A stretch of DNA of 64,000 bases from positions 1,054,001 through 1,118,000 of the forward strand of contig NZ_CP063202.1 in the NCBI RefSeq assembly GCF_019904235.1, written 5' to 3'. Below are positions 1-64,000 of this stretch, piece after piece. Position 1 is the stretch's first letter, and each line of letters opens with the position of its first letter. The position numbers were made by a program, and so were the translations under genes. The notes beneath the pieces were generated by a model. It was not told where the DNA came from and did not search any database. It saw nothing but the letters and a program-made list of their open reading frames with translations. The stretch is from Erythrobacter sp. SCSIO 43205 (GTDB taxonomy: Bacteria; Pseudomonadota; Alphaproteobacteria; Sphingomonadales; Sphingomonadaceae).

Positions 1-158
1 AGGCCGATATTGCGGTTGTCGATCCCGATGCGCCCTGGGTGGTGAACCGGGCAAAGATGGCCGCGACCGCCGATAATACCCCGTTTGATATGCAAGGGGT
101 CGAGGGCCGGGTGCGCGCGCTGGTCAAAGGCGGCGTTTCTATCACTGACCGGGCATAA
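1..158 (+). CDS. pyrC: Dihydroorotase, C-terminal fragment (5' end outside window)
   Basis: Reading frame 3 is open from the window edge to a TAA stop and encodes about 51 residues. The fragment contains the segments ADIAVVDPDAPWVV and NTPFDMQGVEGRV. In dihydroorotases and related cyclic amidohydrolases the last strand returns to the small beta domain with a D-P-x-x-x-W segment, followed by N-T-P-F-x-G/M, so the fit is good. The enzyme closes carbamoyl aspartate to dihydroorotate in pyrimidine synthesis. The metal-binding residues lie in the missing part, so an inactive PyrC-like paralogue paired with aspartate carbamoyltransferase cannot be excluded. Confidence 0.7.
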   Translation, partial: ADIAVVDPDAPWVVNRAKMAATADNTPFDMQGVEGRVRALVKGGVSITDRA

Positions 159-163
159 AAATG

Positions 164-200
164 GCCCCCGAAGAGCGGTGGGCTCATCCGGGGGCAGTTT
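164..200. terminator. Bidirectional intrinsic terminator between convergent genes
   Basis: GCCCCCG at 164-170 pairs with CGGGGGC at 189-195. A short T run follows on the plus strand, and on the minus strand the stem is followed by CATTTTT. It lies between the end of the dihydroorotase gene and the end of the minus-strand SPOR gene, so it can serve both. Confidence 0.6.
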
Positions 201-240
201 CGCTGAAGCGTCGTAAATTGCTTAAGCGGGGGAAAGTCTC

Positions 241-1662
241 TTAGCGAGCGGCCACACGAACACCGCTTTTCACCGCGCCTGCCGGTGGGCTGGATTTTGC
301 ATAAGCAAAGCAGCCGCCGCCCGAACGTTTGACCGAGCCGCAAACTGAACGGGCATCGCGCGCGCCAAAGCCAGCAGCGGCGACACGGAAGAAAGTGCGT
401 CCATTGACTTCGGCTTCGGTGAAGACCGCGTCATGACCGCGCAGGGCCGGATAACGGCGCTGAAATTCTTTCCATTTGGCCTCAGCCACTTCGCGGCTGT
501 TGAACGCGCCAAGCTGAATGAGGTGGGTGTCGGCAGCGCCCGTTTTAGGAGCGCTGGCCTGAGCAGTGCGAGTTGGCGCCGTGCGGGTTGGCGCGGGCTT
601 TGGCGCAGCAGCGCGCGGTGCGGGTGCTGCAGCGGGCTTGGGCGTTGCTTGCACAACTTCGTTTGACACAAACCGGCGTGCGGCAGGTTTCGGTGCGACC
701 GCTGCAACCGACGGGGCGGGAGCAGGAGCCGCAGCCCTCGCCGGAGTTGGCGCGCGATCGCCACCGGTTACACCGTCATAATCTGCAAGGCCCATAGCCA
801 TCGCTTCGCTTTCACGCGGTGCCGGGGCGGATGCTTTGACCGGAGCGGGATTTGCGGCAGCCTTGGGCGCTGCAACAGGTGCAGGCTCAGCGCTGGCGAG
901 TTGTTCCACCTCGGCAACCGTGTCCGCAAAGGCTGGGAAGTTGGCAAGCGCAAGGTGTTGCGGTTGGCCTGCATCGTTCACAGGCTTAAGGCCAAGCAGG
1001 GTTGAAACGCGCAGCATATGATCTTCTGGACGCGCGCTTGCAGCCCAATCGGAAAGGCGCGCATCAAGCTGATCGGCGGGCACATCTTCTGCGGCCATCA
1101 CGCGCGCTGCACGCCAATTGCCAGCAAGCGCATAGGCATAGGCAAGGTTTTGACGCGACTTTGGCGAAGTGCTGCCTTCGCGAATGCTCTCGATGAGGAT
1201 TTGAACGCCTCGCTCGGCTTCACCTGCAAGCGCAAGTGCAAGGCCAAGGTCAGCGCGCGGGACACTGTTCTGGCGCGCTTGAAGTTCGCGTACGGCCGCC
1301 GCGTTGTCGCCGATCGCCGTTTTGGCAAGCGCATAGCTTAAGACAGTGCGACCGCGACTGTCGCCAAGTTCCATCGCATCGCCAAATGCGGTTGCTGCCG
1401 ATGCAAAGCGACCAGCTTCAAGATAGGCGCTGCCGAGGATGGCGCGGTATTCAGGGTCACGTGGGGAGGCGAGCACGGCGGCTTCTGCGTGCGATACGGC
1501 CTTGTCCACATTGCCTTTCGCCAAAGCGTTTTCGGCCTTGGTGAACGAAACCTGCGCAGGCGGTGCGGAAGACGCACAGCTGGCAAGCGCAAGGCTCGCA
1601 AGCGCAGAGCCCATGATCAGCCCCAATTTGGGACCGCTGGTGCGTGATGAATGACGAGCCAT
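241..1662 (-). CDS. TPR and SPOR domain lipoprotein
   Basis: The predicted protein has 473 residues. The chosen ATG at 1662 follows an AGGGGA Shine-Dalgarno and gives a lipoprotein signal ending LASLALASC, so Cys29 is the probable lipidated residue. An upstream in-frame ATG at 1722 would bury that signal. Residues of about 35-200 are TadD-like tetratricopeptide repeats, followed by a long Ala/Pro-rich linker. The last 90 residues form a SPOR domain (starting THLIQLGAFNS), a fold that binds glycan strands stripped of stem peptides at division sites. It is the third gene of a minus-strand cluster after ParA and an RHH-like protein. The likely role is an envelope or division scaffold; the exact partner is unknown. 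Confidence 0.82.
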   Translation of the reverse strand: MARHSSRTSGPKLGLIMGSALASLALASCASSAPPAQVSFTKAENALAKGNVDKAVSHAEAAVLASPRDPEYRAILGSAYLEAGRFASAATAFGDAMELGDSRGRTVLSYALAKTAIGDNAAAVRELQARQNSVPRADLGLALALAGEAERGVQILIESIREGSTSPKSRQNLAYAYALAGNWRAARVMAAEDVPADQLDARLSDWAASARPEDHMLRVSTLLGLKPVNDAGQPQHLALANFPAFADTVAEVEQLASAEPAPVAAPKAAANPAPVKASAPAPRESEAMAMGLADYDGVTGGDRAPTPARAAAPAPAPSVAAVAPKPAARRFVSNEVVQATPKPAAAPAPRAAAPKPAPTRTAPTRTAQASAPKTGAADTHLIQLGAFNSREVAEAKWKEFQRRYPALRGHDAVFTEAEVNGRTFFRVAAAGFGARDARSVCGSVKRSGGGCFAYAKSSPPAGAVKSGVRVAAR

Positions 1663-1724
1663 TTTCGTTTCCCCTAGTGGTTTGATTTTCTTCAGTGTCT
1701 TCGTCGGTTGAATGAATGTCATGG

Positions 1725-2168
1725 TCAGCCCTTCCTGACCGCTTTGGGCCTCATGCGCCGGGCAAGGGCATCGAGATCGGCAATTTCGCCGAGCATCTGG
1801 TCAAGCGCCTCAGTCACCAGCACTTGCGCGCTTTTGCCCTTCATCGTGGCAGCAAGGCGCAGTTTGAGGTGACGGTCCGGGTCAAGGCGCAAGGTGAAAG
1901 CGGCGCGGCGTTCAGGCTTGCTGGCTTTGGCGGCTGCTTTCCTTTGACCTTTGGATTTTTTCTTGGCGCTGCGCTTCGGCTTGCTCGCGCTCGCCTCATC
2001 TGCATCGCTTCCCTCTCCCATGTCGTTCCAGCCCAGATCTTCAAGCTGGTCTTCATTGGCGGACATCATACCGGGATAGGGCACAACTTGCGGGCGCATG
2101 GCAGGCTTTGCCCCGCCCTTGCGAGCGAGCAGAGTGGGTCCAAGCGAGGCGAAGCTGGCGTCGGACAT
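1725..2168 (-). CDS. Small ribbon-helix-helix-like protein encoded with ParA
   Basis: The protein has 147 residues with ATG at 2168, 17 bp after the ParA stop. An in-frame extension upstream to 2321 runs inside parA and looks non-coding. The N-terminal half is unstructured, with an acidic stretch and then a Lys/Ala-rich stretch. Residues of about 90-137 (AAFTLRLDPDRHLKLRLAA then KSAQVLVTEALDQML) have the strand-helix-helix pattern of RHH DNA-binding proteins and of small centromere-binding partners of plasmid ParA. It could be the ParA adaptor or an operon autorepressor. This reading is inferred from the pattern and position only. Confidence 0.65.
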   Translation of the reverse strand: MSDASFASLGPTLLARKGGAKPAMRPQVVPYPGMMSANEDQLEDLGWNDMGEGSDADEASASKPKRSAKKKSKGQRKAAAKASKPERRAAFTLRLDPDRHLKLRLAATMKGKSAQVLVTEALDQMLGEIADLDALARRMRPKAVRKG

Positions 2169-2185
2169 AGCGCTCGCGGCCGCCT

Positions 2186-2908
2186 TTACTGCGCCACGCG
2201 GCGGCCAAAGCCACCAGCTGGACGTTGGACGCCATTGGGCTGGACCTGTGGACCAGCACCGGGTGAGGCAAAGACCGTGCGGCGGAAGTTCTTTTCCAGA
2301 CGGTCCGAAATGTATTTCCAAAGCGCAGTGATCTCAGCAGAGCTGCGACCATCAGGCTCGACTTCCATCACCGTGCGGCCATCAATCATGGAGGCGGCAA
2401 AATCGGTGCGGTGGTGAAGGGTGATCGGAGCAACGGTGCCGTGCTGTGACAGGGCAACAGCAGCTTCGGATGTGATCTTCGCCTTAGGCGTTGCGGCATT
2501 GACGACAAACACCAGCGGCTTGCCAGCGCGCTCGCACAGGTCGACCGTCGCGCCCACAGCGCGCAGATCGTGCGGGCTGGGCCGGGTAGGTACAACGATC
2601 AGTTCTGCGACAGAGATCACCGACTGGATCGCCATGGTGATAGCGGGCGGTGTATCGATGACCGCGAGTTTGAACCCTTGCTGGCGCAAAATGGCCAGAT
2701 CGTTGGCGAGACGCGAAACGGTGGTTTGGGCAAAGGCGGGATATTCCGCCTCGCGTTCATTCCACCAGTCGGCAAGCGAGCCTTGTGGGTCAATATCGAT
2801 CAGCACGACCGGACCTGCGCCTGCGCGCTGAGCCTGGACGGCCAGATGCCCGGACAAGGTTGTCTTGCCTGATCCGCCTTTCTGCGATGCCAATGCGAGT
2901 ACGCGCAA
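2186..2908 (-). CDS. ParA/MinD-family ATPase (orphan chromosomal ParA)
   Basis: The protein has 240 residues. The TTG at 2908 is preferred because AGGGGG stands 7 nt upstream and the product then begins MRVLALASQKGGSGKTT, as ParA proteins do; an ATG at 2950 would add 14 residues without similarity to the family. The deviant Walker A KGGSGKTT carries the signature Lys10 and catalytic Lys15. The A' motif is IDIDPQGS and the Walker B region is AVIDTPP. No ParB gene lies nearby and the next gene is an RHH-like protein, so this is not the main chromosome segregation ParA. Positioning of a protein cluster or envelope complex is more likely, as for other orphan ParAs. Confidence 0.82.
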   Translation of the reverse strand: MRVLALASQKGGSGKTTLSGHLAVQAQRAGAGPVVLIDIDPQGSLADWWNEREAEYPAFAQTTVSRLANDLAILRQQGFKLAVIDTPPAITMAIQSVISVAELIVVPTRPSPHDLRAVGATVDLCERAGKPLVFVVNAATPKAKITSEAAVALSQHGTVAPITLHHRTDFAASMIDGRTVMEVEPDGRSSAEITALWKYISDRLEKNFRRTVFASPGAGPQVQPNGVQRPAGGFGRRVAQ

Positions 2909-3207
2909 AACCGGTCCCCCTGGAATTTCGTGACCATGTGTGAGCCGCACAATTGCGGCCTTTCCAAAGAGGGAAATCGCAGACTACCCCTAATTTTGGG
3001 TTAATGCGTTATGCTCTCGTTTTGGCGGTGTTCACCATCGCGCGCTGCTGCTGTGCCTTTCCGGGTGCGAGCGGCAGGGGTTTACTCGGCTCATATCAAC
3101 GAAATGCTAACCATTATAAGGCTAGGGATTGCACCATATCTCGCGCGCGAAACCAGTTATTTGCGCGGCTAACCAATTGGTGAAACTGTCAAAGGGCATA
3201 AGGCACA
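2909..3207. promoter_or_regulatory. Divergent intergenic region of the parA and Sel1-SPOR genes
   Basis: This 299-bp gap must hold the promoters for the minus-strand ParA cluster and the plus-strand Sel1-SPOR gene. It contains two copies of GCTAACCA (near 3107 and 3169) close to the plus-strand gene. No clear -35/-10 pair or known operator was recognised. A small open frame on the plus strand within it has no convincing start or family. Confidence 0.4.
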
Positions 3208-4263
3208 ATGGCTCATTTTAATCACACAGGACCGACCCGGCTTCGCATTTTTGCAGGCGCGAGCGCTCTTGCAGCTGCTGTCATCGCAGTGCCTGCTGCT
3301 GCCGATGTCAAACAAGGGGTCGATGCGTGGTCGGCTGGCAATTACACTCAGGCGGTGAGCGAATGGCAATTGCCCGCCGAAAATGGTGATGCCGATGCTT
3401 TGTTTAACCTTGCGCAGGCCTATCGCCTTGGCCGCGGTGTTCCTGCCGACATCAACCGTGCTCGTGCCCTGTATGAGCAAGCCGCACAGCGCGGCCATGT
3501 GAAGGCAGCGGATAATTTCGGCCTTTTGCTGTTTCAGCAAGGCGAGCAGGCAAAGGCCATGCCCTTGATCAAGGACGCATCAGATCGCGGCGACCCGCGC
3601 GCGCAATATGTACTGGGCCTGGCGCATTTCAACGCAGACTATGCGGACAAGGACTGGGTGCGCGCTTATGCGCTTTTGACTCTGGCGAATGGCAAAGGTT
3701 TGCCTCAGGCCGCCACCGCGCTTCAACAAATGGACCAATATGTGCCCATGGCGCAGCGCCAGCAGGCGCAATCGCTTGCGCGCCAGCTCGAACAAGAAGC
3801 AGCCCAGCGTCGCAGCGCGGAACTGGCAGCGATTGATCTGGGGCAACCAGCGCCAGCCACGCCATCTTCCATTCCGGCGGTGGCATCCGCACGAGCATCC
3901 GCACCAGCACCCACACCGCAACCCGTCTTTGTTGAGCAAGCCCCTCAACGCGCTGCGCCTGCTCAAGCCTCCTACACTCCGGCTCCCGCTCCGCTTCCTG
4001 CACCCGCATCGTCAACGCCTTCAGCGACGCGCACGGGGAAATGGCGCGTGCAATTGGGGGCCTTTGGCGTATCGAGCAACGCAGACCGCCTGTGGGCTAA
4101 GCTGCAATCGAACCCGGCGCTTTCCGGTACTAGCAAAGCGCTTGTCCCCGGCGGCAATGTGACCCGTCTGCAAGCGGTGGGTTTCTACAGCCGCGCCGAG
4201 GCACAGCGCGCCTGTGACGCTCTCAAGCGCCAAGGCCAAGGATGCCTCGTAAAGCAGCCGTAA
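3208..4263 (+). CDS. Sel1-repeat and SPOR domain protein, exported
   Basis: The protein has 351 residues. A hydrophobic segment at about 14-31 ending PAAAD is a signal peptide. Residues of about 45-190 contain Sel1-like repeats (GDADALFNLAQAYRLGRGV, then GHVKAADNFGLLLFQQG and GDPRAQYVLGLAHF). A Pro/Ala-rich linker follows, and the last 75 residues are a SPOR domain (GKWRVQLGAFG). It is the second SPOR protein within 3 kb and is transcribed away from the ParA operon. Sel1-SPOR proteins act in the periplasm at septal peptidoglycan. No catalytic domain is present, so a scaffold or recruitment role is likely. Confidence 0.82.
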   Translation: MAHFNHTGPTRLRIFAGASALAAAVIAVPAAADVKQGVDAWSAGNYTQAVSEWQLPAENGDADALFNLAQAYRLGRGVPADINRARALYEQAAQRGHVKAADNFGLLLFQQGEQAKAMPLIKDASDRGDPRAQYVLGLAHFNADYADKDWVRAYALLTLANGKGLPQAATALQQMDQYVPMAQRQQAQSLARQLEQEAAQRRSAELAAIDLGQPAPATPSSIPAVASARASAPAPTPQPVFVEQAPQRAAPAQASYTPAPAPLPAPASSTPSATRTGKWRVQLGAFGVSSNADRLWAKLQSNPALSGTSKALVPGGNVTRLQAVGFYSRAEAQRACDALKRQGQGCLVKQP

Positions 4264-4343
4264 CCCTTTTCACCCTCTCTCCCCCTTCCCCTGAGCCGCA
4301 GCGCTGCTAGTTTCGCGCTGCATTAAAGGCTCAGGGGAATTTT

Positions 4344-5603
4344 ATGTCATCGGCGCAAGGGCCATCAGCGGGACCAGTAACCGCCAAAGACCGGATCGAA
4401 ACGCTCGATTTTGTGCGCGGGATTGCCGTGATGGGCATTCTTGTGGCGAATATCGTCGCCTTTGGTCAGCCGTTTAGCGCCTATACCTATCCCAGCGCAT
4501 GGATTGGCGGATCCGGTGATCCGGACGGCTGGTTATGGATTGCGCAATTCGTTCTCATTGATGGCAAGATGCGCGTGCTCTTCACTCTCTTGTTCGGTGC
4601 GGGCGTCTATCTGTTTATGGAGCGCGCTTGGGGGCGAGGGCAGACGCGCTGGCTTCAGGCGTGGCGATTGCTTATCCTGCTTGCCATTGGCCTTATTCAT
4701 TTCTTCTTCCTGTGGCAGGGCGATATTCTGGCTCTTTATGGGATGTGCGGGCTGGGAGTGCTTCCTTTGCTCAAATTGTCACTCAAACGCATGATGGGCA
4801 TTGGCGTGACCGCCTATGTTGTCGGCGCGCTTATTCTGGGCGCGATCATGGCGCCGCTTGGCTTTATGGCGGATAGCCCGGCGAGAGGCGAGGCCGGCAT
4901 GGTGGAGTTCCAAGACGCGCTGGCCACGGGTAAGGCGCAAACGCTTGAAAAAGATGCAGCGCTAAGCAAGCTCAAGCTTGAGGGAAGCTATGGCGAAATC
5001 GTCGCGCACAAGCTTTCTGAAAACACCTTTGATCCCTTCATCAATGCGTGGCTCATCGTCTTTGAGTGCATTCCGATGATGCTGATCGGGATGGCGCTGT
5101 ATCGGATGGGATTTTTCAGCGGCGGCGTGCCACCAAGCGACCTTAAGAAATGGGGCTGGATTGGATTGCTCATTGGCGCCTTGGGTAATCTCGCCATCGC
5201 TTTATATGTGCAAGGCGCAGGCTTTAGCTATTACAGCACGATTTCGGCGTTCTTTGGCCTCTCACCATTTCCGCGCGCGATCATGGCGCTTGGCATTGCC
5301 GCGCTTTTGGTTGCCTATTCACCAGCATGGAGCGGCTGGCTTGCTGTCCGGATAAGGGCAGCGGGGCGCGCGGCTTTTACCAATTACCTTGGCACATCGG
5401 TGGTAATGGTATTCCTGATGCACGGCTGGGCACTTGGTCTTTATGGCGAGCTTTCTAGGCCTGAGCTTTATCTTGTCGTGCTGGCCTGCTGGGCGGTGAT
5501 GCTCGCCTGGTCAAAGCCTTGGCTCGAACGCTATCGTTATGGCCCGCTGGAGTGGCTGTGGCGATGCCTGACCTATCGGCAGGTTTTCCCGCTCAAGCGA
5601 TAA
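4344..5603 (+). CDS. DUF418 family integral membrane protein (YeiB-like)
   Basis: The protein has 419 residues with about ten hydrophobic segments. The N-terminal motif RIETLDFVRGIAVMGILVAN is the family hallmark, and LFTLLFGAG follows near residue 80. The last third, from about residue 255, corresponds to the DUF418 domain. The family is common in proteobacteria and its biochemical function is not established; distant likeness to acyltransferase-3 membrane proteins has been suggested. It appears to be a single-gene unit. Confidence 0.82.
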   Translation: MSSAQGPSAGPVTAKDRIETLDFVRGIAVMGILVANIVAFGQPFSAYTYPSAWIGGSGDPDGWLWIAQFVLIDGKMRVLFTLLFGAGVYLFMERAWGRGQTRWLQAWRLLILLAIGLIHFFFLWQGDILALYGMCGLGVLPLLKLSLKRMMGIGVTAYVVGALILGAIMAPLGFMADSPARGEAGMVEFQDALATGKAQTLEKDAALSKLKLEGSYGEIVAHKLSENTFDPFINAWLIVFECIPMMLIGMALYRMGFFSGGVPPSDLKKWGWIGLLIGALGNLAIALYVQGAGFSYYSTISAFFGLSPFPRAIMALGIAALLVAYSPAWSGWLAVRIRAAGRAAFTNYLGTSVVMVFLMHGWALGLYGELSRPELYLVVLACWAVMLAWSKPWLERYRYGPLEWLWRCLTYRQVFPLKR

Positions 5604-5679
5604 ACCAAGGTGATTCGTCTTGGGATTGCGGGAGCGCCTTTGGAAAAAGCCCCCGTCCACGCACAAATAAGCTTGCTAT

Positions 5680-5694
5680 TGCGATTAATTCGCA
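5680..5694 (+). promoter_or_regulatory. Candidate Fur box upstream of bfd
   Basis: TGCGATTAATTCGCA is a dyad (TGCGA, 5-bp centre, TCGCA) ending 57 bp before the bfd start. From memory, the alphaproteobacterial Fur motif resembles TGCGAATnATTCGCA, which this matches at all but one position. Together with the iron-storage genes behind it, this supports iron-dependent control. It is not experimentally shown. Confidence 0.5.
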
Positions 5695-5751
5695 TATCTA
5701 GGTGTTGCAAACGCTTCGCAGGAGTGATTCTTGCGCGGCAGAGAGGGCCTT

Positions 5752-5967
5752 ATGTACACTTGCATCTGCAACGCCATTCGCGAAACCGACCTTCGGGCCG
5801 CCGCCGTTCAATCGGGTGGCGATGCGGAAACGGTCTATGCGACGCTTGGAAAGCGCCCGAATTGCGGACAGTGCCTTGAGAAGGCTCAAAAATTGATCGA
5901 GGAAGAGCGCGCGCTTATCGCCAGTCTCGATCCGCAAGCCAAGCGCTGCAAAGAAGTCGCATTATAA
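5752..5967 (+). CDS. bfd: Bacterioferritin-associated ferredoxin (BFD-like [2Fe-2S] protein)
   Basis: The protein has 71 residues. The ATG follows AGAGGG by a short spacer. Four cysteines at 4, 6, 38 and 41 give the C-x-C ... C-x2-C pattern of the helix-turn-helix [2Fe-2S] fold of Bfd. In characterised species Bfd docks on bacterioferritin and passes electrons to the stored ferric mineral so that iron is released. The bacterioferritin gene lies 171 bp downstream on the same strand, which matches that role. The C-terminal tail after the last Cys is longer than in the shortest family members. Confidence 0.88.
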   Translation: MYTCICNAIRETDLRAAAVQSGGDAETVYATLGKRPNCGQCLEKAQKLIEEERALIASLDPQAKRCKEVAL

Positions 5968-6138
5968 GGCGCGCAGCCGCAATTGCGAGCCGCTCTCAAG
6001 CAACTGATTCCAAATGCAATTTTTCACCCTTCCCCTTGCTAGAGGGCAGGGCGAGCCTCTATATATGGTCCTATAAAGGGTCAGGCATTGATCTGGCTCA
6101 AACCCCGTAGGCCAACGCATAATAGAGGATACAATCCT

Positions 6139-6642
6139 ATGAAGGGCGATCCCAAAGTCATCGAATTCCTGAACAAGGCGCTCACCAATGAGCTGACCGC
6201 GATCAATCAATACTGGCTGCACTACCGCGTGCTTGCCGATTGGGGCGTCACCAAACTGGCTGAATATGAACGGCACGAGAGCATCGAAGAGATGCAGCAC
6301 GCCGACCGCCTCGCCGAACGCATCCTGTTTCTCAACGGCCTTCCCAACTTTCAGGCGATCCACAATCTGAAGGTTGGCGAGGATGTGAAGGAAATTCTCG
6401 AAGCTGACCTTGCGCTCGAGATGGAGGCCATCCCGCTCCTTCGCGACGCGGCGGAATATGCCAAGAGCGTGCGTGACTACACCTCGGAGCAGATATTCGA
6501 AGACATTCTTGCCAACGAAGAAGAACACGTCGATTTTCTGGAAACCCAATTCGATATGATCGAGAAAATGGGCATCCAGAATTACGTCCAGTTGCAAAGC
6601 CACCCCGCGGGAGAGGGCGAAACAAAAGCCGGGACGAATTAA
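6139..6642 (+). CDS. bfr: Bacterioferritin
   Basis: The protein has 167 residues. The ATG at 6139 follows AGAGGA; an in-frame upstream ATG at 6088 would add 17 unconserved residues. All ligands of the E. coli-type diiron ferroxidase centre are present at the same numbers: Glu18, Glu51, His54, Glu94, Glu127 and His130. Met52, the residue that binds haem between subunits, is also there. The product is therefore a haem-binding, ferroxidase-active 24-mer subunit that oxidises and stores iron in the cytoplasm. It pairs with bfd just upstream and is followed by a strong terminator. Confidence 0.95.
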   Translation: MKGDPKVIEFLNKALTNELTAINQYWLHYRVLADWGVTKLAEYERHESIEEMQHADRLAERILFLNGLPNFQAIHNLKVGEDVKEILEADLALEMEAIPLLRDAAEYAKSVRDYTSEQIFEDILANEEEHVDFLETQFDMIEKMGIQNYVQLQSHPAGEGETKAGTN

Positions 6643-6661
6643 AGGCGTTCAAGTTTACCAG

Positions 6662-6693
6662 AAGGGCGGGGCGGCAATGTCCCCGCCTTTTTT
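6662..6693 (+). terminator. Intrinsic terminator after bfr
   Basis: GGCGGGG at 6665-6671 pairs with CCCCGCC at 6681-6687 and is followed directly by six T residues. It also lies just beyond the end of the minus-strand DUF2721 gene. Confidence 0.85.
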
Positions 6694-6709
6694 GCGCCCA
6701 CAGGGGTCG

Positions 6710-7186
6710 TTAGGGTCGCGCGTCTATCTTCGGCCCGTCTGCTGCAAGCAGCGTTTCGCGGAAGAAATAGATCAACCCTGTGATCAAAAGCGCCACCGTC
6801 ACTACCCATAAAACCGCGACAACCGTCCCGATCCTGGGCTCGATATAGGCCGAGACAAACAGGATCGCGATGACGAAGCTGATGACCACGGCTGCAGCGG
6901 TCGAGAATTTGATCGCCACGCGCACCAGACGGCGGCGTTTGCGCAGCCATTCGACTTCGCTCGCGTGAGCGATGTCATCGTTGTCCTTGTCGCTATCGGC
7001 AAGGCGTTCAATCCGCCCCGCGATCCAGATGATGCGCGCCATCATCACATTCATAATGCTGCCAATGCCAACCAGAAGGAAAGCGGGCGCCAAGCTAAGC
7101 TCGACGGCGCGAAGGACGCGCGGTGTGTCCGCTGTCCGGGCGAGGATTTCGCTGGCAACGCTGGCGGTGAGAAGCTCGAACATCAT
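6710..7186 (-). CDS. DUF2721 family membrane protein
   Basis: The protein has 158 residues. Its start overlaps the der stop by 4 bp (ATGA), so the two are translationally coupled. There are three hydrophobic segments, at about 28-55, 95-115 and 120-142, with a charged cytoplasmic loop between the first two (RIERLADSDKDND). The pattern LAPAFLLVGIGSIMNVM ... RIIWIAGRIERL is typical of DUF2721 proteins. Function is unknown for the family. Confidence 0.75.
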   Translation of the reverse strand: MMFELLTASVASEILARTADTPRVLRAVELSLAPAFLLVGIGSIMNVMMARIIWIAGRIERLADSDKDNDDIAHASEVEWLRKRRRLVRVAIKFSTAAAVVISFVIAILFVSAYIEPRIGTVVAVLWVVTVALLITGLIYFFRETLLAADGPKIDARP

Positions 7187-8649
7187 GATTTCTTATTGCC
7201 GCTGGAGTAGTTTCCGCCTCCACCGCGATTGGCATTGTAGGGGTTCTTAGGGCTTTTGAGCGTCACACGCACCGGTACGGCTTCAAAGCCCAGCTTAGAG
7301 CGGATGCCGTTGATCAAATAACGCTCATAACTCTTGGGAAGGTCATCAAGGCGGCTCCCGAAGACCACAAAGCGGGGAGGGCGGGTGCCAGCCTGCGTGA
7401 TGTAGCGCAGTTTGATCCGGCGGCCACCGGGCGCAGGCGGCGGATTGGCGGCGAGCGCATCGTCGAACCAACGGTTGAGCGCCGCAGTGGGCACGCGCTT
7501 CGACCAGCTATCGCGCAAGGTAAACGCCGCACCAAGCATCGTATCGAGCCCTTTGCCGGTCTTGGCGCTCACTGAGAACACCGGAAGGCCGCGAACCTGT
7601 GCCAGACCATCGTGCAGCGCGGCTTTGATCCCGTTAAAGAGCGATGAGGCGTTTTCGGCCACATCCCATTTGTTGATCGCAACCATAAGCGCGCGGCCCT
7701 CTTCCAGAGCAAGCGCCGCGATTTTGAGGTCTTGGTGTTCAAGCCCCTGTGTCGCATCAAGCAGCAGCACGACCACCTCGGCAAAGTCCACCGCGCGCCG
7801 GGCGTCTGCGACAGATAGCTTTTCCAGCTTTTCCGTCACATTGCGTTTTTTACGCATCCCTGCGGTGTCTATGAGGCGAATTTCGCGCGTGTCGCCTGTT
7901 TTCGGGTCAGTCCATTCCCAATCGATGGCGATGGAATCGCGGGTGATCCCGGCTTCTGGCCCTGTCAAAAGCCGATCTTCGCCCAGTAGGCGGTTGATCA
8001 GTGTCGATTTGCCAGCATTGGGGCGACCTACGATGGCGAGCTTCAATGGCCCAAGCGGCGCATTTTCTTCGTCCTCGTATTCTTCATCGCGCGGCGCATT
8101 GGCTGCGGCTTCTGCTGCGTCGGCCTTCTCGCCAATGATAGGCCAGAGCCCGCCGAAAAGATCGGCAATCCCTTCGCCATGTTCAGCTGAGACGGCGACA
8201 GGCTCGCCAAAGCCGAGTTCATAGCTTTCCAAAACGCCCGCTTCGCCCGATTTGCCTTCGGCCTTATTGGCGACCAGTACGATCGGCACGTCATGTTCGC
8301 GAAGGTAGCGCGCAATTTCATTGTCGAGTGGGGTCAGGCCTGCGCGCGCGTCCACTACGAACATCGCCGCATCTGCACCCTCAAGGCTCGCCTCGGTTTG
8401 TTTGCGCATCCGGCCGGGCAGCGAAAGCTCGTCCTCATCCTCCCATCCGGCGGTATCGACCACGGTAAACTGCAAGCCCGCAATCTCCGCATCGCCCATC
8501 CGCCGGTCGCGGGTCACGCCGGGTTGGTCATCGACCAGCGCAAGTTTCTTGCCCACTAGCCGATTGAACAGCGTGCTCTTCCCCACATTGGGGCGTCCGA
8601 TAATGATGACAGTGGGTTTTTCGACGGGTTTCATTGGCTCAGCTTGCAT
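7183..8649 (-). CDS. der: Ribosome biogenesis GTPase Der
   Basis: The protein has 488 residues. Two consecutive G domains are visible: P-loops GRPNVGKST near residue 18 and GRPNAGKST near residue 208, each followed by DTAG and by NKAE or NKWD motifs. A KH-like C-terminal domain ends the protein, with a short Gly/Asn-rich tail (NANRGGGGNYSSGNKKS). The two domains are joined by an acidic linker near residues 180-200. Der acts in 50S subunit maturation and is essential in most bacteria. An alternative ATG at 8634 starts MKPVEKPTV and cannot be ruled out. The gene is followed by a coupled DUF2721 gene. Confidence 0.95.
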   Translation of the reverse strand: MQAEPMKPVEKPTVIIIGRPNVGKSTLFNRLVGKKLALVDDQPGVTRDRRMGDAEIAGLQFTVVDTAGWEDEDELSLPGRMRKQTEASLEGADAAMFVVDARAGLTPLDNEIARYLREHDVPIVLVANKAEGKSGEAGVLESYELGFGEPVAVSAEHGEGIADLFGGLWPIIGEKADAAEAAANAPRDEEYEDEENAPLGPLKLAIVGRPNAGKSTLINRLLGEDRLLTGPEAGITRDSIAIDWEWTDPKTGDTREIRLIDTAGMRKKRNVTEKLEKLSVADARRAVDFAEVVVLLLDATQGLEHQDLKIAALALEEGRALMVAINKWDVAENASSLFNGIKAALHDGLAQVRGLPVFSVSAKTGKGLDTMLGAAFTLRDSWSKRVPTAALNRWFDDALAANPPPAPGGRRIKLRYITQAGTRPPRFVVFGSRLDDLPKSYERYLINGIRSKLGFEAVPVRVTLKSPKNPYNANRGGGGNYSSGNKKS

Positions 8650-8811
8650 GGATGTATCGCCGCCAAGTGGGCCTTTGCGGGCGAATTGGCAAGGTTTGTC
8701 ACTATACCGCCCGAAACTGTCACGATCCGTAAAATCCGCAAACAGCGTAAACCCGGCATTAACCCTTCTCTAAAGGCACATATCAAGATTACCGGGTCAT
8801 TAGGGGTAATT

Positions 8812-9393
8812 ATGAATTGCCACCTTAAACCTTTTGTCGCTGCCGGAATTGCTCTGGCGAGTGTTTCACTTGTGTCGGCCCCCGCCCCATTGGCGGCGCA
8901 GAGTTCCTCTTATCTGCAATGTGTGCCTTATGCCCGCGAGCTTTCGGGCGTGGACATCTATGGCGATGCGCGCACATGGTGGGATCAGGCCGATGGCAAA
9001 TATGCGCGCGGTCGCCGCCCTCAGGAGGGCGCTGTGATGGTGTTCAAACCGCATCGCAATATGCGCCTTGGCCATGTCGCCTATGTCAGCAAAATCGTCG
9101 ATTCGCGCAAAGTGCTGCTCACCCATGCCAATTGGTCAGAGATCAACGGACGGCGCGGGCAGATTGAACGAAGCGTTCCGGCAATCGACGTATCGCCCAA
9201 CAATGACTGGAGCGAAGTGCGCGTCTGGTATCACCCGATCCAAGGGTTGGGCCGCACGCATTGGCCGCTGCACGGCTTCATCTATGCAGACGAGATGTCC
9301 CAGCCACAGCCCGCCATGCCGCGCGTTCGCGGACCTGTCCGTGTACAGCCGAGCCGTGAGTTCGTGAATGCCTTTGCCCGGTTCAGCCGTTAG
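8812..9393 (+). CDS. Secreted CHAP-domain protein (putative peptidoglycan amidase/peptidase)
   Basis: The protein has 193 residues. The ATG at 8812 follows AGGGG; the open frame extends far upstream without a better start. A signal peptide ends near LAAQ (residue 30). The CHAP fold is marked by YLQCVPYAREL with the catalytic Cys37 and by LGHVAYV with His88. CHAP enzymes cut peptidoglycan stem peptides or amide links by a Cys-His mechanism. The protein is monodomain, with a basic C-terminal tail. A TTAA-N7-CTAA sequence at 8759-8773, resembling a CtrA half-site pair, lies 38 bp upstream of the start. Confidence 0.82.
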   Translation: MNCHLKPFVAAGIALASVSLVSAPAPLAAQSSSYLQCVPYARELSGVDIYGDARTWWDQADGKYARGRRPQEGAVMVFKPHRNMRLGHVAYVSKIVDSRKVLLTHANWSEINGRRGQIERSVPAIDVSPNNDWSEVRVWYHPIQGLGRTHWPLHGFIYADEMSQPQPAMPRVRGPVRVQPSREFVNAFARFSR

Positions 9394-9416
9394 GGCTGCA
9401 AAGGCAAAAGCCGGGG

Positions 9417-9704
9417 CTAGCCCTTCTTGGCAACCGGCGGATTGTCACCGAGGTCTTCGAACCATGCTTCGACCGGGCCGTTCAGCTTCAAGGTAAGCGG
9501 TTGGCCACGACGGTCCACCGTCTTGCCGGCCTGTACCCGAACCCAGCCTTCTGAGATCGAGTATTCCTCAATATCGGTGCGCACGCGGTCTTTGAACCGA
9601 ATGCCAACGCCGCGTTGAAGCACCTCGGCGTCGAAGGCGGGGTTGCTTGGATTTACCGACAAATGGTCGGGCGGAACGTCCGCTGGATTTGTTTGGTCAC
9701 TCAT
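9417..9704 (-). CDS. DUF3297 family protein
   Basis: The protein has 95 residues. The pattern FDAEVLQRGVGIRFKDRVRTDIEEYSIS then EGWVRVQAGKTVDRRGQPLTLKLNG is the whole-length signature of DUF3297 proteins, which are short, cytosolic and widespread in proteobacteria. No catalytic motif or signal peptide is seen. It is convergent with the CHAP gene (23 bp apart) and divergent from tRNA-Leu. Function is unknown. Confidence 0.78.
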   Translation of the reverse strand: MSDQTNPADVPPDHLSVNPSNPAFDAEVLQRGVGIRFKDRVRTDIEEYSISEGWVRVQAGKTVDRRGQPLTLKLNGPVEAWFEDLGDNPPVAKKG

Positions 9705-9855
9705 GGGCCAGAGCCCATAATCGCCTCTTCATCGCGAAACAAGCGTGCTTAGTCGCAGCCAAGGCGCTTGCCCTTTTGTGTGGAGGGCTCTAGGGGGCCT
9801 GTTCTGACGCGCGCGGGAGGCCCTTTGGTTTTCCCGCGCGGCTTCGTTCGGATAT

Positions 9856-9940
9856 GCGGGCGTGGCGAAATTGGTAGACGCGCCAGATTTAGGTTCTGGT
9901 ATCGCAAGATGTGGGGGTTCGAGTCCCTTCGCCCGCACCA
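9856..9940 (+). tRNA. tRNA-Leu(UAG)
   Basis: The 85-nt cloverleaf has an acceptor stem GCGGGCG (9856-9862) paired with CGCCCGC (9930-9936), discriminator A and an encoded CCA. The anticodon stem CCAGA/TCTGG encloses loop TTTAGGT with anticodon TAG at 9890-9892, which reads CUN leucine codons. A long variable arm and GGTTCGAGTCC T-arm confirm a class II tRNA. It lies 70 bp before tig. Confidence 0.97.
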
Positions 9941-10010
9941 ACTTCGCCCTTCGGCAGGTCCGGCGTTGAGATGAATTTTTCTGTTTTACAAAGGCATAAA
10001 GTACCACCTC

Positions 10011-11576
10011 ATGGCAATTAAGCAGACCACTAACGAAGGCCTCAAGCGCGGTTACGAGATCACGCTCACCGCCGCTGAAATCGCCGCGAAGATCGAAGCT
10101 GAGATCAAAAAGATCGCGCCGCAGGTGAAGATGCCAGGCTTCCGCCCCGGCAAAGTGCCAGCGAATCTCGTCAAGAAAATGCACGGTGAGCAAATCCACG
10201 GCCAAACGGTCAATGATATGATTCGCGAATCGGTCGATGGCCTCATTGCTGATGAAAACCTGCGTCCAGCCATGCAGCCAGCGGTTTCGCTTGGCGAGGG
10301 CTATGAAGAAGGCAAGGATGCCGTCATCACGGTTGAGCTTGAAGTGCTTCCAGAGGTTGAAGCACCAAGCACTGAAGGCCTCAAGCTTGAAAAGCTGACC
10401 GTTCCAGTCAGCGACGAAGCGCTTGAAGAGGCGATTGCCAACATTGCGGGCTCGAACAAGAGTTATAAGGATGCCGCCAAGACCAAAAAGGCGGCTGAAG
10501 GCAACCAGCTGATCATCGACTTTGTCGGTAAGCTTGATGGTGAAGAGTTTGAAGGCGGCAAAGCTGAAGATGCACCACTGGTGATCGGTTCCGGCGCATT
10601 CATTCCCGGTTTTGAAGAGCAGCTTGTTGGCGTGAAGACAGGTGATGAGAAAACCATCACTGTGACCTTCCCCGAAGATTATCAGGCCGAACATCTCGCC
10701 GGTAAAGAGGCGACTTTTGACGTGACGGTTAAGGCTGTGAAGGTCGAAACCGAAACCAAGATCGACGACGAGTTCGCCAAGAACCTCGGCCTCGACAGCC
10801 TCGATAAGCTCAAAGAAATCATGACGGGTCAGCTTGAACAGCAGACCGCAGGGCTCACCCGCACTCAAATGAAGCGCCAGTTGCTCGATCAACTTGCCGC
10901 TGGTCACGACTTTGAAGTGCCAAGCCAGATGGTAGAGGCCGAGTTCGAACAAATCTGGGCTCAGCTGCAACAAGAAGCGGCCAAGGAAGAAGATCCCGAA
11001 GCAGCGATCAAAGAGATCGAAGCTGAAAAGGACGATTACAAGGCGATCGCAGAGCGCCGCGTGCGTTTGGGCCTTCTCCTTTCCGAAATCGGTCAGGCGA
11101 ACAATGTCGAAGTGACCGCGCAGGAAATGCAAATGCTGATCCAGCAGGCGGCACAGCAATATCGCCAGGAAGATCGTGAGCGTTTCGTTCAGTACATTCA
11201 GCAAGACCCAATGGCCGCCGCTCAACTGCGTGCACCGCTTTATGAAGACAAGGTCGTCGACTTCCTCTTCGACAAGGCCGAAGTGACCGAGCGCGAAGTG
11301 ACGCTTGAAGAGCTTCAGGCTGCGATTGAAGCGGACGAAGAGGCTGAGGCTGAAAAGGCTAAGAAAGCCCCTGCCAAGAAGAAGGCTCCGGCCAAGAAAG
11401 CGGCTGCGAAAAAGGCTCCTGCCAAGAAGACAGCAGCCAAGTCTGACGAGAAGGAAGAGGCGAAGAAAGCCCCCGCCAAGAAGCCAGCTGCTAAGAAAGC
11501 ACCCGCAAAGAAGGCACCGGCCAAAAAGCCAGCGGCTAAAAAGGCTCCTGCTAAGAAAGCCGCTGATAAGAAGTAA
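10011..11576 (+). CDS. tig: Trigger factor with long Lys/Ala-rich C-terminal tail
   Basis: The protein has 521 residues. The N-terminal ribosome-binding domain carries [10 protein letters not shown], the form of the trigger-factor signature that docks on ribosomal protein L23. The FKBP-type PPIase domain follows (about 160-245: [19 protein letters not shown], then [11 protein letters not shown]), then the helical chaperone arms. After about residue 445 comes an 80-residue tail of PAKK/APAKK repeats like eukaryotic histone H1 tails; E. coli trigger factor lacks it. The protein holds nascent chains at the exit tunnel and isomerises prolines. It precedes clpP and clpX, an order seen in many bacteria, here broken by an amidase gene on the other strand. 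Confidence 0.95.
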
Positions 11577-11606
11577 GCTTTCAGCCTAGAGTTATAGAAT
11601 TGCTAG

Positions 11607-11644
11607 AAGCCCCGCCCGGGAATTCCTTGGGCGGGGCTTTTTCT
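11607..11644 (+). terminator. Intrinsic terminator after tig
   Basis: AAGCCCCGCCC at 11607-11617 pairs perfectly with GGGCGGGGCTT at 11629-11639, followed by a T-rich run. The convergent amidase gene ends at 11647, so the stem may also act on that transcript. Confidence 0.88.
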
Positions 11645-11646
11645 TA

Positions 11647-13233
11647 TCAGTCTTCGGCTGACCAACGCTTGAAGCTTGGGGTAGGCAGCTCAGCGCTGCG
11701 CGCCCGCTCGTAAGCCGCGCCCACCTTCAACACCTCATGATCAGCCCATTTCGCGCCGAAAAAGCTGATCCCGACTGGCAGACGCTCAACCTCACCCATT
11801 GGCACGGTCAAATGCGGATAGCCCGCGACCGCTGCGGGCGTTCCAAAGCCGATTGAGCCGTTGAATTGATCGCCCAGCACGAGGTCGCTCATCCACGCAG
11901 GGCCTCTTGTAGGAGCGGTGAGGAACTGCACATTGTGCGTCGCCAATAAGTGATCAAGCGTCTCTTCCCCTGCAATTCGTAGGGCCTTGGCGCGCGCTTC
12001 CTCGTAAGCTTTGCGGTCGGTGGTTGTTTCAGCAAGCTCGAACAGGCCTTGATCAAACCAGCGCATTTCCGCCTCGCTGCTTCTGTTAAAGGCGATGAGG
12101 TCAGCGAGGCTTCGTGGTGTGTCTGCCCCGTCAATCTCCGGGATGGAGGCCAAGTATTTGCCCATCTCTTTGCGCAGTTCGTACATCAGCACGGTAAAGC
12201 TCGCGTCCCAAATTTCCTCGTTCATCTCGAACTCAATATCGACCAGCTCCGCGCCCGCTGCCTCAAGGTCGGCCAGCGCCGTTTCAAACACGCGTGCGAC
12301 CCGCGCATCATTGCCGATCTGACTGCGCATCACTCCGATCCGCACGCCTTTAAGCGAAAAATCGGCAAGCCCTGCGGTGTAGTCGCTGACCCGAACCGCC
12401 TCCAAAGTGGCGGCATCGGCCTCGTCCTCTCCTGCAATCGCGGTTAGCAGAAGGGCAGCGTCGTGCACTGTCTTGGCCATGGGGCCGGCGGTATCCTGCG
12501 TCGAAGAAATCGGCACCACATGGGTTCTGCTGACGATGCCAACGCTGGGCTTGAAACCGACCACTCCATTTATGCTCGCAGGGCAGGTGATTGAGCCATT
12601 TGTCTCCGTCCCAATCGCGGCCCAGGCAAAGCCGGCCGCAACTGCCGCGCCGCTTCCTGACGAAGAACCGCAAGAATTGCGGTCGATAGCGTGAGGATTG
12701 CGAGTGAGGCCGCCAATCGCGCTCCACCCGCTGGTGGAATCATCGGAGCGGATGTTGGCCCATTCGCTAAGGTTCGTCTTGCCCAGCACAACACCGCCTG
12801 CAGCGCGCAGATTTGCGATCAAAGGTGCATCGCGGCCGGTCATATTGTCCTTTAGCGCAAGGCTGCCGGCGGTGGTGGGCAATTCGCGCGTTTCGATATT
12901 GTCCTTCACCAAAACCGTGCGTGCATCGAGTGGCAATCCGCGCCGCTGCAATTGGCGGACCTGTCTTGTGATATCGGGTGCCAGCGCGATGACCGAATTG
13001 ATACCGTCCGGCCCGCCGTCAAGCGTGACAATACGGTAGATTTGTCCGACCGCGCGCCCTTCCGCCATAGTGGTCGCGGGCTCCACCCCCGGTGGCAAGT
13101 CAATGCGCTGCGGCGTGATCTCTATCGTTGGCGCAGGCTTGCGTAATGGTTCTGATTTCGCGGTCAGCGGTGTCGACGGTAGAGCGATGGCCGCAATGCT
13201 TGCAGCGAGTAGCAGGGAACTGCGTGATTTCAT
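11647..13233 (-). CDS. Exported amidase-signature family hydrolase
   Basis: The protein has 528 residues. A signal peptide is present (hydrophobic residues 6-20, TPLTAKS), placing the enzyme in the periplasm. The amidase-signature Ser-cisSer-Lys site is visible: the Lys in VLVKDNIET, the cis-Ser region in NSCGSSSGSGAAVAAGFA, and the nucleophile Ser region in IGTETNGSITCPAS, followed by NGVVGFKPSVG. It hydrolyses an amide bond; the substrate is unknown. It is a separate transcription unit inserted between tig and clpP. GatA in this window (60650-62131) belongs to the same superfamily but is cytosolic. Confidence 0.85.
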   Translation of the reverse strand: MKSRSSLLLAASIAAIALPSTPLTAKSEPLRKPAPTIEITPQRIDLPPGVEPATTMAEGRAVGQIYRIVTLDGGPDGINSVIALAPDITRQVRQLQRRGLPLDARTVLVKDNIETRELPTTAGSLALKDNMTGRDAPLIANLRAAGGVVLGKTNLSEWANIRSDDSTSGWSAIGGLTRNPHAIDRNSCGSSSGSGAAVAAGFAWAAIGTETNGSITCPASINGVVGFKPSVGIVSRTHVVPISSTQDTAGPMAKTVHDAALLLTAIAGEDEADAATLEAVRVSDYTAGLADFSLKGVRIGVMRSQIGNDARVARVFETALADLEAAGAELVDIEFEMNEEIWDASFTVLMYELRKEMGKYLASIPEIDGADTPRSLADLIAFNRSSEAEMRWFDQGLFELAETTTDRKAYEEARAKALRIAGEETLDHLLATHNVQFLTAPTRGPAWMSDLVLGDQFNGSIGFGTPAAVAGYPHLTVPMGEVERLPVGISFFGAKWADHEVLKVGAAYERARSAELPTPSFKRWSAED

Positions 13234-13360
13234 GGCTCAATTGTTTGCACTTTTGCCTCTTTTTCCCAAGAGGAAAGTTAATGCCCTTGAACAATGCGCC
13301 CGCGCGTCCGACATAGGCGGCCTGGCCTTCTGGCAACATTTTGGATGAGGATTAAATTCG

Positions 13361-14086
13361 ATGATCGACCTGTTTGGCAATTCTGGCGAAACTTTTGGCG
13401 CACAAGGTCAGTTTGGGCATGACCCGATCACTGGCGCATTGGTGCCGACGGTCGTCGAACAATCCAGCCGGGGTGAGCGCGCGTTTGACATCTTCTCACG
13501 CCTTCTGCGTGAGCGCATCGTCTTTGTAACAGGACAGGTTGAGGACAATATGGCCTCGCTCATCGTTGCGCAGCTGCTTTTCCTTGAGAGCGAAAACCCA
13601 TCCAAGCCGATCAGTATGTACATCAATTCGCCCGGCGGTGTTGTGACCGCTGGGATGGCGATCCATGACACGATGCAATACATCAAGCCTAAGGTGTCGA
13701 CCGTGTGCATCGGTCAGGCGGCCTCAATGGGCAGCTTCCTTTTGGCAGCTGGCGAACCCGGTATGCGCGTTGCTCTTCCCAATGCGCGGATCATGGTCCA
13801 CCAGCCATCAGGCGGCGCGCGCGGCATGGCCTCGGACATCGAAATTCAGGCGCGCGAGATCTTGCGCATTCGCACCCGCTTGAATGACCTTTATGTGAAA
13901 TACACCGGCCAATCGCTCGACGATATCGAAGCGGCTATGGACCGCGACACCTTCCTTGAGGCAGCAGAGGCCAAGAAGTTCGGTCTGGTCGATAAAGTTT
14001 TCGAAACGCGTCCTGAGGCTGGTGATGAAACCGGCGAGGGAAGCGTTGGGACCGATGAAAAGGGTTCAGGCGGCGCCCCTGAATAA
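13361..14086 (+). CDS. clpP: ATP-dependent Clp protease proteolytic subunit
   Basis: The protein has 241 residues, somewhat longer than E. coli ClpP because of an N-terminal extension ([19 protein letters not shown]) and an acidic Gly-rich C-terminus. The catalytic triad is Ser122 (GQAASMGS), His147 (MVHQPSGG) and Asp196 (AMDRD). It forms the tetradecameric serine protease chamber fed by ClpX, encoded 208 bp downstream. In alphaproteobacteria ClpXP degrades cell-cycle regulators such as CtrA. Confidence 0.96.
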
Positions 14087-14294
14087 GGTTTAAGCATGGC
14101 AGAGATTGTCGCCCCATTGCGGGACGATGACTGATTGCGTTTAATGCCCTGTGCACTTTTTGGCCGCTATTATCGGCATTGCGGACCAAAAATGCTGTCG
14201 TCATGTGTTGATTCATGTGGGCAGCTAGATACACTCACCGAATCCGTCCGGCCTTGTATCGTCAAGTCCGGCCCGGATTCGAGGAATAGTAGGA

Positions 14295-15557
14295 ATGACC
14301 AAATTGAGCGGTACTGACAGCAAAAGCACCTTGTATTGCAGCTTCTGCGGCAAGTCTCAGCATGAGGTGCGCAAGCTTATTGCCGGCCCCACCGTATTCA
14401 TCTGCGATGAATGCGTTGAGCTGTGCAATGATATCATTCGCGAAGAAACCAAGGCTGGCATCGCTGGCAAGAAAGAGGGCGAGGTTCCGACCCCGTCTGA
14501 AATCTTTGCAACGCTCAATGATTATGTGATCGGCCAGACAAGCGCTAAGCGCAATCTCTCGGTTGCGGTCCACAACCACTACAAGCGCTTGAAGCACTCG
14601 GGCAAAGCGGGCGAGGTTGAGCTGGCGAAGTCCAACATCCTGCTCGTCGGGCCGACGGGTACGGGTAAGACGCTGCTCGCCCAAACCCTCGCGCGTACGT
14701 TCGATGTGCCCTTCACGATGGCTGATGCAACCACACTGACCGAGGCAGGTTATGTGGGTGAGGACGTTGAGAACATCATTCTCAAGCTGCTTCAAGCATC
14801 CGACTACAATGTCGAAAAAGCCCAGCACGGCATCGTATACATCGACGAAATCGACAAGATTACCCGCAAGGCCGAAAACCCCTCGATCACCCGCGACGTG
14901 TCGGGCGAAGGCGTGCAGCAGGCTTTGCTGAAGCTGATGGAAGGCACCACCGCTAGCGTGCCGCCACAAGGTGGCCGTAAGCACCCGCAGCAGGAATTCC
15001 TGCAAGTGGACACGACCAACATCCTGTTCATCTGCGGCGGTGCTTTTGCTGGCCTTGATAAGATTATCGCTGATCGTTTGCAGAAGCGCTCCATCGGCTT
15101 TGGCGCACACGTCGCCGATCCTGACAAGCGCCGGATTGGTGAACTTCTTGAGAAGAGTGAGCCTGAGGATCTCCTCAAGTTTGGCTTGATCCCTGAATTT
15201 GTTGGCCGTTTGCCGGTGATCGCCACGCTGCACGACCTTGATGTCGATGCGCTGGTGACGATCCTTCAGGAGCCGAAGAACGCTCTGGTGAAACAGTATA
15301 AGAAGCTCTTCGAACTCGAAGATGTCGAACTGACTTTCACCGATGAGGCATTGAAAGCCATCGCAGAACGCGCAATCAAGCGCAAAACGGGCGCTCGTGG
15401 TCTTCGCTCAATCGTTGAAGGCATCCTGCTCGACACGATGTTCGACTTGCCCGACATGGAAGGCGTGACTGAGATCGTGATCGACGAGGACGTGGTCGCG
15501 GGTAAGAAAGACCCTGTGCGCGTCCACGGCGGCGACGCGAAGGAAGAGGCGGCTTAA
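14295..15557 (+). CDS. clpX: ATP-dependent Clp protease ATP-binding subunit ClpX
   Basis: The protein has 420 residues, the usual family length. An N-terminal zinc-binding domain has Cys15, Cys18, Cys37 and Cys40. The AAA+ core shows Walker A GPTGTGKT, Walker [10 protein letters not shown], and RKHPQQEF followed by the sensor region. ClpX unfolds substrates and threads them into ClpP. The start is set by AGTAGG just before ATG. A DUF1648-like gene begins 3 bp after the stop, so the operon continues. Confidence 0.97.
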
Positions 15558-15560
15558 GCC

Positions 15561-15905
15561 ATGCCGGGCACCATCGAATTGGTGCTTATTATTGCGACCA
15601 TCGCTGCCTTGCTAGCCTCAGGGCTATGGACCGAACGAAGGTTTGCTTGCTTCAAAGAGCTTCCCGCGCATTATGACTTTCGCGGGGAACCAACCCGCTA
15701 TTCATCCCGAAGCGTCATGGCCTGGCTTTTGCCTAGTGTTTTCTCGATCATGTTGGTCGTGGTGACTGTCGCTATGTCAGCTATCCCGGAAGAGGTGCGC
15801 AATGGAGATCCTCTGGGTGGGGTAATCGTGTGCTGTGCGACCTTTCTCGTGGCGCAGGCTTTGATCCTGTGGCTACATACCCGCTGGGCACAGCGGCAGG
15901 GTTAG
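15561..15905 (+). CDS. Small membrane protein with DUF1648-like motif
   Basis: The protein has 114 residues with three hydrophobic segments (about 5-20, 52-74, 87-105). Between the first two is ELPAHYDFRGEPTRYSSRS, which fits the P-x-H-x-x-x-x-G-x-P core of DUF1648 found in SdpI-like proteins. It starts 3 bp after clpX and ends 9 bp before the racemase gene, so all three are probably cotranscribed. Function unknown. Confidence 0.6.
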   Translation: MPGTIELVLIIATIAALLASGLWTERRFACFKELPAHYDFRGEPTRYSSRSVMAWLLPSVFSIMLVVVTVAMSAIPEEVRNGDPLGGVIVCCATFLVAQALILWLHTRWAQRQG

Positions 15906-15914
15906 ATCATACAC

Positions 15915-16604
15915 ATGAAAACAATCGGCATCCTCGGCGGAATGAGCTGGGAAAGCTCGGCGCAGTATTACGCGCTGATCAACCGCGAAGTCCGCGCGCG
16001 CAAAGGCGGGATCGTCTCTGCGCCGCTGGTGATGCACTCCTTCGATTTCGACCACATCGCCGCGCTTCAGCGGGCTGATGAGTGGGAGCAGTTGGGCGAC
16101 ATCCTTGGGCAAGCGGCGGCGGGTCTGGAGAAGGCAGGGGCCGATTGCATCCTGATTGCAACCAACACCATGCACCTCGTCGCGCCGCAGGTTGAGGCGC
16201 ATATTTCATGCCCATTGCTCCATATCGCCGACCCGCTCGCAGCAGGGTTCAAGGCGGCTGGACACGATACGGTCGGCCTCATGGCCACTCGCTTCACCAT
16301 GGAACAGCCATTTTACGCAGAGCGCCTCGCGCAGCATGGACTGAAGGTGGTGGTCCCTGATGAAAGCCACCGCGCAGAGATTCACCGGATCATTTTTGAC
16401 GAGCTATGTGCAGGAAAAGTCTGTCCCAAATCGCGCGCATTCTACTGTGATGTGATCGCCGATCTGCAATCGCGGGGCGCGCAAGGGATTGCGCTCGCGT
16501 GCACTGAAATCATGCTTTTGATCGAGCAGTGCCACAGCCCGCTGCCGCTGTTTGATACGACCGCGCTGCATTGTAAGGCAGCCGTCGACTTCGCGCTCGG
16601 TTAA
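15915..16604 (+). CDS. Aspartate/glutamate racemase family protein (YgeA-like)
   Basis: The protein has 229 residues and begins MKTIGILGGMSWES, as in this family. Of the two catalytic Cys positions, the second is kept (Cys196 in ALACTEIML) but the first is Thr85 in ATNTMH. The E. coli YgeA type of L-Asp/Glu-specific racemase shows this same Thr/Cys pair, so this is a natural subfamily rather than a broken enzyme. Asp/Glu racemisation or a related isomerisation is likely; the substrate is not decided by sequence. It is the last gene of the clpX operon. Confidence 0.82.
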   Translation: MKTIGILGGMSWESSAQYYALINREVRARKGGIVSAPLVMHSFDFDHIAALQRADEWEQLGDILGQAAAGLEKAGADCILIATNTMHLVAPQVEAHISCPLLHIADPLAAGFKAAGHDTVGLMATRFTMEQPFYAERLAQHGLKVVVPDESHRAEIHRIIFDELCAGKVCPKSRAFYCDVIADLQSRGAQGIALACTEIMLLIEQCHSPLPLFDTTALHCKAAVDFALG

Positions 16605-16614
16605 TGACCGAAAC

Positions 16615-16706
16615 GGCTGCTCAGCAGCCGCAAGGCCGACTGGCCGTCCGCAGCAGGCGCAGCTTCGCTGCGCGTCAAGCGAGGATGCTCGCCCGGATGG
16701 GCGAGC
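16615..16706 (+). repeat. Series of short hairpins after the racemase gene
   Basis: Three small perfect hairpins follow each other: GGCTGCTCAGCAGCC at 16615-16629, GCGCAGCTTCGCTGCGC at 16657-16673 and GCTCGCCCGGATGGGCGAGC at 16687-16706. None has a T run. They may protect the 3' end of the clpX-operon transcript or be a degraded REP-like element. Confidence 0.45.
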
Positions 16707-16721
16707 GTAACCACCAAGACT

Positions 16722-16762
16722 CAAAACCCCGCCCAGCTTCACGAACGAAAAGCTGAGCGGGG
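16722..16762 (-). terminator. Intrinsic terminator for the fasciclin gene
   Basis: Read on the minus strand, CCCCGC-TC-AGCTT at 16762-16750 pairs with AAGCT-GG-GCGGGG at 16739-16727 and is followed by TTTTG. It lies about 75 bp beyond the fasciclin stop. Confidence 0.65.
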
Positions 16763-16835
16763 CAAGGTCAGGCGTCTTTCCATGAGGGAGGGGGAACGGA
16801 AGGAGAAGACGCCCGGGGTTGGTCAGGAAACGTAT

Positions 16836-17408
16836 TTACGCAGGCAAAAATACACCGTCAGTCACGTGAATAATGCCGTTGGCCGTCTCGACATTGGCCG
16901 TGGTCACAGCGGTCGCGCGGCCTTTGGCATCGGTGATGACAATGGTGTCACCCGAAAGGCGTGCAGTGAGCTTCTGACCTGCGAGCGTCTCGATTGTCGC
17001 TTCGCCACCGTGCTTGTTGATCAGGCGAACAAGATCGTCCGAAGTCACTGACCCCGACACAGCATGATAGACGAGCACATTGGTAAGCGTGCCCTTGTTT
17101 TCAGGACGAAGCAGCGTTGCAACTGTGCCATCGGGCAATTTGGCAAAGGCGGTGTCGGTTGGCGCGAACACGGTGAAAGGGCCGGGGTTGGAGAGCGTGC
17201 CTGCAAGACCTGCTGCGGTGACGGCTGCGACAAGTGTGTTGTGCACGCCAGTGCTTTGCGCGGTTTCAACGATATTGGGGGTCTGTTCCTGCGATGCGGC
17301 TTTGTGACCGTGTGCAGCAAGCGGCACTGTGGTCACAGTGGCAAAGCCAGTGGCAGCTGCAATCGCAGCGAGAGCAACGGCGCGGAAGGTCTTGGACTTG
17401 TTGGACAT
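16836..17408 (-). CDS. Exported fasciclin (FAS1) domain protein
   Basis: The protein has 190 residues. The ATG at 17408 has GGAG upstream; the open frame runs back to 17504 without a convincing start. A signal peptide covers about residues 9-33. One FAS1 domain fills the rest: NIVETAQSTGVHNTLVAAV, GPFTVFAPTDTAFAKLP (H1-type motif), VLVYHAVSG and the terminal NGIIHVTDGVFLPA (H2-type motif). FAS1 proteins mediate adhesion at the cell surface. It lies directly downstream of an ECF sigma/anti-sigma pair on the same strand, which suggests control by that sigma factor. Confidence 0.88.
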   Translation of the reverse strand: MSNKSKTFRAVALAAIAAATGFATVTTVPLAAHGHKAASQEQTPNIVETAQSTGVHNTLVAAVTAAGLAGTLSNPGPFTVFAPTDTAFAKLPDGTVATLLRPENKGTLTNVLVYHAVSGSVTSDDLVRLINKHGGEATIETLAGQKLTARLSGDTIVITDAKGRATAVTTANVETANGIIHVTDGVFLPA

Positions 17409-17570
17409 TAGGGATCTCCAGTTTGCGCAAGCCCTCCCAGTCTTGCATTGGAAATTACGTCCGACCTTGCAATTCGGATGCATTAGCGGAGCCAATATCT
17501 GCAATTATTTTGTGAACTGCTTGGAATTGCGACGAAATTTCCCGCACGCGTACTCGTGTGCGCTCAGGGA

Positions 17571-18374
17571 TTACACCTGAGAAAAACTTCCTTGCGCCAC
17601 CACAGGCCCTGCGTCCTGACCCTCTGGTTTGCCGCCTATGGGCTCGCGCGTGAGCACAAGCTCGGCCCCGTCGCCGATATTGGCGATGATCTCGGCCTCA
17701 AGATCATGGCCCAGTACTTCGCCCGGTTTCACAACGCCAAGCGACTGAAGAGCGCTGCCATCAGAGGGCACCAGCCACAATTCATGATCGTGGACCCCAT
17801 CGGCGGTAAGCCCGATGGCCCCTACCAGAAGTTGCTCACTTTCAGGGATATAGGTCACATCAAGGCGAAGGCCCGTGTCGCCAATGGGCACTTGGGCCAC
17901 CAACGGATCGTTCGAGGCGACAATAGTTTCATTGCCGGATGGAGCGATGGAGCCCGGTTCACTGCCCGGCGCGAAGATCAAAATCGCGAGCAGAACCGCA
18001 GCGGCCGCTGAAGTGATCGCGGCGGTCCACTGCCAGCGCTTAAGCCGAGCTTCGAGCGATACAACGTTTCGCATCGCGCCCATTGCGGTGTCAGTTGCGT
18101 TCTCTGCTTGCGATGCGGCTACTGCCTCGGAAATCCGTGCCCAAACCGCATCGCTCGGCTCTGCGCCTGCCATTTCATCGGTCCATGGCGCAAACCAATT
18201 GTTCCACCAATCCTTGCGCCAGCGATATTCGGGATCGCTTAAAAGCTTGGCGCGCGATTGTGCGAGCTCTTCGCCTTCGAGAAGCCCAAGCGCGTGCTCT
18301 GCGGCAAGCATTGGGTTGTCGCGTTCAGCATCGTCGAACGGCGCGTCGTTGAAAGGCGTCTTGTCGCTGCTCAT
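17571..18374 (-). CDS. RskA-like anti-sigma factor
   Basis: The protein has 267 residues. Its ATG overlaps the stop of the ECF sigma gene by 4 bp, so the two are coupled. The N-terminal cytoplasmic domain (about 1-112, with AAEHALGLLEGEE) binds sigma in this family. One membrane segment is at about 116-136, followed by a periplasmic domain of the anti-sigma-K (RskA C-terminal) type, with GLTADGVHDHELWLVPSDG and a conserved LGV..GE segment. It would hold the sigma factor until its periplasmic part is cleaved or changed. Confidence 0.85.
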   Translation of the reverse strand: MSSDKTPFNDAPFDDAERDNPMLAAEHALGLLEGEELAQSRAKLLSDPEYRWRKDWWNNWFAPWTDEMAGAEPSDAVWARISEAVAASQAENATDTAMGAMRNVVSLEARLKRWQWTAAITSAAAAVLLAILIFAPGSEPGSIAPSGNETIVASNDPLVAQVPIGDTGLRLDVTYIPESEQLLVGAIGLTADGVHDHELWLVPSDGSALQSLGVVKPGEVLGHDLEAEIIANIGDGAELVLTREPIGGKPEGQDAGPVVAQGSFSQV

Positions 18375-18961
18375 GCCGCCTCACTCGCCTCAAGACAGGC
18401 GCGCAGCTTTTTGAGGCCACGGCGGATCCAGCTTTTCATCGTACCAAGCGGCACATCAGCCCTCTCGGCCAGTTCGGCATAGGTGAAGCCATCGAAAAAA
18501 GCGCTGCGGATGTGGGTGCGGGTACGCTCATCAAGGCCTTCGATACACTTGTGAATTTGTGCTGTATTTTCAGCGTCCACCAACAAATCATCGGCCATGG
18601 GGCGATCATCGGGCAGGGGCAGGGCCTCTTCCACGGGCACCGCGCCTTGGCGCACTTTCCCTGTGCGCAGGCGGTCAATCGCACGGTTGCGCGCGAATGT
18701 GGCGAGCCACGAAATCGGGCTCGCCCGCTCAGGGTCGTACCGGTCGGCTTTCTGCCAAAGATTGATGTACACGTCTTGCAAGGCGTCTTCTGCTTCTTTC
18801 CTGTCGCCCAAGATACGCAGACAAATTCCGAAAAGCTTCACCCGTGTCGCTTCGTATATTTCCTCAAGCGCAGCGCTGTCGCCTTCGGCAAGGCGCACCA
18901 TCGCCGCGCGCAGTTTTTCGCGGGCAAGATCCGCTGCCTTCTTGTCCAGTCCTTCAGCCAT
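18371..18961 (-). CDS. ECF sigma factor (SigK/RpoE-like)
   Basis: The protein has 196 residues. Region 2 shows LFGICLRILGDRKEAEDALQDVYINLWQKADRYDP, and FARNRAIDRLR completes the -10 recognition helix. Region 4 (about 140-190) has FFDGFTYAELAERADVPLGTMKSWIRRGLKKLR, a helix-turn-helix for the -35 element. The product directs RNA polymerase to a small regulon and is sequestered by the coupled RskA-like protein. The same order, with a fasciclin protein as neighbour, recalls mycobacterial sigK-rskA with mpt83/mpt70. Confidence 0.9.
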   Translation of the reverse strand: MAEGLDKKAADLAREKLRAAMVRLAEGDSAALEEIYEATRVKLFGICLRILGDRKEAEDALQDVYINLWQKADRYDPERASPISWLATFARNRAIDRLRTGKVRQGAVPVEEALPLPDDRPMADDLLVDAENTAQIHKCIEGLDERTRTHIRSAFFDGFTYAELAERADVPLGTMKSWIRRGLKKLRACLEASEAA

Positions 18962-19144
18962 CAGAACAGCTGCACCCGTTCGGACCGCTCACGCGGTGCG
19001 AGATGCAGTGTCAGGCAGGCGGGTGTGTGCGTTTGCACGGGAATGTGTCATCCTCTCGTAAGGATTTGCGATGTGCGCAAGAGCGCATCCAAGGTCAATC
19101 CTTGCATCTATTGCAAAGGGGACGAGCGGGAGGGCAAAAAGTTC

Positions 19145-19825
19145 CTATTCATAGACACATGATGCGCGACCGCCGAGCTTGACATCGCCAATCGCGCGTT
19201 CAATCCGGTTGCCGTGGCGCAGCAGCCATCCGCCGGGGTTTTTGACCGAACGTTTCTTTGGCTGAGGCAGGGCAACCGCCATGCGGGAGGCCTCGTCAGG
19301 GGAAAGCCGCGCGGCGGAATGTCCGAAATAGCGCTGTGCACCCGCTTCAGCGCCATATGTGCCAATGCCGGTTTCCGCGACGTTGAGGTACACCTCCATA
19401 ATGCGTTCCTTGCCCCAGACCGCTTCGATCCAGAAGGTGAACCAGGCCTCGAACGCTTTGCGCACATAGCCGCCGCCTTGCCATAAAAAGACGTTCTTGG
19501 CGGTTTGCTGGCTGATGGTGGAGCCGCCTCTTATCCGGCCACCTTGCGCGTTTTCGCGGGCGGCTTGCTCAATGGCTTCGGTATCGAAACCCCAATGTTC
19601 GCAAAATTTCGCATCTTCCGCTGCGATCACTGCATAAACGAGATTGGGGTCGATATTTTCAAGCGATTCCCAATCCTTCGTGATCGAATTTTCGTCCATC
19701 ACCATGGTTGCAGTGATAGGCACCGGCACGAATTTGAACACGATCACCAAGAGGAGCGATAGCCCCACGAACCACAGGATGATCTTGGCGAGTGTTCGGG
19801 CCAGAAAGCGGGGGATGGCTTGCAT
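19145..19825 (-). CDS. mtgA: Monofunctional peptidoglycan glycosyltransferase
   Basis: From ATG 19825 the protein has 226 residues, the usual MtgA length; an in-frame ATG at 19915 would add 30 residues and neither has a strong ribosome site. An N-terminal membrane anchor lies at about 14-32. The GT51 motifs are AAEDAKFCEHWGFD (catalytic Glu70) and RGGSTISQQTAKNVFLW, followed by RIMEVYLNVAETGIGTYG. It polymerises lipid II into glycan strands at the outer face of the inner membrane. No transpeptidase domain is present. Confidence 0.92.
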   Translation of the reverse strand: MQAIPRFLARTLAKIILWFVGLSLLLVIVFKFVPVPITATMVMDENSITKDWESLENIDPNLVYAVIAAEDAKFCEHWGFDTEAIEQAARENAQGGRIRGGSTISQQTAKNVFLWQGGGYVRKAFEAWFTFWIEAVWGKERIMEVYLNVAETGIGTYGAEAGAQRYFGHSAARLSPDEASRMAVALPQPKKRSVKNPGGWLLRHGNRIERAIGDVKLGGRASCVYE

Positions 19826-19932
19826 AAGAACCAGTTTACGAGACGCACGGCCAAGGCGCAATTGCAATGCGTATCTTGCGCAAGGCTGCGCGGCGTGCTT
19901 GATATTGCGAACCATATTTCGGGGACCAGATT

Positions 19933-21282
19933 ATGAAGCTTTTCCGCACCGCATCCGCCGCCATCGCTCTGGCGCTTGCCAGCACTCCGGTGCTTGCCTC
20001 CGCAGATGATCACACCGTCGATCACTCGGCAATCAAAGCGGCGGTTGAAGCGGAATATGACAGCTATCTCGCCCCACTGTTTGTGCATTTTCACAAGAAC
20101 CCGGAGCTCTCCTTCCTCGAAAACCAGACCGCTGCGCGCATGGCTCAGGAATTGCGCGATGCGGGCGTGGAGGTAACCGAAGGTGTTGGCGGCACCGGCG
20201 TTGTCGGGATGCTGGAAAACGGGGATGGTCCGCTGATCCTCATGCGCGCTGACATGGATGGTCTTCCGGTATCTGAGAAGTCTGGGCTCGATTACGCCTC
20301 CACGGCGACGCAAGTGGGTCAGGACGGCAAAGAATATCCGGTGATGCACGCGTGCGGGCATGATGTGCACATAACATCGCTTGTCGGCACCGCGCGCCAG
20401 CTTGTTGCGATGAAGGATCATTGGAAAGGTACGGTCATGTTCATCGTCCAGCCCGCCGAAGAGCGTGTGGGCGGGGCAAAGGCGATGCTGGAGGATGGCC
20501 TATACGAGCGTTTTGGAAAGCCTGACTATGCACTTGCTTTCCACGTGGCATCGGTCCTGCCCACCGGCAAGGTTTCGGCGGCAGAAGGCATCCAGTATTC
20601 AAGTGCCGACAGCGTGGACATCAAAGTGCCCGGCATTGGCGCACACGGGGCCAGCCCTCATGCAGGGCGCGATCCGGTCTACATCGCCAGCCAGATCGTG
20701 ACCGCGCTGCAATCCATCGTCAGCCGTGAGGTCCAGCCGCTTCAACCAGCGGTGATTACCGTCGGCTCGTTCCACTCCGGCTCCAAGCACAACATCATCT
20801 CTGACCTTGCCGAATTACAGCTGACCGTTCGCGCCAATGATGAAAAAGTGCGCGCGCAATTGCTTGAGAGCATCGAACGGATCGCTGTGAATACGGGCAA
20901 GGCACATGGCCTGCCCGACGATATGCCGGTCGAAGTGGTGGTGAGTGAGGGCACGCCTGTCACCTATAACGATGTCGCGCTTGCCAAGCGTCTCAACGCG
21001 GTGATGAAGCGCGATCTTGGCGAAGACGCTTTTCTGGAATTCCGCCAGCAAGGGATGGGCGCAGAAGATTTCAGCTATTTTGTCGCCGAGGATATGGGCG
21101 TGCCGGGCTATTACTTTGCGGTGGGCGGCACCCCGCAGGAAGCCTTCGACGCGGCTGAGAACGGCGGCCCTGCGGTGCCGAGCCACCACTCGCCTTTGTT
21201 CAAAATCGAGCCGCGCCCGAGCGTAACGCTAGGCACCCGCGCAATGGTTGCAGCGGTGCTGGACTTGGCGCCGGCTGAATAA
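19933..21282 (+). CDS. Exported M20 family metallo-amidohydrolase
   Basis: The protein has 449 residues. A signal peptide of about 23 residues ends LASADD. The M20D core has HFHKNPELSF, ADMDGLPV, MHACGHDVHI (metal ligands), QPAEERVGGA and a C-terminal His in SHHSPLFKI. The dimerisation (lid) domain lies in the middle. Enzymes of this group remove acyl groups from amino acids or act on small peptides such as N-acyl or indole conjugates. Export to the periplasm points to nutrient scavenging. Its start lies 108 bp from the divergent mtgA start. Confidence 0.85.
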   Translation: MKLFRTASAAIALALASTPVLASADDHTVDHSAIKAAVEAEYDSYLAPLFVHFHKNPELSFLENQTAARMAQELRDAGVEVTEGVGGTGVVGMLENGDGPLILMRADMDGLPVSEKSGLDYASTATQVGQDGKEYPVMHACGHDVHITSLVGTARQLVAMKDHWKGTVMFIVQPAEERVGGAKAMLEDGLYERFGKPDYALAFHVASVLPTGKVSAAEGIQYSSADSVDIKVPGIGAHGASPHAGRDPVYIASQIVTALQSIVSREVQPLQPAVITVGSFHSGSKHNIISDLAELQLTVRANDEKVRAQLLESIERIAVNTGKAHGLPDDMPVEVVVSEGTPVTYNDVALAKRLNAVMKRDLGEDAFLEFRQQGMGAEDFSYFVAEDMGVPGYYFAVGGTPQEAFDAAENGGPAVPSHHSPLFKIEPRPSVTLGTRAMVAAVLDLAPAE

Positions 21283-21301
21283 GGCCGCGCGCCGGAGCCT
21301 T

Positions 21302-21901
21302 CTAGCGGCTCGACAGCGTACCCCAGTCGATCCCGGCGAACAGCTTTTGTTCGATGCCAATATTTTTGGCCGCATCTGCGCTTGGGTAAGAACCCCGGTA
21401 TTTGACCATATAGGCGCTGCTCGCTGGGCAGGCGACGTAGAGGAATGAGACAAGTTCATCGTGCTCGAAGCCATATCCGCTTGGCTCAACAATATAACTG
21501 CGTGAAATTTGCGTTGCCCCGGTGAATTCCTTCATCGAGAAGACATCCTCGCTGGTAAGGACGCTGGCACCGCGTCGCATGACAGCAGCGTCTGCTCCGG
21601 CAAAACTTTCCTCGCAGCTTTCGCCGCGGCGGGGGTAAACGTAGAGGGTGATTTCCCCCCTGCGGTCAGTCGGGCGGTAGACAATCCCCGTGTCGCGTCC
21701 GTCGGCATCAAATTCGACGACGCGATGGCGCCTAAACCCGGGAATGTTCTCTGGCAAAGCGACATTGGTGGCTTTGTGGACGTAAGGGTCAGGCGCGTTT
21801 TCTACATCGGTTCGTGCACTGGCCGGCGAGGCGATGCCAAGGCTGGTGAGAAGAAGGGCAAACCAAACTGCCAGGCCAAATCGATCAAAAACTCTACGCA
21901 T
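21302..21901 (-). CDS. Exported protein of unknown function behind rpoH
   Basis: The protein has 199 residues. The N-terminus (MRRVFDRFGLAVWFALLLTSL, cut near ASA-R) is a signal peptide. The mature part has no recognised domain, two cysteines about 75 residues apart (GESCEES and VACPASS) that could form a disulphide, and a mixed alpha/beta composition. The ATG is preceded by GGAGGG at good spacing, but that sequence is the 3' arm of the terminator hairpin after rpoH, so translation or transcription may depend on that structure. Confidence 0.7.
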   Translation of the reverse strand: MRRVFDRFGLAVWFALLLTSLGIASPASARTDVENAPDPYVHKATNVALPENIPGFRRHRVVEFDADGRDTGIVYRPTDRRGEITLYVYPRRGESCEESFAGADAAVMRRGASVLTSEDVFSMKEFTGATQISRSYIVEPSGYGFEHDELVSFLYVACPASSAYMVKYRGSYPSADAAKNIGIEQKLFAGIDWGTLSSR

Positions 21902-21943
21902 AAAAAACCCTCCGTGTGGCCATTCTAAGCCTGCACGGAGGGT
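21902..21943 (-). terminator. Terminator after rpoH that contains the next gene's Shine-Dalgarno
   Basis: On the minus strand ACCCTCCGTG (21943-21934) pairs with CACGGAGGGT (21916-21907), a perfect 10-bp stem, followed by six T residues and then immediately ATG of the downstream gene. The 3' arm contains GGAGGG, 6 nt from that ATG. The element can therefore end rpoH transcripts and also hide or supply the ribosome site of the next gene. Confidence 0.8.
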
Positions 21944-21972
21944 ATTTCAAATCAGATTAATAGCGGCTTGAT

Positions 21973-22872
21973 TTATGCCATGCCGGGAAGCAGGCGCTCA
22001 CCAGCAATCCGCTGCATCGCCTTTTGCAGCTTTTCAAAGGCGCGTACTTCGATCTGGCGAATCCGCTCACGGCTTACGTCGTAGACCTGCGAAAGCTCTT
22101 CCAATGTCTGCGGGTTTTCCGTCAAGCGGCGCTCGGTCAGGATATGCTGTTCACGCTCATTGAGCGATTCCATCGCCTCGGTAAGCATTTCGTGCCGCAC
22201 ATTGGCTTCTTCAGCATCAGCAACCGTTTCGTCCTGAAGCGGGCGATCATCGGTCAGCCAATCCTGCCATTCGCCAGCCCCCTCTTCGCCATTGCGCATC
22301 GGGGTGTTCAAAGAGCCATCGCCGCCCATCATCATCCGGCGGTTCATGTTGACGACTTCCTGTTCTGGCACGCCGAGGTCGGTCGCGATTTTCGCAACGT
22401 CATCGGGCGACAGGTCAGTGTCGTCATACGCCTCCAGCTGCTTCTTCATCCGGCGAAGGTTGAAGAACAATTTTTTCTGAGCCGCAGTTGTGCCCATTTT
22501 AACAAGGCTCCACGAGCGCAGGATGTATTCCTGAATACTCGCCTTGATCCACCACATCGCGTAAGTCGCGAGGCGGAAACCGCGGTCGGCTTCGAATTTC
22601 TTGACGCCCTGCATCAGGCCCACGTTCCCTTCCGAAATCAGGTCCGAAACGGGCAGGCCATAGCCGCGATAACCCATCGCGATCTTCGCCACGAGACGCA
22701 GGTGCGATGACACCAGTTGCGCGGCTGCTTCCGGGTCTTCGTGCTCTTCATACCGTTTGGCGAGCATATATTCCTGCTCAGCCGTCAACACGGGGTATTT
22801 CTTGATTTCCGACAGATAGCGATTGAGGCTTTGTTCACCGCTGAGAGCCGGAACTGAGGATGCTTTACTCAC
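21973..22872 (-). CDS. rpoH: RNA polymerase heat-shock sigma factor RpoH (sigma-32)
   Basis: The protein has 299 residues from GTG 22872; an ATG at 22944 would add an unconserved stretch. Region 2 reads ISEGNVGLMQGVKKFEADRGFRLATYAMWWIKASIQEY. The RpoH box QKKLFFNLRRMKKQ at about 140-153 separates it from primary sigma factors. Region 4 ends the protein (TLEELSQVYDVSRERIRQIE). It transcribes chaperone and protease genes on heat or other stress. Neighbours are rluD upstream and an exported protein downstream, beyond a strong hairpin. Confidence 0.95.
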   Translation of the reverse strand: MSKASSVPALSGEQSLNRYLSEIKKYPVLTAEQEYMLAKRYEEHEDPEAAAQLVSSHLRLVAKIAMGYRGYGLPVSDLISEGNVGLMQGVKKFEADRGFRLATYAMWWIKASIQEYILRSWSLVKMGTTAAQKKLFFNLRRMKKQLEAYDDTDLSPDDVAKIATDLGVPEQEVVNMNRRMMMGGDGSLNTPMRNGEEGAGEWQDWLTDDRPLQDETVADAEEANVRHEMLTEAMESLNEREQHILTERRLTENPQTLEELSQVYDVSRERIRQIEVRAFEKLQKAMQRIAGERLLPGMA

Positions 22873-22986
22873 GTTTTTTCCAACCTTTCTTTCGTCGACC
22901 CCGTCTTGTCGAACCCCTGATGGGCATCCGAAGGTACGGGCCACTTGGTTACATATATTCGATTTTTGTGCGTTTTGCAGCGCATT

Positions 22987-23952
22987 TCATCGATAACTAC
23001 AGCCGAGTTCGTCGATTAGTTCCATCATATCCGCTGGTAAATCCGCGCGAAACCGTACCTCTTGGCTGAGAATCGGGTGTAGGAAACCCAATTCGGCCGC
23101 ATGAAGCGCTTGGCGGGTAAATTTGAGCTTACCAAGCAGCGGTTTGAGGGACTTTGGCGCTCTGCCGTAGAGTGGATCTCCTAATAGCGAATGACCGATT
23201 GACGCACAGTGAACGCGGACCTGATGGGTGCGCCCTGTTTCGAGGCGACATTCGATGAGGGAGGACGAATCCAGCCGCTCAAGCACCTTGTAATGGGTGA
23301 TCGCGTGTTTCCCGCGTGAGGAATTCTTGGGCAGGACCGCCATTTTCTTTCGGTTCGCATCAGATCGGCCCAATTTCTCGTCGATCGTCCCCTCAGATGG
23401 GCTGGGATGCCCGCCACACACTGCCAGGTAACGGCGATGAACGCTGTGCTCGGCAAACTGAGCGGCCAGGCCTTCATGCGCGGCATCGGATTTAGCCACC
23501 ACGAGCAGGCCCGATGTGTCCTTGTCGATGCGATGGACGATGCCGGGGCGCGCGACGCCGCCGATCCCTGACAACTGGCCCCTCCCGTTTTTGGCGCAGT
23601 GGTGGAGGAGGGCGTTCACCAAGGTACCATCGGGATTGCCAGCAGCGGGGTGCACCACCATGCCAGCGGGCTTGTTGACGACGATCAGGTGCTCGTCCTC
23701 AAACGCCACGTCGAGCGGAATGTCCTGCGGCTTTGCCTCTGCTTCGACAGCAGCGGGGACATCTATGCGGAACTGAGCGCCCTCAGCCACCTTGGCGCTT
23801 GGCGAGGTGGCGGGTTTACCGTCTATCTCCACCCGCCCATCGGCAATGAGAGCCTGGACCCGCGCGCGCGACAACTCAATCGCCTCCGCCAAAGCCTTGT
23901 CGAGCCTTGCGGAGATAGGAATTTTGCCCGTGATGACTTGGGGGTCAGACAT
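22987..23952 (-). CDS. rluD: 23S rRNA pseudouridine synthase, RluD family
   Basis: The protein has 321 residues from ATG 23952. An N-terminal S4 RNA-binding domain (ARLDKALAEAIELSRARVQALIADGRVEIDGK) is followed by the RluA-type catalytic domain, with the active Asp in GIVHRIDKDTSGLLVVAK and the later segment ETGRTHQVRVHCASIGH. RluD makes the pseudouridines of helix 69 in 23S rRNA. Upstream in-frame ATGs at 23964 and 24030 fall in or next to the divergent JAMM gene and are not preferred. Confidence 0.9.
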   Translation of the reverse strand: MSDPQVITGKIPISARLDKALAEAIELSRARVQALIADGRVEIDGKPATSPSAKVAEGAQFRIDVPAAVEAEAKPQDIPLDVAFEDEHLIVVNKPAGMVVHPAAGNPDGTLVNALLHHCAKNGRGQLSGIGGVARPGIVHRIDKDTSGLLVVAKSDAAHEGLAAQFAEHSVHRRYLAVCGGHPSPSEGTIDEKLGRSDANRKKMAVLPKNSSRGKHAITHYKVLERLDSSSLIECRLETGRTHQVRVHCASIGHSLLGDPLYGRAPKSLKPLLGKLKFTRQALHAAELGFLHPILSQEVRFRADLPADMMELIDELGCSYR

Positions 23953-23969
23953 GGCTAAACCCATGCGCG

Positions 23970-24365
23970 ATGGAAACACGGGTGACAAGAGAGGTGATGG
24001 GAGCGCTGGAAGAGGCTGCGCGGCGAGCATTCCCAGAAGAAGCCTGCGGTATCTTGCTGGGCGAGGCCAGCAGCGTCACACACTTTCAAGAAACGCGCAA
24101 CGTTCATCCCTCGCCGGAAACGCACTTCGAAATCGATCCGCAAGCCTTGATTGCCGCCCACCGGGCAGCGCGCGAAGGGGGCGCGCAAATTCTCGGCTAT
24201 TTTCACTCGCACCCCAACGGTCCCGCAAAGCCATCCAAAACCGATCAGGAAAGCGCCGCCGGTGACGGGATGCTTTGGGCGATCTGGGGTGAGGGGGAGC
24301 TGACTTTATGGCGCGATGAGCCACAGGGTTTTCGCCAAGTTTCCTACTCTTCAAACGACCGCTAA
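23970..24365 (+). CDS. M67 family (JAMM/MPN+) metallopeptidase
   Basis: The protein has 131 residues. The JAMM zinc motif is complete: Glu24 in FPEEACGILLG, then His79-Ser80-His81, Ser89 and Asp92, spaced HxHx7Sx2D. In bacteria such enzymes often cut C-terminal extensions from ThiS/MoaD-type ubiquitin-like proteins in sulfur transfer, but no such partner or E1-like gene is visible here. The start lies 17 bp from the divergent rluD start. The substrate is unknown. Confidence 0.88.
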   Translation: METRVTREVMGALEEAARRAFPEEACGILLGEASSVTHFQETRNVHPSPETHFEIDPQALIAAHRAAREGGAQILGYFHSHPNGPAKPSKTDQESAAGDGMLWAIWGEGELTLWRDEPQGFRQVSYSSNDR

Positions 24366-24460
24366 ATCGCATCGAATGCAGCGCAAATATGCCCCAACTT
24401 GCCTCCCATTTGATCGAATTTTGACCGCTTACTGTGGCCCCAAGGAACTTTTGCGCTTAG

Positions 24461-24485
24461 ACAGTGTCTCAAGTGTCTCAAACTT
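24461..24485 (+). promoter_or_regulatory. 25-bp element with tandem TGTCTCAA upstream of chpT
   Basis: The element has the core TGTCTCAAGTGTCTCAAA, a direct repeat of TGTCTCAA at 9-bp spacing. An identical 25-bp copy lies at 46293-46317 upstream of queE, in the same orientation to its gene. The element ends 18 bp before the chpT ATG, so it could be an operator or a promoter part. Confidence 0.5.
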
Positions 24486-24503
24486 TCACGGACTAAGGCA
24501 TAC

Positions 24504-25157
24504 ATGACCTCCCAAACCGATCTCGCTGCGCTTTTGTGTTCGCGTCTTTGCCATGATCTTCTGTCGCCAGTGGGCGCGCTCTCCAACGGGATTGAGCTGC
24601 TTGCTGATGAAACCGATCCGGAGATGCAGAAACGCTGCGTCGAACTGCTTGAACAAAGCGCCAAGACCAGCACCGATAAACTCAAATTCTTTCGCCTTGC
24701 CTTTGGCGCGGCAGGCGGGTTTGGTGAATACGTACTGGTTGAAGAAGCGCATGAGGTGATCGCCTCGCTTGCCGGCGATGCGAAGCGGGTGGAGCTTAAT
24801 TGGCAAGTGCCCGACGCCAAACTGCCCAAGTCAGCGGTCAAGGTCATGCTAAACCTTGCGCAAATCGCGCTGGACGCTCTGGTGCGCGGCGGCACTCTCG
24901 ACATCGGGGCAGAGCGCACCGGCGGCAATGTCGAAATTGTTGCGCGGGCAACCGCGGAAAAGCTCGCCTTCGACGAAACCATTGGACAGGCGCTTCAAGG
25001 CGATTTGCCAGCGTCCGAAATTTCGAGCCGGACGGCAGCTGCGCATATGATCTCTCTCCTCGCAGCCGAAGCGGGTGGGGGACTGCAATGGGCGCTCAGT
25101 GATGGCGCATTGGTCCTTGGCGCGGTTCTGCCCGAGCCAGAGGGCATGATTGGGTGA
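24504..25157 (+). CDS. chpT: Histidine phosphotransferase ChpT
   Basis: The protein has 217 residues. The dimerisation helix has LLCSRLCHDLLSPVGALSNGIELL, with His17 as the phosphorylated residue in the form typical of ChpT. A degenerate GHKP-like ATPase domain follows. In Caulobacter and relatives ChpT passes phosphate from the hybrid kinase CckA to CtrA and CpdR, which control the cell cycle and motility. The stop overlaps the next gene's GTG start. Confidence 0.9.
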   Translation: MTSQTDLAALLCSRLCHDLLSPVGALSNGIELLADETDPEMQKRCVELLEQSAKTSTDKLKFFRLAFGAAGGFGEYVLVEEAHEVIASLAGDAKRVELNWQVPDAKLPKSAVKVMLNLAQIALDALVRGGTLDIGAERTGGNVEIVARATAEKLAFDETIGQALQGDLPASEISSRTAAAHMISLLAAEAGGGLQWALSDGALVLGAVLPEPEGMIG

Positions 25158-25906
25158 GCGGTTCGCCCGCACCCGATTGGCGCGATATGGAGGTGGGCGA
25201 ACTCGTCCACCGCGTCGTGCCATCGCCCAATTATAATGATCGCCAATTGCCGATCAGCATGGTCGTCATCCACTACACCGAGATGAAGCCGGTCGAGACG
25301 GCGCTTGATCGCCTGACTGACGCCGACGCCGGGGTTAGCGCGCATTATCTCATCACTGAAGACGGTGAAGTGATCCAACTGGTCAGCGAAGAAAAACGCG
25401 CATGGCACGCGGGCGCATCCTATTGGCGCGGGGTCAAGGATGTGAACTCGGCCAGTATCGGGATTGAGTTAGACCACCCCGGTCACGACCCGGCCAATGG
25501 CGGCTATCGCGGCTTTGAAGAAGCGCAGTTTGAAGCGCTCGTCCCGCTCGTTGCCCGCATCGTCAAAGATTATGACATCGCGCGCGCCAATGTGGTGGGA
25601 CATTCGGATGTTGCCCCTATGCGCAAAGTTGACCCCGGCGAGCTCTTCCCGTGGGAGCGGCTGTCTGAATATGGCCTTTGCCTGCCAACGCCAGCGAAAT
25701 TCGATCAGGCCGATCCGTTCGACAATGACGGCGCGTTCCTCCTCGCTTTGGAGAGGTTTGGTTACGACATCACCGAGGGGATTAAGGCGATCGAGGCGTT
25801 CGAGCGCCGCTGGCGGCCTGAGAGGATCGAAGGCAAGCCCGATGCGCAATTGGGCGCGATCCTGTGGCAGCTTTTGCTTGAGCGCGATCAGGGGCTTGCG
25901 CGTTAA
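25154..25906 (+). CDS. N-acetylmuramoyl-L-alanine amidase (Amidase_2, AmiD/AmpD type)
   Basis: The protein has 250 residues from a GTG that overlaps the chpT stop by 4 bp. The zinc-amidase core includes SMVVIHYTEM, WHAGASYWRG, NSASIGIELDHPG and VVGHSDVAPMRKVDPGELFPW, giving His, His and Asp zinc ligands as in AmpD. Residues of about 180-245 resemble a peptidoglycan-binding helical domain, as in AmiD. No signal peptide is visible. It may recycle anhydro-muropeptides in the cytoplasm. Confidence 0.88.
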   Translation: MSGSPAPDWRDMEVGELVHRVVPSPNYNDRQLPISMVVIHYTEMKPVETALDRLTDADAGVSAHYLITEDGEVIQLVSEEKRAWHAGASYWRGVKDVNSASIGIELDHPGHDPANGGYRGFEEAQFEALVPLVARIVKDYDIARANVVGHSDVAPMRKVDPGELFPWERLSEYGLCLPTPAKFDQADPFDNDGAFLLALERFGYDITEGIKAIEAFERRWRPERIEGKPDAQLGAILWQLLLERDQGLAR

Positions 25907-25939
25907 CGCGCGCTAGGCTTTCCTGCCGAGCGCAAGTGG

Positions 25940-25945
25940 TATAAT
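25940..25945 (+). promoter_or_regulatory. Likely -10 element of rnpB
   Basis: A consensus TATAAT lies 8 bp before the predicted RNase P RNA 5' end. The -35 region (around 25917-25922, GCTTTC) is weak but at the right distance of 17 bp. Confidence 0.55.
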
Positions 25946-25953
25946 GGGCTTTC

Positions 25954-26353
25954 CATCAGGGGGCTGAGGCAGCCGCGTGTACTTATGTATGCGAGGAAAG
26001 TCCGGGCTCCACGAAACAAGGGTGGCGGGTAACGCCCGCCGGGTGTTGGCGCCCGCGTCAGCATTCAGGGAAAGTGCCACAGAGAGCAAACCGCCGATGG
26101 GTCTTCGGACCACAGGCAAGGGTGAAAGGGTGTGGTAAAAGCGCACCGGGGGTCTGGTAACAGGCACCGTCATGGCAAACCCCACCCGGAGCAAGGCCAA
26201 ATAGGGGTCTCGTGCTTGTTCACACAGGCGAGGGTGTTTCGCCCTTTGAAGACCCGGGTTGGCTGCTAGAGCGCGCTTGGCAACAGGCCGCCCAGATGAA
26301 TGGCTGCCGCCCCTTATGGGGAGACAGAACCCGGCTTATGACGCCCCCTGATG
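25954..26353 (+). ncRNA. rnpB: RNase P RNA, bacterial class A
   Basis: The two ends CATCAGGGGGC (25954-25964) and GCCCCCTGATG (26343-26353) pair as helix P1. The universally conserved core GAGGAAAGTCCGGGCTCC is at 25993-26010, its P4 partner ACAGAACCCGGCTTA is at 26324-26338, and internal ACAGAGAG and AAGGGTGAAA motifs are present. At about 400 nt the length is normal. The ribozyme removes 5' leaders from tRNA precursors. Exact ends are estimated from the P1 pairing. Confidence 0.95.
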
Positions 26354-26474
26354 TTCAACTCTGATTGCTTTTGACTGGTATAGCTTCATGCGCGCTTGGC
26401 AGTGGGGACCTTCGGCTTGCGACCCAATTTTGAATGTTTGCCACTTATTTGATAACCAAGCATGGGTAAATGAA

Positions 26475-27851
26475 ATGGAAGAGGTAAAATTGCGAGCCAT
26501 TTTCATTGGAATTTGCAGTTTTCTCCTAAGCGCATGTCATATCCTAAGCGCTCCCTTTCCACCCGTGGATAAAGATAAGCTTGTAATCAGTCTCCAAAGG
26601 ACTGCCTGCTTTGGGTCCTGTCCGGATTACAAAGTCACAATTTATGGAAGTGGCCGTGTTCTATTCCAGAGCACACCACATCTTGAGCCCGATGATGTAG
26701 CGAATGTGCATCGCGCGTTCTCGACACAAAGTGGCGTGCGAGTCCCAGGCACTCACGAGACGACCATAGAGCCACAGGTGATCGACCAACTTGTGGCGCA
26801 GTTTGAGGCAACTCGGTTTTTCTCCCTACGTGATGAATATCGAGCGGAAATAACCGACAATCCAACCTATGTGGTCACGATTGACACGGGCAATGGGAAG
26901 AAATCAGTCGTCGACTATGTCGGTCGGGAAGCTGGTATGCCTGAGGCGGTAAAAGCACTTCAAGATGCAATTGATGCGGCAGCTGGAACTGATCGCTGGA
27001 TCGAGGGAACGCCTCCTGTAGTGCCGTTACTCCAAAAAAAGGGCGCCGATTTCGCTGGCATTTTGGGACTCGAACTCATGGATGCCGCAGCGGAGCGCGA
27101 TGACGTGAGAACAATGCGGACCTTAAAGGAATTGGGTGCTCCCTTATTTCAGACAAAAGGGCCTAGCCCGCTGAGAACAGCGATCTACCAAGGGCATAGA
27201 GATGCGATGAAATGGCTAATTGCCAATGGAGGCATCGCGAACGAAGATCAGTGGAAGAGAGCGCTGGACACAGCCGTTGCATCCGATAACCACGCTGCAT
27301 TTGAAGAGTTGCGTCTACCATCCAATTTGCGACCAATTGATAGTTCCTTTGCTACCAAACTTCTGTCGAGTGCTGCTTCGAACGCTGACCCCCAAATCGT
27401 ATCCGAAATGCTCGATTTGGGGGCGAACCCAAACGGAGAAAGTAGCCGCTTTCCAAGCGATCCACCGCTCTTTGAGGCGGCCAACGGTTTGCTTAGCAAT
27501 GACGAAAACCATCCAGCCAGCGACCGCAGGGCAGTTGTCGAACAACTATTGGCGGCAGGAGCAAACATCACACATTGCCAAAACGGTTATTGCGATAGCG
27601 TCTTGTGGCAGGTCAGTGATGCTGGCGTCGCAAGGCTCCTTTTGGACGCTGGAGCCAACCCTGACTTCAAAGACGATGAAGGGGAGCATATCCTCTTCAA
27701 CATTTCAGATGAAGACGTGGCACTCTTGCTTATTTCTCGTGGCGCTGACCTGAGGGCGGTTAGACCAGCAGATGGGAAAACCCTCCGCGATTGGAGCGAA
27801 GACCAGAAATGGCCGAAGGTATTGGAGCTTCTCAATCAATCTGAGCGTTGA
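26475..27851 (+). CDS. Lipoprotein with DUF6438 domain and ankyrin repeats
   Basis: The protein has 458 residues from ATG 26475; a TTG at 26490 with AGAGG in front is a close alternative. The N-terminus (RAIFIGICSFLLSAC) is a lipoprotein signal with the lipobox Cys. A DUF6438 domain follows, shown by ISLQRTACFGSCPDYKVTIYGSGRV, then an ankyrin-repeat region (SPLRTAIYQGHRDAMKWLIANGG, VSEMLDLGANPNGES, VEQLLAAGANI, VARLLLDAGANPDFKDDEG). Base use is clearly AT-richer, with frequent AAA, ATT and TTA codons compared with the neighbours, which suggests acquisition next to rnpB. Function is unknown; a surface protein-binding role is possible. Confidence 0.78.
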   Translation: MEEVKLRAIFIGICSFLLSACHILSAPFPPVDKDKLVISLQRTACFGSCPDYKVTIYGSGRVLFQSTPHLEPDDVANVHRAFSTQSGVRVPGTHETTIEPQVIDQLVAQFEATRFFSLRDEYRAEITDNPTYVVTIDTGNGKKSVVDYVGREAGMPEAVKALQDAIDAAAGTDRWIEGTPPVVPLLQKKGADFAGILGLELMDAAAERDDVRTMRTLKELGAPLFQTKGPSPLRTAIYQGHRDAMKWLIANGGIANEDQWKRALDTAVASDNHAAFEELRLPSNLRPIDSSFATKLLSSAASNADPQIVSEMLDLGANPNGESSRFPSDPPLFEAANGLLSNDENHPASDRRAVVEQLLAAGANITHCQNGYCDSVLWQVSDAGVARLLLDAGANPDFKDDEGEHILFNISDEDVALLLISRGADLRAVRPADGKTLRDWSEDQKWPKVLELLNQSER

Positions 27852-28180
27852 TTGAAGGAAGTCCTGGCCACAAAGGCGATGTCCGCTTTCCGCGCCAATC
27901 GCTGTCGCTGCTTATTTGTCTAAGGGAGGCAAAACCGGACCTATCGCCGGTCGTGTGGAGACAGCCCTTGAGCCCCTCGTTTTCCTACATCCCTTGCCGC
28001 TGCTAATCAGCGGCTATGACCGCGCAAATTTCCCTTAATTTATCAGCCAGTTTCCGCGCATCGGCTGCGCGCGTTGGGGCTAAAGATTTTCCTCCCTTGA
28101 ACACTGTCTCAAACGTCAGGAAAGGGGGCGCTTATCTGAACAAAACCCGCTGACGCAATCTGCGGTGAGGGCTCCACATA
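27852..28180. other. Intergenic region without a clear gene
   Basis: The gap between the ankyrin gene and the autotransporter terminator is about 330 bp. It contains TGTCTCAAAC at 28105-28114, part of the 25-bp element found upstream of chpT and queE. A 33-codon minus-strand frame (28003-28104, GTG start, ending REICAVIAAD) reads like a protein tail and may be a gene remnant. No tRNA, known ncRNA or mobile element was recognised. Confidence 0.4.
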
Positions 28181-28217
28181 CAAAACGCCGGGCCTTCCCT
28201 GTTGGAAAGGCCCGGCG
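28181..28217 (-). terminator. Intrinsic terminator of the autotransporter gene
   Basis: CGCCGGGCCTT at 28186-28196 pairs with AAGGCCCGGCG at 28207-28217. On the minus strand the stem is followed by TTTTG. It lies 32 bp beyond the stop codon. Confidence 0.8.
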
Positions 28218-28248
28218 CTTGATTACAGCCGGGGCTGAAGGTTGGAGC

Positions 28249-31200
28249 TTAGAAGCGCCAGCTCAGCGAGGCTTGAGCCTGGTCGTTCGAAAGAACGCCG
28301 CGGCCCATGTCCGAGGTGACAGACAGCGATGCTGAGAAGTTGTTGCCAAGCAACATTTCCGCGCCAGCGTTGACGCTCACCCACTCTGGATCGAGCGAGT
28401 TGGAGATGCTGAACGGCGTATCAGCTGCACCGAAGAAGTGAGCCGAAACCACGTCTTCTGTGTCGCCAAGCTCACGAGCATAGGCCACCGAACCGAAGGC
28501 ACGAAGCGCGCTTCTTTCGCTGGTTTTGATGTCGAAGCTTGCCATTGCGCCCAGTTTCGCGCCCACCGAAGTGAAGGTGCGATCTGCGATGCTGAGGCCA
28601 AATGCGCCTGCGCCTGTCTCGTCATAGCCGCCGATGCGGTTGTTGAGATAATCGACGCTGGCCACAGGGCCCATCTCGATGCCGTCAGCAAGGTCGAAGG
28701 CATAGCCCATGCGGACCCCGCCGAACACCTGGCTGCTGTCCGATTGACCAAGAGCGTTGTCGTAAGCGAGCGTGAACTCACCTTGCGATTCGCGATTGGC
28801 ACCAAGACGAAGGTTTGCAGAACCAGCATAACCATCGGCGAACAGGCCGCCTTCGCTATAGCTGGCGTAGATCGCAACCGACTGAGCGAGATCGCTCTGG
28901 GTTTGGCCCCCGGTCAGAATGTCTTGGCTGTTACGGATGTTGGAGACGGCCACGCCGAAGCTGAAGCCTTCCGACAAACGCATATCAGCGCCAACAGTGA
29001 TTTCACCGGCTTGAGTGAGAGAGGCTTGCTCGAACGCGTTTGCGCCAATGTTGCCAGTGCTCACGCCGTTGACGCCAAAGGCACCAAAGCCGCCAAAACC
29101 GTTGCCGATCACACCTTGCTGGATCTGGCCGCCATTGCGGTAGATGCCGGATGCGGTGCCAAAGACGCCGATCTTGCCGATTTCAGCAGGGGCACCGCCA
29201 GCGATGGCGAAGCTAGCATTGCCAGCAGCGCTGAACGCACCCGATGCACGCGAACCGTCACGCAGCGTAAGGTTACGCTGAGCGATCTGGCCGGTGAAGC
29301 GTTGCGACATCGCATTGGCTGTAAACGTCTGGTTGAAGGCATTGAGCGGAGTGATCGACGACAGTGTCGCACCCAGCGTGTCAATGCTAGCCGCATCGAT
29401 ATAGTCGAACAGACCGACAAAATCGGCAAAGCGTGTTGCACGCATCTGGTCGAGCGCGCCGCCAAGCGACTCCATCCGGCTGCCACGGCCAAGCATTGTG
29501 CGCAGGCTGCGGGCAACGAACGTTACGATAACTTCATTGCCTTCGACCCGCGATTCAGCGGTCAGAACTGCCGACCGGCCGAGGAACACTGTGTCATCGA
29601 AAGTGCCGTCGATGGCACCAGCGGTGAGAGCGGTGTACTCGGTGCCAAAGCGTGGACGACGATCGTCACTAGCGACGATCAAGGTCCCACCCAAGAAGGC
29701 AGTGCCAGTGACGTCGTAAGTGTCCGCCGATACCGTGCGGCGACGGCCACGGCTGAAGTCAGACCACAGACCACCACCTGATGTTTGCAGGTAGTCGCCA
29801 TTGATCGTCATCGAACCAAAGCCGCCAACGCCGCCAGCATTGAGCAGGCCGTTCACGTTCAGCAAAGCTGTCGTGTTGATGGTACCGCCATCACCGCCAA
29901 GCTCACCTCCAACGAGGAAGTAGAATGGGGTGTTGATGGTGCCATCGTTCTCAACCAGACCACCGAATTGCTCGATGTCCTGGATCGCAGTGAAGCTCCA
30001 GGGAGCGCCAATGCCAACCTCTGCGCTGGAATCGTTGACGACCAGCTTGTCGATCTCAACATCCATGTCGACCGTGGTGCGGCCAGAATTGTTGAGGTGG
30101 ACTTCGAAGTACTGTGCCGGGTTCGCAAATGCGACGCCGGGTGTACCGTCAGTGTTCTGAGGAACAAAACCGGTCGAACCCGGGCCAAGCAGAGCCGAGC
30201 TTTCCGGCAAGGTAGTGTCGATGCCTTCGAAGCCGGGTGTGATGGTCCCGTCGTTGCCCGAAATATCAACGCCAAGCACGGTGCCGAGTTTCGGACCGCT
30301 TTCAAAGATGCCCGGCTCGTTACCGGTCGGGATACCGTTTACGATTTCACCAGTGTCAGTCTGGATAAAGAAGCCCGGATCAAGGTCTTGAGTCCAGTGC
30401 GTTGGATCGGACCAATTGCCGTCCCCTGCGTTCGCCGAGACATACTTGTATGGTGTGTTTTCGGTGATGAACTCGAAGAATGGATAGAGCGGATTGTAAA
30501 AGCTCACATCCGAATAGGCAGAGCCCAGACCAAAGAAGTCAAAACCGCCAGACAGAACGCCGATTGCGAGCGGGAAGTCCGCAAGCTGGTCAGCGACCAG
30601 TGGCGATCCGGAGTCGCCAGGAGCCGTGCCTGCTTCGCCAGCAAGCGCATCGCCATCGAAATAGTCGATTGCATAAACTGCTTCGAGGCTCTCACACGAA
30701 ATCGTGTCGCCCGGAAATACGCATCCAGCGCTTGCTTCCGGAGTACGGTTCGGATCGTCGAAATCGGTCCAGTAGTAGGCCTGGCTTTCAAAGCCGAGGG
30801 ATACCGTCGATGGCGCAAAGTCCGGGAAGATCGGATCGATGTAATCGCCAAGACTCCCGACCATGCCAAGCATATTTTCACCCACACGGCGAAGGAAACG
30901 ATCGCCCGCATTGGTGCCGCCAGTGAGGCCGGTACCGTTCGTGCCATAACCAACTTGCAGAACGTGCGTGAGCTCGGTCAGCGGGGTCAGCAGGATTGGC
31001 AGCGAAGGCACGTCAGTGATGGGCGCATCAAGCGCAATCATTGCAACGTCCGCCCATGGGAATCCAAGACCCGTATTGTCGAGGTTTCCGGTTGGGTGAA
31101 TGATGACGTCGGTCGAGAGCGCAGCGCCGCCTTCAGCATAACCAGCACCGGTTTGGATGGTGTTGATCAAGCGCGGAAAGCTGTCTTGCCCGGTGGAGAC

Positions 31201-31737
31201 GAGCATCGTGGTCGATGCGCCGGATTCGGGCAGACCATATTCCTCAGACGAGAACGTCGCGAGGCCGCCGCTGCTTTGGTTCACACAGTGCGCTGCAAAC
31301 AGAACGGTGCGTGGGTTGATCACACTGCCCGAGCAGTTGAAGAACACGCCGCCGCTAATATTGTCCTGAATGAAGATGTGCACCGCATAAGGCGCTGTGT
31401 CATCCGGATCGCCGAAGTCCACACCAACATCGTCACGTACAATCAGCTGCTGGTCAGGGCCGTTGATGCTGCCGATGTAGTCATCGCTGGTGCGCGAGAC
31501 ACGGAAGTCGTGAACGTCGGTCATAGTGACGCTGAGTGCGCCAGTATCAAGACCAGAGAAGGTGTTGAGCGGAGCCACGGCGGCGCGCGCGTCATTACCA
31601 TCTGCGGTTTCGGTGTCTTCGGCCACTGGGCCTACGAGATCGGCATCGACCCCGTCATTTGCATACGCGGGAGACGCAGCAAGAGCTCCGGCGAGAGCAA
31701 TCGAGCCCACACCAGACATTAGAATACGATTATTCAT
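28249..31737 (-). CDS. Autotransporter with trypsin-like serine protease passenger
   Basis: The protein has 1162 residues. A signal peptide ends ASPAYA at about 26. The passenger is a trypsin-fold domain: His in LFAAHCVNQ, Asp in WADVAMIALD and Ser in GTAPGDSGSPLVAD, so the triad is intact. A long beta-rich region follows, including a passenger-associated repeat (MTINGDYLQTSGGGLW). From about residue 880 to the terminal SWRF is an autotransporter beta-barrel, ending in Phe as outer membrane proteins do. The protein is a type Va secreted protease, perhaps self-releasing. It is a single-gene unit with its own terminator; ugd upstream is separated by 232 bp. Confidence 0.9.
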   Translation of the reverse strand: MNNRILMSGVGSIALAGALAASPAYANDGVDADLVGPVAEDTETADGNDARAAVAPLNTFSGLDTGALSVTMTDVHDFRVSRTSDDYIGSINGPDQQLIVRDDVGVDFGDPDDTAPYAVHIFIQDNISGGVFFNCSGSVINPRTVLFAAHCVNQSSGGLATFSSEEYGLPESGASTTMLVSTGQDSFPRLINTIQTGAGYAEGGAALSTDVIIHPTGNLDNTGLGFPWADVAMIALDAPITDVPSLPILLTPLTELTHVLQVGYGTNGTGLTGGTNAGDRFLRRVGENMLGMVGSLGDYIDPIFPDFAPSTVSLGFESQAYYWTDFDDPNRTPEASAGCVFPGDTISCESLEAVYAIDYFDGDALAGEAGTAPGDSGSPLVADQLADFPLAIGVLSGGFDFFGLGSAYSDVSFYNPLYPFFEFITENTPYKYVSANAGDGNWSDPTHWTQDLDPGFFIQTDTGEIVNGIPTGNEPGIFESGPKLGTVLGVDISGNDGTITPGFEGIDTTLPESSALLGPGSTGFVPQNTDGTPGVAFANPAQYFEVHLNNSGRTTVDMDVEIDKLVVNDSSAEVGIGAPWSFTAIQDIEQFGGLVENDGTINTPFYFLVGGELGGDGGTINTTALLNVNGLLNAGGVGGFGSMTINGDYLQTSGGGLWSDFSRGRRRTVSADTYDVTGTAFLGGTLIVASDDRRPRFGTEYTALTAGAIDGTFDDTVFLGRSAVLTAESRVEGNEVIVTFVARSLRTMLGRGSRMESLGGALDQMRATRFADFVGLFDYIDAASIDTLGATLSSITPLNAFNQTFTANAMSQRFTGQIAQRNLTLRDGSRASGAFSAAGNASFAIAGGAPAEIGKIGVFGTASGIYRNGGQIQQGVIGNGFGGFGAFGVNGVSTGNIGANAFEQASLTQAGEITVGADMRLSEGFSFGVAVSNIRNSQDILTGGQTQSDLAQSVAIYASYSEGGLFADGYAGSANLRLGANRESQGEFTLAYDNALGQSDSSQVFGGVRMGYAFDLADGIEMGPVASVDYLNNRIGGYDETGAGAFGLSIADRTFTSVGAKLGAMASFDIKTSERSALRAFGSVAYARELGDTEDVVSAHFFGAADTPFSISNSLDPEWVSVNAGAEMLLGNNFSASLSVTSDMGRGVLSNDQAQASLSWRF

Positions 31738-31969
31738 GAAAATGCCCCTATCTAAAAGTTTCCCCTGTCGAGGAAGCTACATAGGCAAGGGGGGATTCCC
31801 AAGTCATATTTTTTACATACTGTTAACTTTTTGCAGTTTCCGAGGGGAAAGCTGACAAAATGCGCATCAAATGTGCATTAAAGCACCGAGTGAATGTCAG
31901 AATTTGCAACTTTGCAGCGCACAAACTTACGGCAGATTGAGCGAATCGCAGCGACTCCAATCCGTAGAT

Positions 31970-33280
31970 TCAGACGCGCCCGATACTCTCGTAAGTGAAA
32001 CCGCGGGCCCGCACATCGTCGGGCGTGTAAATGTTGCGCAGGTCGACCAGAACAGGAGCATTGGCAAGCGTTTTGACCCGCTCCAGATCAAGCGCCCGGA
32101 ACGCGTCCCACTCGGTCACGATCACGGTTGCATCTGCACCCTCAATCGCGGCGTAGGGATCATCGCACATTGTGACCTCAGGCATCAGCGGCTGGGCCTG
32201 CTCCATGCCTTCAGGATCGTATGCCGCAACTTCTACTCCTGCATCGGTAAGCGTCTGCGCCACCGCAATCGCTGGCGAATCGCGCATATCATCGGTGTTG
32301 GGCTTGAAGGTAAGGCCAAGAAGCGCTGCCTTTTTGCCGCGCGCAGCATCTGCTCCGCCCAGCGCTTCGAGCACCTTGCGGCCCATTGCGCGCTTGCGGC
32401 TGTCGTTGACGGCAACTACGGCCTCAACAATGCGCGTGGGGCTGTCATAATCTTCGGCGGTTTTCAAAAGGGCAAGCGTGTCTTTGGGGAAGCACGATCC
32501 GCCATAGCCCGGGCCAGCGTGAAGGAATTTGGAGCCAATGCGGTTGTCCATCCCGATACCGCGGCTCACATCCTGAACGTTTGCGCCCACTTTCTCGCAC
32601 AGATCAGCCATCTCATTGATAAAAGTGATCTTGGTCGCAAGGAAAGCGTTAGCGGCGTATTTGATCAGCTCGCTGGTGCGGCGCGAGGTGAAAAGAATGG
32701 GCGATTCGTTGAGGAATAGCGGGCGATAAACCTCGCTCATCACATCGCGCCCAAAGTCATCTTCGGCACCAATCACAATGCGGTCAGGGCGTTTGAAGTC
32801 GCCAATTGCTGCGCCTTCGCGAAGGAATTCGGGATTGGAGACTACGGCGAAGCGATGAGCAGCGCCGCTGTCTTTGATGATGCGTTCGACTTCGTCGCCA
32901 GTGCCCACCGGGACGGTTGATTTGGTGACGATCACCGCGTCATTGGAAAGGCTCTCACCTACTTCTTTGGCAACGGCGTAAACAAAGGACAGATCCGCAT
33001 GACCGTCTCCGCGGCGGCTCGGCGTGCCGACCGCAATGAAAATGGCCGATGCCCCCTTGATCCCTTCGGCGAGCGAGGTGGTGAAGGAGAGGCGGCCTGC
33101 TTTGACATTGCTTTCGACAAGAGCATCAAGGCCCGGCTCATAGATCGGCATAATGCCATCGTGCAGGCGGTCGATCTTGCTCTGGTCCTTGTCGATGCAC
33201 ACGACATCGTGACCAAAGTCGGCAAAGCACGCCCCCGAAACGAGCCCTACATAGCCCGATCCCACCATTGCAATTTTCAT
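31970..33280 (-). CDS. ugd: UDP-glucose 6-dehydrogenase
   Basis: The protein has 436 residues. The N-terminal NAD-binding fold is MKIAMVGSGYVGLVSGACFADFG. The central region includes VTKSTVPVGTGDEVE and the catalytic Cys in GPGYGGSCFPKDT, with the partner Lys/Asp segment KITFINEMADLCEKVGANV before it. The enzyme oxidises UDP-glucose to UDP-glucuronate for surface polysaccharides. No other sugar nucleotide genes are adjacent, but an NfrB-like glycosyltransferase lies 4 kb away. Confidence 0.93.
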   Translation of the reverse strand: MKIAMVGSGYVGLVSGACFADFGHDVVCIDKDQSKIDRLHDGIMPIYEPGLDALVESNVKAGRLSFTTSLAEGIKGASAIFIAVGTPSRRGDGHADLSFVYAVAKEVGESLSNDAVIVTKSTVPVGTGDEVERIIKDSGAAHRFAVVSNPEFLREGAAIGDFKRPDRIVIGAEDDFGRDVMSEVYRPLFLNESPILFTSRRTSELIKYAANAFLATKITFINEMADLCEKVGANVQDVSRGIGMDNRIGSKFLHAGPGYGGSCFPKDTLALLKTAEDYDSPTRIVEAVVAVNDSRKRAMGRKVLEALGGADAARGKKAALLGLTFKPNTDDMRDSPAIAVAQTLTDAGVEVAAYDPEGMEQAQPLMPEVTMCDDPYAAIEGADATVIVTEWDAFRALDLERVKTLANAPVLVDLRNIYTPDDVRARGFTYESIGRV

Positions 33281-33371
33281 CGTCTTAAGTCCCTCAGGGC
33301 CGTTGTCTGCTGTGTCGTTGTCGCCATGCCAATAGGCAGCGGGGCTCTAAAGCATGATTAAGAAAGCGCGG

Positions 33372-34175
33372 TTACCCTCTTTCGCCGTGGAAAATTTCAA
33401 TCGACCCATCATGGTTCTGGATCGTTTGGATAATCCGGCGTTGATCGCCTTCGAGCACGAGCGCGCTAAGCACACCTGAGCGAAAAGCGCCAGTGTCAAT
33501 GCCAATCCGATTGCCGCAATCCATCACCTTGTTAAAGATCGTGTGGCCGTGGACCACCACCTTGTCGAGCGGGCCCTCGTGGCTGAGGAAGCGGTCCCTG
33601 ATCCACAAAAGGTCGCTGCGCTTCTGATCTTCGATCGGCACTTGTGGATCTATCCCTGCGTGCACAAACATATAGTCGCCTGCAACGATATACTCTTCAA
33701 AGGAGGCAACATAGTCGCGCTCTTTTTTTGAGATCAGCTGGGGGAGCGCCTCGAACAACTCTTCGAGTGTCATTGCGTTGAACTGCTTTTTGGTGAGGCC
33801 ATAGGACATCACCGTCTCTCGCCCGCCGTGTTTGAGAAAGTGGCGCAGGATTTCGGGCTTTTTGAAGGCGTCGAGCATCATTTGCTCGTGATTGCCTGCA
33901 AGGATTCGCACGGTGCGCTGTTGCTGCCATGATCGTGCCAGTGCAATGACCCCGGCGCTATCAGGGCCGCGATCCACCAGATCCCCTAAAAGAACGACCT
34001 GTGTCTTTGCTTCAGGCCGCGAGCCATCATCATCTTCAATCGCAGCGACCATCGCCTCGAACAGATCAAGGCGGCCATGAATATCACCGATCAAATAATA
34101 GCGCTCACCCTCCGGCACGCTGGGAAGCGGCAATTGGGGGGGAGGCTTAAAAAGAGAGCGAAGGGCGTTGAGCAT
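33372..34175 (-). CDS. Calcineurin-like metallophosphoesterase (PrpA/ApaH-like phosphatase)
   Basis: The protein has 267 residues from ATG 34175; an in-frame ATG at 34241 is possible, and neither has a strong ribosome site. The metal motifs are complete: YLIGDIHGRLDLF, VLLGDLVDRGPDS, LAGNHEQMM, FVHAGIDP and VVHGHT. This is the pattern of bacterial PPP-type phosphatases acting on phosphoproteins or Ap4A. It is one gene upstream of ugd on the same strand. Confidence 0.85.
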   Translation of the reverse strand: MLNALRSLFKPPPQLPLPSVPEGERYYLIGDIHGRLDLFEAMVAAIEDDDGSRPEAKTQVVLLGDLVDRGPDSAGVIALARSWQQQRTVRILAGNHEQMMLDAFKKPEILRHFLKHGGRETVMSYGLTKKQFNAMTLEELFEALPQLISKKERDYVASFEEYIVAGDYMFVHAGIDPQVPIEDQKRSDLLWIRDRFLSHEGPLDKVVVHGHTIFNKVMDCGNRIGIDTGAFRSGVLSALVLEGDQRRIIQTIQNHDGSIEIFHGERG

Positions 34176-34408
34176 GGGCTGTTGTAACGTTGAGAGGTGC
34201 CAATTGTGCAAAATGAGCGCATTTCGAACGGAAGCGTTCAATCAGGGTGGGCCTCTGCTTAGTCTGCGATGCCCTTAACAGCAACCAAGGCGCAAGCTGT
34301 GCTGATCTGTGGTCCCCTCTGTGCGCAGGCTGGTGATGCACAAACTCCACAGTTTCTGATCATTCTGGTCACAAATGCCAGTTTCTTGAGCAATATGTCT
34401 TGTGCAAC

Positions 34409-34423
34409 GCACCAATAATGTGC
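34409..34423 (+). promoter_or_regulatory. Possible NtrC-type site upstream of the TorF porin gene
   Basis: GCACCAATAATGTGC has the GCAC-N7-GTGC symmetry of NtrC sites. TorF-like porin genes are often next to PII and ammonium transporter genes, which makes nitrogen control plausible, but no sigma-54 promoter was recognised here. Confidence 0.3.
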
Positions 34424-34519
34424 ACGATTATGTCGCGTTCGGACGAGACTGCCTCATAAATAAGCAGCCGCCGGATGTGCAGGTGGGACGAAGCGACAAC
34501 AAAAAACAAGGAAGTTGTA

Positions 34520-35359
34520 ATGCTCACGTCCATTCGCGGTCTTTCGGCCGCTACTCTCTCCGCTGGTCTGCTTTTTGCAGCCGCTCCCGCTTTTGCTGAA
34601 GAAGCAAAAGCCGAATCGACCGCTGAAACAGCTGTTGTGCTCGACACCTCTTCTCTGCGCGCCGCGCAGCCGGTTGATGAGGCGCGTTCCAGCAATATGG
34701 CTGAAGACAGCGATATCTCATTTTCGGCAAACGTTGCCCTGACCACTGAATACCGTTTCCGCGGTGTTGACCTGTCTGGCGGCGAAATCGCAATTCAAGG
34801 CGGTTTTGACCTCGGCCACTCTTCTGGCCTTTATGTCGGCACATGGGCATCGAGCCTTGACGAGCAAACCGTAGGCTACGGCTCTACCGAGCTTGACCTT
34901 TACGCTGGTTGGAGCGGTGACCTCACCGAAGGCCTGTCAGCAGACGTTGGCGCGATTGTGTACATCTACCCAGACGCAGGTCCAGGCGACTTCGACTATT
35001 ACGAGTTCTACGGCTCGCTTTCAGCATCGATTGGTCCGGCATCGGTCACGGGCGGTTTTGCCTATGCACCTGATCAGGATTCGCTGGGCAGCACTGACAA
35101 CCTCTACTTCTACACAGACGTAGGCGTTGCCATCCCTGATACGCCAATCACCATCAACGGCCATGTTGGTTACACCGACGGCTTCCTGACCTTCACCAAC
35201 AACAGCAAGGCTTGGGACTACTCAATCGGCGCTGATTTCGCAGTTGGTCCAGCAACCCTCACCGCGGCTTATGTCGGCGTTGAAGGGGATGCAGCGGTCG
35301 ATCCGCTTGGCACCTTCACCGACGATGCGTTTGTATTGACCCTTTCAGCAAGCTTCTAA
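34520..35359 (+). CDS. TorF family putative porin
   Basis: The protein has 279 residues. ATG 34520 follows AAGGAAG. A signal peptide ends at PAFA-EE (about 22). After a short linker, the segment ISFSANVALTTEYRFRGVDLSGGEIAIQGGFDLGHSSG is the N-terminal signature of the TorF (Gcw_chp) family, followed by alternating strands of an outer membrane barrel ending LSASF. Members are thought to form small channels; the substrate is unknown. A terminator follows 40 bp downstream. Confidence 0.88.
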   Translation: MLTSIRGLSAATLSAGLLFAAAPAFAEEAKAESTAETAVVLDTSSLRAAQPVDEARSSNMAEDSDISFSANVALTTEYRFRGVDLSGGEIAIQGGFDLGHSSGLYVGTWASSLDEQTVGYGSTELDLYAGWSGDLTEGLSADVGAIVYIYPDAGPGDFDYYEFYGSLSASIGPASVTGGFAYAPDQDSLGSTDNLYFYTDVGVAIPDTPITINGHVGYTDGFLTFTNNSKAWDYSIGADFAVGPATLTAAYVGVEGDAAVDPLGTFTDDAFVLTLSASF

Positions 35360-35401
35360 GATCTAGCTGCAGGCACTACCCGCACTAAAGCGGGAGGAAC
35401 G

Positions 35402-35434
35402 GGGCGCGGGACCGACAAGGTTCTGCGCCCTTTT
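35402..35434 (+). terminator. Intrinsic terminator after the TorF gene
   Basis: GGGCGC at 35402-35407 pairs with GCGCCC at 35425-35430, followed by TTTT. A second small hairpin (CCCGC-ACTAAA-GCGGG) precedes it near 35380. Confidence 0.65.
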
Positions 35435-35527
35435 GTGTGCCAGTATTCGGGCGGGCTCTTGCGACGGCGAGGGGCCGTGATTAGGTCATCACTTCGAAAA
35501 AGAGAATACACCTCGAAGGGCAGGCCA

Positions 35528-35965
35528 ATGGTCAAATATCTCCATTCCATGATCCGAGTGAGCGACCCGGATGCGACAATCGATTTTTTCAAACTTATCG
35601 GATTGGAGGAGGTGCGCCGATTCGATGTGGAAGCGGGGCGTTTTACGCTGATCTTTTTGGCGGCACCCGGGCAAGAAGGCGTGGCCGAGGTGGAGCTGAC
35701 CTATAACTGGCCGCCCGAAGACGGAAGCGCGCCGGAAAATTATGACGGTGGGCGCAATTTTGGTCACCTCGCCTACCGCGTCGATGACATTTACGAGACG
35801 TGCCAAAGGCTCGCTGATGCAGGCCACACCATCCACCGCCCGCCGCGCGATGGGCACATGGCCTTTGTCAAATCACCCGACGGGATTTCGGTTGAGCTTC
35901 TGCAAGAGGGCTATCTTGAGCCTCAAGAACCCTGGGCGAGCATGGAAAACACCGGCAGTTGGTGA
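35528..35965 (+). CDS. gloA: Lactoylglutathione lyase (glyoxalase I, VOC family)
   Basis: The protein has 145 residues from ATG 35528. The four metal ligands of glyoxalase I are present in register: His6, Glu56 (VEVELTYNW region), His80 (FGHLAYRV) and Glu123 (ISVELLQ). The enzyme turns the methylglyoxal-glutathione hemithioacetal into S-lactoylglutathione. Length and the LTYNWP segment are typical. It converges on nhaA. Confidence 0.9.
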   Translation: MVKYLHSMIRVSDPDATIDFFKLIGLEEVRRFDVEAGRFTLIFLAAPGQEGVAEVELTYNWPPEDGSAPENYDGGRNFGHLAYRVDDIYETCQRLADAGHTIHRPPRDGHMAFVKSPDGISVELLQEGYLEPQEPWASMENTGSW

Positions 35966-36011
35966 TGCGCTGTGGCAATAGGCCGGGTCGCTGACCCAGC
36001 CCGCCGGCCAC

Positions 36012-37247
36012 TTACCCCTTGCTTTCCAGATTGGCGACAATGTCCGGGTGCTCTGTTGAAAGGCGCAGCACCACAAAGCCAAGCACAGCAGAAATTGCAG
36101 AGCCGGTCAGAATACCGATCTTGGCCTCATCAATCAGCAATTGATTGCCGGGGAAGGCAAGCAGACCGATAAACAGGCTCATCGTAAATCCGATGCCGCA
36201 CAGGATCGTAATCCCCCAAATTTCCTGCCAGCTGGCGTGATCGGGACGCGGCGCAAAGCCGGTTTTGTCGCAAATGAAGATGGCGGAGAAAATCCCCACC
36301 TGTTTGCCCACCACAAGACCGGCGGCAATCGCGATCGGAAGCGGATCAAGCAGATTGTTGAGCCCAATGCCATCAAGCGAGACACCTGCATTGGCAAAAC
36401 CGAAGATCGGCACGACGAGATAGGCGCTCCATGGGGCAAGGCCGTGCTCCAGCTTCTCCAGCATTGAGTTACCATCGCTGCGATGAAGCGGAATGGTGAG
36501 GGCGGCCAGAACCCCGGCAATGGTTGCGTGAATGCCTGTATTAAGGACGCAGAACCACAACACGATAGCGAGCAGGATATAAGGCCAGAAAACCGACACA
36601 CGGCGCCAATTGAGCACCATCATCAGCGCCAGCACAGCGGCTGATGCGCCCATCCACATCAGGAACGAGCTGAGGCTATCAATCTCGGTGTAGAAGAAGG
36701 CGATCACCAGAACCGCGCCAATGTCATCGACGATGGCCACCGTGAGCAGGAAAATGCGCAAGGAGCCCGGCACCCGGTTCCCAAGCAATCCCAAAACCCC
36801 CATGGCGAAGGCAATATCGGTTGCCGCTGGAATGGCCCAGCCACGCGAATAATCACCGCCGCCCGATACTGCCATGAAGACGATTGCCGGAGCGACCATA
36901 CCCGCAGCCGCTGCGATCATCGGCAAGCGCCGCGCCGAAGCGCTCGCGAGCTGCCCCTGGATCATCTCGCGTTTTACTTCGAGCCCGACGACGAAGAAAA
37001 AGACCGCCATCAGCCCGTCATTCACGACGTAATGCAGCGACTTGAGCTTTTCGTGCGGATACCAGGCAAACTTGCCATTGATCAGCGTATCGTACTCTTG
37101 GGCAAAAGCAGAGTTGGCCGCGAGCATCGCCGCAGCCGCCACCAGAATAAGCAGAACCCCCGCTGACGCATCGCCGATAAATAATGCGCGCACAGGTGCA
37201 AAGAGACGCTTCAAGGGATTGGCAGTAATACTCTTGATATCAGACAT
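36012..37247 (-). CDS. nhaA: Na+/H+ antiporter NhaA
   Basis: The protein has 411 residues and about 12 membrane segments. Family signatures are visible: FFFVVGLEVKREMI near residue 83, PAATDIAFAMGVL with Asp144, and AIVDDIGAVL with the paired Asp174-Asp175 that bind Na+/H+. It exports sodium in exchange for protons at alkaline pH, consistent with a marine or saline habitat. The C-terminal IGFTMSLFIGLLAF is also typical. Confidence 0.95.
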   Translation of the reverse strand: MSDIKSITANPLKRLFAPVRALFIGDASAGVLLILVAAAAMLAANSAFAQEYDTLINGKFAWYPHEKLKSLHYVVNDGLMAVFFFVVGLEVKREMIQGQLASASARRLPMIAAAAGMVAPAIVFMAVSGGGDYSRGWAIPAATDIAFAMGVLGLLGNRVPGSLRIFLLTVAIVDDIGAVLVIAFFYTEIDSLSSFLMWMGASAAVLALMMVLNWRRVSVFWPYILLAIVLWFCVLNTGIHATIAGVLAALTIPLHRSDGNSMLEKLEHGLAPWSAYLVVPIFGFANAGVSLDGIGLNNLLDPLPIAIAAGLVVGKQVGIFSAIFICDKTGFAPRPDHASWQEIWGITILCGIGFTMSLFIGLLAFPGNQLLIDEAKIGILTGSAISAVLGFVVLRLSTEHPDIVANLESKG

Positions 37248-37347
37248 TAATTTAGGTCCGTTTTGGATATAATTGATTTAGTTGCCAATGTGTTCGGCCA
37301 ATGGTACTTTTGTTGAATATCGAGGCAAGTCGGAGGCCTTGGATCAA

Positions 37348-38805
37348 ATGGGTTCAGATTTTTGGCAAATTCTTGCGATAGTACAGTATGAACTGCTTCT
37401 ATTTGCGGGGATTTTCTTTCTTATCGGGGCCCTCGATGATTTCGCCGTAGATGTTTCGTGGCTATGGCTCAAACTGACCGGACGGGCAAGGACCGCGAAG
37501 GTCAATCGCCGCGAACTCCAACATAGAAAACTCGCTGGCCCGGTCGCGGTCTTTGTGCCCGCTTGGCAAGAGGCCGACGTCATCTTTGAGACGATCCGGC
37601 ACTTACTCACTGTCTGGCCGCAGCAAAACCTTCGTCTATATGTCGGCATCTATCGCAACGACCCTGAAACATTAGAGGCCGCGACAAGTGCGGCGATGGG
37701 GGATGATAGGCTGCGCCTTGTTATCCATGACCGCGATGGCCCCAGCACAAAGGCGGACTGTTTGAACCGCCTTTATGAAGCAATGAGCGACGATGAAAAC
37801 CGTTCCCGCGTGCGCTTTGGCGCTGTGCTATTCCATGATGCTGAGGACATGGTTGACCCTGCCGGGCTTGGTCTTTTGGAATTGGCGATCTGTGAAGGCG
37901 CTGATTTTGCGCAATTGCCAGTGGAGCCGCTTCCACAAGCCTCGCGTGATTGGCTGGGCAGTCATTACTGTGAGGAATTTGCCGAAGCGCACGGTAAGGC
38001 AATGGTTGTGCGCGGTGCGGTTGGCGCAGGCTTACCCTCAGCGGGAGTCGGCTGCGGCGTGTCACGCGCGGCACTGTTCAAGCTGGCGGATGCAAAACTC
38101 GATGGGCTGCCGTTTGAGCCTGATTCCCTGACGGAGGATTATGAATTGGGCCTCGCGATTTCAAAACACGGCGGCACGTGCCGCTTTGTCCGAGCACGAG
38201 GAGAGGACGATCAACTTATTGCAACACGGGCATTTTTCCCTTCGAAGCTGAGCGAGATTGTCCGCCAAAAAACCCGCTGGGTTCACGGCATTTCGCTTCA
38301 GGGTTGGGACAGAACCGGCTGGACACACGGTGTTGCTGATACATGGATGCGCGCGCGTGACAGGCGCGGCCCATTGACCGCGCTGGTGATGGCGCTTGGC
38401 TATCTTCTCTTGGTGCTGACGTTGATCATCTCGGTCGCAGGCCACTTTGGTGAACTTCAACCGCTTGAACTTTCACCCTTTGTGGTCGCCTTGCTCAGCG
38501 CCAATCTCGCCTTTTTTGCATGGCGTGTGGCGTGGCGCTTTGCCTTCACTGCGCGCAATTATGGCGTTGCCGAAGGGGTGTTCGCAATCGTTCGCCTGCC
38601 GATCACAAACATCATCGCGATTATGGCGGGACGCCGCGCGGTACAGGCCTATTGGCGCACATTGTTTGGCGCTGCTCCCACGTGGGACAAGACCCGGCAC
38701 ACGGCCCATCCGGTCAAGCCAATCGCGCAGCAAGCCGTCTCAATGCCGCCACATCCGGCACCCTTTCCACATCACCTTAGAGAGAGGGTTAGCAAGACCG
38801 GATAA
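37348..38805 (+). CDS. NfrB-like membrane glycosyltransferase (GT2), lacking the C-terminal sensor domain
   Basis: From ATG 37348 the protein has 485 residues; a TTG at 37339 with GGAG in front is an alternative. An N-terminal membrane segment is followed by a GT2 domain: VAVFVPAWQEADVIFETIRH, the acidic site LFHDAEDMVDP, LTEDYELGLAI and QKTRWVHGISLQGWDRTGW, closely matching E. coli NfrB. Two to three membrane helices follow (about 345-440). NfrB of E. coli continues with a c-di-GMP-binding MshEN domain, which is absent. The next gene starts at TAATG overlap and encodes an outer membrane protein, mirroring the nfrA-nfrB partnership in polysaccharide synthesis. Confidence 0.82.
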   Translation: MGSDFWQILAIVQYELLLFAGIFFLIGALDDFAVDVSWLWLKLTGRARTAKVNRRELQHRKLAGPVAVFVPAWQEADVIFETIRHLLTVWPQQNLRLYVGIYRNDPETLEAATSAAMGDDRLRLVIHDRDGPSTKADCLNRLYEAMSDDENRSRVRFGAVLFHDAEDMVDPAGLGLLELAICEGADFAQLPVEPLPQASRDWLGSHYCEEFAEAHGKAMVVRGAVGAGLPSAGVGCGVSRAALFKLADAKLDGLPFEPDSLTEDYELGLAISKHGGTCRFVRARGEDDQLIATRAFFPSKLSEIVRQKTRWVHGISLQGWDRTGWTHGVADTWMRARDRRGPLTALVMALGYLLLVLTLIISVAGHFGELQPLELSPFVVALLSANLAFFAWRVAWRFAFTARNYGVAEGVFAIVRLPITNIIAIMAGRRAVQAYWRTLFGAAPTWDKTRHTAHPVKPIAQQAVSMPPHPAPFPHHLRERVSKTG

Positions 38806-40109
38806 TGTCACGGGGGGCAAACACGAGGGGCGCGCAAGCGAAGGGCAAGGGGGTGCCACTGGCATTGCTTGGGCTGATGATCGCCCTCTGGATCGCAGGG
38901 CGCGCGGTGCTTTGGGACAACCCTATTGCTCACGCCGCGCCCGCGTTATCGGCGGGTGAAGAACGCCCCGGCCTCAGCTCCCCCACGTCACGGCACGCCT
39001 CTGCGTCTCGCCCATCGTATCCCGCGCGGCAATCCATGGCTTACCCGCCTTACTATGACGCGCGCTATTATCCGCCGCCCGCCGCATATTATGGCTATCC
39101 ATCGCCCTATGCCCTTGGCACCATTCAGGAAAGGGCACTTGGTGAGGGGCAAGCGATTGGGCAGATCGTATATTATCCCGTCTATGCCGCCCCAGCCTAT
39201 GCACCGCGAGCGGCTTCCACCTATCCTGAGGCCCCGGCGCTTCCAAGAAACGGCTTTGCCCGTGCGCCGGAATTGGCGCGGGCCGGTGGCGGATATCTCT
39301 CTCAAACCTATGGCTTGGATGACATTTCCCGCTTTGCCCGGCAGGATGTGCGAAGGACCGGTCAGGTGTCGCGGCCCGGCACTGGCAGCGGGCTGCCCCC
39401 TGCTACCCTTGCACGCACTGATCGGTGGATGCTCGATGCGTTTGGGTTCTATCGCCAGGGCTCAAGTGCGCTTTCCATCCCGCAAGGGCGCTCCCCTGTC
39501 TATGGGGCCAGCCAACTCGCCGCCAATCTCCAATGGCGCGCCCGGCCATCTTCGAGCCACGATCCTCGCATCTTCCTGCGCGCGTATCAGGCGCAGGTTG
39601 ATGGCGGCGAGAGCGAGATTGCCGCAGGTGTTTCGGGCCGTCCTATCGGCACGGTCCCAGTGCGACTGTTCGCAGAGCTTCGCGCAACGCAAAGCCCTTC
39701 GATCTCTGATTTTGGTGTGGGTGCACAAACGAGAGTGCGTCCGGCGGCCTATGCTGCGACAGAACTGGGGCCAAAGCCTCTCCCGATGGGCTTCTCTCTC
39801 GAAACCTACGCAGCAGCGGGTTATGTCGCGGGCAGTCCAAGCACCTATTTCCTCGATGGACAGGCTGTCGCAACCCGCGAGCTTTTGCGCATCGGTAAAC
39901 CGGGCGCGGGCGGCGCGGTGAGTGTAGGCGGGGGCGTGTGGGGCGGCGCGCAAAGGGATGCCAAACGTCTTGATGTGGGGCCCACCTTGCGCTTCGATGT
40001 CGACATTGGAAAAATGCCCGCGCGCGTGTCGGTTGATTACCGCGAACAGGTGGCGGGCGATGCTGAACCCGATTCAGGTTTGGCTGCGACGGTTTCGACA
40101 CGGTTTTGA
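38805..40109 (+). CDS. Putative outer membrane partner of the NfrB-like enzyme (NfrA C-terminal-like barrel)
   Basis: The protein has 434 residues and shares one base with the glycosyltransferase stop. The N-terminus has one hydrophobic segment (VPLALLGLMIALWIAG), then a Pro/Tyr-rich region at about 70-105. From about residue 190 to the final STRF the sequence alternates as beta strands and ends in Phe, like an outer membrane barrel; this part resembles the C-terminal domain of phage N4 receptor NfrA. NfrA's TPR region is missing. It probably guides or exports the glycan made by the coupled enzyme. The identification is by context and pattern. Confidence 0.62.
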   Translation: MSRGANTRGAQAKGKGVPLALLGLMIALWIAGRAVLWDNPIAHAAPALSAGEERPGLSSPTSRHASASRPSYPARQSMAYPPYYDARYYPPPAAYYGYPSPYALGTIQERALGEGQAIGQIVYYPVYAAPAYAPRAASTYPEAPALPRNGFARAPELARAGGGYLSQTYGLDDISRFARQDVRRTGQVSRPGTGSGLPPATLARTDRWMLDAFGFYRQGSSALSIPQGRSPVYGASQLAANLQWRARPSSSHDPRIFLRAYQAQVDGGESEIAAGVSGRPIGTVPVRLFAELRATQSPSISDFGVGAQTRVRPAAYAATELGPKPLPMGFSLETYAAAGYVAGSPSTYFLDGQAVATRELLRIGKPGAGGAVSVGGGVWGGAQRDAKRLDVGPTLRFDVDIGKMPARVSVDYREQVAGDAEPDSGLAATVSTRF

Positions 40110-40175
40110 GACAACATAGGGGGTTGACGCGAAACCCTTCTTCCAAGACCTGCCGCGCTGCGGTAGTCGAAGATT

Positions 40176-41090
40176 ATGGATGTCTACCTTCCCATCGCGA
40201 ATCTCTCAGTGAACGGCCTGTTCATTGTGTTTCTTGGCGTGGGGACGGGTATTTTGTCGGGGCTGTTCGGTGTTGGCGGCGGATTTTTGACGACGCCCTT
40301 GCTGATTTTCTACGGTATCCCGCCCACGGTTGCCGCAGCCTCAGCCGCAACGCAGGTTACCGGTGCCAGCGTTTCCGGCGTCATCGCACATGGAAGGCGC
40401 AAAGGTGTCGATTATCGCATGGGGAGTGTGATGGTTGCTGGCGGCGTGATCGGCGCTTTGTTCGGCGCCGCGCTCTTCCGCCTTCTCCAGGCTTTGGGTC
40501 AAATCGATGTGGTCATCAACATTCTCTATGTCGTGATGCTGGGCTCTATCGGCACGCTTATGATGCGAGAGGCGTTTGAGGCAATATCGGCGACAAAGGG
40601 ACAAAAGGATGCAAGCCCGCGCAAAAGACGGCATCACCCGCTGGTGGCTGGCCTACCATTTCGCACAAGGTTTTATGCCTCAGGGCTTTATATCTCTCCT
40701 CTCGCGCCCCTTTTGCTTGGGGTGATCGTGGGGGTTTTGACTATGCTTATGGGCGTTGGCGGCGGCTTTATCTTAGTGCCAGCCATGCTTTACATCCTGG
40801 GGATGAGCGGCAATGTGGTAGTGGGCACATCCCTCTTCCAGATACTGTTCGTGACAATGGTGACCACCATGACTCACGCTCTTACCACCAAAGCGGTTGA
40901 TATTATTCTGGCGGGACTTTTGCTGCTCGGCTCGGTGATGGGTGCCCAATTTGGGACGCAAATCGCGATGAAGGCAAGGCCTGAAATCTTGCGTTTTGTG
41001 CTTGCTGCGATTGTGATCCTTGTTGCCTTGCGGATGCTGTACGGCCTAGGGGTCCAGCCCGATGAAATTTACACGGTGAGCCCGCTGTGA
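40176..41090 (+). CDS. TauE/SafE family sulfite/anion exporter
   Basis: The protein has 304 residues and about eight membrane segments. Two family repeats are visible, GTGILSGLFGVGGGFLTTPLL near residue 22 and LTMLMGVGGGFILVPAMLYILG near residue 190. The protein moves sulfite, sulfonates or related anions across the inner membrane. The next gene is coupled and encodes a TIGR02186 protein; this pair is repeatedly found together in alphaproteobacteria. Confidence 0.9.
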   Translation: MDVYLPIANLSVNGLFIVFLGVGTGILSGLFGVGGGFLTTPLLIFYGIPPTVAAASAATQVTGASVSGVIAHGRRKGVDYRMGSVMVAGGVIGALFGAALFRLLQALGQIDVVINILYVVMLGSIGTLMMREAFEAISATKGQKDASPRKRRHHPLVAGLPFRTRFYASGLYISPLAPLLLGVIVGVLTMLMGVGGGFILVPAMLYILGMSGNVVVGTSLFQILFVTMVTTMTHALTTKAVDIILAGLLLLGSVMGAQFGTQIAMKARPEILRFVLAAIVILVALRMLYGLGVQPDEIYTVSPL

Positions 41091-41863
41091 TGGCTCGCGC
41101 CCGCTCTTTGCTACCCGCATTCGCCGCGCTGTTGATGGCACCGTTCCTGATGGGACAAGCAGAGCCTATTCTCATACCCGAAGTCAGCCAGTCGCGCATC
41201 GAAGTGCGTCAGGGTTTTACCGGTGCAGACTTGCTTTTGTACGGCGCGGTTATCGACCCACGGGGCGCAAACAGCGGGCGCGAATTCGACATTGCGGTCG
41301 TATTGAAGGGGCCGGCTGAGCCCATCCGGCTGCGCGAAAAGGAACGTATCGCGGGGGTCTGGATGAACGCAGGCGCCAACGATTTCCGCTCAGCGCCATC
41401 TTTCTTCGCCATCGCATCATCGCGCCCCATCGAGGAGATCGTCGATCCGCTCACGGCGGCAATTTATGAGCTGGGCACAGAATTCATACAGCTTAGTCCC
41501 ACGGGACAGATTGAACCCGAAGAGCAGGCGCGTTTCTCAAAGGGGCTTGTCGAAATGCGCGAGCGGCTCGGCCTTTACAAGCAAAACCCGCAAGGCGTGC
41601 GCATCAGCGAGGGCGTGCTTTATCAAGCCCGTATCGCCCTGCCGTCCAATGTCACCACCGGGCAGTACACTGCCGAAACCTTCGCGATTGCCGATGGCCG
41701 CGTGCTGGCAAGTGCGACCGCCGAGATCGAAGTGGTGAAGGTGGGACTTGAGGGCAGTGTGGTTTATGCTTCGCAGGAATGGTCGCTTTTCTACGGGCTT
41801 GGCGCGATTGCCTTGTCGCTTGGTATGGGCTGGATTGCGGGACAGGCGTTCTCCAAGCTCTAG
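41090..41863 (+). CDS. TIGR02186 family membrane-anchored protein
   Basis: The protein has 257 residues from ATG 41090, which overlaps the exporter stop (a GTG at 41087 is also possible). A signal peptide precedes QAEPILIPEVSQSRIEVRQGFTGADLLLYG. The segments VVLKGPAEPIRLREKERIAGVWMN and FYAL-like SAPSFFAIASSRP are the family pattern. A C-terminal membrane helix lies at about 231-250. Most of the protein is thus periplasmic, anchored at its C-terminus, probably as partner of the TauE/SafE exporter. Confidence 0.83.
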   Translation: MARARSLLPAFAALLMAPFLMGQAEPILIPEVSQSRIEVRQGFTGADLLLYGAVIDPRGANSGREFDIAVVLKGPAEPIRLREKERIAGVWMNAGANDFRSAPSFFAIASSRPIEEIVDPLTAAIYELGTEFIQLSPTGQIEPEEQARFSKGLVEMRERLGLYKQNPQGVRISEGVLYQARIALPSNVTTGQYTAETFAIADGRVLASATAEIEVVKVGLEGSVVYASQEWSLFYGLGAIALSLGMGWIAGQAFSKL

Positions 41864-42042
41864 ATATTTGATGCGCTTACGCATCCTGCGCGCACTGGTG
41901 GCATACCTGCAGTTGGAAAAAAGTCCTGCGTTGACGCGATCTTAACTCTGATTGCGCATTGCTGAGTGTCGCGGTTGACGCCGCACGGAAGACCGCGTCC
42001 GGGATCATTCGGCGCGCTCACAAAACGACAGGACAAAGCCGC

Positions 42043-43695
42043 ATGAATGCGATTGCTAATCAGGGTTTTGAGACGCAGGGAAAAGCTGCCAACGAAAATG
42101 CACGATTGCCCATCGGCGTCGTCCTTGAGATTTCGGGCGCCGGTTCGCAAATCGCGCTCGACCTGCAACGTCTGAATGAGTGCATGGAAGACCCCGACCG
42201 CTCGGTCGCTCTGGCGGGACAAGTCGGCAGTCAGATCAAGATCCGTGTTGGCGATGCCTGGCTGCTTGCAAACGTGCGCGACCAACGCAAGGATCGCCGC
42301 GCGGAAAACGGCATTGTTGCTCATATCGACTTTCTTGGCGAGGGCGCTGAAGAAAAGCTCACCGGCCGAATTCACGGTTTCAAGCGCGGCGTGACGCGGT
42401 ATCCTGTTCCAGGCGCGATGGTTTATCCTGCAACCACCAAAGACCTTGAACAAATCTACGCCTCCGACGGGCGCGCAAACATCACCATCGGCACTGTATT
42501 CCCGACCAAGGACATTCGCGCTGGCCTTTATATCGATGCGATGCTGGGCAAGCACTTTGCGCTGCTTGGTTCGACCGGCACCGGTAAATCCACCAGCGCT
42601 GCGCTCATCCTCCACCGTATTTGCGAGCACGCGCCGGAGGGTCACATCGTGATGATCGATCCGCACGGCGAATATTCCGCAGCCTTCCGTCAGACTGGCA
42701 AGATCCTCGACGTATCGAACCTGCAAATGCCGTACTGGCTGATGAATTTTGAAGAGCATTGCGAAGTGCTCCTCACCAGTGACGGCAATGAACGCCAGGT
42801 CGATATGGATATTCTCGCCAAGTGTTTGCTGCACGCCCGCTCCAAGAATCGCTTGGCTGAGACGATGGGCAAGATCACCGTGGATTCGCCTATCCCCTAT
42901 CTCCTCTCCGACCTCTCGACCAAGCTTCAGGACGAGATGGGTAAGCTCGACAAGGCGACCTCGTCAGCGCCTTATATGCGCATCAAAGGCAAGCTTGAGG
43001 AACTCAAAGCCGACCCGCGATACCAGTTCATGTTCTCAGGAATGCTGGTGGGCGATACGATGACCGACTTCATCTCCAAAGTGTTCCGTATGCCGGGCGA
43101 GGGCAAGCCGATTTCGATCATCGACGTCTCTGGCGTTCCCTCCGATATTACCTCCACTGTTGTCGCCGTTCTGTCGCGCCTCGTGTTCGACTTTGCGATC
43201 TGGGGCCGGGAAGAGAACACGCGTCCCATCCTCCTCGTTTGCGAAGAGGCCCACCGCTACGTCCCGAACGAGAAGAACTCCGATGGCTCCTCGGTTGGCT
43301 CCATTCTCAGCCGGATCGCCAAGGAAGGCCGGAAATACGGTATCAGCCTCGGCCTCATCACCCAACGTCCGTCGGACCTTGCCGAAGGCGTGCTTTCCCA
43401 GTGCGGCACAATCATCTCGATGCGTCTCAACAACGACCGCGACCAGGCTTTTGTGCGCTCTGCCATGCCAGAAGGCTCGCGCGGCTTCCTCGATTCGATT
43501 CCTGCTCTGCGCAACCGTGAGTGCATTATCTGCGGCGAGGGCGTCGCCATCCCGATCCGCGTCAACTTCGACAATCTCGAAGAGCACAAGCGCCCTGCCT
43601 CCGAAGACCCCAGCTTCTCAGAACTGTGGAACCGGGGCGGAGGCGAGGAAGAAATCGTCGAGCGCGTGGTCCTTCGCTGGCGCAGCCAGGGCTAG
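42043..43695 (+). CDS. HerA-type hexameric ATPase (HAS barrel plus FtsK/HerA domain)
   Basis: The protein has 550 residues from ATG 42043, after AGGACA. Residues of about 20-115 form a HAS-barrel (GVVLEISGAGSQIALDL ... GQVGSQIKIRVGDAWLLANV). The DUF87/HerA ATPase follows, with Walker A LGSTGTGKSTSAA, MIDPHGEYSAAF, Walker B ILLVCEEAHRYVP and ITQRPSDLAEGVLSQCGT. HerA proteins translocate DNA, often with a NurA nuclease or a defence effector. No such gene is coupled here; the next gene is a convergent TIR-domain gene 23 bp away. Role unresolved. Confidence 0.87.
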   Translation: MNAIANQGFETQGKAANENARLPIGVVLEISGAGSQIALDLQRLNECMEDPDRSVALAGQVGSQIKIRVGDAWLLANVRDQRKDRRAENGIVAHIDFLGEGAEEKLTGRIHGFKRGVTRYPVPGAMVYPATTKDLEQIYASDGRANITIGTVFPTKDIRAGLYIDAMLGKHFALLGSTGTGKSTSAALILHRICEHAPEGHIVMIDPHGEYSAAFRQTGKILDVSNLQMPYWLMNFEEHCEVLLTSDGNERQVDMDILAKCLLHARSKNRLAETMGKITVDSPIPYLLSDLSTKLQDEMGKLDKATSSAPYMRIKGKLEELKADPRYQFMFSGMLVGDTMTDFISKVFRMPGEGKPISIIDVSGVPSDITSTVVAVLSRLVFDFAIWGREENTRPILLVCEEAHRYVPNEKNSDGSSVGSILSRIAKEGRKYGISLGLITQRPSDLAEGVLSQCGTIISMRLNNDRDQAFVRSAMPEGSRGFLDSIPALRNRECIICGEGVAIPIRVNFDNLEEHKRPASEDPSFSELWNRGGGEEEIVERVVLRWRSQG

Positions 43696-43718
43696 CTATA
43701 GCCCGTCAGACCACCGCT

Positions 43719-45494
43719 TTAGCGCTTGAGCGACGCCAGATTATTCACCTCTCGCCAGCCATTGTTGGCGGGATCGTAGCTGACGTTATAGAACCGTTGC
43801 AGTCCGCCGGCATCGCCTGTGTTCTGGCCGGTCGAGTTAAAGAAGATGCGGCCTGTGACGCCATTAAAACTGCGCGAGCGAAGCGTTGCGACCAGCGCGT
43901 CTGCTGTAATCTCACCCTCGATTTCGGCAGCCGCTTGCTTGACGATCACGCCCGAATCAAACGCCACCGCCTCAAGCCGCCAGCGCGGTGAAATCGGCCC
44001 GAACAGGCTTTCAAACTGGGCGATTTCTTCAGGTTGCTCGCCGGAATAGCTCGCAGCAGCGAACACGTCGGTGATGTCGATCAAACGGTCTGTTTGCAGC
44101 GGTGACAGCTCATTCAACGCATAGGTGTGGTGGCTGTTGTTCCAGCTTGCCAGCATGGCTTTGCGTTGCGGTTTGTCAGCGCCGAATTGTCCGCGGGCCA
44201 GATCTTTGAAGTCATTGCTGAGGCCCATGATGACGATCAATCGCGTCTCACCAAGGATCGCCTGGCCCTCTGGCGTTGCGAAAGCATCATTGATCGAGCC
44301 GCGCTCATATTCGCGCACTTCAACGCGCCCGTCTTCCTGCCAACCGTTGAGCGTATCCTCGCCCAATTCTTCGGTGATGCGGTTGAAGAACAGCTCGCCA
44401 TAGGTTTTCGTATCATCCCCGCCGCCTTCAACGGTTTCGAGCATGAAGGTGATGTCGATCCCTTGCGCAATCGCGCGCTCTGCCAGCACTTTGAACTGGC
44501 TTGCGCGTTCATCCACGCCCGAACCCACACGGAAAATCGGCAGATCGCTGTCTTTCCAGCCAAGGTCAGCGCGGCTGCCCGCCGTGGTCAGGATAATAGC
44601 CGGACGTTTGCCGCTTTCCTCGATCACGTCGAGCACTTGCGGCGTGAACTCGGTGATCGAGGGGCCGATCACGGCGACCACATTGCGCTCTTCAAGGAAG
44701 GCGCGCAAATTTTCGATGACATCTGGCGCCTCGCGCGTTTTCATCGCATCCAATGGCGCATCAAGATCCTGCACCATCAATTGAGGAAACCCTTCGAGCG
44801 ATGCCTTCAGGCCGTTGCTTTGCTGAATACCGAAACTTTCATTGGGATAGATGCCAAGGACGATCGCCTTGTCTTCGGGAACGCCGGCAAGACGCCCGTT
44901 GCTGCTTCCCCCGCCAAAGCCAGTCAATTGCAGTGCGAGCATCCCGACGATGAGCAGTGCGAGCGCTGCGGCAACCATGCCGATGGGGCGTTTCCAGAAC
45001 GGGGTGTCAGCGGTGTTTGCGGTTTCGGGCAAGCCTGCGCCCTGATCTTCGGTCGCAAGGCCGAACTGTGCCATTTGCGCCGCACCTGCCTCGGTTCCTT
45101 CCCCTTCGCCCGCAATCGTGCGGATGCTTTCAAGGAAGACGCGCCAGTTCTTGCTTTTGGTTGGATCAGCGCTTGAATCCTGCAATTCGGCGGCCTGAAT
45201 CCGGCGAAAGCCCCGCGGGATCACCACATCATCGATCAGCACGGGCACAAGCTTGTTGTCGATGACGCCGTCCTCGGCCTCTTCCTTCACCCAATTGCTT
45301 TTGATCGAGGTGTTGGACCACACCACCACAATCGCTTTCGACTGCTTGATGTGTTTGTCGATGACATTGTCGAACTCTTCACCAGCGCGAAGATCGCGGT
45401 CCCACCAGACCGAATACCCTTCCGCTTCCAGAGCCTTGGCCATGAAGTTGACGCGTTCACGGTCCCGCCGTGAATATGAAATGAAAATATCCAA
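43719..45494 (-). CDS. TIR domain - transmembrane helix - periplasmic-binding-protein fusion
   Basis: The protein has 591 residues. Residues 1-127 are a TIR domain (MDIFISYSRRDRERV; box W30-W31-D32). The segment S63-I-K-S66-N-W68-V-K-E71 has the spacing of the catalytic Glu motif of NADase TIRs. A linker leads to one membrane helix at about 171-190, preceded by WKRP, which keeps the N-terminus inside. From about 209 to the end is a type I periplasmic-binding fold like LivJ/Peripla_BP_6 (IVLGIYPNESFGIQQSNGLKA, VVAVIGPSITEFTPQVLDVIEESG, AIILTTAGSRADLG). Inside-out topology therefore resembles a ligand-sensing receptor with a TIR output. No ABC transporter genes are adjacent. Confidence 0.88.
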   Translation of the reverse strand: MDIFISYSRRDRERVNFMAKALEAEGYSVWWDRDLRAGEEFDNVIDKHIKQSKAIVVVWSNTSIKSNWVKEEAEDGVIDNKLVPVLIDDVVIPRGFRRIQAAELQDSSADPTKSKNWRVFLESIRTIAGEGEGTEAGAAQMAQFGLATEDQGAGLPETANTADTPFWKRPIGMVAAALALLIVGMLALQLTGFGGGSSNGRLAGVPEDKAIVLGIYPNESFGIQQSNGLKASLEGFPQLMVQDLDAPLDAMKTREAPDVIENLRAFLEERNVVAVIGPSITEFTPQVLDVIEESGKRPAIILTTAGSRADLGWKDSDLPIFRVGSGVDERASQFKVLAERAIAQGIDITFMLETVEGGGDDTKTYGELFFNRITEELGEDTLNGWQEDGRVEVREYERGSINDAFATPEGQAILGETRLIVIMGLSNDFKDLARGQFGADKPQRKAMLASWNNSHHTYALNELSPLQTDRLIDITDVFAAASYSGEQPEEIAQFESLFGPISPRWRLEAVAFDSGVIVKQAAAEIEGEITADALVATLRSRSFNGVTGRIFFNSTGQNTGDAGGLQRFYNVSYDPANNGWREVNNLASLKR

Positions 45495-45520
45495 GTTTCT
45501 AACCCCCGAGAACCCGCACC

Positions 45521-46258
45521 TTAGGTGCCTCGTTCATCGCCGTAAAGATGGATGTGCATCCGGTCTGACATACGGTATCCCTTTTTGAGACACAGCGGGG
45601 ACAGCCACACCTGCCGCTCTCTTAAGGTATTGGAATCAGTACCTTCTGCCATCAGGAACAGGCGGTCCTTGGGGATGCGATATTCGCGTTGCAGGGCGTC
45701 CACTTCATCCACATCTTCAGGTTTTGCCACGACAAATTTGAAGAAGGCGCGCGGGTCGCTTGCGTAAAAGTCGAGTCGCTCAGGGATAAGCGCCAGATCA
45801 GCCGCGTTACCCGAATGGGAAAGCTTGGGGCTGACATTGTATTGATCGACCCGGATGTCGATGTGGGCCGAGGGGCGGGTGGTGCCGTTGGTTTCGATCT
45901 CGACCTCGATCGTGTCGAGAATGGCGAGCATGTCGGCCAATGGCCCGCACTGCATAAGCGGCTCACCCCCTGTAATAACCAAACGCTTTTGTCCGAGCGC
46001 GGCGATCTTCGCGGCGGCTTTTTCGGGGGACACCTTCACCTGATTGACAGCGCGGTCATAGGTGATTTCATCGCGATGGGGACGGTTATCGCCCTCGAAC
46101 CGCCAGGTGTAGGCGGTGTCGCACCACGTACAGGCAAGGTTGCAGCGTGACAGGCGGATAAAGGCAACCGGCATACCGGCGCTTGGCCCTTCGCCCTGCA
46201 GGGATGCAAAAATTTCGGGTGCGCCATCATCGTCGGTTGCAAGAACAAGATCAGCCAT
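45521..46258 (-). CDS. queE: 7-carboxy-7-deazaguanine synthase
   Basis: The protein has 245 residues from ATG 46258; an earlier ATG at 46321 falls inside the 25-bp repeated element's side and gives an unconserved N-terminus. The radical-SAM cluster motif is Cys39-x3-Cys43-x2-Cys46 (CNLACTWC), following EIFASLQGEGPSAGMP. VITGGEPLMQ is also typical. The enzyme makes the CDG intermediate of queuosine synthesis. Other queuosine genes are not in the window. Confidence 0.92.
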   Translation of the reverse strand: MADLVLATDDDGAPEIFASLQGEGPSAGMPVAFIRLSRCNLACTWCDTAYTWRFEGDNRPHRDEITYDRAVNQVKVSPEKAAAKIAALGQKRLVITGGEPLMQCGPLADMLAILDTIEVEIETNGTTRPSAHIDIRVDQYNVSPKLSHSGNAADLALIPERLDFYASDPRAFFKFVVAKPEDVDEVDALQREYRIPKDRLFLMAEGTDSNTLRERQVWLSPLCLKKGYRMSDRMHIHLYGDERGT

Positions 46259-46292
46259 CAGCCCGCACCTCCCGCAACGGAGGGGTTGTAGG

Positions 46293-46317
46293 AAGTTTGA
46301 GACACTTGAGACACTGT
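46293..46317 (-). promoter_or_regulatory. 25-bp element with tandem TGTCTCAA upstream of queE
   Basis: On the minus strand this is identical over 25 bp to the element at 24461-24485 upstream of chpT. It ends 34 bp before the queE ATG, in the same orientation to its gene as the chpT copy. Confidence 0.5.
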
Positions 46318-46445
46318 ACAAGAGTCAAAATCCAAACGATCAATAGGCGGGCTTTTGATCGGTTTTTCCGATTGAAAACGGAGGGTGTTGGCGCAAGTCA
46401 TTGTCCCCCTATGCCACGCCTTTTGCCGGTAGGAAATTATCTGGC

Positions 46446-47261
46446 TCAGTTCCATTCTGCCGGATTGAGCGCGAGAAGCTTTGAAAATTCGGCGTAGAGC
46501 GCGGGTTCATGCGCTTTTAGCGCTTGGGGCTTTTCGAAGAAGGTGACGATCCCTTCTGCGAAGAATTCTTCGTGGTTTGTTGCGCCATATGGGTCGATCA
46601 AGGCGGGTTCGCCCGCCTCAACCTTTGCGACATGGGCATGGTAAGCATCCAGCATCGCCTGTTCCCACTTGGCATAGGCCTGGCCTTTGCGAAGGATGGG
46701 AATGCCGTTGGTGTGTCCCGTCAGGCTGTCCAATTGGTGGGCGAATTCGTGGATGACGACGTTCTCGCCATCGTCTGCGCGAAGGCCGCCGTGAAGCGCA
46801 TCATTCCATGAGAGCACCACGGGTCCCCTTTGCCAGCTTTCGCCAAGCGTTCCGTGACGATGCTCGTGGACGAGGGTTCCATCATGCCGCCCGCGCCCGG
46901 TATCGAACACGGCGGGGTAGAGCAGGACATTGCGGATCGTATCGTACCACTGCGGGCTGTTGACGATAAGAAGGCAAGCCTGCGCTGCGATGGAAAGACG
47001 CATGGCCTCCGTCACTTCGACCCCGTTTTTGCCCCGGAAAGTGACTTGATCAAGGAACAGGTTGATCTTGCCCTCATGGGCTGCGCGCAAGGTATTGGGG
47101 AGGCGCGTGACGAGGGGCACGAGCTGCTCGACGATATGGCGCTGCTGAGGCGTCAACGGGGTGGCGAGCAAGGCTGCGCGCCGCTTGCGTTTGGCCATAT
47201 GGCGATAGACGAGCAGCGCTACGATCAGCAGCGGGACGAGCAGGATGAGCCAAGGCGACAT
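46446..47261 (-). CDS. MtfA-like zinc-dependent peptidase (M90)
   Basis: The protein has 271 residues. One N-terminal membrane anchor (about 3-20) is followed by a basic stretch. The zinc site is His171-Glu172-x2-His175 in VVIHEFAHQLD, and EFFAEGIVTFFEKP supplies the further Glu. MtfA of E. coli processes or binds the glucose regulator Mlc, but many homologues lack that partner. It is encoded 45 bp after valS on the same strand, so it is probably cotranscribed. Confidence 0.87.
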   Translation of the reverse strand: MSPWLILLVPLLIVALLVYRHMAKRKRRAALLATPLTPQQRHIVEQLVPLVTRLPNTLRAAHEGKINLFLDQVTFRGKNGVEVTEAMRLSIAAQACLLIVNSPQWYDTIRNVLLYPAVFDTGRGRHDGTLVHEHRHGTLGESWQRGPVVLSWNDALHGGLRADDGENVVIHEFAHQLDSLTGHTNGIPILRKGQAYAKWEQAMLDAYHAHVAKVEAGEPALIDPYGATNHEEFFAEGIVTFFEKPQALKAHEPALYAEFSKLLALNPAEWN

Positions 47262-47306
47262 ATCCGTGATTTAGGATCGCCGCCCCGGCATTGTTAGGGG
47301 TTGCCC

Positions 47307-50039
47307 TTAGCCGAGCCGCTCCAACGCTGCAGTCAATCGCTCAACCTCGCCCTGATGGTGGGCGAAATCGGCCTTGGCTTTCTCCACCGCTTCGGGCTTG
47401 GCGCGTTCGACGAAATTAGCATTGGAAAGCCTGCCTTCGAGCGACTTTGCTTCCTTCTGCGACGCTTCGAGAGCTTTGGTCAGGCGCGCTTTTTCAGCAT
47501 CAATGTCGATGATGCCTTCAAGCGGGATCACAAACACATCGCCAAGCGCCGTCACCTGCATGGCTGGACCATCGGGTGCCTCGCCCTGGATCACCGGGGT
47601 GAGCCGCGCGAGGCGTTCGATTGCCGCGCTTGAGCGGTCGATAGTGCTCGATGCGACGGCGGAGGGTTCGGGCACATAGGCGGCAAGTTTTGCGCCCGGT
47701 GAAATGCCGAGCTCGTTCTTGGCCGAGCGAACATTGGTGGTGAGATCGATCACCCAATCGATCGCATCGGTTGCTTCTTTTGTGACCTCGGCGCGCGGGG
47801 AAGGCCACTTTGCGGTGATAAGGTCGTAGGACCGCTCACCTTGCGCGTGCCATAGCTCTTCGGTGATGAAGGGCATGAACGGGTGCAGCATGACGAGAAT
47901 CTGATCAAGCGCCCATCCGGCAACCTCGCGTGTTTCTTTCGCAGGCAAGCCTTCGGGGTCCGCATCGTCGGCAAACACTGGCTTAATCAGTTCAAGATAC
48001 CAGTCGCAGAACTTCGACCATGTGAATTGATAAATCGCATTGGCTGCCGCATCGAAGCGCAGGTCTGTCATCGCGGCTTCAATTTCGGCGCACACCGATT
48101 GCACTTCGCCGATAATCCATTGGTTGGCGGCAAGGCGTGCTTGCGGAGCCTTCACCGTGGTTGATTTGCCGATGCCGTTCGATTGGCAAAAACGCGTTGC
48201 GTTCCAAAGCTTTGTTGCAAAGTTGCGGTATCCTTCGACCCGCTTTTCGTCCATTTTGATGTCGCGGCCCTGGCTTTCCATCGCTGCCATGAAGAACCGC
48301 AGCGCATCGGCGCCATATTGATCGATAAGGCCCAGCGGATCGACAACATTGCCCTTGGATTTGGACATCTTCGCGCCGTCGGCAGCGCGCACAAGGCCGT
48401 GGAGATACAGGCGCGGCCACGGGGCCTCACCCATATTGTAATTCCCCATCATCATCATCCGCGCATCCCAGAAGAACAGGATGTCGAAGCCGGAGATGAG
48501 GAGAGAGTTCGGGAAGTGCTTTTCGAGCAGCGGCTGGCCGTCCTCTGGCCACCCGAGCGTGGCAAACGGCCACAGCGCGGAAGAGAACCATGTGTCGAGC
48601 ACGTCTTCATCGCGGGTGAGGGCAACGCCTTCGCCGGCTTGGGCTTGCGCTTCTTCCTCGGTCATGGCGACATAAACGCCGCCGTCTGCGTCGAACCAAG
48701 CCGGGATACGGTGCCCCCACCAAAGCTGTCGCGAAACACACCATGGCTGGATGTTCTCCATCCAGTTGAAGAATGTTTTTTCCCAGCTTTTGGGCACGAT
48801 TTCGACTTCGCCCGAACGCACCTGCTCAATGGGCTTTTCCGCCAGTTTCGCGGCATCGACATACCATTGATCGGTCAGCCAAGGCTCGATCACCACACCG
48901 CCGCGGTCGCCGAAAGGCGTTGCGATCTGGCGCGGTTCCGCGTCGGAGACGACTTCCTCGCCCTTTTTGTTCTTGGAAACGTGCGGAATGAGGTGGCCGC
49001 TCTCTTTAAGGCGCTCAACCACAAGCTCGCGCGCGCCGTCCACCTTGTCGCGGCGGAAGCGATGGAGGCCGATAAATTCATCCGGCACGAGCCCGTCAGC
49101 CGTCTGGCAAACATCGCCATTCCCATCGAGCATATTGAGCATTTGCGCAGGCTCGATACCGGCGCGCTTGCCCACTTCAAAGTCGTTAAAGTCATGCCCC
49201 GGCGTGATTTTCACCGCGCCCGAACCAAGCTCTGGATCAGCGTGTTCATCCGCGACGATGGGAATGCGGCGACCCGTGATTGGGAGCACAACGTGCTTGC
49301 CAACGACGCTTTTATACCGTTCGTCCGATGGGTGTACCGCCACGGCCATATCGGCGAGCATCGTCTCAGGGCGCGTGGTCGCAACCTCGATATAATCGCG
49401 CCCGTCTGAAAGGGTCACACCGGCCTCTAAGGGGTACTTAAAGTGCCAGAAGTGGCCCGCAATTGTCTGCTGCTCCACCTCAAGGTCGCTGATCGCTGTC
49501 TTGAGCTTGGGGTCCCAGTTTACCAGCCGCTTGTCGCGATAAATCAGGCCATCGTTGTAAAGATCGACAAAGGTCTTGAGCACTGCTTTCGTAAAGTGCT
49601 CGTCCATCGTGAATTGTTCGCGCGACCAGTCCATCGAACAGCCAAGGCGGCGCAATTGCGTGGTGATGGTCCCGCCGCTTTCCGCTTTCCATTCCCACAC
49701 CTTATCGACGAATTCTTCGCGGCTGTAATTGGTGCGCTTGTCCTGTTTCGCTTCCATCTGCCGCTCGACCACCATCTGCGTGGCAATCCCTGCGTGGTCG
49801 GTGCCCACCACCCATAAAGAGTCTTTGCCGCGTAGCCGCTCATAACGGATCACGATGTCTTGCAGCGTGTTGTCCAGCGCGTGACCAATGTGAAGCGAGC
49901 CAGTGACGTTTGGCGGCGGGTTCACAATGGTAAAGGCTTCGGCGTCGGGACGTTCAGGGCGGAAACCGCCGGTCGTTTCCCAATGCTGGTACCAGCGCTG
50001 CTCAATGTCCGCTGGGTTGAAGGTTGTTGGTAGGCTCAT
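47307..50039 (-). CDS. valS: Valine--tRNA ligase
   Basis: The protein has 910 residues. The class I signatures are [18 protein letters not shown] near residue 37 and KMSKSKGN near residue 560. The editing domain ([32 protein letters not shown]) is intact and hydrolyses mischarged threonyl-tRNA. A C-terminal coiled coil rich in Glu, Lys and Ala (about 840-910) is the usual tRNA-binding arm. The start [17 protein letters not shown] fits the family. Confidence 0.96.
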
Positions 50040-50247
50040 TGTATTATCGGCTCACTTACGTTTGCGGGGCCACGCCGCCCGCACCAAAATTTTCATCCCC
50101 ATGCCAATCCATTGGGTGCAGTGCAACAACTCTCACCCAATAGACGCACAGCGCCGTCGTTCTAACAACACTGTCACGCTTCAACTGTGCACCCGTGCAA
50201 GACTTTGCTTGTTAAGCGGCGGATTTCGCCGCATATCCTCAATCACA

Positions 50248-51372
50248 ATGTTAGGGGATCTCAGCTACACCTTTGAAGACGCTGCCGAAGGAGAGGGCGC
50301 GGGCGCTTCCAAGCTTGTATTGGAAGGGCAATTGCTGGTGTCGACTGTCGGCCCGTTTGAGGCCGAAATCGGCGACAACTGCCCAGATATTTCCGCAATT
50401 GATATTTCCAGAGTCGATGAGATCGACACGATTGGCGCATGGGTCATTTCGCGGCTTGCCAGACAGCATGACTGCCAAATCACCGGGGCAAACGATAAGG
50501 CAAAATATCTGCTGGAAGCGGTGGCGGACACGGTTTGTGATGATGCGCTGACAGCAGAGGAAGTGCCCGTGTGGGAGCGCGTGCCGCTCTTGCTTGGCGG
50601 CAAAGTCTATCAGGCGCGCAGCGGATTTTTCGGGGTGGTGAGCTTTTTGGGCGCGATTATCGTCGGATTTGGCAGTCTCATCCGCCGCCCCTCGCGCATT
50701 CCCATTCGCGCCGTGGTGCGCCAAATGGAAATGGTGGGCGTCTCTGCCCTTCCGATCATCGGATTGATGAGCTTCCTCATCGGCATCGTTATCGCGCAGC
50801 AGGGCGCGGTGCAGCTTGAACAATTTGGCGCAGAGGCGCTGACGGTGAACCTTGTGGGCCGGATCACCTTGCGTGAACTGGGTGTGCTTATGACCGCGAT
50901 CATGGTGGCGGGCCGTTCGGGCAGCGCCTTTGCCGCGCAAATCGGGACGATGCGTCTGACCGAAGAAGTGGATGCAATGCGCACCATCGGTATCTCGCCC
51001 ATCGAACGGCTGGTGATCCCGCGCATCATCGCCTGCACTTTTATGATGGTCATTCTCGGCTTTTACTCAAGCATCGTCGGTATCATCGGCGGCGCAGTCA
51101 TCGGCCAATTCGCGCTCGGCATTCCGTTCTTCAACTTCCTTGAACGTATTCAGGAGGTTGTGCCTCTGCACGATGTTTGGGTCGGTCTTGTGAAAGCGCC
51201 CGTTTTCGGCCTCATCGTTGCGCTGGCTGGCTGTTATCACGGGATGCAGGTCAAAGGAAATTCAGAAGAGGTTGGCGTTCGAACAACCATGGCAGTTGTC
51301 TCGGCGATCTTTGCCGTCATCGTGCTTGATGCGTTTTTCGCGGTGTTCTTTACCGAAGTGGGCTGGGGCTAG
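50248..51372 (+). CDS. mlaE: MlaE-type ABC permease with N-terminal STAS-like domain
   Basis: The protein has 374 residues from ATG 50248. Residues of about 1-100 look like a STAS domain (LEGQLLVSTVGPFEAEI ... IDISRVDEIDTIGAWVI), the part that is the separate MlaB protein in E. coli. The MlaE permease follows (QMEMVGVSALPIIGLMSFLIGIVIAQQG, RELGVLMTAIMVAGRSGSAFAAQIGTM, EEVDAM). It forms the membrane channel of a Mla-type phospholipid transporter that keeps the outer membrane asymmetric. It is the first gene of a four-gene operon. Confidence 0.9.
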   Translation: MLGDLSYTFEDAAEGEGAGASKLVLEGQLLVSTVGPFEAEIGDNCPDISAIDISRVDEIDTIGAWVISRLARQHDCQITGANDKAKYLLEAVADTVCDDALTAEEVPVWERVPLLLGGKVYQARSGFFGVVSFLGAIIVGFGSLIRRPSRIPIRAVVRQMEMVGVSALPIIGLMSFLIGIVIAQQGAVQLEQFGAEALTVNLVGRITLRELGVLMTAIMVAGRSGSAFAAQIGTMRLTEEVDAMRTIGISPIERLVIPRIIACTFMMVILGFYSSIVGIIGGAVIGQFALGIPFFNFLERIQEVVPLHDVWVGLVKAPVFGLIVALAGCYHGMQVKGNSEEVGVRTTMAVVSAIFAVIVLDAFFAVFFTEVGWG

Positions 51373-51378
51373 AAACGG

Positions 51379-52200
51379 ATGCTGACTTACGAAGAACCCG
51401 AAGCGCCCCACGGCCGTTTCAGCAATGAGCCGCCGATTGTTGTGCGCGGCCTCGTCAACCGCTTTGGCAATTTCACCGTGCACGACGGGCTCGATCTGAC
51501 AGTCAATCGCGGAGAGATCCTTGGCGTTGTCGGGGGCTCTGGCACAGGCAAATCAGTGATGATGCGGTCCATCATTGGCCTGCAAAAGCCGACGGCGGGC
51601 GATATTGATGTGCTGGGACGGCGGATCACCGGGGTTGACCTTGATAAACGCATTGGCGTGCGGCGGCGCTGGGGCGTTTTGTTCCAGGGTGGCGCGCTGT
51701 TTTCAACGCTCACCGTGGGCGAAAATGTCGAAGTGCCTTTGAAAGAATTCTACCCGGAAATCAGCCCGGAATTGCGACGCGAAATTGCACGTTTCAAAGT
51801 GCTTTTATCAGGACTTCCCGAAGAGGCGGCGCTCAAATACCCAAGCGAACTATCCGGCGGGATGAAAAAGCGCGCAGGGCTTGCAAGAGCGCTCGCGCTT
51901 GATCCGGAATTGCTGTTTCTGGACGAACCGACTGCCGGCCTCGATCCGATTGGCGCGGCGGCTTTTGATCAGCAGACCAAGGAATTGAAAGAGACGCTTG
52001 GCCTTACCGTTTTCCTTATCACGCACGACCTCGACACGCTGTATGAGATTTGTGACCGGGTGGCGGTGCTGGCCGATAAAAAGGTGATCGCGGTGGGCAC
52101 CATCCCTGAGCTTTTGGAAACAGGCCATCCGTGGATCGAGGAATATTTCAATGGACCGCGCGGGCGAACGGCTCAAGCCGCACAAGCACGAGGGGGCTGA
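51379..52200 (+). CDS. mlaF: MlaF-type ABC transporter ATP-binding protein
   Basis: The protein has 273 residues, beginning 6 bp after the permease stop. Walker A is GGSGTGKS, the signature is ELSGGMKKRAGLARALALD and Walker B is LLFLDEPTAGLDP, with the switch His in FLITHDL. GMKKR after the signature is typical of MlaF/Mkl ATPases. It powers lipid transfer through the MlaE channel. Confidence 0.93.
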   Translation: MLTYEEPEAPHGRFSNEPPIVVRGLVNRFGNFTVHDGLDLTVNRGEILGVVGGSGTGKSVMMRSIIGLQKPTAGDIDVLGRRITGVDLDKRIGVRRRWGVLFQGGALFSTLTVGENVEVPLKEFYPEISPELRREIARFKVLLSGLPEEAALKYPSELSGGMKKRAGLARALALDPELLFLDEPTAGLDPIGAAAFDQQTKELKETLGLTVFLITHDLDTLYEICDRVAVLADKKVIAVGTIPELLETGHPWIEEYFNGPRGRTAQAAQARGG

Positions 52201-52264
52201 GACGTGAGCAAGCAGATGAGAGCTATGGACAGGCGCGGGCGAAAGCGCCCATAGGAACAGGCAC

Positions 52265-53212
52265 ATGGAAACAAGAGCAAATCATCTTTGGGTCGGCTTC
52301 ATCACATTGGGGCTCTTGATCGCTTTGGCCGCCTTTATCGTGTGGATTGCGCGCCTGAACCAGGGCGCATCGAACGAATACGACATCTTTTACAAGCAAT
52401 CGGTCGCAGGGCTCGCGAATGGGTCACAGGTGTCTTACGCGGGCGTTCCGGTGGGCCAAGTGCGCGAGATTGCGCTGTCGAAAGAAGACCCCGAATTCGT
52501 CCGCGTTCGCATCAGAGTGCGCGATGAAGTGCCCATTCTGGTGGGGACAGAGGCAACCATTCAGGCAAGCTTTACCGGCGTTTCCACCATTCTTCTGGAC
52601 GGCGCGCGTAAACAGGCGCCCGCAATCAGTTGCGAGACAACCGCCTGTCCCGAAGGGCGCCCGGTCATCCCGCCTGGACGCGGCGGCTTTGGTGAAATCG
52701 TCGCAAACGCCCCGCTTCTGCTCGAACGGCTCGCGACATTGACTGAGCAGTTGAACGTCATTCTTGGCCCTGAAAATCAGGAGCAATTGTCCGGCATTCT
52801 CGAAAACTCCAATCGCCTCACCCGCGAGCTTGCTGACACTGCGCCCGCTTTGCAGGGCACTCTGGCTGAGCTGGAAGTCGCGGTGAAAGAGGCGGGCGAG
52901 GCGTTGGATGCGTTTGAGAAAGTGACGCTGACGACAGACGAACTTCTCAATCAGGAAGGCCCGCGGATGGCCGATGAACTCAGCAAGACGCTCGCCTCTG
53001 CCAATGAAGCGGCAAGCTCGCTTTCAGCCATGCTCGAAGATGCGCGGCCTGCGACGCGCGCTTTGTCGGAAACCACGCTGCCAACGGTTGAGGCGACCTT
53101 GAAAGACTTGCGCACCACCAGCCGATCCTTGCGCGCGATCACCGATCGGCTTGAGGCCGAAGGGGCGGGCTCGATCGTCGGCGGGCGTGCATTACCGGAG
53201 TACGAACCATGA
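52265..53212 (+). CDS. mlaD: MlaD-like MCE domain protein
   Basis: The protein has 315 residues. One N-terminal membrane helix (about 9-30) anchors it in the inner membrane. The MCE domain follows (YDIFYKQSVAGLANGSQVSYAGVPVGQVREIAL ... TEATIQASFTGVSTILLDGA). The C-terminal half is a long helical region (about 160-310) that may form a needle-like bundle, longer than in E. coli MlaD. It carries lipid across the periplasm and joins the permease complex. Confidence 0.9.
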   Translation: METRANHLWVGFITLGLLIALAAFIVWIARLNQGASNEYDIFYKQSVAGLANGSQVSYAGVPVGQVREIALSKEDPEFVRVRIRVRDEVPILVGTEATIQASFTGVSTILLDGARKQAPAISCETTACPEGRPVIPPGRGGFGEIVANAPLLLERLATLTEQLNVILGPENQEQLSGILENSNRLTRELADTAPALQGTLAELEVAVKEAGEALDAFEKVTLTTDELLNQEGPRMADELSKTLASANEAASSLSAMLEDARPATRALSETTLPTVEATLKDLRTTSRSLRAITDRLEAEGAGSIVGGRALPEYEP

Positions 53213-53841
53213 AGACCTGCCGCATTTGGAGCGGGCCGCTTGCCCTTGTCGCCGCGAGCCTTGCGCTTGGCGGATGTGTGAGCATCGGCGGCGCGGGCGA
53301 ACCCCCTGCGAGCCTTTTGACCCTTACTTCCAGCGCGAGCGCGCCGGTGGGCTCTGGCACTATGGCGGGGGCAGAGGGAAGCGAGGGCACGATTGCGGTC
53401 CTGACCCCCGAAGTGCCCGCCAAGCTCGACGTGATCCGGGTGCCTGTGACCGTGTCGCCCACTGAGATCGCATATCTGCAAGAGGCGGTGTGGATTGAAA
53501 AGCCCGCGCGCCTGTTCCGGCGCTTGCTGGGTGAGACGCTGCGCACAGCTTCTGGCGAGGCGCAAACCTTGCTGGTGCTCGACACTGATGACACGCCGCT
53601 TCGCCCAAACCAGTCTTTGCGCGGGACATTGATCGACATGGGCTATGAGCCCGCTACTTCGTCGGTGGTGGTGCGTTATGAGGCGGTGCACACGCTTGAT
53701 GATGGCCGGGTGATGTCACGCCGTTTTGAAGCGCGTGAGGAGGGGATCCCGCCCGTCGCAGCAAACGTTGCGCCCGCGCTCAATCGCGCGGCCAATACGG
53801 TTGCGAAGGATGTTGCGGCCTGGGTGTTGAGCGCGGAATAG
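53209..53841 (+). CDS. ABC-type transport auxiliary lipoprotein (PqiC-like)
   Basis: The protein has 210 residues and overlaps the mlaD stop by 4 bp. The lipobox LALGGC gives lipidated Cys23. The rest has the pattern of the ABC_trans_aux family (PAKLDVIRVPVTVSPTEIAYLQEAVWIEKPARLFRRLLGETL ... LRGTLIDMGYEP). Such lipoproteins sit on the inner leaflet of the outer membrane and receive lipid from MCE complexes. It completes the operon. Confidence 0.88.
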   Translation: MKTCRIWSGPLALVAASLALGGCVSIGGAGEPPASLLTLTSSASAPVGSGTMAGAEGSEGTIAVLTPEVPAKLDVIRVPVTVSPTEIAYLQEAVWIEKPARLFRRLLGETLRTASGEAQTLLVLDTDDTPLRPNQSLRGTLIDMGYEPATSSVVVRYEAVHTLDDGRVMSRRFEAREEGIPPVAANVAPALNRAANTVAKDVAAWVLSAE

Positions 53842-53852
53842 CTTGTCGCGCC

Positions 53853-54548
53853 CTAGGCGTTCGCCAGCGTCCAGAATTCATGGGCTTTCAGGAAATCGGC
53901 GGTGCGTTTTTCGCGGCGCTCTTCGGCTTCTTCATCGCGGCCCCATTGCTCGGCCTGCCATTCTTCCTCAAGGCTCGCTGCATTCCACAGGGCAAGCGCG
54001 TCCGCGTCCTTTTGCGCAGCGCTCAGCCCGGTGATGAGCGAGGCGGCGAGGTGGGTCATCATTTCAATCGCAGCCAATGAAAAGGGCGATTGCCCAGTCA
54101 ATTCATCGCGCAAGGCAGCAAGCGTGCTCTCGCTTTGCGGGCGGTGGATGATCCCTGAAATGCGCGTGAATTTGGCGCTCAGCCGGTTCTCAAACCCGGT
54201 CACAATCGGCTCCCACACCTTGTGTTGGCGGGCATAGAGCGGTTCATCCGGGTCAGCGCGGTAAAGCAGCGTGTCGGTGTCGCCATATTGCACCGCTTTA
54301 TCGATCAAAGTGGCGGGATCGGGCGCGACAATATCAATCGCATAATCGGCCATATCGCGCATTGGCATGGTGGCAGGATCGACCTTTTCGCCCTGCGCAT
54401 CCCATTCCGCGGCCAGCGCCTCGGCCAGAGCCATGGACGGCACCACCTGAGGCGAACCCTTCACCGTTTTGAGCGCGCGCGTATCCAGCATGACCTGCCA
54501 TCCGCCATCTGCCTCATTCACGGACACTTGTTTATAGAACCGCTTCAC
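53853..54548 (-). CDS. ATP12 family F1-ATPase assembly chaperone
   Basis: The protein has 231 residues from a GTG at 54548 that overlaps the previous stop by 4 bp; an ATG at 54575 would add nine unconserved residues. The family pattern is KRFYKQVSVNEADGGWQVMLDTRALKTVKGSPQVVPSMALAEALAAEWDAQGEKVDPATMPM, then LLYRADPDEPL. ATP12 holds the alpha subunit of F1-ATPase before assembly in mitochondria and in alphaproteobacteria. It ends a minus-strand operon. Confidence 0.9.
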   Translation of the reverse strand: MKRFYKQVSVNEADGGWQVMLDTRALKTVKGSPQVVPSMALAEALAAEWDAQGEKVDPATMPMRDMADYAIDIVAPDPATLIDKAVQYGDTDTLLYRADPDEPLYARQHKVWEPIVTGFENRLSAKFTRISGIIHRPQSESTLAALRDELTGQSPFSLAAIEMMTHLAASLITGLSAAQKDADALALWNAASLEEEWQAEQWGRDEEAEERREKRTADFLKAHEFWTLANA

Positions 54549-54781
54549 CGCTCGCCCCGATCGCTGGCTTTCCAACGCTTTGCCAAAAGCGCAGGCACAA
54601 AGAAAAACGCCAAGAGCCCCGCAATCGCGAGCACCACGCCCAGCGCATAGGGAAGCTCAATCGCCCCTTGCGCGATCGCGATGCCAAGGAGGACGGCAGG
54701 GATAGAGGCGAGGCGCACGATATTCATCACCGTGTACCGCTTGGCAGCCATTGCCTCTTCATCTGAGGGAAGATCACTCAC
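54545..54781 (-). CDS. Small two-helix membrane protein
   Basis: The protein has 78 residues, with 4-bp overlaps at both ends (with the HAD gene upstream and the ATP12 gene downstream). Two hydrophobic segments (about 21-40 and 44-66) end in a basic tail (KRWKASDRGER). No family is recognised. Tight coupling suggests it is a real gene of the operon. Confidence 0.72.
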   Translation of the reverse strand: MSDLPSDEEAMAAKRYTVMNIVRLASIPAVLLGIAIAQGAIELPYALGVVLAIAGLLAFFFVPALLAKRWKASDRGER

Positions 54782-55437
54782 AGCGCATCCTCCAGCGCGA
54801 GGCGCAATTCGTCCATCGTATTCGCTACTGTATCAGCGCCCGTTGCGATCAGGTCTTGCGGGCTGTGATAGCCCCACGCAACCCCCACCGCGCGCACGCG
54901 AGCGGCAACCGCCATTTGCATATCGAAGCTGGTGTCACCGATGACAACCGATTGATTTGGCTGCGCTCCCGCCTCGAAAAGCGCCGCTTCCAGCATGGCG
55001 GGATGCGGCTTTGAAGGATGGCGATCAGCGGTCTGTAAGGAGACGAAAAGGTCGATTAGCCCGTGTCCTGTGAGACAAGCGTTCAATCCCCGGTCTGATT
55101 TCCCCGTGGCAACCGCAAGGCTCCACCCATCGGCATGGAGCCTGCGCAAAAGCTGTTCCATCCCGTCATAGAGCGGTTCTTGCAAAAGCCCCTCTTCGCG
55201 CCGTTGGCGAAAGGCGGTTTTGTAGTGCTCGACGATCTGCTGTTGCTGGCGATGCTCTGCGCTGGGGGCGAGTTCGCGCAAGGCGACGGGCAGGCTGAGG
55301 CCAACCACGCGGCGGACCTGATTGGGATCGGGCGAGGGCAGGCCAGCAAGCTCAAAGGCGCGCGCCATCGACCAGATGATGTCCGCCTGGCTATCGACCA
55401 GCGTCCCGTCGCAATCGAAAACTGCAAGCCGCGTCAT
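54778..55437 (-). CDS. HAD-IA hydrolase, phosphoglycolate-phosphatase-like
   Basis: The protein has 219 residues. Motif I is VFDCDGTLVDS with Asp8 and Asp10, motif II is VATGKSDRG, and motif III/IV is KPHPAMLEAALFEAG ... VVIGDTSFDMQMA. A helical cap lies between motifs I and II. It removes phosphate from a small metabolite; phosphoglycolate or a related sugar phosphate is the best guess. It is coupled to the small membrane protein gene behind it. Confidence 0.85.
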   Translation of the reverse strand: MTRLAVFDCDGTLVDSQADIIWSMARAFELAGLPSPDPNQVRRVVGLSLPVALRELAPSAEHRQQQQIVEHYKTAFRQRREEGLLQEPLYDGMEQLLRRLHADGWSLAVATGKSDRGLNACLTGHGLIDLFVSLQTADRHPSKPHPAMLEAALFEAGAQPNQSVVIGDTSFDMQMAVAARVRAVGVAWGYHSPQDLIATGADTVANTMDELRLALEDAL

Positions 55438-55456
55438 GCGCCAACTAGCCCATGCT

Positions 55457-55556
55457 CGTCATTGCGAGGAGCCGCAGGCGACGCGGCAATCCATGGACCG
55501 ACGGTGCTGTCCGCGGGTCGTCCATCATGGATTGCGTCGCTTCGCTCGCAATGACG
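55457..55556. repeat. Long inverted repeat (REP-like, GTCATTGCGAG type)
   Basis: The left arm begins CGTCATTGCGAGGAGC (55457) and ends GGCAATCCATGG (about 55495); the right arm runs from CATGGATTGCGTC (about 55526) to CTCGCAATGACG (55556). The arms are imperfect reverse complements, and each contains a small internal hairpin. Palindromes with these ends are scattered in many proteobacterial genomes. It lies between the RluA-family gene and the HAD gene of one operon. Confidence 0.8.
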
Positions 55557-55567
55557 AAAGTTGGGGG

Positions 55568-56791
55568 TCACGGGCGCCTACCTTTCGGTTTCCCGCCTCT
55601 TTTGACCGCCTTGCCTTTTGATTTCGCGCCCGCTTTCGCGGCTTTCTTTGCAGTGGTCGCCGATGTCGTTCGACCCCGGCGCTCGCCCCGGCGCTCTTTG
55701 CGATATTGCTTCGCATGGCGGCGTGCGGCCTGTTTCTTTTCAGCCGGCGTGCGCTCTGGCGCTTCATCGCGCACAGGCGAGGCATCCGATTGGCTTTCCT
55801 CGAACCCAAGTGCTTCCATGCTGGCGGCGAAGTGTTCGGGAAGGGGCGCGGTTACATCAAGCTTGCCGCCGCCCGTTGCGCTATCTGCACCTTTGCGTTC
55901 AGGCGTCCCGATGATGAGACGGCGCGCGTGAAGGTGCATCTTGCGGCTGATCGTGCCGGTCAGAAACGCATCCTGCCCGCCATATTTGCCATCGCCCACA
56001 ATCGGGTGGCCAATCGCTGCCATGTGGACGCGCAATTGGTGGGTGCGGCCAGTCAGCGGCTCCAATTCCACCCAGGCGGCGCGTGTGCCAGCGCGCTCAA
56101 CCACGCGGTAGCGGGTCTTGGCAGCTTGGCCGTTTTCTTCATCCACGTGCATCTTTTCGCCGCCCGTGCCCGGCTGCTTGGCGAGCGGCGCGTCAATCGT
56201 GCCCTCACGCACGTCGGGAACGCCAACGACCAGCGCCCAATAAACCTTGCGCGCCGAGCGACCGGAGAACCGCTTGGAATAAGCCGCTGCACTGCCCGGA
56301 GTGCGGGCGATCAAAAGGACGCCCGATGTGTCTTTATCGAGCCGGTGCACAAGGCGTGGGCGCGGCTGGTCGTCTTCGGTCACAAAGGCATCGAGCAGGC
56401 CATCGACGTGCTTCGTCGTCTTGCTGCCCCCTTGGGTGGCAAGGCCGGGAGGCTTGTTGAGCACGATAGCAGACGGCGTCTCGCGGATCACCATATCGCG
56501 TGCGGTTTGCACTTCGTCTTCGGTGAGCGGTCGGCGCGCCTTTTTTGCCTTATGTTTGGCCTCGCCCCCCGGTGGCACGCGCAAGACTTGGCCTGCCTCC
56601 AACCGGTCTTCAGGCTTAGCCCGCCCACCATCCACCCGGATTTGGCCCGTGCGCGCCCAGCGCGAAATCGTGGCAAAGCCGATGGCCGGCAGATTGCGTT
56701 TGAACCAGCGATCGAGGCGAATCCCGTCATCATCTTCGCCAATGGTAAAGGTGCGAACTTGCGTCTTTGTATCGTCGGAAGGATGGGTCAT
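55568..56791 (-). CDS. RluA-family pseudouridine synthase with basic tail
   Basis: The protein has 407 residues. The N-terminal S4-like domain reads GIRLDRWFKRNLPAIGFATISRWARTGQIRVDGG. The catalytic Asp is in RLVHRLDKDTSGVLLIAR, and LTGRTHQLRVHMAAIGHPIVGD follows. The order fits RluC-type enzymes that modify 23S rRNA. After about residue 350 comes a Lys/Arg-rich tail (AARRHAKQYRKERRGERRG ... KGKAVKRGGKPKGRRP), probably RNA-binding. The start overlaps the crcB stop by 4 bp. Confidence 0.88.
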   Translation of the reverse strand: MTHPSDDTKTQVRTFTIGEDDDGIRLDRWFKRNLPAIGFATISRWARTGQIRVDGGRAKPEDRLEAGQVLRVPPGGEAKHKAKKARRPLTEDEVQTARDMVIRETPSAIVLNKPPGLATQGGSKTTKHVDGLLDAFVTEDDQPRPRLVHRLDKDTSGVLLIARTPGSAAAYSKRFSGRSARKVYWALVVGVPDVREGTIDAPLAKQPGTGGEKMHVDEENGQAAKTRYRVVERAGTRAAWVELEPLTGRTHQLRVHMAAIGHPIVGDGKYGGQDAFLTGTISRKMHLHARRLIIGTPERKGADSATGGGKLDVTAPLPEHFAASMEALGFEESQSDASPVRDEAPERTPAEKKQAARRHAKQYRKERRGERRGRTTSATTAKKAAKAGAKSKGKAVKRGGKPKGRRP

Positions 56792-57195
56792 GGTGCAGCC
56801 TGAACTCCGACAAGCCCGATCAGAAACGCAGCCATCCCAGCGATCACCGACACAGACACATAAATGAGCGCCGAGGTTATTTCGCCCCGATGCAGCATGG
56901 TGACCATTTCGGCGCTAAAGGCGCTGAATGTGGTGAACCCGCCCATAAGGCCAGCAACAAGAAACAAGCGCAGGTTCTCGCTGTCTGTGCCGCCTTTTGC
57001 AAACCAGCCCAACAAAAGTCCCATAATAAGGCTGCCGATAATATTGACGCTAAGCGTGCCCCAAGGAAAGTCTGTGTGCGGCCCGGCCAGCCGCGAAGCG
57101 AGGCCGCCGACCTGGTAACGCGCAGCCGCACCAATCGCGCCGCCAAGCGCAACAGCAAGGGTCGGCATAAGGGATGTGAGTATTTGAGAAGACAT
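56788..57195 (-). CDS. crcB: Fluoride channel CrcB/FluC
   Basis: The protein has 135 residues with four membrane helices. Family motifs are GGAIGAAARYQVG, PWGTLSVNIIGSLIMGLL and GGFTTFSAFSAEMV. Dual-topology dimers export fluoride. No fluoride riboswitch was recognised in the 219 bp between it and rpsU. It is the first gene of a minus-strand operon with an RluA-family gene. Confidence 0.93.
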   Translation of the reverse strand: MSSQILTSLMPTLAVALGGAIGAAARYQVGGLASRLAGPHTDFPWGTLSVNIIGSLIMGLLLGWFAKGGTDSENLRLFLVAGLMGGFTTFSAFSAEMVTMLHRGEITSALIYVSVSVIAGMAAFLIGLVGVQAAP

Positions 57196-57414
57196 TTCGA
57201 AGCGCTCCTTAGCCGCCGCTATCGCGATGCGCCACTGTTAAAGCCACGCGCCGCCTTAGAAGGGTTGCCAATATGCCCGCTCGGCGTTATGTGCCCCCGT
57301 GTTGAAGCGCGTTTCCAAAGGATTCGCGCCGCTTTTAGCGTCATAGTTTAAGCGCACTCCCGCAATCAGAACCTGCGGGCTCAGGCGTATTTTGAAATGA
57401 GGTAGTTGCCGTTT

Positions 57415-57621
57415 ATGCAAATCATGGTTCGCGATAACAATGTCGATCAAGCCCTTCGTGCGCTTAAGAAAAAGCTGCAACGTGAAGGTGTGTATCGCGA
57501 AATGAAACTGCGCCGGCACTACGAAAAGCCAAGCGAAAAGCGTGCCCGTGAAAAGGCGGCGGCCGTGCGCCGTGCACGCAAGCTTGAGCGTAAGCGCATG
57601 GAGCGCGACGGCATCAAGTAA
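57415..57621 (+). CDS. rpsU: 30S ribosomal protein S21
   Basis: The protein has 68 residues from ATG 57415 ([19 protein letters not shown]). The sequence matches alphaproteobacterial S21 through its length, including [20 protein letters not shown] and the basic tail. S21 helps the small subunit bind mRNA at initiation. It is a single-gene unit ended by a hairpin at 57694. Confidence 0.96.
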
Positions 57622-57693
57622 GCGGGCTTGGGCTTTTTCGGGCGGGGCAAACCTTGCTCGAATCGCTTGAAACCCTTCACGCAATACGCCATC

Positions 57694-57722
57694 AGGGCGC
57701 GGGAAAATCCTGCGCCCTTTTT
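57694..57722 (+). terminator. Intrinsic terminator after rpsU
   Basis: AGGGCGC at 57694-57700 pairs with GCGCCCT at 57712-57718, extended by GG/CC, and is followed by a T run to 57722. Confidence 0.85.
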
Positions 57723-57772
57723 GCTGCCTGTGTCGCAGCGCCCGGGACAGTGCACAACAATTGGGATCACAC

Positions 57773-58363
57773 ATGACCGAAGTCACCCGCGTACCAATCC
57801 GCCCCATTGCCAAGGGCTCGCTCACCAAAATCTGGCTTGGCGTTCTTGTCGCTGTTCTGATCGGCGCTGGCCTTGCCTTTGCCGCAGTGCCTAAAGGGTT
57901 TAGCCTCGATACGCTGGTTGCTGGTGAGGGACCAACCCCGCAAGAGGGTGATATGGTGTTCGTGAAGTACAAGGGCTCGCTGGCCAGCACGGGCGAGGTT
58001 TTCGACGAATCACAAGACATCCCGCTTCCGGTCGAAGGCATCTTCCCCGAAGGCAGCCCGTTCCCGATTGAACCGGGCGCCACGATTGATGGCTTTTACG
58101 AAGGCCTCCAGCAGATGCAAAAGGGCGGCAAGTACGAACTGTATATCCCGGCAGAGCAAGCTTACGGTGCAGAGCCGCCTCCCGGCTCGCCGATCCCTGC
58201 GAATGCTGATCTGGTGTTTGAGATCGAAGTGATCGATTTCATGGACCGCGAAACATTCGACCGGAACCTTTCGATCCTGCAACGAGCAATGCAATCGCAA
58301 ATGGGCGGCGGCGAGGGTGCGCCACAAGGTGCGCCACAGGGGCCACCTCAAGGTCCACAATAA
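57773..58363 (+). CDS. FKBP-type peptidyl-prolyl isomerase, membrane-anchored
   Basis: The protein has 196 residues from ATG 57773. An N-terminal membrane helix (about 19-38, WLGVLVAVLIGAGLAFAAV) exports the rest. The FKBP domain reads GDMVFVKYKGSLASTGEVFDES, PFPIEPGATIDGFYEGLQQMQKGGKYELYIPAEQAYG and ANADLVFEIEVIDF. A Gly/Pro/Gln-rich tail of repeated GAPQGPPQGPQ ends it. It folds proteins in the periplasm. It lies 151 bp after rpsU. Confidence 0.9.
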   Translation: MTEVTRVPIRPIAKGSLTKIWLGVLVAVLIGAGLAFAAVPKGFSLDTLVAGEGPTPQEGDMVFVKYKGSLASTGEVFDESQDIPLPVEGIFPEGSPFPIEPGATIDGFYEGLQQMQKGGKYELYIPAEQAYGAEPPPGSPIPANADLVFEIEVIDFMDRETFDRNLSILQRAMQSQMGGGEGAPQGAPQGPPQGPQ

Positions 58364-58449
58364 GGCGCACCGCAGCCCTGACGGGCTTCGCATCTTTCAT
58401 CATCGGTTCAACTGAGTTAGCGCATCTCTCCTTAAGAGGGAGGGATGCG

Positions 58450-60171
58450 ATGGCTATTGGTGATGGCGTAGAACACGCTGCAGCGCAGGGCGGCGCGGCA
58501 ATTGAGGATTGGCGCGAGCGGCCTTGGGTGCTTGCCGCGCTCCTTGGTGTTGCGGGCCTGTTTGTCCATATTTTCACCGATGGCGCGCACGATGAACCCT
58601 GGCGCGCTGCCTTGGCCGCCTTCGTGGTGTTCGGCCCGCTCGCTGCTGCTTTCACCTTAAGCAAGGAGAGCTGGCAGCCGTCTGTCATCTTCTCCGCGAT
58701 TGTCGGCCTTGTGATGGCAGGGATAGCTTGGCGGGCGACGGCTGCGGGGGATCGGTATTCCGACGAGGAATTCTGGGTCGCAGCGGGCGTATTGGCGACA
58801 ACTCTGTCCGTGCCATTGTTCCAATCCAGCTTTCACAAACTGCGTTGGCGAACCAGCTATAAAGAAACCCATTTTCACGTCTGGACCGATGCGATCACAG
58901 GAGCAGGCGCGCTTGCCTTCGTTGGGCTTTCCTGGGCACTCATCGCTATTCTCGCAGAGCTTTTCTCCGCGATCCAGATCGACCTTCTCAAAGACCTGAT
59001 CGATGAAGAGGCGTTTGGCTGGATGTTTTCAGGCGTCACCTTCGGTGCTGCGCTTGGCGTCCTGCGCAATCAGTTGAAGATCATCGGCACGCTGCAAAAC
59101 GTGGTCTTATTGGTGCTTTCGATCCTTGCCGTGCCGCTTGCCGTGGCGCTGGTGCTTTTCCTGATCGCCGTTCTGGTGTCGGGGATCGATGTCCTTTGGG
59201 AAGCAACCAAAAGCGCGACCCCGCTGCTGTTGTCAGTGGCGGTGGGGTGCTTTGTCCTCGCCAATGCGGTTGTGCGCGACGATGATGCCGACATGGGCCA
59301 ATCGCGCGTACTTCGCGTGGCGGGTTTTGTGCTGGCGCTCGGCATTTTGCCATTATCGGTCATGGCAGCGATTTCGATGGGAACCCGCATTGCTCAGCAC
59401 GGCCTTAGCCCTGAGCGCATCTGGTCGCTCATCGCCATTGCGGTAGCGGTGACTTACGGCGCTGCCTATTTCACCTCTGCCATCCGTGGCCGGCTTGAGG
59501 GGTGGCGAGATTACTTGCGTCAATCAAACCTGCATCTGGCGGTGATTGTTACCGGAGTGGCGCTTTTGCTCGCCATGCCGGTTTTCAACTTTGGCGCGCT
59601 CTCCGCCTCCAACCAACTCGCGCGGCTGCAATCGGGCGCGGTGAGCGTGGAGGAGTTCGACTATGCAGCGCTGCGCTGGGACTTTGGCGAGGCAGGGCGG
59701 GAGGCTCTGGATACTTTGGTCAAGAGCGATGATCCTAAAATCGCAGAGCTGGCGCTGGCCGTGAAAAATGCGGAAAACCGATACGCCTATCGCCAGCGCA
59801 ACCGACCCGAAACAACCGCGGTAAACTCGGCCTTGATCGAAGTTGAAAGCGATGCGGTGCGTTTGGCTGTCAGGACTTTCCTGCAATCACGGCCCTATCA
59901 TTGCGCTGATCAGTGCCGTGTCGTGCAATTGGCAGTTGAGAATGATCGCCCGATTATGGCGCTACTTTCATCGGGCCGCGATCCTGAAATGCTGGTCTAT
60001 AATGAGGCGGATAACGACATATCCATCGCCACCATTCGCCATGCGCAATTGGACAATCGTAAGCCCTATGAAGTGCCCGAATTTGATGCGGATTCGGTAG
60101 TGGAACTGCGTCCCTTTACAGGTCAGCAGCTTTACATCGATGGAAAGCCTGCAAGCGGCGCGTTTAGGTAA
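58450..60171 (+). CDS. DUF4153 family integral membrane protein
   Basis: The protein has 573 residues. About eleven hydrophobic segments fill the first 390 residues; the last 180 are soluble and have a probable disulphide region (SRPYHCADQCRVVQ). The family pattern WRTSYKETHFHVWTDAITGAGALAFVGLSWALIAILAELF matches DUF4153. An ATG 5 bp earlier is out of frame. Function is unknown; the soluble C-terminal part may be outside the cell. Confidence 0.78.
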   Translation: MAIGDGVEHAAAQGGAAIEDWRERPWVLAALLGVAGLFVHIFTDGAHDEPWRAALAAFVVFGPLAAAFTLSKESWQPSVIFSAIVGLVMAGIAWRATAAGDRYSDEEFWVAAGVLATTLSVPLFQSSFHKLRWRTSYKETHFHVWTDAITGAGALAFVGLSWALIAILAELFSAIQIDLLKDLIDEEAFGWMFSGVTFGAALGVLRNQLKIIGTLQNVVLLVLSILAVPLAVALVLFLIAVLVSGIDVLWEATKSATPLLLSVAVGCFVLANAVVRDDDADMGQSRVLRVAGFVLALGILPLSVMAAISMGTRIAQHGLSPERIWSLIAIAVAVTYGAAYFTSAIRGRLEGWRDYLRQSNLHLAVIVTGVALLLAMPVFNFGALSASNQLARLQSGAVSVEEFDYAALRWDFGEAGREALDTLVKSDDPKIAELALAVKNAENRYAYRQRNRPETTAVNSALIEVESDAVRLAVRTFLQSRPYHCADQCRVVQLAVENDRPIMALLSSGRDPEMLVYNEADNDISIATIRHAQLDNRKPYEVPEFDADSVVELRPFTGQQLYIDGKPASGAFR

Positions 60172-60241
60172 GCGATTAAAACTACCGATTTGCAGTCAAC
60201 TCATGCTTGAAGCGCCCCCCGGTGGGCGCTAAGCGAAATTC

Positions 60242-60544
60242 ATGTCTGTAGATAAACAAACCGTGGCGAAAATCGCTGGCCTTGCGCGCATCAAAATGGG
60301 CGATGAAGAGCTTGAGCGAATGGTGCCGGAGCTGAACAATATCCTCAATTGGGTCGAGCAATTGGGCGAAGTCGATGTGACCGGTGTTGAGCCGATGACT
60401 GCGGTGATCGCCAACACGCTTCGCCTGCGCGAAGATGTGGTCGATGCTGACCCGCTGACCGCTGGTGGCAAGCGCGATGATGTGCTCGCCAATGCGCCTG
60501 CTGCGGAACATGGCTTTTTCGGCGTGCCTAAGGTGATTGAGTGA
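60242..60544 (+). CDS. gatC: Aspartyl/glutamyl-tRNA amidotransferase subunit C
   Basis: The protein has 100 residues and starts [19 protein letters not shown]. The pattern [25 protein letters not shown] and the later [25 protein letters not shown] are typical of GatC. It wraps round GatA and stabilises the complex that turns Glu-tRNA(Gln) and Asp-tRNA(Asn) into the correct amide forms. A long palindrome lies between it and gatA. Confidence 0.95.
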
Positions 60545-60562
60545 TCTTTATCGACCCAGAGC

Positions 60563-60640
60563 GAGTCCCCGCGAAGGCGGGGACCTCCATCAACTTAGCA
60601 AGGCGCGCGCGGCACCAGGTCCCCGCCTTCGCGGGGACTC
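60563..60640. repeat. Perfect 24-bp inverted repeat ahead of gatA
   Basis: The arm at 60563-60586 is the exact reverse complement of the arm at 60617-60640, with 30 bp between. Each arm also holds the inner palindrome CCCCGCGAAGGCGGGG or its complement. The right arm ends 9 bp before the gatA ATG, so the structure will lie in the gatC-gatA transcript. Such elements resemble dispersed REP/BIME-type repeats. Confidence 0.8.
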
Positions 60641-60649
60641 ACTAGAGAT

Positions 60650-62131
60650 ATGACTGAACTTACAAATCTTGGCGTAAAAGAAATCCGCGACGGCGTGAAG
60701 GCGGGCGATTTTACCGCGCGCGAAGTGGCAGAGGCGTTTAACACGGCTGTCGCTGAAGCGGCGGAGCTGAACGCCTTTATCGTCACCACTCCTGACGCAG
60801 CGCTGGACGCAGCGGACAAGGTCGACGCTAAGCGCGCGGCGGGTGAGGATCTGGGCGCAATGGGCGGCGTGCCGATTGGCATGAAAGACCTGTTCGCAAC
60901 CCACGATGTGCAGACCACTGCGGCGAGCCATATCCTCGAAGGGTTCAAACCCCAGTACGAGAGCACCGTTTCGCAAAATCTGTGGAACGCGGGCGCGGGG
61001 ATGCTCGGCAAGCTCAACCTCGACCAGTTTGCGATGGGGTCGTCCAACGAGACATCCTATTTCGGCAATGTGAACAGCCCATGGCGCAAGGAAGGCAGCA
61101 ATGCCGCAATGTCGCCCGGTGGTTCTTCGGGTGGTTCGTCCTCCGCCGTCGCCGCGCGCATTGCGCCAGCGGCAACCGGCACCGACACCGGCGGCTCGAT
61201 CCGCCAACCCGCCGCCTTCACCGGCATTTGCGGGATCAAGCCAACCTATGGCCGTTGCTCGCGCTGGGGCGTGGTGGCGTTTGCCAGCTCGCTTGATCAA
61301 GCAGGGCCGATGGCGCGCTCGGTCGAAGATTGCGCGATCATGCTGGGCGCAATGGCAGGGTTCGATCCAAAGGATGCGACCTCACTCCAAATGGACGTGC
61401 CCGATTGGGAAGCGGCTTTGTCGTCTGACCTTAGCGGCAAGAAGGTTGGCATCCCGACCGAATACCGCATGGAAGGCACCGACCAGGCGATCCTCGATTC
61501 ATGGGAGCAGGGCAAGGCGTGGCTGAAGGATGCGGGCGCTCAGATCGTCGACATCTCGCTGCCGCATACGAAATACGCGCTTCCCGCCTACTACATCATC
61601 GCGCCTGCCGAGGCCTCGTCGAACCTCGCGCGCTATGACGGCGTGCGCTATGGCCTGCGCGATCTGCCCGATGGGGCAGGCCTGCAAGATATGTACGCCG
61701 AGACTCGTGCTGCTGGCTTTGGCGATGAAGTCAAACGCCGTATCCTAATCGGCACCTATGTGCTGTCGGCTGGCTTCTACGATGCGTACTACAATCAGGC
61801 GCAGAAGGTCCGCGCCCTCGTCGCGCGCGATTACGAAGAGGCGTTTGCGAAGTGCGACCTTATCCTTGCGCCCACAACGCCGACCGCCAGCTTCCCATTG
61901 GGCTCGCTCAATGAAGACCCGCTGACGATGTATTTGAACGACGTCTTCGCAGTGCCCGCTTCGCTTGCGGGTCTACCAGCGATGAGCGTGCCCGCGGGCC
62001 TCAACCCCGACGGTCTTCCGCTGGGTCTGCAACTCGTGGGCAAAGCGTTTGATGAGCAGATGGTGCTGAACGCAGGCCTCGCCATCCAAGAGCGCGCAGG
62101 CTTCACCCACGCGCCGGAGCGGTGGTGGTGA
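60650..62131 (+). CDS. gatA: Aspartyl/glutamyl-tRNA amidotransferase subunit A
   Basis: The protein has 493 residues. The amidase-signature site is complete: Lys in [15 protein letters not shown], and the Ser pair in [46 protein letters not shown] and YGRCSRWG are typical of GatA. It frees ammonia from glutamine for the GatB site. The stop overlaps the next gene's GTG by 3 bp. Confidence 0.96.
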
Positions 62132-62412
62132 GAGAACGACTCTCTCAAATCGCATTTGTCGTTTGGGGGTGCTGGTGCGCCTTCCAACTTTGGGAGTCGT
62201 ACACTCGAGATCCGCGAGTTTTTTACATAAACACGTCAGCCTTCGTCTTCATCGCTGGGGTAATCATCGCTCTGCCCATATTCGCAAATCTTGTGGGTAA
62301 GGTCTTTGGAGCTTCGGACCCCCTGTTTGAAGGATTCTGGCCTAAAGCGGGCGCTCGCAAAACGGACGCGAAGCCCAGTCCCGCGCAGGAGGGTGTCGAT
62401 GACCCCATTTGA
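62128..62412 (+). CDS. Small two-helix membrane protein in the gat operon
   Basis: The protein has 94 residues from GTG 62128 (GTGA overlap with gatA; GTGs at 62122 and 62125 are also in frame). Two hydrophobic segments at about 6-22 and 34-57 are followed by a short charged tail. No family is recognised. Confidence 0.6.
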
Positions 62413-62773
62413 AATCGCTCTTATCGCAATCCTAGCGCTGGGCTTTGTGATCCCGGCATGGGTTTTCGCTTTCGCCTTCCGCGACCGGGCGAGGGCTGTG
62501 CGCACTGAGGAGCCCAACAAGCGCTTCTTCGCCTACGCCGCGCTGCTTCAGGGGCTCCACAACCAGCTCGACCCCAAGACGCAGACCGTGCGCAATGGTC
62601 CGCTGTTTGCCGCGACCGTGCGTGAGCTTGCGAATTATCCCGAATACCGCAGCTTCAGCGTGCTATTCCTCGAAGAAATCAACATCACAGGTACGCGCAA
62701 ATTCGACAATGTCGTGCGCGCCGAATTGAAGGCGGTGGAGGCGAAGCTGCTGGAGGCGAAAGAGCCTGCATGA
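62399..62773 (+). CDS. Hypothetical protein with N-terminal membrane helix in the gat operon
   Basis: The protein has 124 residues from ATG 62399, with GGAGGG at good spacing inside the previous gene's end. One membrane segment (about 4-27, IALIAILALGFVIPAWVFAFAF) is followed by a soluble helical part with DPKTQTVRNGPLFAATVRELANYPEY. Overlap with the genes on both sides indicates coupling. No function is recognised. Confidence 0.65.
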   Translation: MTPFEIALIAILALGFVIPAWVFAFAFRDRARAVRTEEPNKRFFAYAALLQGLHNQLDPKTQTVRNGPLFAATVRELANYPEYRSFSVLFLEEINITGTRKFDNVVRAELKAVEAKLLEAKEPA

Positions 62774-63024
62774 GCTTTACCGCGACCTTCGTGATGATCT
62801 TCCTCATCGCCTTTGCCGTGATCGGCGGGGTGGTGATGTTCCTTTCCAAGACCATCGACCATGGCGAAGCGCGCTTTGGCCCCGATGGGAAGGCCATTGA
62901 GGATAAGCTAGAGGGTAAGCAACCCAACCCCGTCATCCCGGCGAAGGCCGGGATCCAGAGTGACACAGAGCGAGACCCGGAACTGGATTCCGGCCTTCGC
63001 CGGAATGACGAGTTAGAGATATGA
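62770..63024 (+). CDS. Small membrane protein whose C-terminus is encoded by a palindromic repeat
   Basis: The protein has 84 residues, overlapping the previous stop by 4 bp. Residues of about 5-25 form one membrane helix. The last 30 residues (from [10 protein letters not shown] to [11 protein letters not shown]) come entirely from the inverted repeat at 62931-63010, so the repeat entered the 3' end of this gene and replaced or extended its tail. The stop overlaps the gatB start. The original tail is not known. Confidence 0.6.
62931..63010. repeat. Inverted repeat (CGTCATCCCGGCGAAGGCCGG type) inside a coding region
   Basis: The arm at 62931-62958 pairs with 62983-63010 with few mismatches. 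It belongs to the widespread palindrome family with CGTCATCCCGG ends and translates as VIPAKAGIQ and GLRRNDE. It ends 10 bp before the gatB ATG. Confidence 0.85.
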
Positions 63025-64000
63025 GTACATACCGCATCCAGGGCGCAACCGGCGAATGGGAGGTCGTGATCGGCCTTGAAGTCCACGCGCAGGTGACCTC
63101 CAACGCCAAGCTTTTTTCCGGTGCCTCCACCGCCTTTGGCGCAGAGCCCAATAGCCAGGTGAGCCTCGTCGATGCGGCGATGCCCGGAATGCTGCCTGTG
63201 CCCAATAGAGAGTGCATCCGCCAAGCGGTGCGCACTGGCATGGCGATCGAGGCTGAGATCAACAAATACTCGCGCTTCGACCGCAAGAACTACTTCTACG
63301 CTGACTTGCCGCAAGGTTATCAGATTAGCCAGCTTTACCACCCCATCGTGGGTGAGGGGCAGCTCCTGATCGAGGCCGATGAGAAGCACGGCATCCCCGA
63401 AGACAAGGTGATCGGGATCGAGCGTATCCACGTCGAGCAGGATGCGGGCAAGCTGATGCACGATCAGCACCCGACCATGTCCTATGTCGACCTCAATCGC
63501 TCAGGTGTTGCCCTGATGGAGATCGTCTCGCGGCCCGATATGCGCTCGCCCGCCGAGGCTGGGGCCTATGTCCGCAAACTGCGTTCGATCCTGCGGTATG
63601 TCGGCTCATGCGATGGCAATATGGAAGAAGGCTCGATGCGCGCGGATGTCAATGTCTCGGTGCGCAAACCCGGCGAAGAGTTCGGCACCCGCACCGAAAC
63701 GAAGAACGTGAACTCGGTCCGCTTCGTCATGCAGGTGATTGAATATGAAGCGAACCGTCAGGTCGATGTGCTCGAAAGCGGCGGCACGGTCGATCAGGAA
63801 ACGCGCCTGTTCGATGTCGCAACCGGCACCACGCGCACCATGCGCTCAAAAGAAGACGCGCATGATTACCGCTACTTCCCCGACCCCGATCTGCTGCCGC
63901 TGGTGCTTGAGGATGATTTCCTCGAAGAGTGCCGCGCGAGCCTGCCGGAATTGCCCGATGCCAAGCGCGTGCGCTATGAAACCGAGCTTGGCCTCACGCC
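63021..64000 (+). CDS. gatB: Aspartyl/glutamyl-tRNA amidotransferase subunit B (3' end outside window)
   Basis: The frame opens at ATG 63021, overlapping the previous stop, and stays open to the window edge (326 complete codons). The product begins [27 protein letters not shown]; the kinase-like catalytic core shows [33 protein letters not shown] and [16 protein letters not shown]. GatB phosphorylates the tRNA-linked Glu or Asp and amidates it with ammonia from GatA. The tRNA-binding YqeY tail is beyond the window. Confidence 0.96.

Follow-up and report, generated by a model that had tools for sequence, protein, structure and literature searches.

A TIR domain, a membrane helix and a periplasmic-binding fold in one protein

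The window, by which we mean the whole 64,000-nucleotide stretch of DNA analysed, comes from a bacterium of the Erythrobacter group and carries on its minus strand a gene, read from 45494 to 43719, whose product joins an N-terminal TIR domain to a membrane helix and a type I periplasmic-binding fold. It lies behind a queE-like gene and faces a gene for a HerA-like ATPase. The features of the locus are as follows.

41959..43695, plus strand: HerA-like ATPase, convergent with the TIR gene and marking a fixed site (DUF87, E 4.7e-51)
43719..45494, minus strand: TIR–membrane helix–type I periplasmic-binding fold gene, 591 codons plus stop, TTG start
43740..44879, minus strand: type I periplasmic-binding fold, residues 206-585
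44925..44981, minus strand: membrane helix, residues 172-190, from hydropathy; helix in the structural model at pLDDT 53-56; comparable segment in 34/36 homologues
44982..45104, minus strand: linker, residues 131-171, variable, with low model confidence and relaxed selection
44988..44993, minus strand: K168-R169, positive charges N-terminal to the helix
45105..45494, minus strand: TIR domain, residues 1-130
45279..45281, minus strand: codon of E72, opposite the catalytic Glu of NAD-cleaving TIRs in the AbTIR alignment, 65/65 rows
45291..45293, minus strand: codon of W68 of the W-x3-E motif, 61/65 rows
45521..46321, minus strand: queE-like gene (Radical_SAM), upstream of the TIR gene across a 26-base gap

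The N-terminal domain matched Pfam TIR_2 over residues 3-107 (84.2 bits against a cut-off of 28), and structure prediction supported a TIR fold, although model confidence drops (pLDDT 79 and 66) at residues 31-40, close to the loop by which other TIR enzymes shut their active site. A preliminary description of the sequence had given the motif as S63-x2-S66-x-W68-x2-E71; the TIR assignment and W68 were borne out, but alignment with AbTIR moves the key glutamate from E71 to E72. In that alignment the Glu of the AbTIR W-x3-E motif, which we take to be its catalytic residue, lies opposite E72, and E71 lies opposite a Tyr. We then counted these positions in an alignment of 80 rows (67 homologues, own protein included, and 13 more), 15 of which are TIR-less or cut proteins with no letter at the E72 column. 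Among the 65 rows reaching the column, E72 is present in all, W68 in 61 (substituted in the other four) and E71 in 55. The protein thus has, by sequence, the W-x3-E glutamate of NAD-cleaving TIR enzymes, an unspecific feature, since this Glu occurs in more than 70% of TIRs (PMC7075850).

That frequency also speaks for a different reading of the same topology, in which the TIR is a non-catalytic dock and an outside ligand makes it recruit a protein inside the cell. The closest TIR folds in the fold search include the scaffolds MyD88, MAL and the IL-1R family, with deoxyribosyltransferases ranked lower, as such a dock would have it. Set against this are the retention of E72 in 65/65 rows and the genome itself, whose only TIR_2 match is this protein, leaving no second TIR_2 protein as a docking partner. 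We regard recruitment as unlikely, though a serious contender, and retain NAD+ cleavage as the putative activity. In the PDB profile search with the mixed alignment A6, TPR proteins came out on top owing to other members of the alignment, and the TIR rows alone were used.

The fold of the C-terminal part was likewise supported by structure prediction, with the best matches among LivJ-type amino-acid-binding proteins and the ectodomains of natriuretic-peptide and glutamate receptors. At the sequence level the protein's own match to Peripla_BP_6 is weak (25.0 bits against a curated cut-off of 31.7); 32 of the 36 members of alignment A1 match the family at E <= 0.01, and one relative, P0061, passes the cut-off (39.1 bits, residues 241-539). 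Profile comparison with E. coli LivJ/LivK gave a probability of 1.9 and placed no residue on the known binding site. The near-invariant residues T281, E282, R308, R322, E329, R330, Y365, G366 and D428 suggest a kept cleft.

The amino-terminal domains of some glutamate receptors dimerise and bind no small molecule, and the fold described here could in the same way be vestigial or a structural dimeriser without a ligand. The Pfam score under the curated cut-off and the 10-16% identity to known binding proteins fit that idea, which is nevertheless highly improbable in view of the many near-invariant polar residues in distant members and of the purifying selection on the domain. Across 10 pairs, the TIR part had dN/dS values of 0.02-0.10 and the ectodomain values of 0.02-0.12, and the linker and helix part gave 0.06-0.33 in the seven pairs with estimable dS; dS was often above 1, which makes these ratios rough. 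Both the TIR domain and the ectodomain are under purifying selection.

Sequence, structure prediction and joint conservation thus agree on a TIR, a single helix and a type I binding fold within one protein, as first proposed. Neither a TIR lacking an NADase pocket, judged by fold and by E72, nor a protein lacking a membrane-spanning helix emerged from structure prediction. These results indicate that TIR, helix and binding fold form a conserved, well-formed, real protein family, and that its architecture puts familiar parts together in a new way without amounting to a kind of its own; the receptor function is putative.

Membrane topology

The hydropathy profile peaks at 2.46 over residues 170-188, against 1.18 for the best window elsewhere in the protein, and Lys-Arg precedes the membrane helix (~172-190). 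Hydrophobicity is likewise highest just where the ectodomain is preceded by this segment in 34 of the 36 proteins in alignment A1. Comparing the 12 residues on either side of the helix, Lys and Arg are more numerous before it than after it in 33 of 34 proteins and equal in one. The remaining two of the 36, P0061 and P0062, have at the same place a weakly hydrophobic segment that begins with a twin-arginine, which we read as a Tat-like anchor.

Nine relatives (P0118, P0120-P0123 and P0125-P0128), metagenome proteins known from their protein sequence alone, have the same ectodomain and no TIR. Each begins with two hydrophobic segments separated by a loop with 3-4 Lys/Arg, so that the positive-inside rule places the binding fold outside in these hairpin forms as in the TIR fusion. 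A separate upstream TIR gene or a misplaced start may account for the missing domain; a search with P0122 found the window's own genome as its sole match among 398 genomes of the phylum, and no match among viral contigs. An ectodomain that occurs without a TIR would also suit a recruiting, non-catalytic TIR, whose output partners may be separate proteins. Eight further TIR-less matches of 266-425 residues (P0021, P0022, P0025, P0063, P0064, P0113, P0114 and P0124) were taken as cut fragments, P0113 alone having been read, and were left out of the count.

The arguments from sequence all point the same way (charge bias in 33/34, Tat-like anchors, hairpin relatives in 9/9) and together support a TIR facing the cytoplasm and a binding fold facing the periplasm. 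The order proposed initially, namely cytoplasmic TIR, one helix and periplasmic binding fold, thereby gains sequence support that goes further than hydropathy, from Lys/Arg bias, Tat-like anchors and hairpin relatives.

Distribution and the site between queE and HerA

A homologue search returned 111 matches. Of these, 67 (P0002-P0068, one being the protein itself) extend over 60% or more of its length at identities down to 32%; in the remaining 44 the similarity lies mostly in the TIR part. Within the genus, 15 of 114 genomes carry the fusion (E <= 1e-60) and 99 gave no match; the matched frame has no internal stop codon in any of the 15 carriers, and the start residue is identical in the 14 other than the window's own, the codon being ATG, GTG or TTG. 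Erythrobacter longus (L003) is one of the species that carry the gene. In the family, 54 of 298 genomes match the TIR-fusion protein (E <= 1e-20), three of them including the ectodomain. The fusion's ectodomain was found in 8 of 296 genomes sampled from the order, one of the eight belonging to another genus, and among 385 genomes sampled from the class it was found in the window's own genome alone. A survey of homologues for the same fusion and for its neighbours, as the preliminary description had proposed, thus brought out a conserved family (67 matches, the protein itself among them; 15/114 genomes of the genus) as well as a fixed queE/HerA site in mostly housekeeping surroundings.

All 15 carriers have the TIR gene behind queE on the same strand and facing HerA, with 23-29 bases between the queE and TIR matches in L037-L049. 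In the window, the 26-base same-strand gap suggests one transcript of queE and the TIR gene, and the queE-like gene is the probable operon partner and at most a candidate for a functional one. The best NCBIfam models for its product are those of QueE, at 81.3 bits, below the cut-off of 200. Scanning 43500-46600 for promoters found none, where shuffles gave an expected 1.3, and terminator-like sites numbered three against 3.6 expected. In 15 non-carrier loci, queE faces HerA without a TIR gene, with 2-278 bases separating the two matches in 14 and 841 in L074.

We built a HerA tree from the 30 best-matching of the 107 HerA-bearing genomes and L007, a contig of Sphingomonadaceae with a fusion homologue of 39% identity at the same site (G023/L011 is probably the same genome as L007). 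The 15 carriers of the genus and four non-carriers fell into one clade (support 99/95), and the carrier label requires at least five changes on the tree, two of them forced by well-supported branches. We read this as vertical inheritance of the TIR-fusion gene with losses; to account for L007, the gene must either go back to a deeper ancestor or have reached this site separately.

Bacterial TIRs of Thoeris, SPARTA and CBASS are characterised as NAD+-depleting anti-phage effectors, and pairs of an NADase with HerA are known in defence. The periplasmic domain could accordingly detect an envelope change linked to infection, upon which the TIR would deplete NAD+ and stop the infected cell. Besides this precedent, the PADLOC TIR-effector models match the TIR part, and the neighbouring HerA matches the PADLOC HerA models (E 8.8e-118); its best NCBIfam matches are anti-phage HerA models, at 275.6 bits far below their cut-off of 850. 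However, the PADLOC matches of the TIR protein are confined to its TIR stretch, HerA is a core gene (107/114 genomes) on the other strand, and the TIR gene is flanked by queE and HerA in all carriers examined and follows the HerA tree with losses. Applied to nine further neighbours (37282-52200), PADLOC returned nothing beyond cross-matches to general families, the radical SAM QueE-like protein hitting viperin models and an ABC ATPase hitting mad3, mad8, AriA and HEC-02A. As for Thoeris, no ThsA-like partner was matched among the eight neighbours scanned, and the best Thoeris model in NCBIfam reached 28.5 bits against a cut-off of 220. Judging from the fixed site and the neighbours scanned, we consider an anti-phage sensor improbable.

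The scanned neighbours are mostly housekeeping genes. The eight nearest proteins scanned include no Liv-type transporter and no cognate permease or ATPase of the kind that marks an ABC substrate-binding unit; the MlaE permease and ABC ATPase encoded past valS (49903-52200, opposite strand) make up an Mla-type, not a Liv-type, pair. HerA was rejected as a dedicated partner, being a convergent core gene present in 107/114 genomes against 15/114 for the TIR gene. An additional candidate was a 257-258-residue protein with a single helix and no clear Pfam family, whose gene separates the TIR gene from HerA in L040 (667-1443), L042 (3308-4081), L046 (3340-4113) and L043, where it is broken. The same gene lies directly behind queE without a TIR gene in G877, G880 and G920 (in G920 HerA is not alongside) and is disrupted by a frame change in G951; the window's genome has no match to the protein, and two weak matches, G871 and G928, fall outside these counts. 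It was rejected as an obligate partner for its occurrence behind queE without the TIR gene, its breakage in G951 and its absence from the window's genome.

Separately, the spacer behind queE (43695-45521 in the window; loci L037-L086) is a site of lineage-specific insertion whose surroundings are mostly constant; it is found empty, with the TIR gene alone, with the TIR gene and the 257-residue gene, or with the 257-residue gene alone.

A putative ligand-gated receptor and its relatives

On balance, we favour, with some reserve, a single-pass inner-membrane receptor in which a periplasmic ligand controls a TIR acting on NAD+. A small molecule would bind the ectodomain cleft and close it or alter the ectodomain dimer; the change would pass through the helix and set up or undo an active arrangement of the TIR domains; and the active TIR would cleave or cyclise NAD+ via E72, yielding a local nucleotide signal or lowered NAD+. 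Regulation, and not suicide, is the probable outcome, given that the gene keeps to a single chromosomal position, surrounded mostly by housekeeping genes, and that its distribution fits the tree of a core neighbour with losses. More tentatively, by analogy with the control of cGMP by natriuretic-peptide receptors, an extracellular metabolite on the Venus-flytrap domain might directly control NAD+ cleavage or a cyclic-ADP-ribose-type messenger, as a regulatory output and not as phage-triggered suicide.

Each half of this protein resembles known systems. AbTIR, PdTIR and the SPARTA TIR-APAZ protein, among the best sequence and fold matches, share its TIR fold and a W-x3-E motif with an invariant Glu; those proteins are soluble or act within defence complexes, whereas the TIR described here is predicted to be membrane-tethered and joined to a periplasmic binding fold. 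LivJ/LivK-type proteins (3ip5, 4q6b and 3td9; 10-16% identity) are soluble transporter subunits, unlike the fusion with its internal helix anchor. A parallel in plan is offered by the natriuretic-peptide receptor guanylyl cyclases (ANF receptors), which likewise have a type I fold outside (Foldseek E 2e-11 for the two ectodomains), one helix and a nucleotide enzyme inside, putative in our case. ANF receptors carry C-terminal kinase-like and cyclase domains inside the cell; in the bacterial protein a TIR replaces both and the catalytic part is N-terminal, an inverted order.

The resemblance to Toll-like receptors noted at first holds insofar as one helix links an outside sensor to a cytoplasmic TIR, but it is loose. 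Toll-like receptors have a leucine-rich-repeat ectodomain, the opposite domain order and a scaffold TIR, whereas the ectodomain found here is a type I periplasmic-binding fold, without leucine-rich repeats and nearer to natriuretic-peptide and glutamate receptors.

Knowledge of bacterial TIRs comes mainly from soluble effectors that phage infection triggers inside the cell. The fusion family, together with the TIR proteins that have other anchored C-terminal domains, suggests a further arrangement in which TIR enzymes may be coupled to sensors beyond the inner membrane. If so, NAD+ or cyclic nucleotides made by TIRs may be everyday second messengers of these Alphaproteobacteria. As the fold of the ectodomain is among the best understood of those that bind ligands, standard binding screens can be used to look for its ligand, which makes the proposed membrane-TIR switch directly testable.

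The preliminary description knew of no characterised protein of this form. We likewise found, in the openly licensed literature, no account of any protein that joins a TIR to a periplasmic-binding fold, nor of the wider anchored set, but the fusion is less isolated than that statement implied, as anchored TIR relatives exist. We read 18 further TIR proteins, L008 from a gammaproteobacterium and the other 17 from the family. A clear hydrophobic segment follows the TIR in nine of them and none is clear in the other nine, among which L022 shows a weaker segment of twin-arginine-like sequence; a membrane anchor is thus no fixed property of the TIR module. Among the relatives from the homologue search, Pfam identified TPR repeats in P0077, P0104 and P0105, a PD40 propeller in P0073 and, in the 790-residue P0086, a phosphonate-type periplasmic-binding domain (62.3 bits against a cut-off of 27). 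They share with the fusion a TIR_2 domain at the N terminus, followed near residue 150-215 by a helix or Tat-like anchor, but end in unrelated domains. Judging from these sequences, the fusion belongs to a modular set that combines an N-terminal TIR with varied domains, some of its members being membrane-anchored.

Three observations stand beside this set. P0086, a TIR, a helix and an unrelated phosphonate-type binding protein in series, is another case in which a TIR became linked to a binding fold, independently of the first. A mid-protein twin-arginine, Tat-like in our reading, stands at the place of the helix after the N-terminal TIR in L022, L024, P0061, P0062, P0104 and P0105; an internal Tat-type anchor would be unusual. 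Finally, L012, L015 and L018, from three genomes of the same family, combine the TIR with what we read as a C-terminal FHA-like domain and have no clear membrane segment.
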